Source of the DNA: a virus
Length of the DNA stretch: 26,477 nucleotides
Reading direction: 5' to 3' (one strand)
Virus record (IMG/VR): IMGVR_UViG_3300037104_000147
Location: 1 to 26,477 of that record
The notes below the pieces were generated by a model that saw only the letters and a list, made by a program, of their open reading frames with translations, made no database searches and was not told the origin of the DNA. Within the stretch, counting starts at the first letter, position 1, and each line of letters opens with the position of its first letter. Below, one piece after another: positions 1-26,477 of the stretch. The position numbers and the translations under genes are program-made.

Positions 1-95
1 GCGGCTGGCTGCTCACTCTTTGCGCGCTCTTTGGGCCACACTTGTTCTCCATTAACCCACAACGTTTCTCCCGGTCCTCTTGTAATATCCATCAT
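1..95 (-). CDS. Unknown small protein, 5' part only (runs off the left edge)
   Basis: A minus-strand reading frame opens at two consecutive ATG codons (95 and 92) behind AAGGAGTAGGGT and stays open to the window edge. About 31 residues are visible, beginning MMDITRGPGETLWVNGEQVW, and I recognise no family. It lies directly downstream of the exonuclease gene, where the polymerase half of that protein would be expected. The visible part does not resemble a family A polymerase thumb, so it is more likely an unrelated small gene. The strong ribosome binding site supports the start; function is unknown. Confidence 0.6.
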   Translation of the reverse strand, partial: MMDITRGPGETLWVNGEQVWPKERAKSEQPA

Positions 96-108
96 ACCCT
101 ACTCCTTC

Positions 109-1203
109 TTAAATCAAATGCGGTTTTAGCTTAAATTCCTCTTCTTGTCTCTCATATATCTCATACGTAACGCAAACATCCAAACAGTTGTAACGGCGAA
201 GACGATCCATGTTTTTTATGCTCCACCCATGTCCCTCGTCCTTATAATATGGCTGTCTAGTATACTGCCGCGTCATAAACTGGAGTTTATGTGAAAGTTC
301 GGGCCATAGTATATGATGTCGCAATAAGGTATCCTGCACTCTGTCCAGCGAGATACTAAATCCCAAAGCTTCAAAAAACAACGCATCAAAATTGAAGAAG
401 TTCTGTCCCAGTATTGCCTTTCCTCTGAGTAATGTATCCATCTCACGCCAAAGAATTCTATTCTCTCTAGGCTCTTCACGGAATAGATTGAAGGATATGC
501 CATAGTCACTACTGTCCGCCATACCGATTGTAACTGGATACCCTGGGTGTGGAAGAAAGGCGCTTTTCTGTCTAGGATACACCGTTTCGATATCAATAGA
601 TAATAGTTTGGATTTCGAGAACCTATCGAAACTTTGCAGTATTTCTGATAGTTGCAAATCTCCATACACAAGCTTCCTTTCTGGAAGAGGCTGTAACGTA
701 CCATGTTTTTTCACATGCTCAAGCTCATCGCGGAGTTTTTGAAAATCCACATACGTTGTGATGTTTCTCTCTTGCCAATCGGCGATACACCTGTCCGGGC
801 CATATACAGGCATCATGTAGTGTGGATACGGAAGCATGTCGCTACTCAAAAGAGAGCCTGCGTTTTTCTGAAGTTGGCCTTTGTATATGTCGGCGTCTTT
901 TTTGTTTCTCAGCTCTGAGAGAAAGAAATTTCCTACTTCGTTGACGGCGAGTATCAGAGGTGGCTGCCAGTGTTTAAGCTCGTTCTCTACGATGATAAAA
1001 TCCTGCGGCCTATCCGTGTCTGGACGACGGCAGCAGCAGTAGCAGTTGTTAATGTCTAGTCCCGCTTCTCGTAGCATCTTCTCATACACAAAACCCATAC
1101 CGCCACTGAGCAGAACACGCGCCTTCTCGTCAGAAGGATATGGACGCTCTAAAACAATCCATATCTTCGCCGAAGGATTACCACGATTTGCTATGAAGGG
1201 CAT
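109..1203 (-). CDS. UDG-like domain fused to DnaQ-type 3'-5' exonuclease (front half of a family A DNA polymerase)
   Basis: The first ~150 residues of this 364-residue protein resemble the uracil-DNA glycosylase fold seen at the N-terminus of SPO1-like phage polymerases: LERPYPSDE near 18-26, SGGMGF...MLREAGLD at 33-50, and MPVYGPDRCIADW at 131-143. A proofreading exonuclease follows with all three motifs: Exo I D204/E206 (SIDIET), Exo II N268/D273 (GQNFFNFD) and Exo III Y338/D342 (YNCLD). The protein ends about 20 residues after Exo III, at FKLKPHLI, where family A polymerases continue into the thumb. It should proofread for a separately encoded polymerase subunit. Ligands for an Fe-S cluster and the canonical glycosylase catalytic motifs are not clear, so glycosylase activity is doubtful. 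Its ribosome binding site (AGGAAAGT) overlaps the end of the upstream HNH gene. Confidence 0.82.
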   Translation of the reverse strand: MPFIANRGNPSAKIWIVLERPYPSDEKARVLLSGGMGFVYEKMLREAGLDINNCYCCCRRPDTDRPQDFIIVENELKHWQPPLILAVNEVGNFFLSELRNKKDADIYKGQLQKNAGSLLSSDMLPYPHYMMPVYGPDRCIADWQERNITTYVDFQKLRDELEHVKKHGTLQPLPERKLVYGDLQLSEILQSFDRFSKSKLLSIDIETVYPRQKSAFLPHPGYPVTIGMADSSDYGISFNLFREEPRENRILWREMDTLLRGKAILGQNFFNFDALFFEALGFSISLDRVQDTLLRHHILWPELSHKLQFMTRQYTRQPYYKDEGHGWSIKNMDRLRRYNCLDVCVTYEIYERQEEEFKLKPHLI

Positions 1204-1204
1204 A

Positions 1205-1642
1205 TTACTTTCCTGTCAAATAACGAAATGAACTATCAATAGCTCTGCAAAGTTTACATTCACGACTACCTTTTGGATTTATATAAGTATTTAATTCAGT
1301 ATATTCATGGCCTACTGGACAGTGAGTTTTTGAACTGTTAAAATGATTCCCTGCTTCAATACAATCTGTTACATTCTCTGCTTGTGTGCCACAGTACAAG
1401 TGATCTGGATTGAAACATCTTGGAGAGCGACATTCTTTCGTGTGATTTACGTTCATGTCGATTTTAAATTCTTCAGGTTTAAAAAATTTCATGCTCAATC
1501 TATGAACTCTCCAAGTTTCACCTTCAAAACCCATTGCTCCATAACCATTTTTAAATAACGCACCAGTCCATAACCAACAATTATTAGTTGTGATAATACG
1601 TTTTGCTAACATTCGAGATTTAGCTTTTTCAAGACTTTGCAT
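1205..1642 (-). CDS. HNH homing endonuclease
   Basis: This 145-residue protein has the phage HNH layout: an N-terminal CWLWTGALFKNGYG segment, WRVHRLSM, then the catalytic core VNHTKECRSPRCFNPDHLYC. A C-terminal zinc knuckle follows (HCPVGHEY, later CKLC). Such proteins cut DNA at intron-less or intron-containing cognate sites and spread by homing. The gene is visibly more A+T-rich than its neighbours, as expected for a mobile gene. It sits immediately 5' of the exonuclease gene with one base between them. The start at 1642 follows AGGAGATATGGTAT. No intron boundaries are apparent, so it looks free-standing. A second HNH gene lies at 6026-6577. Confidence 0.9.
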   Translation of the reverse strand: MQSLEKAKSRMLAKRIITTNNCWLWTGALFKNGYGAMGFEGETWRVHRLSMKFFKPEEFKIDMNVNHTKECRSPRCFNPDHLYCGTQAENVTDCIEAGNHFNSSKTHCPVGHEYTELNTYINPKGSRECKLCRAIDSSFRYLTGK

Positions 1643-1654
1643 ATACCATATCTC

Positions 1655-1870
1655 CTACAAGTATTTGTCTTTAATATCCCGCAGCCAAAAAAGCTGCTTA
1701 ACAGAAACATACTCGCCGTGAGACATAGTGCCGATAAAGCGCGCTTCTATCTCTGTGAATGAGAACTGTCTCGTCGCTAGAGAGTTGGTTATGATAGTAA
1801 GAATCCTATCCGCCTCAGCGCGGCGTTCGTCTGTAGTGAGAGTACATTCACTTAGCTCGTGGTAGGTCAT
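1655..1870 (-). CDS. Small hypothetical protein, 71 aa
   Basis: I place the start at 1870 because AGGAGGTAAAATG is an excellent ribosome binding site; an upstream in-frame ATG would be translated through the terminator hairpin at 1881-1905. The protein starts MTYHELSECTLTTDERRAEA and ends VSVKQLFWLRDIKDKYL. The last segment resembles a short C-terminal motif (S-x-K-Q-x-x-x-L-x-x-I-x-x-K-Y) that I have seen in phage proteins of unknown function near recombination genes; this is recall, not a search. It follows the DUF669-like gene in the replication block. Confidence 0.75.
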   Translation of the reverse strand: MTYHELSECTLTTDERRAEADRILTIITNSLATRQFSFTEIEARFIGTMSHGEYVSVKQLFWLRDIKDKYL

Positions 1871-1880
1871 TTTACCTCCT

Positions 1881-1905
1881 AAAAATGGGGGCATCTCAGC
1901 CCCCA
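1881..1905 (-). terminator. Rho-independent terminator, minus strand
   Basis: On the minus strand a perfect 7-bp stem, TGGGGGC / GCCCCCA (1899-1905 and 1886-1892) around a 6-nt loop, is followed directly by TTTTT (1885-1881). It lies after the DUF669-like gene and just before the ribosome binding site of the 71-residue gene. It may end most transcripts there and attenuate what follows. Confidence 0.8.
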
Positions 1906-1930
1906 CTTAGATTAGTTAATACGTTCTTTA

Positions 1931-2455
1931 CTACGACTTCTTAATCAAGTTAGTGCTGTGCTTTTCAGTGCATCCCGCCACGGCGCATTTAAACTGCCGC
2001 ACTTCGTTCTTGGCGCGATAGCTTTTACCATCTGCACCTACAGAAGCAGGAATCTCAGCAAGCTCCACTTCCATTGTCTTATTCGCCATCGGGCCAAGAT
2101 ACTTCCACGTGGTAGGATCAGCATTCGGATCATCTGCTCCCTCGAAAACACCGGGCAGTGTGTAATCTGCTTTATCCGTCCCGGCGTTCTCGTTCTGCAC
2201 TTCTTCCATCTGAAGCCCCATAGCATGAACAAAATCCTGCCACATGAACGCCATCTTGGTATTCATGCCTACGAAAATACGACGATTTTCATACTCCGCA
2301 GGGCTAATGATAGACAGCTCAGCGTTGAGAGAAACACTCTCGCCATTTGCTGCCTTCTTGGGTTTGAATTGCTTAAACTGAAGCGTGTACCAACCCGCTG
2401 GTACTGGCGGTGCGCCGCTTAGTTCCTCTTTGTTAAAAGCCATCTGAAATGCCAT
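1931..2455 (-). CDS. DUF669-like protein, putative phage ssDNA-binding protein
   Basis: The 174-residue protein begins MAFQMAFNKEELSGAPPVPAGWY. The pattern of a P-x-G-x-Y opening, a beta-rich segment (LQFKQFKPKKAANGESVSLNAELSII), NRRIFVGMNT and a late REL/EVRQFKCA strand fits DUF669/DUF2815-type phage proteins. These sit beside Sak-type annealing or recombination ATPases and are thought to bind ssDNA. Here the Sak4-like ATPase lies two genes upstream, which supports that role. The start at 2455 follows AAAAGGAGC, ten bases away. The family assignment is pattern-based and unverified; C158 and C163 near the end (CAVAGCTEKH) have no partner pair, so I do not call a zinc site. Confidence 0.55.
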   Translation of the reverse strand: MAFQMAFNKEELSGAPPVPAGWYTLQFKQFKPKKAANGESVSLNAELSIISPAEYENRRIFVGMNTKMAFMWQDFVHAMGLQMEEVQNENAGTDKADYTLPGVFEGADDPNADPTTWKYLGPMANKTMEVELAEIPASVGADGKSYRAKNEVRQFKCAVAGCTEKHSTNLIKKS

Positions 2456-2484
2456 AACGGTATTGCTCCTTTTCGCTTTTTGGG

Positions 2485-2751
2485 TTAGTGTTTTGGTAAA
2501 AGTGTTGTGGCCTTGGTAGCCATGTCTAAAGCTTCTTGGTAATTATTAGAACAAAAAGCTTTTTCATCTGTGTGCCAAGTCCAATGCGCATAAACACAAG
2601 TAGCAGTATTATTACCTGAACTACCTAGGTAATAATAATCCACATTATGCGGAGCGCATAGCGCAAACATTCCTAGAGTTACAGCTAGGAACACCGCAAA
2701 AATAAATAAAGCTACTGCAAACTGATCGCTGTCCCAATCTAAAGGATTCAC
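2485..2751 (-). CDS. Small membrane protein, unknown
   Basis: This 88-residue protein starts at GTG (2751), overlapping the TGA stop of the ATPase gene by four bases (GTGA), so it is probably translationally coupled. Residues ~10-32 (QFAVALFIFAVFLAVTLGMF) form one strong membrane segment. A cysteine-containing polar domain follows (CAPHN, CVYAHW, CSNNY). A single N-terminal membrane anchor with an exported or periplasmic tail is the simplest topology. I recognise no family. Its position within the recombination operon gives no clear function. Confidence 0.65.
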   Translation of the reverse strand: MNPLDWDSDQFAVALFIFAVFLAVTLGMFALCAPHNVDYYYLGSSGNNTATCVYAHWTWHTDEKAFCSNNYQEALDMATKATTLLPKH

Positions 2752-3539
2752 TTACTCACTCCTTGCTGTGCTCTATTCGCCTTGTGTTTTGCAATCATTG
2801 CAAGCAAGTCCGGTTTTTCCTCTGCATCAATCATTAAAGTAGTAGAGGCCAACACGTCCCAATTTGGCTTGCAAATTACTTTGTAGTTCTTATTTCCGTC
2901 AACTGTGATACGATAAACTTCGTTAAAGAGACTGAGACTGTTTTGAAGATACTGCGGATCAGTCGTAACGAGTCCTGTGAATTTTGTTTCCGTCGCCGTA
3001 CTTTCTGTACGATCTTTTTCATCTTTCTCGTGAAACACGAAGATAAGATTAACTCCAAGCGTGCTGAATTCAGCAATCAAGTACTCAATATAACGCTGAA
3101 TACCGTTAATAACATCCCAGCTATTACGAATCCTCATGCTGGTGCTATTGCCAACCCGAATCGTTCTTGCTAACTTTGGATCTTGACGAAAGATTTCTTC
3201 TTCCATAGCACGATTCATATACGTTACTGAATCAAAGATAACCGTCGCCGGGAGAGGAAGCTTTTTGATCTTGTTTGCTTTCATCACGGAAAGATCACCC
3301 TCTACGTCTAACATGGTAGGACGGCTTAGGATAAACAAACCCTCCTTACCCGCAAGAGATTCAGCGCGATCATCAAAGTCATACACTCTCGCCGGTTTCG
3401 GTGCTGTCGCGGCGAAAGTGCTTTTACCTGTTTTTGCTTTTCCGAGCAGCGCTATTTTTAAAAACTCATGCGCTTCTATGTCCTCGGACTTTTCTCCCTT
3501 CATACCAGAGAAAGGATTAGGAAGTGTCGAAGTGCTCAT
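2748..3539 (-). CDS. Sak4-like RecA-fold ATPase (AAA_24), single-strand annealing/recombination
   Basis: The 263-residue protein has Walker A GKAKTGKST (33-41) after HEFLKIALL, Walker B VIFDS (100-104) and a sensor-like strand VNLIFVFHEKDE. This matches the phage nucleotide-binding AAA_24/Sak4 family, single-domain RecA relatives that act with a phage ssDNA-binding protein in annealing and replication-coupled recombination. The DUF669-like gene downstream is the likely partner, and the Cas4/RecB-like nuclease upstream (4127-5251) could supply end processing. The start at 3539 follows AGGAGGTTCTAAT. It overlaps the small membrane gene by four bases. Confidence 0.8.
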   Translation of the reverse strand: MSTSTLPNPFSGMKGEKSEDIEAHEFLKIALLGKAKTGKSTFAATAPKPARVYDFDDRAESLAGKEGLFILSRPTMLDVEGDLSVMKANKIKKLPLPATVIFDSVTYMNRAMEEEIFRQDPKLARTIRVGNSTSMRIRNSWDVINGIQRYIEYLIAEFSTLGVNLIFVFHEKDEKDRTESTATETKFTGLVTTDPQYLQNSLSLFNEVYRITVDGNKNYKVICKPNWDVLASTTLMIDAEEKPDLLAMIAKHKANRAQQGVSK

Positions 3540-3540
3540 A

Positions 3541-3765
3541 TTAGAACCTCCTGTTTAAGTCTTGAAGTTCTGGAAATTCATCACTAGCATCTACTTCTAC
3601 TTGCACAACATAACGTGTGCCGGGTCGATCAAGAATATGAGCGTAGGAATTATTCAGCAACTCTTTAACTGTCCTGTCAATAACTGCTAGATTCATTTCA
3701 GAGCCAGGAGTATCAAAACTGTCTTCATCCACTAGAATCTCTGCGAGTTTTCTTATCTTAAGCAT
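3541..3765 (-). CDS. Small hypothetical protein, 74 aa
   Basis: The protein starts MLKIRKLAEILVDEDSFDTP and is rich in charged residues, with no membrane segment or cysteine pair. It ends one base before the ATPase start, so the two are probably co-translated. AAAGGAG lies about 11 bases before the ATG, rather far but usable. I recognise no family. The central stretch NLAVIDRTVKELLNNSYAHIL looks helical and RYVVQVEVDAS like a beta strand. Confidence 0.65.
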   Translation of the reverse strand: MLKIRKLAEILVDEDSFDTPGSEMNLAVIDRTVKELLNNSYAHILDRPGTRYVVQVEVDASDEFPELQDLNRRF

Positions 3766-3781
3766 GTCGAAGTGTTCTCCT

Positions 3782-4126
3782 TTACGCTGGTTTCTTTGTG
3801 CTTCCAGCAGTGTTAGTAATAGACGCTTCTGTTGTAGCCGCAGGCGCTTGTGCTATAGCTTCCGCATCCGTCTCTGCTTTCGCCGCGTCTACAGCATCTT
3901 GCTGGTTTTCAAGCTGCGCATGACGATAGCAAAGTTGATACTCTGTCTTATCCACTGTCTCCATCGTGTCTTTTCCTATTGGAGAGGTTATTTTCTGGAT
4001 AATAACTTGCACATCACCAGCGCGCCAGCATTGTAACTTGTTAGGAAGCATCGCCGAGCATTTACCGATAACGGCACTTGCTATCTGTGAAAGCGGCGTG
4101 TACGTTTTTGTTACGTTTTCTGTCAT
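3782..4126 (-). CDS. Hypothetical protein with putative C..C..CxxH zinc site
   Basis: This 114-residue protein starts at 4126 behind GAGGAGATTTAA. C23, C33, C66 and H69 (CSAMLPNKLQCWRAG...LCYRH) form a plausible four-ligand zinc site typical of small phage proteins. The C-terminal third (AKAETDAEAIAQAPAATTEA) is low-complexity, Ala/Thr-rich and probably disordered. It abuts the Fe-S nuclease gene (stop and start adjacent) and belongs to the recombination operon. Function unknown; the zinc site is inferred from spacing only. Confidence 0.65.
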   Translation of the reverse strand: MTENVTKTYTPLSQIASAVIGKCSAMLPNKLQCWRAGDVQVIIQKITSPIGKDTMETVDKTEYQLCYRHAQLENQQDAVDAAKAETDAEAIAQAPAATTEASITNTAGSTKKPA

Positions 4127-5251
4127 TTAAATCTCCTCTGTGTTCCAGATTTTAACTTGTACGAAAGCATTGTTTAGTGTAGCTTGTACTCCATCCGCGG
4201 AGCCTTGTCTACAAACGTTGAAATACGGACATTGTAGATGCATCCAGTTCTGACAAACTTGAGTGTTTCTTTGTGGCGGAAGTCCTAGAGCATAAGATTC
4301 CATGTCTCTATAAAGACTCTCGCACGTTAAATACATTCGCTTCTGATATTGCTCAAGCTGATAAACTGTTTTACGGATCGCTATTCTTAAGAAACGCTCA
4401 TTTGCATTTGCTTTTGGCTCTTTGCAAATTAGATTCATAAGAATCTTAGTGCAATCTCGTTTTAGAATCTGCTCTTCTGAGATAAACTGCGGAAGTACAG
4501 TTTTGAGAGCGTAGATATAACCTGTTGGTCCTTCCTCAGTCTCAAACTTCAAACCCGGCTCGCCGCGGAAAGTACCCATTGTCTTATGATCCATCGGACA
4601 GATGAAATAACCATCGTCCACGATCAAATCCATGCGGCCCGCGAGATAATACTCGCGATCTTCTCCAAGAGAGATAGGCACTTCCAAATTGCGGCCAAAC
4701 GCTATTTCCGTTCCTAACACTCTTAGTTTCTCATTCTGCGCGCTCATCAGCGTCGTATACTGTACCAACAACCCTACAAACCCATGCAGTCCACCAATCT
4801 TCTGATACTCCTTATGATCCGCGAGAACATCCATCTCCTGCTCGTGCCAAGCCGCGCAAGCGCGTTCGGTGCAGAATTTAATAGCGTCAAAGTTTGGCTC
4901 TCTAAAAGAGAGATAATACTCTTCAAGCATCTTGTGGAGAATAATACCAAACTCAAGGAACCAGTTTCTTGATACTCCAGAAACATTAATTCCTTTCATT
5001 CGCCATCCTTCTACGTGAGCGTGAATGAAGTGCTGCGGGCACGCTCTGTAGGTGGACATAAGATGGTTGTCTACTATCATTATTATCTTCCCCTTGGCCT
5101 CGTCATAATACATCCAAGGGAGCTTTGCGCGAGTTAGAAACTCTACTAGTTCGACACTCGGTTTATTCACTTGATACTCCTTGTCTAAAAATGTTTTTAA
5201 AGCTGTAGGCGTCTCACCTATTTTATAAGGCGAGCCTCTGAGTACACTCAC
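4127..5251 (-). CDS. Cas4/RecB-like PD-(D/E)XK nuclease with Fe-S cluster motif
   Basis: The 374-residue protein carries the full PDDEXK_1 set: GxxxH (G102-H106, FGIILHKMLE), E182 (GTEIAFG), GRMD208 and D221-H-K223 (CPMDHKTMG). The four cysteines that hold a [4Fe-4S] cluster in Cas4, AddB and relatives are also present: C71 (YRACPQHF) plus C333, C341 and C347 (VCQNWMHLQCPYFNVC). Such enzymes resect DNA ends. With the Sak4-like ATPase and DUF669-like protein downstream it forms a recombination set. Translation starts at GTG 5251, overlapping the upstream TGA by four bases. No helicase domain is present. Confidence 0.85.
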   Translation of the reverse strand: MSVLRGSPYKIGETPTALKTFLDKEYQVNKPSVELVEFLTRAKLPWMYYDEAKGKIIMIVDNHLMSTYRACPQHFIHAHVEGWRMKGINVSGVSRNWFLEFGIILHKMLEEYYLSFREPNFDAIKFCTERACAAWHEQEMDVLADHKEYQKIGGLHGFVGLLVQYTTLMSAQNEKLRVLGTEIAFGRNLEVPISLGEDREYYLAGRMDLIVDDGYFICPMDHKTMGTFRGEPGLKFETEEGPTGYIYALKTVLPQFISEEQILKRDCTKILMNLICKEPKANANERFLRIAIRKTVYQLEQYQKRMYLTCESLYRDMESYALGLPPQRNTQVCQNWMHLQCPYFNVCRQGSADGVQATLNNAFVQVKIWNTEEI

Positions 5252-5991
5252 TTCTTAATCGCCTTCAGAATATCCTGAATGTTCATACCCTTCGCCATCA
5301 TCGAAGCTAAGATAGCCGCCGCGCTTTCGGCGCTTTTGTTCTTCGAGACAACTCTCGTTTTCTTAACCGTCGTCGTAGTACCTTCATGCACTGTCGTTGT
5401 GCTCGGCGTTGGTATGTTAACCTTTATGCCCGCATACCGATGCATCTTCTCATTCCGTCGGCGCTCACTCTCAGCCATCATTAGTGAGCAGATATTCCTA
5501 TGATACTCAATCGCCATGTCAAGCTCTACATCAGCGAGTTCGCTGATTTTACGCTGAGCAAACAGCCAATCGAGTCCATCAATCTTGATCTCTCTAGCAC
5601 GTCGGCGGTAAAAGCTAGTCACGCCTGTTTCATCATTCTTGTGCTCATATGTCTTAGTGATCTGGCTTTTCGCAATGCTAATCTCAGACATACAGTTCAC
5701 ACAATACTGTGCGTCTATGTTTGAGGCGAAGTGGAAACAGAATGCTTGTTCACAGCGGGCACACTTAATCACGCTCTTTGTTGTAAGATTAAGCTCCAGA
5801 CACACTTCACACATAAGATGCGCAATATGTACTTCTTCAGGTTCTGCATTTTGTGGGAGTGGTAAAGGAATATCTGTAGCGGCGGCTTCTTCTGCGGTTA
5901 TCAGCTCTGGCGTATCATCTGGAGTAGGAATAAAAACTTCCTCTTCCTCTTGATCGCCTACAAACACATCTTCGTTCTCAACATCTGACAT
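5248..5991 (-). CDS. Cross-brace (RING/FYVE-like) zinc-finger protein, unknown role
   Basis: The 247-residue protein has an acidic, Pro-rich N-terminus (1-55), then eight regularly spaced ligands: C61-x2-C64, C77-x2-C80, C85-x-H87, C97-x2-C100. That spacing fits a two-zinc cross-brace finger. A helical middle region follows (REIKIDGLDWLFAQRKISELADVELDMAIEYH segment), then a Thr/Val-rich linker (TTTVHEGTTTTVKKTR) and an Ala/Met-rich C-terminal helix. The start at 5991 follows AGGAGCTTT. It is coupled to the nuclease gene by a GTGA overlap, so it may help recruit or regulate that enzyme; this is inference. Confidence 0.7.
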   Translation of the reverse strand: MSDVENEDVFVGDQEEEEVFIPTPDDTPELITAEEAAATDIPLPLPQNAEPEEVHIAHLMCEVCLELNLTTKSVIKCARCEQAFCFHFASNIDAQYCVNCMSEISIAKSQITKTYEHKNDETGVTSFYRRRAREIKIDGLDWLFAQRKISELADVELDMAIEYHRNICSLMMAESERRRNEKMHRYAGIKVNIPTPSTTTVHEGTTTTVKKTRVVSKNKSAESAAAILASMMAKGMNIQDILKAIKK

Positions 5992-6025
5992 AAAGCTCCT
6001 GACGCTCGCGTAGCGAGGACTGCTT

Positions 6026-6577
6026 TTAAGCTGCGTTTTGATTTTGTGGGGATGTTTTCAGAGGCTTAACTTCTGGAATTTTCCCGTCGATTGCTAATTG
6101 AAGAAGTTTTCGTATTAGAGCGGATTTGCTAGTATACGCCGGAAATCTGGTCTTTACAGCCTCCTCTTGCGTGCGGAGGATGCGAACGGTCGTTGCGACG
6201 GTCAAATCGTTCCAGTGGGCCATTTCTCTTTTTTCCTTTTTATTACACTGACGTTTTACTTCTATTTCAAATTCTCTGTGCTCTGAACGCCATTTAGGAA
6301 GAATTCCACGTTCTTTGAAATCACTCATATTATCCATATGAGTTCCACAATAAAGATGTCTTACGTTATAACAACTTGGGTTATCACATTTATGATTAAC
6401 CTGAGGAAACTTCTCAAATTCTTTTGGCTTATATAAAGCCATTATCAATCTGTGAACTGCCCATCTTTTTCCTTTGAATTGAATTAATCCGTATCCCTCA
6501 ATTGTCTTATTACCGTGCCATTCTACACAAGCATCGTAGTCGTTAGTATTAAACATTTCCAATAAACTGAACGCCAT
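6026..6577 (-). CDS. HNH homing endonuclease fused in frame to a ribbon-helix-helix-like domain
   Basis: Residues 1-~115 form an HNH endonuclease: CVEWHGNKTIEGYG, WAVHRLIM, VNHKCDNPSCYNVRHLYC. Residues 119-183 are different: DLTVATTVRILRTQEEA then SKSALIRKLLQLAIDG, which reads like a ribbon-helix-helix (CopG/Arc) DNA-binding domain. Base composition changes at the junction: the HNH part is A+T-rich, the tail is not. An internal ATG at 6223 (MAHWNDLTVA) has its own AAAGGA ten bases upstream, so the tail could also be made alone. The tail may be a resident regulator captured by HNH insertion. A promoter lies at 6596-6624. Confidence 0.78.
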   Translation of the reverse strand: MAFSLLEMFNTNDYDACVEWHGNKTIEGYGLIQFKGKRWAVHRLIMALYKPKEFEKFPQVNHKCDNPSCYNVRHLYCGTHMDNMSDFKERGILPKWRSEHREFEIEVKRQCNKKEKREMAHWNDLTVATTVRILRTQEEAVKTRFPAYTSKSALIRKLLQLAIDGKIPEVKPLKTSPQNQNAA

Positions 6578-6595
6578 TGATGCCCTCTACTTTCA

Positions 6596-6624
6596 AGACT
6601 AACACGCCGTATACGGAAAGTCAA
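6596..6624 (-). promoter_or_regulatory. Putative sigma70 promoter with internal palindrome
   Basis: On the minus strand TTGACT (6624-6619) and TAGTCT (6601-6596) are 17 bases apart. The spacer holds the perfect 10-bp palindrome CCGTATACGG (6607-6616), a possible operator. The -10 is weak (3/6). It would start transcripts about 12 bases before the HNH-RHH gene, and the RHH-like domain encoded there is one candidate binder. Confidence 0.5.
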
Positions 6625-6626
6625 TA

Positions 6627-6658
6627 GGGTTAACCCCTTTATTTTCAAGGGGTTGCCC
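6627..6658 (-). terminator. Strong hairpin after the endolysin gene, possible terminator
   Basis: AACCCCTT (6632-6639) pairs with AAGGGGTT (6647-6654), extended by GGG/CCC (6627-6629 and 6656-6658) across a small internal loop. It lies between the endolysin stop and the promoter of the HNH-RHH gene. There is no U-tract, so an intrinsic terminator is uncertain; it may protect mRNA 3' ends instead. Confidence 0.5.
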
Positions 6659-6686
6659 ATTTGAGGGTTTGAGCTTGCATTTCATA

Positions 6687-7148
6687 TTATGAGTTCCACC
6701 ACTTAACATCTTGCTCTCTTCGTGTTATGAGTCCTTTTAGCTCTCTCCCATGTGCATCGTGTATGTAATGCATCATAGTAACAGGAGCGTTCGTCAGTCC
6801 GAAAGACTGAATTGCTTTAACCGCACCGTAGCCTACGTTATAAGCTATGTCGATTAAAGCATCTACTTGTCCTTGTGTTAGGCTTGGAATATCAAGCGAG
6901 TTAATGAACTTTACACGCGGCGCTAGGTCTTGCTCAAAAAGCCTGTCACAGCCTCCTTGAGAAAGACCATACTTGAACACGCCAACTTGTATATCAAAAT
7001 GAGTTACTTTATGCCCATAGCCTATAGTGCTTATACCGCCACTATCTTCATACGGCATGAACATTTGCAGTTCGTCATTCCACTCAGCGCAGCCTTCTTT
7101 TGATTTTATGAAGGCTATTAGAGTTGGGGATGGTATGTAGTTAGTCAT
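6687..7148 (-). CDS. GH24 (T4-lysozyme-type) endolysin
   Basis: This 153-residue protein is a muramidase that cleaves peptidoglycan for host lysis. The GH24 signature is complete: KSKEG with catalytic E18, then YEDSGGISTIGYGH with D35 and T41. SLTQGQVDALIDIAYNVGYGA matches the conserved helix of the family, and the end ITRREQDVKWW matches the usual closing motif. No signal peptide or membrane anchor is visible, so export would need a holin. It sits in the left arm, away from the putative holin genes at 20.9-21.5 kb. The start overlaps the stop of the 53-residue gene (ATGA). Confidence 0.92.
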   Translation of the reverse strand: MTNYIPSPTLIAFIKSKEGCAEWNDELQMFMPYEDSGGISTIGYGHKVTHFDIQVGVFKYGLSQGGCDRLFEQDLAPRVKFINSLDIPSLTQGQVDALIDIAYNVGYGAVKAIQSFGLTNAPVTMMHYIHDAHGRELKGLITRREQDVKWWNS

Positions 7149-7306
7149 AATGCTGTATCTTCCTCCTGCTCTCTAGCTTGTATCTCATAGTTATAATGAG
7201 CACGAGCTATAGCTTCTGATTCCGCTCCCTCGTCGTAAACACGCTGAGCGAGAGTATCCTCTTCCTCAAAATCAATTTCTTTGTCGTTTCCGCTAAAGAT
7301 GCTCAT
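7145..7306 (-). CDS. Small acidic protein, 53 aa
   Basis: The frame starts at ATG 7306 behind GGAGGAGAGACA and ends at TGA 7145, overlapping both neighbours by four bases (ATGA on each side). This strongly supports translation. The protein is acidic and alpha-helical in appearance (MSIFSGNDKEIDFEEED ... REQEEDTAL), with no cysteines or membrane segment. I do not recognise it. It lies directly upstream of the endolysin gene and is coupled to it. Confidence 0.75.
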   Translation of the reverse strand: MSIFSGNDKEIDFEEEDTLAQRVYDEGAESEAIARAHYNYEIQAREQEEDTAL

Positions 7307-7488
7307 TGTCTCTCCTCCGGTGTGTCAAAATCAGAGTTATAGATGTTAAGAAGTTGCCTGGCATCTCTAGCTGAAATAAGATTATTAGCATACATCTTGA
7401 TAATATCTCGCGAAGTGGAGTTAGTAATTCTTGCCCCACAAATCCATTGCCAGAAAGTTATTTTTCTGGGTTCTTTACTGTATAGCAT
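7303..7488 (-). CDS. Small hypothetical protein, 61 aa
   Basis: The start at 7488 follows AAGGAGGCAGT, and that ribosome binding site lies inside the last codons of the FtsK-like gene, which it overlaps by 14 bases. The protein (MLYSKEPRKITFWQWICGAR...) is basic at the N-terminus. A helical segment follows (SRDIIKMYANNLISARDARQLLNIY) that could be a small helix-turn-helix-like or protein-binding helix. No family is recognised. It is coupled downstream to the 53-residue gene. Confidence 0.7.
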   Translation of the reverse strand: MLYSKEPRKITFWQWICGARITNSTSRDIIKMYANNLISARDARQLLNIYNSDFDTPEERQ

Positions 7489-8641
7489 ACTGCCTCCTTA
7501 TCATCTCATTCTGTATCAGAATCGTTGCTATGTCATTTGTGCTCACAAACGCACTATGAGCACGCTTCACAGTATCAGAACCGGCGATCTTGTACAAATA
7601 ATCTCCCGCTCCAAGCAACGCCTCAGCGCCATTCTCATCGAGAATAACTCTGCTATCTGCTTGTGTAGGAAGCTTAAACGACACACGCGCCGGGAAGTTT
7701 GTTTTAATACGTCCAGGAAGAATGTCCACGGATGGACGTTGTGTAGCGAGTATTAAGTGCACACCTGCTGCGCGGCTGATCTGTGCTATCTGCTGCACCA
7801 AATCCATAATCGCCGGTGGACGCTCTGACTTTTTCAGCTGTACTAAAATCGCGTTATCCTGATCTAGAACATCCGCTAACTCGTCCATGATTAGGATTTT
7901 GTACTTCATTGGCTTATTCTTCCCGAAGCCTGTATTCCACTCGCGGATATTACGTGCTAAGCCACTCATCTCTGTATTCCGAAGACGTACATCCGAGAGA
8001 AGCATTAGAAGCGCCGCTCTCAAGTCCTCGATATTAGAGATAACATACTTAACATGCTCTAAGCCTTTGAACATAACTAAGTCCAAATTCTTAGTATCCA
8101 CAAGTACCAGCTCAAGCTCCTCAGGAGCCAAAAAGAGCGCAAGCGAGCAGATAAGTTGTGCAGTGTAGACGGATTTTCCGCTACCAGTCGCTCCAGAAAT
8201 AAGCAAATGCGGTTGTGCAGCCAAGTCAGCATATACGTGCGCCCCTGAAGTGGATTGGCCCATTAAAAGAGGCAGTTGCATCTGCTTTGTCTCCGGGCTG
8301 GTTAACATTGTGTGCAGACAAGCATCAAACTGTATCGTTTGACGGTCCGCACGTGGAACTGCAAGAGCTATCTCTCCGAGAGCGCGCTCGATACGCACGC
8401 TCTCGACTGCTAGTGTACCAGCGATTTCTTCTTCTTTGTTTAAAACGCTGGAAAACTTCCCGTCGCCTAGTGGCTTGAAGTAGAAAGTGTTTACTACTGG
8501 GCCACTTACTAAGCGTGTGAATTGCGCCGGAAAGCTTAGGACAAGTAGCTTGCGTGTTAGGAGAGCTACCTGCTGCTGTACTAGCGGCGTGTACTGAGAG
8601 AGAAGCTCGGCGTGTTTCTTAGCTGCTTCTGTGGGGAGCAT
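7475..8641 (-). CDS. FtsK/SpoIIIE-type DNA translocase motor
   Basis: The 388-residue protein has the FtsK alpha-beta motor: GPVVNTFYFKP (47-57) and LAVESVRIER (78-86) of the alpha domain, Walker A GATGSGKS (150-157), Walker B ILIMDE (249-254) and the sensor stretch HLILATQRPSVDILPG. It lacks the N-terminal membrane segments and the C-terminal winged-helix gamma domain that reads KOPS/SRS sites, so it should be a soluble, non-directional or adaptor-guided dsDNA pump. The packaging ATPase is the separate large terminase, so the role here may be genome entry, concatemer handling or host DNA movement. Its start (8641) follows GGAGGAAGATTTAA. It overlaps the upstream gene by 23 bases. Confidence 0.9.
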   Translation of the reverse strand: MLPTEAAKKHAELLSQYTPLVQQQVALLTRKLLVLSFPAQFTRLVSGPVVNTFYFKPLGDGKFSSVLNKEEEIAGTLAVESVRIERALGEIALAVPRADRQTIQFDACLHTMLTSPETKQMQLPLLMGQSTSGAHVYADLAAQPHLLISGATGSGKSVYTAQLICSLALFLAPEELELVLVDTKNLDLVMFKGLEHVKYVISNIEDLRAALLMLLSDVRLRNTEMSGLARNIREWNTGFGKNKPMKYKILIMDELADVLDQDNAILVQLKKSERPPAIMDLVQQIAQISRAAGVHLILATQRPSVDILPGRIKTNFPARVSFKLPTQADSRVILDENGAEALLGAGDYLYKIAGSDTVKRAHSAFVSTNDIATILIQNEMIRRQYAIQ

Positions 8642-8822
8642 TTAAATCTTCCTCCATGTCAGCGATGAAAAATTTCAATCGCTTTATTACGTCAGGTTCA
8701 AGATAGATAGTATTTTGAGCGTTCTCAAGGATGTGACTGTCGGTAGTTAGTATAACGTACTCACGACAAATATTATCCATTTGCGCATAAACACCATCTC
8801 CTAAATAACGAGGTTTTATCAT
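8619..8822 (-). CDS. Small hypothetical protein of the YLGDGVYA type
   Basis: This 67-residue protein begins MIKPRYLGDGVYAQMDN, an opening I recall from many small phage and bacterial proteins of unknown function. It is followed by YVILTT and IYLEPDVIKRLKFFI. It starts at 8822, overlapping the VWA stop (ATGA), and its end overlaps the FtsK-like start. No function can be given. Its coupling on both sides places it firmly between the VWA and FtsK-like proteins. Confidence 0.75.
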   Translation of the reverse strand: MIKPRYLGDGVYAQMDNICREYVILTTDSHILENAQNTIYLEPDVIKRLKFFIADMEEDLNAPHRSS

Positions 8823-9625
8823 AGCTTTTCCCCTCTCTCAAGAGCAGCACGAAAGCTTCCAGACGTAAGCTGTAGTCTGTTAACCGGCGCGAGATACTTA
8901 AATGCTGTCTTGAAGTTAACCTTCTGCGGATCAAACACCATGAAGAATCCACCAGTTTGATCGCTCAGATACTTGAGCAAATCTCGCTGTCTCTGGGTAT
9001 AATCTGCTGCTGGTCCAAAAAAGATAGTATCAATCGGAATACACTTCTCGCCGCCGAATCTTTTAGCGAGATCAATAATCACATCAGCGCTACGTCTCCA
9101 TGTGTCAGCGTCAGAGCCCCAATATCCTTGAAGTTCTGTGCTTTCTTCTGCTTCAAGCTTATCCGTCGGAGAACCGTCTGTGAAAACAACCATGCGCGTT
9201 AAGAGCGGCGATTCTTTCATCGCTTTTAGCATGGTATTAAACATAGGCGTACCGCCTAGAACAAGATTAGCTTCTTCCACATCAGCACCGAGAGCGGGTA
9301 GATCGCTTCGCAGCACCGTATTCCAAGCAGTTGTACACATAAAATGTACAGCCACTGCTGTTTGGTTAGGAATGCAGTTTCTTAGGAATTCTACAACTCC
9401 GTTCTTTGCATTCTCAATCTCACCGCTCATAGAGCCGCTGTCATCAAAGACAATGCGGATACGATCAGCACACTCAGCGGCGGGTATGTACTTCATTATA
9501 GCCGAAGCACTCTCGCCGCTTCCTAAAGCTTTAGCGCCGGTAGATGCGGCTTTGGCAGCTTCTATAGCTGCTTTCTTCGCATCTACACTGCTAGAGCTTT
9601 TAAAGTTCCCTACTTGAAAGGCCAT
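8819..9625 (-). CDS. von Willebrand factor A (VWA) domain protein
   Basis: The 268-residue protein has an Ala/Lys-rich N-terminal extension (1-45), then a VWA domain with a complete metal-binding MIDAS site: D61-x-S63-x-S65 (FDDSGSMSG), T126 (LGGTPMF) and D150 (VVFTDGSPTD). VWA domains mediate metal-dependent protein-protein contacts. In bacteria they often work with AAA+ (MoxR-type) ATPases; no MoxR gene is visible here, but the FtsK-like ATPase is one small gene downstream and a J-domain protein is directly upstream. The start follows AAGGAGAAAACGC. A scaffolding or chaperone-like role with these neighbours is an inference. Confidence 0.88.
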   Translation of the reverse strand: MAFQVGNFKSSSSVDAKKAAIEAAKAASTGAKALGSGESASAIMKYIPAAECADRIRIVFDDSGSMSGEIENAKNGVVEFLRNCIPNQTAVAVHFMCTTAWNTVLRSDLPALGADVEEANLVLGGTPMFNTMLKAMKESPLLTRMVVFTDGSPTDKLEAEESTELQGYWGSDADTWRRSADVIIDLAKRFGGEKCIPIDTIFFGPAADYTQRQRDLLKYLSDQTGGFFMVFDPQKVNFKTAFKYLAPVNRLQLTSGSFRAALERGEKL

Positions 9626-9636
9626 GCGTTTTCTCC

Positions 9637-10227
9637 TTATGTTACATACAACTGCCAGTACATATTTAATTCTGACATTTTACTTCCATCCCCTGAGTTA
9701 CGATCAGGATGCAGCCTCATAGCCGCAGCGCGGTAAAGCTTCTTCAGCGCGGCTTGCTCTCCCGGAAGTGCTTGAACTTCTAAAATATCCATAAGCTTAG
9801 AAGCAAGCTGTTCTTTACTCAAAGCTATCTGGCCGCCTAACGGTGCTGTGTTATAGAAGAAATCCTCAGGACGCACAGGCTTCTTTGGTAGCTTGTTTAA
9901 ATCAAAGCTTCTTTGCGTAGCAAGCGCCGCTAAGTCTACTACTTCTTTGAAGATAACGCCACCGAGAGATACTGTAACTTTCTCTATCGAATCAAGCGTT
10001 TTCTCTCCCCATTCTGCACCGATGTAGCTCCAGATATAGGTAGCAGGATCGTAGCTACGAAGCGCTACTGGGGGTACTTTTAAAATCGGGTTAATAAGCT
10101 GAAACTTGGTATTCTCTGCGGCTTGCTTAAACGCCACAGCCCAATAAGTAGGATAGCTTGTTAACTTAAGCTCAGTTAAAACAATCTGTCCTTTTGCGTC
10201 TTTGTGATGCTCGAAAAAGACGTACAT
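9637..10227 (-). CDS. Protein with C-terminal J domain (DnaJ-like co-chaperone)
   Basis: The last ~50 residues of this 196-residue protein look like a J domain: LKKLYRAAAMRLHPDRNSGD with HPD at 173-175, then a helix SELNMYWQLY. The N-terminal ~130 residues are beta-rich and unrecognised (MYVFFEHHKDAKGQ, YDPATYIWSYIG). J domains stimulate Hsp70 ATPase; no phage DnaK is visible, so the host DnaK is the likely target. A terminal J domain fused to an unknown substrate-binding part suggests a phage-specific DnaK adaptor. It heads the VWA/FtsK gene run and has AGGA seven bases before its ATG. Confidence 0.8.
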   Translation of the reverse strand: MYVFFEHHKDAKGQIVLTELKLTSYPTYWAVAFKQAAENTKFQLINPILKVPPVALRSYDPATYIWSYIGAEWGEKTLDSIEKVTVSLGGVIFKEVVDLAALATQRSFDLNKLPKKPVRPEDFFYNTAPLGGQIALSKEQLASKLMDILEVQALPGEQAALKKLYRAAAMRLHPDRNSGDGSKMSELNMYWQLYVT

Positions 10228-10474
10228 ACACGTATCCTGTTGCCTTCCTGAGGCGACGCCTCTAATGAAGTTGGTTGTGGTTATGAGGGCGGGCAGATTT
10301 ATTGTCTCGTTTAAAGTACGGGCCTTGGACCCCCGTACTCCCGCCTCTTTGTTGGAGTATTATACTCCTAGAGTATTAGTCGCGCTTGCGCGCTTAACAG
10401 CCCCGCCACGTGAAGGCTACTCTGTAGGGCCAAGGGGACTTACACCAGTTAGAATCCACTGGATGCCCCTGTTA
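10228..10474. other. Hairpin-rich non-coding spacer
   Basis: No gene is seen. Five hairpins are packed here: GAGGC/GCCTC (10250-10254, 10258-10262); GGCGGG/CCCGCC (10288-10293, 10340-10345) enclosing AGTACGGG/CCCGTACT (10315-10322, 10332-10339); GGAGTA/TACTCC (10354-10359, 10363-10368); and GCGC/GCGC (10382-10393). The last closes a GCAA loop of the GNRA class when read on the minus strand, which favours a minus-strand RNA leader for the J-domain gene. A TATAAT lies inside the GGAGTA hairpin but has no good -35. Confidence 0.6.
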
Positions 10475-11107
10475 TTATGCCGCTTCCTCCTGTGAAGCGC
10501 CAGCTTGTTCTGCCGATTTTGCAGCGGCCAGAGCCAACAGAATCGGCTCCTGCTTCTCTGGTGTATCCAACCCCATAGCAACAAGATTCTTAATGAGCTT
10601 ATCCAGATCAGTAAGGCTCTTGCGGCTCGGTGCTTCGTTGATGCTATACTCTCCAGCATCTCCCACGCCAGTGCGAAGATCAATCGTGTTCTGATTGAAC
10701 AACGGTGTAGGCTCCGGCTTTCCCTCTTCGAGCGCCGTCATAGCACCATTCGCCTTGGCATTCATCACGTAGTTAAGACCACACTGCGTGATATAAAGCT
10801 GCTGTGTCTTGTCAGGAACAAGCGCATCAAAAGCCGCAATGTCCTTGAGCTGGTAACGAGTAAACTCGTTCTCGTTGAAGAGCGTCCACAGAGGATTACC
10901 CTCTTTGTCCTTCGCATCCTCAAGCTTCTGCCAGTTAACAGAAAGTCCAGTCTTCGGGTCTTTCTTGTCTGCTTCTGCTTGAGACTTGATCTTCTCGATA
11001 ACGGTTTTTCCGTCCTTATCCGTACCGAGTTGAACGTATGCGCGGTAGGTTACTTTCTCTGTCGAGAGAGCACCCGTGTCTACTGGTGATAACGTTGCTG
11101 TAGCCAT
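10475..11107 (-). CDS. Hypothetical protein, 210 aa, strongly expressed-looking
   Basis: I start it at 11107 (MATATLSPVDTGALSTEKV) because AAGGAGTAGACAAAAA precedes that ATG; an in-frame ATG at 11155 lacks such a site. A GCGGC-AAC-GCCGC hairpin sits just upstream of the ribosome binding site, as in highly expressed phage genes. The protein is soluble and charged, with a Lys/Asp-rich middle, YITQCGLNYVMNAKANGAMTA, and an Ala/Glu-rich C-terminal helix. I recognise no family. It could be an abundant early DNA-binding or structural protein, but nothing proves this. Confidence 0.75.
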   Translation of the reverse strand: MATATLSPVDTGALSTEKVTYRAYVQLGTDKDGKTVIEKIKSQAEADKKDPKTGLSVNWQKLEDAKDKEGNPLWTLFNENEFTRYQLKDIAAFDALVPDKTQQLYITQCGLNYVMNAKANGAMTALEEGKPEPTPLFNQNTIDLRTGVGDAGEYSINEAPSRKSLTDLDKLIKNLVAMGLDTPEKQEPILLALAAAKSAEQAGASQEEAA

Positions 11108-11221
11108 TTTTTGTCTACTCCTTGCGGCGTTGCCGCGTTTTAGATTTAACTGCATACTACGTTAGTTGCTTTGCAAAGCATTTCTCCTCTTGGAGAACAG
11201 AGTCTAGGAGCTTTGCTCCCC

Positions 11222-11360
11222 TACTCTCTAGGCTCCTAGCTAGGATGGGATTACGTTTTTCACTGAGGAGGAGAAAGTATAAGGCCCAGTCGCCAGACAT
11301 AAACCTTATACAAAGAGTTCCCAAGTGTTGACCATTCCTACGGTAGGAGCCTAGAGAGTA
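11222..11360 (-). repeat. Perfect 17-bp inverted repeat with nested stems
   Basis: TACTCTCTAGGCTCCTA (11222-11238) is the exact reverse complement of 11344-11360. Inside, TAGGA-TGG (11241-11248) pairs with CCATTCCTA (11332-11340) with one bulge, and GTATAAGG (11277-11284) pairs with CCTTATAC (11304-11311). The left arm can instead pair locally, CTAGGAGC (11204-11211) with GCTCCTAG (11232-11239), so two folds exclude each other. Confidence 0.75.
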
Positions 11361-11420
11361 TATCTACGTTGTTTACAGCCCCGGCGTAGATAAACTCCCT
11401 GTTCAGCATTACCTGAACTA

Positions 11421-11436
11421 TTACATATTCACCTCC
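11421..11436 (-). other. Start-stop minimal ORF with ideal ribosome binding site
   Basis: On the minus strand GGAGGTGA (11436-11429) is followed by AT and then ATGTAA (11426-11421), a start codon directly followed by a stop. Such minigenes are known in lambdoid phages, where they sequester ribosomes or initiator tRNA. It sits within the hairpin-rich leader of the 210-residue gene. Confidence 0.45.
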
Positions 11437-11508
11437 AATGTCAGCATTGACATTTTTCTGTTTACGTTTCGATTATGCACTTTTTACATTACCCGGACCA
11501 GAGGGTAC

Positions 11509-11730
11509 TTAAATACCAAGTTCGGCATTTAAGAGCGTTTGGATTTGTTGTTTTGTAATCCCATTCACGCTCAGTAATGTTCCTACCAGCATATCGGCGT
11601 TGTCAAATATATCCGCGATACACTGAGCGGCGAGTGTGTTTGTTTGAGGATTCAGATAGTACGCTTTGTCTTCTGCATCCTCAACTTCGATTTCTAGAGA
11701 GAAAGAGATTGATATTTTCTCAGCGGGCAT
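11509..11730 (-). CDS. Small hypothetical protein, 73 aa
   Basis: The frame starts at 11730 behind GGGAGCTTCAAA and about 14 bases downstream of the start predicted from the consensus promoter at 11751-11780, so it is the first gene of that transcript. The protein opens with an alternating strand (MPAEKISISFSLEIEVEDAED). A helix follows (NTLAAQCIADIFDNADMLVG), then another (KQQIQTLLNAEL). It resembles a small alpha-beta domain. No family is recognised and no motif for DNA binding is evident. Confidence 0.72.
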   Translation of the reverse strand: MPAEKISISFSLEIEVEDAEDKAYYLNPQTNTLAAQCIADIFDNADMLVGTLLSVNGITKQQIQTLLNAELGI

Positions 11731-11750
11731 TTTGAAGCTCCCATTGTTGA

Positions 11751-11780
11751 ATTATACGCCGCGCAAGGGCGGGTTGTCAA
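11751..11780 (-). promoter_or_regulatory. Consensus sigma70 promoter
   Basis: On the minus strand a perfect TTGACA (11780-11775) and a perfect TATAAT (11756-11751) are separated by 18 bases. The spacer is G+C-rich (ACCCGCCCTTGCGCGGCG). It drives the 73-residue gene and then the 210-residue gene leftward. Confidence 0.85.
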
Positions 11781-11783
11781 GGG

Positions 11784-12038
11784 CTAAGTTAATGGTTCTG
11801 CGGCAGTTTTGCCTAAAACTTGTTCGATTTCAGGCTTAATTTCAGCGGCGGGAGGGTTGCGAAATGAGAGTTTATACTCAGTGAGAAGATAATGTACAAA
11901 CTCTTTGCGTGCTTTTGTAGAGACATAATCAGAGATTTCTCTGTTTATATCATCTTCGATTTTAGAAGCAATTTCCATCTCCTCATTTGTGATAGGAGTT
12001 GCTTCTACTATCTTTCCTTCTATAGTCATTACGTACAT
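11784..12038 (-). CDS. Small hypothetical protein, 84 aa
   Basis: I start at 12038 (MYVMTIEGKIVEATPITNEE) because AAAAGGAGAAACAGT precedes it; an in-frame ATG at 12056 would place this ribosome binding site inside the gene. The protein is a strand followed by long charged helices (MEIASKIEDDINREISDYVS, KEFVHYLLTEYKLSF). It ends with a Pro/Glu-rich tail. No cysteine or membrane feature is present and I do not recognise it. The next gene downstream has its own promoter. Confidence 0.72.
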   Translation of the reverse strand: MYVMTIEGKIVEATPITNEEMEIASKIEDDINREISDYVSTKARKEFVHYLLTEYKLSFRNPPAAEIKPEIEQVLGKTAAEPLT

Positions 12039-12052
12039 ACTGTTTCTCCTTT

Positions 12053-12481
12053 TCAAGCTTCTGGAACCTCATCCAACGTAGCGAGAATTGGCGCACATTC
12101 CCATTCTACTATATCTTCATTATACGCTGGTTCAAGTCTACCTGGTATATAACACTCTTCTACTCTGCGTATACCAGTCACTACACGTTTACATACCTCT
12201 TCACGAGCGCCGTTGTAATCTATCATCAGGTTATGTTCTTCGCCGTCTGCGTCGAAGTATGGGATGTAGATACGAAGATAGAATCTGTCTTCGTAATAGT
12301 TCTTTTCTTTCTTAACTCCGTGTGACAAAGCAAGAAGTTTAAATCCTGCTATGTTAACTCTGTATACATCTGGACATGGGATGCTAGGAGGCTCGACTTC
12401 TGGATGAGCCTCTACAAATGCTGCTAATGCACGAACTGCATTAGCATATGTAGTACATGCTTTTTGATTTTCTTCTGACAT
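12053..12481 (-). CDS. Hypothetical protein, 142 aa
   Basis: It starts at 12481 behind AAAAGGAGAAAATAA, right after a stable leader hairpin. The N-terminal helix (CTTYANAVRALAAFVEAHPE) is followed by a beta-rich, aromatic region (DVYRVNIAGFKLLALSHG, RFYLRIYIPYFDADGEEHNL). The C-terminus is acidic. The pattern suggests a small globular alpha-beta protein. I do not recognise a family. The unusual structured leader at 12510-12637 precedes it and may control its expression. Confidence 0.75.
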   Translation of the reverse strand: MSEENQKACTTYANAVRALAAFVEAHPEVEPPSIPCPDVYRVNIAGFKLLALSHGVKKEKNYYEDRFYLRIYIPYFDADGEEHNLMIDYNGAREEVCKRVVTGIRRVEECYIPGRLEPAYNEDIVEWECAPILATLDEVPEA

Positions 12482-12509
12482 TTATTTTCTCCTTTTAGAG
12501 GCTTTCACC

Positions 12510-12637
12510 TCTCTTCCCTGTAGGAACATAGACAAAGTGGCCACTTTCTATGTTCATATGCTATATAACTTAACAGGTCATCGCTATAGTGCTCGCTATT
12601 AAGTTAGCTACTACAGGGAAGAGAACCGAAGTTCTCT
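12510..12637 (-). promoter_or_regulatory. Structured leader with competing hairpins (possible RNA switch)
   Basis: The outer stem is TCTCTTCCCTGTAG (12510-12523) with its exact complement at 12611-12624. Two arms lie inside: GAACATAG/CTATGTTC (12524-12531, 12548-12555) capped by the perfect palindrome AAAGTGGCCACTTT (12534-12547), and TAACTTAA/TTAAGTTA (12566-12573, 12599-12606). Read on the minus strand, 12620-12637 forms a 7-bp stem with a cUUCGg tetraloop, and 12496-12511 (AGAGGU-GAAA-GCCUCU) a GAAA-loop hairpin next to the ribosome binding site. Both overlap the outer stem, so the folds compete. Confidence 0.7.
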
Positions 12638-12854
12638 ACGGTTTCGCCGTGTGTAAAGATGCTAAGTTTTGTGCTAAGAAAGAATGCACACAAGCTTCTC
12701 CACAAAGCACGTCATAACTAAACTCATTCAACATAACTACATCTAATGGTTGAAGATTTATGTTCTTTGTACCTTTTGTAGCCATATACCAATGATTCGT
12801 CTGAAGCTTCTCAACTCCACACTGGTCACAACTTACTTTCACAGAGATACCCAT
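12636..12854 (-). CDS. Small putative zinc-binding protein, 72 aa
   Basis: Cysteines C9/C12 (SCDQCG) and C51/C55 (LCGEAC) give a plausible zinc site in this 72-residue protein, as in many small bacterial and phage proteins with a CxxC...LCGxxC layout. The rest (HWYMATKGTKNINLQPLDVV) is unremarkable. AAAGGATTAAGAG precedes the ATG at 12854. It is driven by the sigma70-like promoter at 12984-13012, with a ~120-base leader of short hairpins (12870-12885, 12889-12902, 12925-12937). Its stop codon lies within the UUCG hairpin. Function unknown. Confidence 0.72.
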   Translation of the reverse strand: MGISVKVSCDQCGVEKLQTNHWYMATKGTKNINLQPLDVVMLNEFSYDVLCGEACVHSFLAQNLASLHTAKP

Positions 12855-12934
12855 CTCTTAATCCTTTCTGGCGAGCAAGTCCGCCGTAATCGCAGTAGCG
12901 ATGTTAATTCTGATCGAGCCTATCCGCGCAGAGC

Positions 12935-13033
12935 GCGAAAGCACTCAATAGGAGAGTAGTGCCAGGTGTGAGAGAATGTAAGTATTATAATCTGTAAGCT
13001 CTCATCTGTCTACTCCCCTATTCAGTGCTTCGT
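12935..13033 (-). repeat. Long imperfect inverted repeat enclosing a promoter
   Basis: The arm 12936-12959 pairs with 13010-13032: GAGTAG/CTACTC, AATAGG/CCTATT, GCACT/AGTGC and CGAA/TTCG, broken by two mismatches and one bulged A, about 21 bp in all. An inner TGAGAG/CTCTCA stem (12969-12974, 12999-13004) is nested. The -10 of the promoter (12984-12989) sits in the apical loop and the -35 overlaps the right arm. Confidence 0.7.
12984..13012 (-). promoter_or_regulatory. Sigma70-like promoter inside an inverted repeat
   Basis: On the minus strand TAGACA (13012-13007, 5/6 match) and a perfect TATAAT (12989-12984) are 17 bases apart. Transcription would begin near 12977 and read into the 72-residue zinc-type gene. 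The -35 and the region upstream of it form one arm of the surrounding inverted repeat. Confidence 0.75.
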
Positions 13034-13035
13034 TT

Positions 13036-13094
13036 ACGGCTTGGCACACACTAGAATAATTGACTGGTAGATCATTCTAATGCGGCCAAGCCGC
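13036..13094 (-). other. Long hairpin downstream of the 55-aa gene
   Basis: CGGCTTGGC (13037-13045) pairs with GCCAAGCCG (13085-13093), and TAGAATAAT pairs with ATCATTCTA (13052-13060, 13071-13079). The two non-Watson-Crick positions (13036/13094 and 13058/13073) become G-U pairs only in a minus-strand RNA, which supports function as minus-strand RNA. It follows the 55-residue gene and has no U-tract. Confidence 0.6.
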
Positions 13095-13110
13095 CTACGG
13101 CTAAAAGCTA

Positions 13111-13278
13111 TTACTTCACGCCAAGCTGCGGCGCAACAGCAATAGCTTCATTCGTAAAACAAAGCTTTTCATCCTCTGAGCAGGATTTCCAAAACTCTGT
13201 CATTTCCTGCATTCCAACTTTCTTCTCAGAGCCTTCGTCGATAAACTTCTTCACGATAACCACACTTCCCTTTTCCAT
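13111..13278 (-). CDS. Small hypothetical protein, 55 aa
   Basis: The frame starts at ATG 13278 behind AAAAGGAGAAACAAA and ends with TAA at 13111. The protein (MEKGSVVIVKKFIDEG...) has a basic strand followed by a charged helix (EMTEFWKSCSEDEKLCF). Its fwks-S-x-E-E/D-K pattern resembles other tiny phage proteins of unknown function. The strong ribosome binding site and conserved-looking composition support it as a real gene despite its size. No function is proposed. Confidence 0.72.
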   Translation of the reverse strand: MEKGSVVIVKKFIDEGSEKKVGMQEMTEFWKSCSEDEKLCFTNEAIAVAPQLGVK

Positions 13279-13345
13279 TTTGTTTCTCCTTTTGCTTCGG
13301 TTATTACAACATTAAAACTCTTATGCCACCTGCCCGCCTACGGCG

Positions 13346-13564
13346 TTAGAACTTCTGTAGCATCAGCATTGCTATCAGAATCATCCACGCGTAAATCATT
13401 AGTATCCTAAATGCAAACTTCAGAAACGGTGCTAACTCAAGCAGAAACTCAATAACATCATTGAGTGTGATTGGTTGTGTATCCACTACGAATGCGAGTG
13501 GATAATCCTTGTCTGGCATATCCAGAGTCCTAATACGTCCTCTGTTATCTGTATAGTGGATCAT
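13346..13564 (-). CDS. Small C-tail-anchored membrane protein, 72 aa
   Basis: It starts at 13564 behind AAAAAGGAGAAAGC. The N-terminal half is polar (MIHYTDNRGRIRTLDMPDKD). The C-terminal ~30 residues are hydrophobic (FAFRILMIYAWMILIAMLML) and end only three residues later, the layout of a tail-anchored inner-membrane protein. It follows the 171-residue gene by 12 bases and shares its promoter at 14120-14149. Possible roles include host takeover or superinfection exclusion, but nothing in the sequence decides this. Confidence 0.68.
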   Translation of the reverse strand: MIHYTDNRGRIRTLDMPDKDYPLAFVVDTQPITLNDVIEFLLELAPFLKFAFRILMIYAWMILIAMLMLQKF

Positions 13565-13576
13565 GCTTTCTCCTTT

Positions 13577-14092
13577 TTAAAACTCAAAATCACCGCTAAA
13601 CGGGTCTTGTTCTGTTCCTGTCATAAACTTTGCTTTAGTACTTGCAGGTTCTTTTTTTACAGCTTTCTCAGTTTTGTAGTTATCTTTCACAAGCTCATCA
13701 TACAATCTTTTCATTTCAGGATTAGCCTCAATCTCAGCCATAGCTTTATCTTGAGCATTATGTGCCATAATATCCTTCATGCTCATAGGAACTTGTATTC
13801 CAGCTATCTGAGCTAGAGACAATGCTGATATGTCAATATTCTTCGCTTTAAACGTAGCAATCACATGAGCTTTAGCATACTCATCACGTGCTTTGTAAAA
13901 AGCCTGACACACAAGAGAGTGCTGTTCATGAAAATCATGATACTTTAAACGCTCTTGCGGATTGGTAGATTTTTTGTATATCTTTCTGTACTTAATATCC
14001 AAAGCGCATGATGCTTTATACTCCATCAGTGCTTGCACATATACCGCATGTGCTTCTGGATCAACATTCTGTACAGCTTTAGGAAAAGCCAT
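13577..14092 (-). CDS. Hypothetical helical protein with acidic/aromatic tail, 171 aa
   Basis: It starts at 14092 behind GAAGGAGTTATTCAG and is the first gene after the promoter at 14120-14149. The protein is largely helical and basic (YRKIYKKSTNPQERLKYHDF, YAKAHVIATFKAKNID). It ends in a short acidic, aromatic tip (EQDPFSGDFEF) after a Lys-rich linker. That tail recalls the protein-binding C-terminal peptide of single-stranded DNA-binding proteins, although no OB fold is evident. I recognise no family and treat the tail resemblance as a clue only. Confidence 0.7.
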   Translation of the reverse strand: MAFPKAVQNVDPEAHAVYVQALMEYKASCALDIKYRKIYKKSTNPQERLKYHDFHEQHSLVCQAFYKARDEYAKAHVIATFKAKNIDISALSLAQIAGIQVPMSMKDIMAHNAQDKAMAEIEANPEMKRLYDELVKDNYKTEKAVKKEPASTKAKFMTGTEQDPFSGDFEF

Positions 14093-14119
14093 CTGAATAA
14101 CTCCTTCACAGCTTCTCTA

Positions 14120-14149
14120 ATTCTAACACTCTATCAGAGAGCGTGTCAA
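14120..14149 (-). promoter_or_regulatory. Strong sigma70 promoter with symmetric spacer
   Basis: On the minus strand TTGACA (14149-14144) and TAGAAT (14125-14120) are 18 bases apart. The spacer contains the near-palindrome ACGCTCT-CTGAT-AGAGTGT, a possible operator. It drives the 171-residue gene and its followers and begins just outside the giant inverted repeat at 14164-14562. Confidence 0.78.
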
Positions 14150-14163
14150 GCGGCTAATGTCTT

Positions 14164-14562
14164 ATGGTGGCATTGCTCGATGGTTTGAATATTGGGAAGT
14201 CTTTGATTCTAAAGACTTTTCTCGCATGGTCCCCCCTATAGGTCATCCATGTGAATTTTCTTTTGACCCCTTCCCTCCAAGGGCGGGTCGACTTGTGCAT
14301 TCTAGATCAGGAACGAGAGAGCTGTTTTGAGAGTGTTCTTATAGTAGAATATTTTTATATATATATATATTTATTTTTTTTTTTTTCTTATAATACTCAT
14401 ACTATCTCAAACTCTCATAACTTGAAATGCACGCCTCGCCTCGCCCCCGCGAAGGGGCGCTTGAAAGAGAAAAGTCGATGACGACCTATACGGGGGAGCC
14501 AAGGCTAAATCCTTTAAAGAGAGAGAGATGCTGATATCCAAACCATCCTTCAATGTCACCAT
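14164..14562. repeat. ~400-bp imperfect inverted repeat with A+T-only tip (origin or structured RNA candidate)
   Basis: Paired segments nest in order: ATGGTGGCATTG with CAATGTCACCAT (14164-14175, 14551-14562); ATGGTTTG/CAAACCAT (14180-14187, 14539-14546); TCCCCC and TATAGGTC with GACCTATA and GGGGGA (14230-14244, 14483-14497); TTTTCT/AGAAAA (14256-14261, 14468-14473); CCCCTTC/GAAGGGG (14267-14273, 14451-14457); GGGCGGG-x-CGA with 14436-14446; GTGCATT/AATGCAC (14295-14301, 14426-14432); TTTGAGA/TCTCAAA (14326-14332, 14405-14411). The tip holds an (AT)n run and 13 T (14374-14386). A side hairpin is AAGTCTTT/AAAGACTT (14197-14218). No gene is seen here. Confidence 0.75.
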
Positions 14563-14567
14563 ATCCC

Positions 14568-14622
14568 TTTACAGAGAGAAAGAGAACGCGCCTGCGGCGA
14601 GAACGCTCTTACACTCTGTAAA
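14568..14622. other. Hairpin beside the giant inverted repeat
   Basis: TTTACAGAG (14568-14576) pairs with CTCTGTAAA (14614-14622), then AAGAG/CTCTT (14580-14584, 14606-14610), then CGCC/GGCG (14589-14599). It lies between the terminator of the 165-residue gene and the giant inverted repeat, with only five bases separating it from the latter. It has no coding role. Confidence 0.65.
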
Positions 14623-14652
14623 AAGCTAGGAGCAGCTATGGTAGCCTGCTCC
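14620..14652 (-). terminator. Rho-independent terminator, minus strand
   Basis: On the minus strand GGAGCAG (14652-14646) pairs with CTGCTCC (14635-14629), with inner CTA/TAG pairs and one bulge. It is followed after four bases by TTTTT (14624-14620). It lies just after the stop of the 165-residue gene and should separate the first early transcript from the rest of the arm. Confidence 0.75.
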
Positions 14653-14660
14653 CTGTGCTT

Positions 14661-15158
14661 TTACCGCATCCAGTTTTTCTCTTGCACTCCAAGATGCGCG
14701 TACAGTATTCCGAGTAGTTTCGAAGCCGTAGCAGACTCATACGTTTTGTTCGTCACATCGCGTATGCGCTTGCCGACTTCATTCTGTAGTTCCGGCTTCA
14801 AAGCATCGAAGTCAGCCTTGATCAGATTCAGGCTAATCTCTTTCGCCGCTGTGCCGATACCGCGAACCAGACCGGCAAGGTGATCACCTACCGTGCTGAT
14901 TGTCTCACGATCAATGATGCTGTTTGCCGTGCTCTTCAGATCAGCATAGAAGCACGCTTCATCCGGTGAGCAGTTAAATTCAGCCATTGCCAAAGCAACG
15001 TCCACACTGTGAGCCACTCGCCATGCTTTCGTATAGCGTCCGGTGAGTGCCACTAGTTCAGTGATTGCAAGCTTTATGAATGGGTTAAAAGGAACAGCCT
15101 GTTCCGTTGACTCGATGGCTTCATTCGCTACTGGCGAATTGTGATTCTGGTTTGACAT
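14661..15158 (-). CDS. Hypothetical protein, 165 aa
   Basis: I start at 15158 (MSNQNHNSPVANEAIESTEQ) because TTAGGAGAATGT precedes that ATG; an upstream in-frame ATG at 15224 overlaps the previous gene and lacks a good site. The protein is helical throughout (NPFIKLAITELVALTG, AHSVDVALAMAEFNCSPDEA, KRIRDVTNKTYESATASKLLGIL), with no cysteine pair or membrane segment. It is the second gene of the first leftward transcript and is followed by a terminator. No family recognised. Confidence 0.75.
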   Translation of the reverse strand: MSNQNHNSPVANEAIESTEQAVPFNPFIKLAITELVALTGRYTKAWRVAHSVDVALAMAEFNCSPDEACFYADLKSTANSIIDRETISTVGDHLAGLVRGIGTAAKEISLNLIKADFDALKPELQNEVGKRIRDVTNKTYESATASKLLGILYAHLGVQEKNWMR

Positions 15159-15166
15159 ACATTCTC

Positions 15167-15466
15167 CTAAACTACAGTAACTCGAATTGACTGCGTTGCG
15201 TAACCTTTGGCTGCTCTCAGCCAAACTCTGTCAATGGCATCAGGAAACATTGCCATCATAACTTCGCTGCGTCGCATGATAGCTACAACATCAGAAGGAT
15301 TCGAACTAACAGCACGTGAGTCGCATCCAATCCGTGAGTTATCAGGCGCAAAGTATGTACGCTCAATTGGGTCGGCAGTCTCACGCAGTAACTTACCTGC
15401 ATCAGCCTTGCGGCCACGCTTTAGATGCGTAATTGGTATCGTTGTTACTTCAAAACTTGTAGCCAT
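15167..15466 (-). CDS. Hypothetical early protein, 99 aa, first gene of the left arm
   Basis: It starts at 15466 behind ACGAGGAGTAACAG and is the first gene read leftward from the control region, so probably an immediate-early product. The protein (MATSFEVTTIPITHLKRGRK) is basic. It contains a central polar region and a helix with several methionines (VVAIMRRSEVMMAMFPDAID), followed by RVWLRAAKGYATQSIRVTVV. A DNA- or polymerase-binding role would suit the charge and position, but no motif proves it. No family recognised. Confidence 0.75.
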   Translation of the reverse strand: MATSFEVTTIPITHLKRGRKADAGKLLRETADPIERTYFAPDNSRIGCDSRAVSSNPSDVVAIMRRSEVMMAMFPDAIDRVWLRAAKGYATQSIRVTVV

Positions 15467-15577
15467 CTGTTACTCCTCGTAACACATTAGATAATACGCG
15501 GTACACAAGAAGAATAGCATACTTCTGCTTTATATGCTGAGATTATTTAAGCATACGATAAGCATACGTTAGCGTTT

Positions 15578-15660
15578 ATACTCACATGAGTCTATGAGTA
15601 TATGAGTATGGCCATCCTACACGCTGCTTGGTCCCAGTACCTATATGAGTATATACTCAT
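15578..15660. repeat. Array of ATGAGTAT half-sites (operator candidates)
   Basis: ATACTCA-C-ATGAGT (15578-15591) is followed by two tandem TATGAGTA units (15593-15600, 15601-15608) and then the perfect 16-bp palindrome ATGAGTATATACTCAT (15645-15660). The palindrome fills the spacer and touches the -10 of the leftward promoter. A further copy, ATACTCAT (14393-14400), lies at the tip of the giant inverted repeat. Confidence 0.75.
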
Positions 15661-15669
15661 CCGCCTCAA
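15640..15669 (-). promoter_or_regulatory. Leftward early promoter with operator in spacer
   Basis: On the minus strand TTGAGG (15669-15664) and TATAGG (15645-15640) are 18 bases apart, each matching 4/6. The T-tracts just upstream of the -35 (A-tracts on the plus strand, 15668-15688) could act as an UP element. The palindromic ATGAGTAT pair occupies the spacer, so a bound repressor would block polymerase. Confidence 0.6.
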
Positions 15670-15779
15670 AAAAATAAAAATAAAAAAGAATTGGGGGGGA
15701 CGTCCCTACTAAATTTTTTCAAAAATGTATAGAAGTGGATATACTATATGTAGCTACAAAGACAGTATGAGAAGCTGCT

Positions 15780-15808
15780 TTGACGCAGCGGGCCGCCGAG
15801 CGTATACG
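15780..15808 (+). promoter_or_regulatory. Rightward promoter candidate 1
   Basis: TTGACG (15780-15785) and TATACG (15803-15808) are 17 bases apart. The -10 overlaps the palindrome GCGTATACGC (15800-15809), which shares CGTATACG with the palindrome in the promoter at 6596-6624. Confidence 0.5.
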
Positions 15809-15853
15809 CGGGTATACAGGGTATTTTAAGGGCTAAAAATACTCACAAAGCAC

Positions 15854-15882
15854 TTGACAGCCGCCAGAGGCGGTGGTATGCT
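15854..15882 (+). promoter_or_regulatory. Rightward promoter candidate 2 (late/structural arm)
   Basis: A perfect TTGACA (15854-15859) and TATGCT (15877-15882) are 17 bases apart. The spacer contains the inverted repeat CCGCC-AGA-GGCGG, a possible operator. The predicted start falls at or next to A15889 of the first gene's ATG. Confidence 0.75.
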
Positions 15883-15888
15883 TACGGT

Positions 15889-16092
15889 ATGTCGAAGTGT
15901 ATCGAAACCTCGGAAGCACAGGCGGCGAGGGAGCAGAGCCAAGGTGCTGCTCAGGAAACGCCTGTGCCTTTTTTGCCTTCGGCAACTGAGTACAGTCCGC
16001 TGCTACGAGCACTGCGTTCGCACTTTGAGAAGTACGCGGGCCTGACAGAGCCGAAGATAGATACCTTAAGACCACAGACGGATGATCTTTAA
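15889..16092 (+). CDS. Hypothetical protein, 67 aa, possibly from a leaderless mRNA
   Basis: The ATG lies seven bases after the -10 of the promoter at 15854-15882, so a transcript from it would have almost no leader, and no ribosome binding site precedes the ATG. The protein is Gln/Ala/Glu-rich at first (SEAQAAREQSQGAAQETPVP), with a likely helix near the end (SPLLRALRSHFEKYAG). It stops directly before the small-terminase ATG, so it may serve to couple translation. If promoter 1 is used instead, the leader is ~75 bases. No family recognised. Confidence 0.55.
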   Translation: MSKCIETSEAQAAREQSQGAAQETPVPFLPSATEYSPLLRALRSHFEKYAGLTEPKIDTLRPQTDDL

Positions 16093-16911
16093 ATGGCTAC
16101 ATTTATAAACACGCCGAGCGGACCGCAGCAAGCTCCTACGGGAATGCCGCAGCCAACTACTCAAACAGTTGGTGGATTAAACACGCTGCATTATGGTGGT
16201 AGCATGAATATGAAAAGTGGGCGGCTGAGTGCTAAACCAAAAACTGGAAGCACCTATCGCTCACGCGCCCGCATGGAAACCATTGCGCGATTAGAGAATG
16301 TCGGCATGACAGAAGCAGCAACGGCGGCTATGTTTTGTATCTCTAAAGTACGCCTGATGCAGATTAAAAAGTCGCCGGAATATCTCATGGTACGAATGCA
16401 AGTAACTCACGGCATCATCGTAGATAACGATGCGCGGCTTGCACAGATTAAAGACCAACGTAAAGAGATTCTCACCCAGATGCTCCCACCCGCGCTGCAA
16501 GCACTCGCTAACGAGCTACAGCGTCCCGCCCTTACAATAGCAGAACGTAGACACAAAGCATCTATCGCGCAGGATTTACTTGACCGCGAAGGTACTTTTG
16601 CGAAGGTGTCTCGCACAGAGATTAAGCCTGTAGATGCTTTTGATTTCGAGCGTGCGGATTCAGAGTCGCGTAAAATTATCAACGCAATCAGATCAGCAGC
16701 CCCGGCTCCTACGGAGCGAAGCGCGGGCAGGAACGAGCAGGGTGAAGATGATTTTACTACTCACTCGGAGTATGCAGTAGAAGCAAACGAGGCGTTTAGT
16801 AACAGTCACACTCTCAGTCAGACGGATCAGGAGAAAGCACTCGCTAAACTTGAGGAAGAAGCCGCGGCGGCGCTGATAAGACTTCCGCTTCCCTCACAGG
16901 AGATTCAGTAA
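16093..16911 (+). CDS. Probable terminase small subunit (DNA-recognition)
   Basis: This 272-residue protein has a Pro/Thr/Gly-rich N-terminus (1-50), then a helix-turn-helix region, RARMETIARLENVGMTEAAT followed by AAMFCISKVRLMQIKKSPEY. This is the arrangement by which small terminases bind the packaging site. A helical middle follows (KDQRKEILTQMLPPALQALA, ERRHKASIAQDLLDREG) that could drive ring assembly, and an acidic C-terminal tail. It heads the head-gene arm, with the large terminase 2 kb downstream. The ribosome binding site is weak (GGATGATCTTTAA); the start is adjacent to the upstream stop. HTH resemblance, not a search, supports the call. Confidence 0.68.
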   Translation: MATFINTPSGPQQAPTGMPQPTTQTVGGLNTLHYGGSMNMKSGRLSAKPKTGSTYRSRARMETIARLENVGMTEAATAAMFCISKVRLMQIKKSPEYLMVRMQVTHGIIVDNDARLAQIKDQRKEILTQMLPPALQALANELQRPALTIAERRHKASIAQDLLDREGTFAKVSRTEIKPVDAFDFERADSESRKIINAIRSAAPAPTERSAGRNEQGEDDFTTHSEYAVEANEAFSNSHTLSQTDQEKALAKLEEEAAAALIRLPLPSQEIQ

Positions 16912-17189
16912 TGGCAGAGGATAGTCTTAGTAAACAAGTGATGGATGCGATAAGCGCACCAGCGAAGAAGGTAACTGACTTCGTTTCTAAAATGACAGCT
17001 GGTGTTTCTACCGCGCCGAACTCTGCTGTAAATCACGGCATGGGAGTAGAGACAGATTATAGTCGCTCTGAGCACGCTAAAGATGTGGCCGCCGCGAATG
17101 CTTCTTATGCACGAAGTGCGGCTGGCTCCGCTCACGGTCAAACACAACGTAGAGAAAGACTTACGCGTAAATACGGAAGTGGAAAGTAG
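16911..17189 (+). CDS. Small hypothetical protein, 92 aa
   Basis: It starts within the upstream stop (TAATG), with AGGAG 12 bases before, so it is translationally coupled. The protein begins MAEDSLSKQVMDAISAPAKK. It is Ala/Ser-rich with a basic end (QRRERLTRKYGSGK). It looks partly disordered and has no membrane segment. Its place between the terminase subunits suggests a packaging or virion accessory role. No family recognised. Confidence 0.7.
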   Translation: MAEDSLSKQVMDAISAPAKKVTDFVSKMTAGVSTAPNSAVNHGMGVETDYSRSEHAKDVAAANASYARSAAGSAHGQTQRRERLTRKYGSGK

Positions 17190-17196
17190 GCTTTGC

Positions 17197-17592
17197 GTGT
17201 CGTTGCACATATATATTGATACAATCCCGCACGCCGAGCAGCGTTATCCGACCGTCGGGGACTACTGGAATGAGCTTCTACCCGGCGGGACGCCTAAAAC
17301 AGAAGTTAGAATCTCTGACATGGCGAATGCGGATTATGAATTTCTCGTAGCACTCCACGAGCTTGTAGAGCAACATCTTTGCAAAATGCGTGGCATTTCT
17401 GTAGAAACGATTGATGCTTTTGATATACAGTTTGAGGCAGTACGTCAGCCTGAGAGTTTTGACGAACCGGGTGATGCTTTGAACGCGCCGTACCACAAAG
17501 AGCACGTCTTCGCTACTTGGATTGAACGCCTCGTAGCACACGAAATGGGCGTTGATTGGGACGCTTATAACAACATAGTAAACAGTCTTTAG
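17197..17592 (+). CDS. Conserved-looking phage protein with HELVEQH motif, 131 aa
   Basis: I choose GTG 17197 because AGTAGG lies six bases upstream and the preceding gene stops at 17189; an in-frame ATG at 17083 would overlap that gene by over 100 bases. The protein starts (M)SLHIYIDTIPHAEQRYPTVG and contains FLVALHELVEQHLCKMRGIS, FDIQFE, DEPGD-ALNAPYHKEH and AHEMGVDWDAYN. I recall this QRYPTxGDxx...HELVE...EPGD pattern in many phage proteins of unknown function. The H-E-x-x-E-x-H arrangement could bind metal. Function unknown. Confidence 0.75.
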   Translation: MSLHIYIDTIPHAEQRYPTVGDYWNELLPGGTPKTEVRISDMANADYEFLVALHELVEQHLCKMRGISVETIDAFDIQFEAVRQPESFDEPGDALNAPYHKEHVFATWIERLVAHEMGVDWDAYNNIVNSL

Positions 17593-17607
17593 CACGCTGG
17601 AGGTAGT

Positions 17608-17772
17608 ATGAGCGTTAGCATAATTCTACTGGTCTTTGCTTTTGTGCTTTTTGCGATTTCTGCTTTTGTGTATCCTTCTCCCGCGCCAACACCTTGGGGA
17701 TGGGGACGTTTTATAGCAGCAGGACTTTCGTTCTGGGTACTCTCGATTATCCTAGGCAGTCTTCACTTTTAA
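17608..17772 (+). CDS. Small two-segment membrane protein, 54 aa
   Basis: ATG 17608 follows CTGGAGGTAGT, a strong ribosome binding site, and the frame ends at TAA 17772. Two hydrophobic segments are clear: SIILLVFAFVLFAISAFV (4-21) and IAAGLSFWVLSIILGSL (36-52). They are separated by a Pro/Trp-rich turn (YPSPAPTPWGWG). A hairpin topology in the inner membrane is expected. It could be a holin, antiholin or virion membrane factor; its position between terminase genes does not decide. Confidence 0.68.
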   Translation: MSVSIILLVFAFVLFAISAFVYPSPAPTPWGWGRFIAAGLSFWVLSIILGSLHF

Positions 17773-17793
17773 CTTTCAACAAGGAGTAGAAAA

Positions 17794-18261
17794 ATGGCAA
17801 GTTTTAACTCAATCCTCTCTGACGTGGGAAACTTCTTCAAAAAGGTTTTCACGTCTCCAATCACAATCGGTATCGAAAAAGGCATTGATGTTTTTGCTCA
17901 ATCACCTCTTGCTGCTTTAGTCCTCAGCCCCGCAGGAGCGACACTTCTCTCCCGCAGCGTCGAGGCTATTGAGAATGCTGAACTCGCTGCTATCGCAGTG
18001 GGCGCACAAAACGGCAGCGGTCCGCAAAAAGCAGCATTAGTAATGCAGCAGATCGAACAAGCTTACAACTCCTTCGCTGCCGCTAACAACCTTCCAGTAA
18101 CTCCCGCCAGCCTCAAAGCATTCGTTGATTCTTTCGTAGCAGTAGCGAATAGTTTTCCAGCTCCTACTACGGCGCAGCCGTCAGTAACCGGAACTGGCTC
18201 GGTTGCTGCTATTCCTTCTCCCTCAGTAACAGCACAAGCTAAGAGCGGAACGCTTCTCTAA
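17794..18261 (+). CDS. Hypothetical Ala-rich protein, 155 aa
   Basis: It starts behind CAAGGAGTAGAAAA. The protein opens MASFNSILSDVGNFFKKVFT and continues with Ala-rich helices (LAALVLSPAGATLLSRSVEA, QKAALVMQQIEQAYNSFAAA). It ends in a Thr/Pro/Ser-rich, probably disordered tail. The helix arrangement distantly recalls the cytoplasmic part of LLH-type holin-like proteins, but no membrane segment is convincing. A virion or assembly role is possible. No family can be assigned. Confidence 0.68.
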   Translation: MASFNSILSDVGNFFKKVFTSPITIGIEKGIDVFAQSPLAALVLSPAGATLLSRSVEAIENAELAAIAVGAQNGSGPQKAALVMQQIEQAYNSFAAANNLPVTPASLKAFVDSFVAVANSFPAPTTAQPSVTGTGSVAAIPSPSVTAQAKSGTLL

Positions 18262-18282
18262 GCAGAAAAGGACTCTCTCACT

Positions 18283-18573
18283 ATGGCACTTCAAGCACAA
18301 GCATTCGGCGCTTTTACTCCTGTGATGTTTGCGGCGTTTGCTGCGAAGATCAAAGCAGATACAGGCGTGGATATTGAAGGTAACGCGGGCACTGTAGAGC
18401 ACGGCTCGTTTACTTTCAAGTATGATTATAGCCCAGCGACACAGCTTTTTCATGTACAGTGCTTGAAGAAGCCGTTGTTTATTCCTGCTTCGATCATCAT
18501 CAATGGTATCGCAGAGGAAGTAGCGGCGCTTAAGGCTATAAACGCAACAGGCCAACCCGCTTCGTGGGCGTAG
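18283..18573 (+). CDS. Small hypothetical protein, 96 aa
   Basis: It starts behind AAAAGGACTCTCTCACT. The protein begins with an Ala/Phe-rich helix (MALQAQAFGAFTPVMFAAFA). A beta-rich middle follows (GTVEHGSFTFKYDYSPATQL), with LFIPASIIINGIAEEVAALKA near the end. It looks like a compact alpha-beta domain and has one cysteine. It ends one base before the next gene. No family recognised; its presence in the head module suggests a virion accessory protein. Confidence 0.7.
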   Translation: MALQAQAFGAFTPVMFAAFAAKIKADTGVDIEGNAGTVEHGSFTFKYDYSPATQLFHVQCLKKPLFIPASIIINGIAEEVAALKAINATGQPASWA

Positions 18574-18574
18574 T

Positions 18575-19048
18575 ATGTTTGGACGCGAGAATAAGCACGA
18601 TCGCGATGAGCGAGAAGAGATTGAACTCGCGAGAAAGACAGTAGAGGAACTTCACGATCTTATTAAGCTAGAGCGTGAAGAACTTAAGGAACTAAGACTT
18701 CACAACACCGTGGTAGGTGGTATAATCTACCTAAGGACTGATCCGATGATTGAATTGAAACCAGGAAATTCTCCGCAGTTTGGAGTAACGCCGCTGCCAG
18801 CAGGGGTGGTTACGCAAGCAGCTAATGTTAAAGTTACCAGCGCCGATCCAGCAGACGTGGTTACGTTGAATGCCGCTGATCCTACTGGGTTGACCTTCAC
18901 AAACACAATTAATCCCGCCGCTGTGGAGCCTGTCAAGCTGACGCTTACATGGTCTTACACAAACTCAGACGGTTCAGTAGTTAATGTTGTTGGTAACTTT
19001 ACCGAAGCCGAGATTATTACCGGCGGCGTTATGGCACAAATCGGTTAA
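18575..19048 (+). CDS. Coiled coil plus Ig-like beta domain protein, 157 aa
   Basis: Residues 8-44 form a charged heptad-like helix (DEREEIELARKTVEELHDLI then KLEREELKELR). Residues ~58-155 are beta-rich with the feel of a bacterial Ig-like domain: NSPQFGVTPLPAGVVT, ADPTGLTFTN, VKLTLTWSYTNSDGSVV. Phages often display such Ig-like domains on capsids or tails, where they contact cell-surface sugars. The coiled coil could oligomerise it. Its start follows the upstream stop by one base, with only a weak ribosome binding site, so it is probably coupled. The Ig-like call is from pattern only. Confidence 0.65.
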   Translation: MFGRENKHDRDEREEIELARKTVEELHDLIKLEREELKELRLHNTVVGGIIYLRTDPMIELKPGNSPQFGVTPLPAGVVTQAANVKVTSADPADVVTLNAADPTGLTFTNTINPAAVEPVKLTLTWSYTNSDGSVVNVVGNFTEAEIITGGVMAQIG

Positions 19049-19073
19049 ACACTAGATAAATTAAATAACCATT

Positions 19074-20948
19074 ATGAGCCAGCGAGAGACAGAGCAGAAG
19101 GTACGTGATGTTATCCGGTCCCTAGAGATAGGAGAAACGGGTGATACTTACGTACCTCGTTCTGTTGTTCTCGGTTATAACTTAGTGCCGCCGGATACGT
19201 TTAAAGACTCGGATGCTAAGAAAATAGCCTACAGAATGAACTCTCTAATGGATTTATACTACTTCAGCACAGTGGTTCTGGGTAAAAACCGCTACTCTAA
19301 AAACCCTGATAAGCGCCGTAACCTCCACTATCAGATGTGCCTCACTGTTATGAAAGATGGCCTCAAGGAAGGAATTGAGATACCTCGTGACCACTTCAAA
19401 TCAACAGTCTACTCTGAGTGCTTTCCGATTTGGCGGGCGCTACCTTTTGGTAAACAGGAAGAAGACCTGTTTACAAACGTTGGATACTCTGATCTGTACA
19501 TTGAGTGGATGCGCCGAACCCACTCCCAAGACATTCGCGTGCTCTTGGTCAGCGAAACAATCAAGAATGCTATCAAACTGGGAGTACGAATCAGCAACCA
19601 GTATGAGAACAACACGTTTTTCCGCTATCTCTTCAACGAGATAATGCCTACTGAGAAAGAGACGTGGACTAATGAGAGTATGTTCCAAAAAAGAACACAA
19701 GCTGGTCTTGCTCATGGTGGTGATGGTACTTTCGATTTTATTGGCGTTGGCGGTGCTCTCCAGTCTAGGCATTACGATGTGGTAGTACAAGATGATCTTG
19801 TAGGACGAGAAGCACGTAAAAGTGCCGTAGTGATGGCAGATACGATTGACTATCATCAAGTGCTCGTTGGAGCTACAGACAACAACCCTGATAATCCTGG
19901 GCGCGACTTTGATGAGATAGTCGTAGGTAATAGGTGGAGTCATGATGATCTCAATTCGCACATTAGACAGGAAGAACCTTACTTTAGCTGGACAACTCAT
20001 TCTGCACTTGGCGGTTGCTGCTCTTTACATCCCTTTGGTGAGCCTATTTTTCCTGAAGCCTTTACAAGGGAAAAGCTTTTACGTTGGAAACGTAGGTTGG
20101 GTTCTTATCATTTCAGTTGCCAGTTCCTTAATTACCCTATCGACCCTTCAAAAGCGCGTATTACAATGGGTGATCTCAGGTACTTTAACTTTGAAAAAGT
20201 TACCGGCGCACTTAGCATCCCGAAAGAAAGTAAGATAGCTACTAGGTTGTTTGATGTGTCACAGCCACAGCAGTATAGGATAGCGATTCGCCATCACGTA
20301 GCAGAAGGTGACGTAGAGAAGGATGTGTTTCCGCGTAATCTTCAACGTTATATGATAGTTGATCCCAATCACGGGGGCAGTCATCTTGGCCAAGAAATCG
20401 GAAAGAATGGACGCTGCCGCCATGCTGTTGCTATTACCGGAGTTAGTACCGATCCGCGTAGAGTCTATCTTCTTGACCAATGGGCAAAAGCTTGCTCGAT
20501 TAAAGAGTTTGTTAAACAGTTGTTTTTCCTAGCTGTTAAATGGAAGATACGTATTATACACGTTGAAGCTGTGGCGGCGCAGAAGTATCTTATCTATCAT
20601 CTCAACGAATTCGTCGAAGAGCACAAAGGAACTCGTCCAGAGTTGGCGGGTATCAGAGTTGAGGAACTCAAAAGCTCACAAGCAGCGGGAGCGAAACAGG
20701 AGAGAATTGAAAACTTTATCCCTGTTATAGAAGCGCATGAGCTTTGGCTTGATGTGAATAACTGCTCTGAGTTTAAAGAAGAAGCAGAAGCATACGGACA
20801 ACGTAAAGGTTTGATTGACTTACTAGATGTGCTCTCTTATGGACCGCAGGTTTGGAAGTTTCAGACTGTTTCTAAAGAGCATGTTGACGAATTTATGGCA
20901 AAGCAAATGGCGCAGTTTAGGAAGCGTATTGCTTCTGCGGTTGCCTAG
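19074..20948 (+). CDS. Terminase large subunit (packaging ATPase/nuclease)
   Basis: The 624-residue protein has the terminase Walker A variant PRDHFKST (104-111), coupling-region strand DIRVLLVSET, Walker B VVVQDD (D240/D241) and, in the C-terminal RNase H-like nuclease, MIVDPNHGG with D430, IRIIHVEAVAAQ and the late acidic DLLDVLSYG. It cuts concatemers and pumps DNA into proheads. The gene is preceded by A+T-rich sequence with no evident ribosome binding site, 25 bases after the upstream stop, which is unusual for this phage. The portal follows after two small membrane genes. Confidence 0.93.
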   Translation: MSQRETEQKVRDVIRSLEIGETGDTYVPRSVVLGYNLVPPDTFKDSDAKKIAYRMNSLMDLYYFSTVVLGKNRYSKNPDKRRNLHYQMCLTVMKDGLKEGIEIPRDHFKSTVYSECFPIWRALPFGKQEEDLFTNVGYSDLYIEWMRRTHSQDIRVLLVSETIKNAIKLGVRISNQYENNTFFRYLFNEIMPTEKETWTNESMFQKRTQAGLAHGGDGTFDFIGVGGALQSRHYDVVVQDDLVGREARKSAVVMADTIDYHQVLVGATDNNPDNPGRDFDEIVVGNRWSHDDLNSHIRQEEPYFSWTTHSALGGCCSLHPFGEPIFPEAFTREKLLRWKRRLGSYHFSCQFLNYPIDPSKARITMGDLRYFNFEKVTGALSIPKESKIATRLFDVSQPQQYRIAIRHHVAEGDVEKDVFPRNLQRYMIVDPNHGGSHLGQEIGKNGRCRHAVAITGVSTDPRRVYLLDQWAKACSIKEFVKQLFFLAVKWKIRIIHVEAVAAQKYLIYHLNEFVEEHKGTRPELAGIRVEELKSSQAAGAKQERIENFIPVIEAHELWLDVNNCSEFKEEAEAYGQRKGLIDLLDVLSYGPQVWKFQTVSKEHVDEFMAKQMAQFRKRIASAVA

Positions 20949-20957
20949 GGAGAAACA

Positions 20958-21188
20958 TTGACACTCACAGCGAAGGAAATTGAGAAGAGATTCGAAGAAC
21001 ATCACGAGAGAATGCATCTACTGGAGGTAGATATGTGGTTTGGTAAAGACCAGCAAAATCCTTCGGTAGTGACGAGATTATTGCTGATCGAGGAAGCTAT
21101 CTCTTCTCTCAAAACTATCAAATGGCTTCTTGTTGGTGCAGTAGCTACGGCGTTGTTTAACATCTTATCAACACATATTAAGTTTTAG
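20958..21188 (+). CDS. Small XhlA-like or holin-associated membrane protein, 76 aa
   Basis: I accept a TTG start at 20958 because GGGAGAAACA precedes it and the frame is full length from there. A charged helix (EIEKRFEEHHERMHLLEVDM) leads to a single C-terminal membrane segment (IKWLLVGAVATALFNILSTH). This layout resembles XhlA-type and other holin-accessory proteins. The next gene has holin-like segments, and the endolysin needs one or more such proteins. The family call is by layout only. Confidence 0.65.
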   Translation: MTLTAKEIEKRFEEHHERMHLLEVDMWFGKDQQNPSVVTRLLLIEEAISSLKTIKWLLVGAVATALFNILSTHIKF

Positions 21189-21200
21189 GAGTGGGAAAGT

Positions 21201-21467
21201 ATGAACTGGAAGACGTGGTTGTATTCTTTGGTTGCTGCTTCTATCGGAGGAGCCTCAAGTGCTGCTTTAAGTGCGTTTGCTATGCCTGATGTGTTTAATC
21301 TTTCACATCTTGGGTTGGTACACTTAGGCAAAGCGACTTTAATTGGAGGCTTACTTCCGGTGCTTACGCTTTTAAAGCAGTCGCCACTTCCTACTTCTTC
21401 AGTAACTGTTACTACAACGCAGACAGTAGAAAAAACTGGGGACACAGTAGTTAAGGAAACGGTCTAA
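21201..21467 (+). CDS. Putative holin-like membrane protein, 88 aa
   Basis: The start follows GGAGTGGGAAAGT. Two hydrophobic segments are visible, WLYSLVAASIGGASSAALSA (6-25) and ATLIGGLLPVLTLLKQ (49-64). LKQSPLPT at the end of the second is a phrase I recall from small phage membrane proteins. A polar Thr/Val-rich tail follows. Two segments with a short loop fit a class II holin that would release the GH24 endolysin. It could instead be a virion membrane protein. It ends just before the portal gene. Confidence 0.6.
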   Translation: MNWKTWLYSLVAASIGGASSAALSAFAMPDVFNLSHLGLVHLGKATLIGGLLPVLTLLKQSPLPTSSVTVTTTQTVEKTGDTVVKETV

Positions 21468-21468
21468 C

Positions 21469-23424
21469 ATGCCTTATCAACCGCCGACGTTAGTGACAAG
21501 CACGCTCATAGGGAAGGATAACTATGAGGATATTTGCACGTTTATAAAAGATCAGGTTGCGCATCTAGATCGGCGGTTGGATACTTTTAGAAAAGAGAAG
21601 CTTCCTGAGTATGTGAGACTCTACAAGGCGCGCCCGAAGAATGCTAACGTCGATTGGCCGTGGCCCGGCGCTGCTAATTTGGTGATTCCGATTATCGGAA
21701 CGTATTCTGATGAGCTTCTGAGCCGCGTAATGGGTGGAATTTGGATGTACGATCCACTTTGGGCGGCAACGATCTCAGGAGATATACCATCTAAAGATGG
21801 AGAAGAACTTAAACTTATTATTCAGAACTTCCTAATGGACATGGCGTATGCGCCGGATGAGCTTGATCTTTATAGAGTAGAGCAATCCTCTTTTCATAGC
21901 GCGATTAAGTACGGTACGGGTATGATCTACGCGCCGTATGAGTATGAAACAGAGTATCAGCGTGTGTATAAGAGCGGCGGTGAGTCAGATACGTCTGATG
22001 TTATATCGGTAGATGAAGAGTATACTAAGATAGACGGCCCCGCCCCTAGACTGATGCCGCTTAATCGTTGCGTGTTTGATCCTTCTGTCCCGAAGCTTGA
22101 AGATATGAAGATGCATGGTCATATCGAGTCGTTGAATGTATGGGATATTCAAGATTTAAAAGCGAAGTCGCCGTATTATAAGCAGGCGGATATAGACTTC
22201 CTGCTTAACAGCCCTGACGCGGCGCAAGAAACTGAGATGGAGATTGAGATTAATTCTCAGTTTGGGATTGACAGTAGCGGCATAGACACAGGCGCAGCGA
22301 GATGGTATATTTACAATCTCTGGTTCCAATTCCGTTGCGGCGGAAAAGCGTATTCTTTTAATGCGCGTTATCACAAACGTAGTGAGAGAATACTTTGGAT
22401 TACCTTCAACAACTATCCAAAGAACATGAAGCCATATCAGGACATGAAGCTGGCTTATGATGACGAATCCTACCTTGGAACGGGTTTCGCTGAGATGTTG
22501 CACATTGCCCAAAAAGAAGTCTCTAACAATAACAACTGGAGAACTAATAATCGTAATTATGCTATGCTCGGAGCATGGCGAATTGATCCAGAAAGCAAGC
22601 TTAGCTCCATGCTTGACATTTTTCCAGGAGTCGGAATACCTGCTAGGAAAGATGAAGTCGAGTATCTCAAGATCGGAGCTGACCTCGGTTATTCTGATGG
22701 ACCTGATCAGTTCCACATGGCAGTCGCCAAGGAGCGAGTAGGAGTTGATCCTGCTATGGGTGGAACGGGTGGAGGGATAGTAAATCCGAAGCGTGGAATT
22801 TACAGCGCCGCGGGTACGAGCATGGTTATGAGTCAGCAGAATAATAGGAATAACCTTCGCACAGGTGATATGCGCTCGGCGCATGTAAAGTTAGCGATGA
22901 AGTTCCTGACGATGTATTCGTCGTTTGGCATTGGAGATAAACTCAAGAAGTACGGCACACAGGCGGACAAGCTTAAGAAAGCTTTGCAGATGTATAAAGA
23001 GGGTACTCTTGGCTTGCGCTTACGGCCCGCGTCTGCTAGTGCGAACAAAGAACTCGATCGCCAGAATGATATTCTCCTGTCGGATAAGGTAGACAGGTTC
23101 TACGCGCAGGAAGCTCAGATGGTACAAGCCATCATGACTCAAGGTATAACGCCTGAGCTTCAAAAGCTTTATATGGATCAGCTACTCGGTGCAAGAGCAC
23201 TTATGAATACGCTCTTGCGTAACTTTAACAAAGATAATACTGAGACTGTCCTCCCGGATATTAGCGGTATTATTGAATCAGTACAGCAAGCTGCAAAAGC
23301 GGCAAGCGGAGTAGGAGCGGGAAATGGAAATCAAAACGGTGGGAGACCTAATCCCATACAGAGCGTCCCTCAAGGAGCTATGGGAGAAGGAGGAGTTCCA
23401 GCCAGTAGTGGCCCTGTTCAATAG
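21469..23424 (+). CDS. Portal protein
   Basis: This 651-residue protein has the size, position (after large terminase, before scaffold) and motifs of a portal: the N-terminal WPWPGAANLVIPIIGTYSDE, a long mixed middle with RLMPLNRCVFDPSVPK, the helical stem-like FLTMYSSFGIGDKLKKYG and a Gly/Asn/Pro-rich C-terminal tail. Portals form the dodecameric ring at one capsid vertex through which DNA is packaged and ejected. The start is one base after the upstream stop. Its last 101 bases overlap another gene in a different frame. Confidence 0.88.
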   Translation: MPYQPPTLVTSTLIGKDNYEDICTFIKDQVAHLDRRLDTFRKEKLPEYVRLYKARPKNANVDWPWPGAANLVIPIIGTYSDELLSRVMGGIWMYDPLWAATISGDIPSKDGEELKLIIQNFLMDMAYAPDELDLYRVEQSSFHSAIKYGTGMIYAPYEYETEYQRVYKSGGESDTSDVISVDEEYTKIDGPAPRLMPLNRCVFDPSVPKLEDMKMHGHIESLNVWDIQDLKAKSPYYKQADIDFLLNSPDAAQETEMEIEINSQFGIDSSGIDTGAARWYIYNLWFQFRCGGKAYSFNARYHKRSERILWITFNNYPKNMKPYQDMKLAYDDESYLGTGFAEMLHIAQKEVSNNNNWRTNNRNYAMLGAWRIDPESKLSSMLDIFPGVGIPARKDEVEYLKIGADLGYSDGPDQFHMAVAKERVGVDPAMGGTGGGIVNPKRGIYSAAGTSMVMSQQNNRNNLRTGDMRSAHVKLAMKFLTMYSSFGIGDKLKKYGTQADKLKKALQMYKEGTLGLRLRPASASANKELDRQNDILLSDKVDRFYAQEAQMVQAIMTQGITPELQKLYMDQLLGARALMNTLLRNFNKDNTETVLPDISGIIESVQQAAKAASGVGAGNGNQNGGRPNPIQSVPQGAMGEGGVPASSGPVQ

Positions 23425-23638
23425 TATGAAGGATGAGGCTATTACGGGTGTGAGGGCTTTGGAAATTCAAGAAGGTTTTGCTACGGGAGTTAGGGTTTCA
23501 CAACTTAAAACGCAGCTTAATCTGACTAACATGCTGTTGAATCTTCCAGCAGTTATTAAGGAAATTGAAGATCAACTTGAGCATAGGCAAGCTACACTTT
23601 TGAAAATGAAAGCCTCACAGGAAGGAGCGGAAATCTAA
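23324..23638 (+). CDS. Hypothetical head-module protein overlapping the portal gene, 104 aa
   Basis: The ATG at 23324 lies inside the portal gene behind AGGAGCGGGAA, an ideal ribosome binding site. The protein reads MEIKTVGDLIPYRASLKELW and includes a helical, charged C-terminal part (AVIKEIEDQLEHRQATLLKM). About 34 residues overlap the low-complexity portal tail. A later in-frame ATG (23427) lacks such a site. It may be a small head-assembly or scaffold helper. Stop and next start share TAATG, so expression is coupled to the scaffold-like gene. Confidence 0.7.
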   Translation: MEIKTVGDLIPYRASLKELWEKEEFQPVVALFNSMKDEAITGVRALEIQEGFATGVRVSQLKTQLNLTNMLLNLPAVIKEIEDQLEHRQATLLKMKASQEGAEI

Positions 23639-24360
23639 TGGCATTGTTTAAGTGGCAAAAGAAAACACAGGATGATGGAACTGAGACATTAGAGCTTCCT
23701 GATGATCTTGTGAAGAAGATTGAAAAAGGTGCAGAAGCTACTGTAAAGCTTGATAAGATCGAGCAGATGCTTGCGGATCAGAAGAGCGTGCAGGAAGCGG
23801 CTACGAAGGCTGTTAAGGATAAGGCCGATGCTGAAGCGGCGGCGGCAAGGAAGAAAGCTGAAGAAACTAATCAAGGAACGCTTGATGAGCAAGTAGAGTC
23901 TCTCATGCTTGAAGGGCGTACTAAGGAAGCTATCGAGCTTGCTACTAAGGGAAAGACTGATGCTTTGGCAAACGTCATTATGACTACCCGCGCGGATCAG
24001 ATTAAACGTGAAGTGTTTGAGGACGGAGATAAGTTCAAATACTATCACGGCCCTCTGAAGACTGAAATCGACTCCCTGCTTGAGAAACAGCCTCTTGCTT
24101 TCCGCCAAGACCCTGCTAACATTGAGAATGTCTACAACACAATCGTAGGCAAACATCATGGCGAGATTGTAGAAGGTAAGATCAAAAGTCGCTTTGCTGG
24201 TGGTAGTGGCTCAGGGCATACAAATACTAGTGGTGGTGCTGGAGACGAGAAAGAGCCTCCTGTTATCACTGATGATGTGCGTAAGGCCGCTAAAACTTTC
24301 GGTATGAAACCTGAGGAGTATGCGAAGATGCTCGTCGAAGAAGGGGTAGGGTACGTATAA
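23638..24360 (+). CDS. Probable scaffolding protein
   Basis: The 240-residue protein sits between portal and capsid genes. It is dominated by charged helices (LVKKIEKGAEATVKLDKIEQ, an Ala/Lys/Glu-rich stretch EAAAARKKAEET), followed by a Gly/Ser-rich linker (SGSGHTNTSGGAG) and a short helical C-terminus (TDDVRKAAKTFGMKPEEYAK). Coiled-coil character, polar composition, location and a short C-terminal binding helix all fit a capsid scaffold. The start overlaps the upstream stop. Position and composition carry this call. Confidence 0.7.
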   Translation: MALFKWQKKTQDDGTETLELPDDLVKKIEKGAEATVKLDKIEQMLADQKSVQEAATKAVKDKADAEAAAARKKAEETNQGTLDEQVESLMLEGRTKEAIELATKGKTDALANVIMTTRADQIKREVFEDGDKFKYYHGPLKTEIDSLLEKQPLAFRQDPANIENVYNTIVGKHHGEIVEGKIKSRFAGGSGSGHTNTSGGAGDEKEPPVITDDVRKAAKTFGMKPEEYAKMLVEEGVGYV

Positions 24361-24361
24361 A

Positions 24362-24958
24362 ATGCCTGAGATAACTCACAAAGATCAACCGAGCATTCCT
24401 GCTCCTGCGGTAGCTAAAGCAGTAGCCGACGCGGGTGTTACGACTTCTGATTTGGAGAAGCAAGTTAAGGCTATTCTCGCACAGCGTCACAAAGAAGCTG
24501 TTATAGCCGCCGCTCCGAAAGAACCAGATTGGGCTACTTTAACCGAAGCACAAGCTATGAACGCGGCGACATATATTCCTGTTATTGAGCATGATATTCC
24601 GGATTATATGAATATCAAGCTTAAGGATACGGAGTATATTCCCGTATGGGCCTCCCGCGATCAGCGGCGCTTAGGACAGCTTCTAGCCGAAGGTTATGAG
24701 TTTATAACCGAAGGCATGATGGCGGAGGGGTTTAAAATCCCACTGCTTTTCAATAGCGACAAGCAGTATGTCTATCAAGATGTTATTGCTATGCGTGTGC
24801 ATAAAAGAATCAGCTTCTCCAAAGCACGCAGGGCGCTTGAAGTTTCTAAAAAGCAACTTCAAAACAACAACCGAATTCCAAAAACCAAGGTTCAAATGGA
24901 AGACAATGAGATTGATTTTGACCTTGATAATGGTATGAAAGTCTACGATACTCGGTAG
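24362..24958 (+). CDS. Hypothetical head-region protein, 198 aa
   Basis: The start lies one base after the scaffold stop, so it is probably coupled to it; GAAGGGGTAGGG is 10 bases upstream. The protein has an Ala/Pro-rich N-terminus. A conserved-looking core follows (YIPVWASRDQRRLGQLLAEG, YQDVIAMRVHKRISFSKARR), with a basic helix and an acidic end (EDNEIDFDLDNG). I do not recognise the family. The location suggests an assembly or internal head protein. No motif shows enzymatic function. Confidence 0.72.
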   Translation: MPEITHKDQPSIPAPAVAKAVADAGVTTSDLEKQVKAILAQRHKEAVIAAAPKEPDWATLTEAQAMNAATYIPVIEHDIPDYMNIKLKDTEYIPVWASRDQRRLGQLLAEGYEFITEGMMAEGFKIPLLFNSDKQYVYQDVIAMRVHKRISFSKARRALEVSKKQLQNNNRIPKTKVQMEDNEIDFDLDNGMKVYDTR

Positions 24959-25008
24959 GGTGTGTGTCAAACGTCAACGCTGTATAACCTACGGAAGGAC
25001 AAAAGAAC

Positions 25009-25632
25009 ATGGCTGGAGCGAATCTTACATCGCATCTGCCGATTATGCAAGTGCAGGAGAAAGCGGGTACCACTCCGTTTACGAATGCGCAACCAGAAGC
25101 GGCAGGGCAGACATTTAAATCCGGCGCTCCTGTACAATTAAATGGCTCTGGCTTTGTACAGGAGTGGGACGGAACGACACACACTGCTGGGATTCTCGGT
25201 GTTGCTGAGAGTTTCGGTCTTAATCTAGGAAGTGCTGGTGCAGGTGCGCCGACTCCTCCTTTCGGTGGGATTACTGGTGTAGGTGCGATTCAGACGTATG
25301 GGAGTGTTATCAATCAGCCGAGTGCAGTTAACATCGCTCTTGGTACTCCTATCTCGGATGGTCGTACTCTTTATATGGAGCCGCGGGAAAGCACGATCTT
25401 CCAGGCTTTGTTTGACAACTCTGCTGGTACTGTCGCCGCGAATTATACTCCGACGCAAGCTGATATCGGTGTGGCGTATGGTATGACTCGTGACGCGAAT
25501 GGCTACTGGTATGTAGACAAGAACCTCACTGGTGCTAGCGCCGTTTGTCAGATCGTAGCACTTCCGCAAGGGAGTATCGTCAACGCACTTGTTAACTTCG
25601 TATTCCTCGCCGCAGCGGTGCAGGTAATCTAA
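25009..25632 (+). CDS. Probable capsid decoration or head-stabilising protein, 207 aa
   Basis: It starts behind GGAAGGACAAAAGAAC. The protein is Gly/Ala/Thr-rich with many beta-prone stretches: TFKSGAPVQLNGSGFVQEW, TAGILGVAESF, SAVNIALGTPISDGRTLYME and YGMTRDANGYWYVDKN. It lies directly before the major capsid gene, the classic place for a decoration protein, and its composition fits a virion surface protein. The sequence gives no direct family proof. It ends 18 bases before the capsid start. Confidence 0.65.
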   Translation: MAGANLTSHLPIMQVQEKAGTTPFTNAQPEAAGQTFKSGAPVQLNGSGFVQEWDGTTHTAGILGVAESFGLNLGSAGAGAPTPPFGGITGVGAIQTYGSVINQPSAVNIALGTPISDGRTLYMEPRESTIFQALFDNSAGTVAANYTPTQADIGVAYGMTRDANGYWYVDKNLTGASAVCQIVALPQGSIVNALVNFVFLAAAVQVI

Positions 25633-25650
25633 CTCGAAGGAGTCTTTTAA

Positions 25651-26477
25651 ATGCCTCAAGTACGAGCGAAATATCCTCAATTAATGCAGCCGGGGCTAAA
25701 GAAGATTTACTTCGATAGCCTCGACAACCAGCTTAAAGCTTCTGATTATCCGAAGGTTTTTAATGAAATGGATTCGGATAGTGAGTATGAGCAAGAGCTG
25801 GAAATGGCGGGCGTTACTGCTCTTTATGAGAAGCCCGAAGATGCTTCAACTGCTTATACAGAGATGAAGCAGGGCGGTTCAAAACGTGTGATTCATCTTA
25901 CGTATTCTTTGGGTATTCGAACATCCAAGGAATTGTATGATGATGACAAGTACGGTCTGATTAAAAAGGGACCGACGATTCTCGCACGTTCTGCTGCTTT
26001 CACGCAAGAGATGGTAGCTTGGAATGTATTCAATCTCGGCTTTACGTCCGCGGTTACTACGTTTGATGGGCTTTCTCTCTTTAACAATCAGCACGCACTG
26101 ATTGGCGGCGCGCAGGCTACGAATTTAGCACCGGGAATCGCTGGTGTTATTAGCGCGGCGGGTACTTATCCCAATCGTCCGGCAGTGGATGTGGATTTCT
26201 CAGTAGCAGGGCTTCAGCTTGCTACTAACCACGCCGCCCGTATGATTGATAACATGGGCTTCCCGATTCGTCTGCGCTGGACGAATCTCGTGACGCCACC
26301 GGAACTTCGGTTCCTTGTACGAGAGATTCTCGGATCTCCGGGCAAGCCTTATACTTCTGACAACACGATTAACTCGTTGCTGCCGGAGGATTATAAGAAC
26401 ATCGAAGTACCGTGGCTGAACAGTCCTAGCGCATGGTTCTTGATTGCGGATAAGAAAGATACTGCTCTCCAAGTTCT
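25651..26477 (+). CDS. Major capsid protein, 5' part (runs off the right edge)
   Basis: ATG 25651 follows GAAGGAGTCTTTTAA and the frame stays open to the window end, giving 275 residues. The protein reads MPQVRAKYPQLMQPGLKKIY, then IHLTYSLGIRTSKELYDDDK, FTQEMVAWNVFNLGF, the hallmark-like DGLSLFNNQHALIGGA and LRWTNLVTPPELRFLVREIL. This matches my memory of Mu gpT-like and related HK97-fold major heads, in which a GxxLFxxxHA loop is conserved. It has no N-terminal delta domain, consistent with a separate scaffold. The C-terminus is outside the window. Confidence 0.82.
   Translation, partial: MPQVRAKYPQLMQPGLKKIYFDSLDNQLKASDYPKVFNEMDSDSEYEQELEMAGVTALYEKPEDASTAYTEMKQGGSKRVIHLTYSLGIRTSKELYDDDKYGLIKKGPTILARSAAFTQEMVAWNVFNLGFTSAVTTFDGLSLFNNQHALIGGAQATNLAPGIAGVISAAGTYPNRPAVDVDFSVAGLQLATNHAARMIDNMGFPIRLRWTNLVTPPELRFLVREILGSPGKPYTSDNTINSLLPEDYKNIEVPWLNSPSAWFLIADKKDTALQV

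Follow-up and report, generated by a model that had tools for sequence, protein, structure and literature searches.

A large A+T-tipped inverted repeat kept at one place in a phage lineage: a candidate replication origin

Phage origins of the T7 type consist of a promoter and an AT-rich stretch, while oriL of herpes simplex virus is a long palindrome. The element found in plasmid pT181 is short and acts together with an initiator of rolling-circle replication. In oriS and oriL of herpes simplex virus, an AT-rich spacer lies between inverted initiator sites, and a hairpin forms from the unwound strand (PMC12543377); at the pT181 plasmid origin deletion of the cruciform structure reduces or abolishes replication (PMC3176155). 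Long hairpins also occur as RNA in phages: the cabRNA of staphylococcal phages is a hairpin of 400 nt whose sequence varies between phages (PMC10686824). In the open-licence literature we found no paper on a phage hairpin such as the one described below.

The DNA analyzed here is a phage record of IMG/VR, 26,477 bases in length (the window). An earlier note on it had pointed to an imperfect inverted repeat of about 400 bp, with an A+T-only tip containing (AT)n and 13 T and unrelated to any gene. The repeat and the composition of its tip are real. A pairing scan placed the best unbranched pairing of the window at 14155-14571 (14163-14563 under stricter scoring), with a score of 120 vs. 60 for the runner-up; when the whole window was replaced by first-order Markov copies, ten in number, no inverted repeat scored above 50. 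Folded as RNA, as the note had proposed, the two strands of 14150-14575 reached -145.8 kcal/mol (plus strand, z -8.2) and -145.5 kcal/mol (minus strand, z -6.7), values that were equalled by none of the shuffled sequences. Nesting depth in RNAfold windows was too noisy for hairpin detection. The arms are about 180 nt each, with about 65% (some two-thirds) of their positions paired. The repeat that ranks second in the window is a perfect 17-bp inverted repeat (11222-11238 and 11344-11360, 105 nt apart) between minus-strand genes. The hairpin and its surroundings are laid out as follows:

13577-14092, minus strand: left flanking gene, the first one behind the promoter at 14120-14149; relatives have homologues in the same position
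14120-14149, minus strand: strong sigma70-type promoter (TTGACA-18-TAGAAT, 11/12), directed leftward, away from the hairpin; its -35 box lies at the hairpin's left base
14155-14339, no strand: left arm of the imperfect inverted repeat (pairing scan, fixed-arm test, arm-swap test)
14295-14300, no strand: GTGCAT, where the left arm joins the tip region
14315-14321, plus strand: GAGAGAG tract; second tract at 14519-14527
14340-14395, no strand: A+T-rich tip (TATAGTAGAATATTTTTATATATAT..., (AT)n, T13), a candidate DNA unwinding element (stability scan)
14396-14571, no strand: right arm of the imperfect inverted repeat (pairing scan, fixed-arm test, arm-swap test)
14427-14432, no strand: ATGCAC, mirroring the GTGCAT of 14295-14300
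14620-14652, minus strand: terminator-like stem-loop and T-run of the upstream minus-strand genes (by inspection)
14661-15224, minus strand: right flanking gene; homologues at the same place in relatives

The GTGCAT and ATGCAC hexamers were noticed by eye, without statistics, in the window and most relatives. Three of the five plus-strand GAGAGAG starts of the window fall within the hairpin, and most relatives show a similar clustering. The octamer ATACTCAT, which had been singled out at the tip, is indeed there (14393); it also occurs elsewhere in the window (13877 and 15653, and as its reverse complement at 15594, 15602, 15645 and 21938) and is altered to ACACTCAT in the sister contig L002, and we rejected it as a conserved component of the tip. 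Several copies of ATGAGTAT/ATACTCAT lie in a divergent control region at 15466-15889, which also contains a stretch rich in A and the sequence GGGGGGGACGTCCCTACTAAATTTTTT; several relatives have the G-run palindrome and T tail of this last sequence at the corresponding position. This region is a second candidate control or origin site.

The promoter that had been described on one side of the repeat and the terminator-like stem-loop on the other are both present on the minus strand; the stem-loop and T-run at 14620-14652 are identical in L002, and are missing from the list of our terminator pattern scan because the scan allows loops of 3-8 nt only. The repeat is less detached from genes than had been thought, since the -35 box of the outward promoter sits at its left base. 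A near-consensus sigma70 promoter with its -35 box at or inside the left hairpin base, pointing outward, was found in 19 of the 20 sequences compared, and no promoter of the sigma70 type directed into the hairpin, from either side, is conserved among the 20. The flanking genes (13577-14092 and 14661-15224) gave no Pfam or PHROG match; the recognizable genes elsewhere in the window encode an FtsK-like ATPase, a PD-(D/E)XK nuclease, an AAA ATPase and the large terminase subunit.

Relatives were gathered as 93 viral-contig loci (with the right-hand neighbour, the terminase and the FtsK-like protein as queries), 25 further loci (with an alignment of the right-hand neighbour as query) and one MAG contig from a genome collection. 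The 20 sequences compared are the window and related IMG/VR or MAG contigs; all are metagenomic and several are near-copies of one phage, so that they represent about 16 effective lineages. In each relative examined, homologues of the same two genes enclose an inverted repeat with an A+T tip, about 360-530 nt long. There is one such large hairpin per contig, the window included, and in most of the contigs read at length no other inverted repeat is as strong, the exceptions being G003 (which carries L044) and G004 (L049). Four circular-looking relatives of 47.7-49.9 kb, with ends that overlap exactly by 123 or 141 bases, were read whole. Relatives encode a family-A DNA polymerase and a DUF3987 ATPase. 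Named phage records gave no DNA match to the spacer region, and their terminase matches were distant, none above 26% identity. A MITE-like mobile element was rejected, the repeat being present once in the window and at the same syntenic place in all relatives read, as was a hairpin telomere of the N15 type, given that the centre is a long A+T stretch with no perfect palindrome and that four relatives assemble as circles.

Two contigs of the collection deserve a separate mention. Contig C7 of G010 (L095, L111-L113; JARLJL010000016.1, 47,690 bases), a circular-looking member of the lineage, was binned with a Sulfuriferula MAG, which could be a hint of the host or a binning error. In G008 (99.6 kb), two 1.1-kb direct repeats of 99.5% identity (25728-26834 and 73184-74290) bound the phage-like part, the flanks of which are A+T-richer and without matches to relatives; G008 may be an integrated or a chimeric sequence.

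In a nearest-neighbour stability scan, the least stable 60-bp duplex of the whole window was the tip of the hairpin. In 18 of 19 contigs, among them all four circular genomes, the weakest 60-bp duplex of the entire contig lies inside the hairpin, about 50 nt or less from its midpoint. The one exception is G008, with its roughly 50 kb of extra, more A+T-rich sequence unmatched in relatives. No other single finding speaks as strongly for an unwinding element as the weakness of the tip; an AT-rich element at the centre is also what an origin of the oriS/oriL kind would have.

The arms were examined with a fixed-arm test, in which the 220 nt on each side of the weakest duplex are compared with dinucleotide shuffles; this test is free of the hairpin boundaries picked by the pairing scan, which some of the other tests used. 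In the window, the two arms scored 138 against each other (shuffles: mean 32, maximum 48; z 22). The earlier note had made much depend on whether related phages keep the pairing, and the arms paired above shuffles in 19 of 20 hairpins. Most z values were between 8 and 28, with lower ones (4.0-5.6) in L002, L003 and L049. In L044 the value was not significant (1.6); here the tip is retained and the arms show no significant pairing in one register.

In the diverged arms, the pairwise covariation obtained from MAFFT alignments was weak and changed with the alignment, and we therefore used an alignment-free arm-swap test. Across 16 representative lineages, left arms scored a median of 110 against their own right arm, vs. 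33 against the right arms of other lineages, which is about the level of shuffles. Since arms pair within but not between lineages, their sequence turns over while the pairing is kept. The comparison of the window with L002 illustrates this. Their right-hand neighbour proteins are 96% identical and the surroundings of the tip are closely similar, its left half being strongly conserved, whereas the outer arms differ: exchanged arms scored 33 (window left with L002 right) and 54 (L002 left with window right), vs. 138 and 60 for the own arms of the window and L002, respectively. The left arm of L002 may have been replaced by recombination, because its left-hand gene is only 29% identical to that of the window; this would fit its weaker pairing.

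A selected RNA hairpin should have more G-U pairs on its functional strand than A-C mismatches. With arms aligned under an equal penalty for all non-Watson-Crick pairs, 17 phage hairpins had 102 G.T, 119 A.C and 442 other mismatches, i.e. the one-third share expected of random mismatches. Fourteen 6S RNAs treated in the same way as a control had 36 GT vs. 11 AC (p 0.0003), and their sense strand had the lower energy in 14 of 14 cases. The wobble bias of RNA is thus present in the 6S control and absent from the phage hairpins on either strand. In the window alone, the mixture of non-Watson-Crick positions described earlier again shows no strand preference, but is larger than claimed (13 G.T and 8 A.C over the long alignment). 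In 16 of 18 phage hairpins it is the minus strand that folds with the lower energy, a difference explained by composition, given that plus-strand and minus-strand z-scores agree on average. No Rfam family matched at its gathering score. Because there is no G-U bias and no conserved inward promoter, and an outward promoter in 19 of 20 sequences, these comparisons favour a function as DNA over one as RNA. The three candidates put forward by the earlier note have accordingly drawn apart: a replication origin with an unwinding element has gained from the weakest duplex, the mirrored motif described below and the conserved position and architecture; a structured RNA has lost ground for the reasons just given and for want of an Rfam match; and a full cruciform extruded from duplex DNA is doubtful because about one-third of positions are unpaired, its cost being high by our rough estimate. 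A strand that has been unwound beforehand can fold more easily than a cruciform is extruded.

Motif discovery identified a motif of 22-24 bases (tCGnTGAttacAaAGGncTTA) that occurs in each arm, the two copies lying equally far, in mirror image, from the base of the hairpin. Its log-likelihood was 146 in left arms and 114 in right arms, vs. about 65 in shuffled arms, and its orientation is swapped between the arms in some lineages. The copies in the window and a related site are:

14197-14218, plus strand: left-arm copy of the motif, a perfect 8-bp dyad AAGTCTTT-GATTCT-AAAGACTT (motif discovery, dyad scan)
14503-14526, minus strand: right-arm copy, degenerate in the window (motif scan 13.8, the window's second best)
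6632-6654, minus strand: solo dyad of the same class directly upstream of a promoter (AACCCCTT-GAAAATA-AAGGGGTT ... TTGACT; motif and dyad scans)

Similar dyads, with variable, perfectly complementary stems and a loop of the TTGAA- or TGATTC-type, are found in both orientations a short way upstream of other TTGACA promoters of the lineage (window 6632-6654, G001 16143, G002 10280, G003 22024, G008 45090 and G009 9221). Their enrichment at promoters is weak (19/143 upstream vs. 13/143 downstream). We link the arm motif to the promoter dyads only tentatively, because few cases were counted, the hairpins themselves served to train the model and the right-hand copy of the window is degenerate.

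The reading that we prefer is that the hairpin is a cis-acting DNA site, most likely the replication origin of the lineage. It draws on the tip being the weakest duplex in 18 of 19 contigs, arms that pair in 19 of 20, the missing RNA signature, the mirrored motif, the outward promoter in 19 of 20, the single copy at a fixed place and the family-A polymerase that relatives bring of their own; judged from sequence comparison, the origin function has about half of our confidence. An initiator, of phage or host, would bind the two mirrored arm sites, and polymerase leaving the adjacent promoter would generate negative supercoils behind it that help to melt the A+T tip. The opened strands could then fold back as hairpins and so hold the tip single-stranded, allowing replication proteins of the phage to load, including a helicase (relatives have the family-A polymerase and the DUF3987 ATPase), and DNA synthesis would start at the hairpin. 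Because its pairing is imperfect, the site may escape cleavage by enzymes that attack long perfect palindromes. Also counting for an origin, the hairpin lies near the point where gene directions diverge, with the minimum of cumulative GC skew 1-6 kb to its right. On the other side of the balance, this minimum follows gene direction; third-position GC skew in the minus-strand genes just right of the hairpin (few codons) lacks the reversal expected of forks leaving the hairpin; no known initiator, iterons or DnaA boxes were identified; the arms of L044 show no significant pairing; and a motif found at ordinary promoters suits gene control as well. A bolder form of the proposal, which we think possible though rather improbable, is that foldability is selected and sequence is not. 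The origin would keep its arms of about 180 bp complementary through near-complete replacement, be coupled by supercoiling to the outward promoter and share a small DNA-hairpin motif with other promoters of the lineage, the recognized signal being folded DNA with no fixed operator.

The main rival to an origin is a control element, in which the palindrome and the mirrored pair of motif sites would regulate the leftward promoter beside them, by DNA looping, a dyad-bound regulator or supercoil-driven extrusion, with no direct role in replication. In favour of this explanation are the -35 box, which 19 of 20 sequences have at the hairpin base or inside it, and the same class of dyad upstream of other TTGACA promoters of the lineage, but it leaves unaccounted for both the complementarity of arms of about 180 bp, mostly outside the motif, and the weakest duplex of the genome at the centre, and the upstream dyads are weakly enriched at promoters overall; we consider it unlikely, if clearly the foremost alternative. 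Less likely still is a large structured non-coding RNA, i.e. a long imperfect double-stranded RNA transcribed as a decoy, a regulator or an RNase III substrate. Strong folding of both strands and the lower energy of the minus strand would fit, as would the relative L081, which encodes a full RNase III beside its hairpin. However, the G-U excess seen in 6S RNA is found on neither strand, strand z-scores do not differ on average, no inward promoter is conserved and a terminator-like stem precedes the hairpin in the window; moreover, the tip in L019 and the motif in L045 are reversed, which an RNA should not tolerate. The RNase III of L081 (5826-6812, minus strand), which has a double-stranded-RNA-binding domain and adjoins the hairpin, is absent from the other phage records searched, and with a single relative encoding it we rejected the enzyme as a partner of the hairpin.

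Two further explanations do without a function of this kind, or assign another. Template switching and arm-to-arm conversion keep palindromes complementary without selection, and by renewing inverted duplications they could leave the palindrome as a by-product of a recombination-prone A+T spacer with no selection on folding. Mosaic replacement of the sort visible on the left side of L002 speaks for such events. Renewed copies should show long perfect tracts, yet the paired runs are mostly no longer than in shuffled order (mean share of pairs in runs of >=6, 0.40 vs. 0.36), position, size and tip are the same in all relatives, and the conserved arm motif would be left needing another explanation; on these grounds we find the proposal very unlikely. 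To a packaging or recombination site, where the palindrome would mark concatemer cutting or inversion of the tip, we attach the lowest probability of all. A gene less than 2 kb away (16093-16911) resembles a small terminase subunit by eye, without a family match, and the tip sequence of L019 is reversed relative to the window; against this stand circular assemblies with no hint of fixed ends at the hairpin, the absence of a recognized recombinase gene adjoining it, and arms that at about 65% pairing are too unlike for easy homologous recombination.

Should the hairpin be an origin, it would give the starting point of replication in a widespread phage lineage for which we found no named relative, and would provide a case where comparative data can tell selection for pairing as DNA from selection for pairing as RNA. 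The origin plan of herpesviruses, with inverted sites around an AT-rich core, would then reach into the tailed phages, and the old question of whether origin palindromes act as folded DNA would become directly testable.

By analogy, the hairpin would work like an origin of the oriS/oriL type, a likeness that stops short of proof. It recalls oriS and oriL by its A+T centre, by the strong folding of either strand and by a motif mirrored in the two arms, a candidate pair of initiator sites; unlike them, it belongs to a bacterial virus, measures about 400 bp against well under 200, is paired over some two-thirds of its arms and replaces its arm sequence almost completely between lineages, and its role as an origin is that of a candidate. 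As in pT181, an inverted repeat lies in a circular bacterial replicon, with the origin proven for the plasmid and a candidate for the phage; no rolling-circle initiator of the pT181 kind was recognized among the proteins scanned. The promoter beside an AT-rich melting region, in phages with a family-A polymerase, recalls the T7 type of origin, but in the present lineage transcription from the promoter leads away from the AT-rich stretch, which is enclosed in a giant inverted repeat. With 6S RNA and cabRNA, which are similar or smaller in size, the locus has a long hairpin-forming sequence in common, yet 6S RNA shows a wobble bias on its sense strand that the phage hairpins are without, and cabRNA comes from terminase genes whereas the phage hairpin occupies a conserved spacer.
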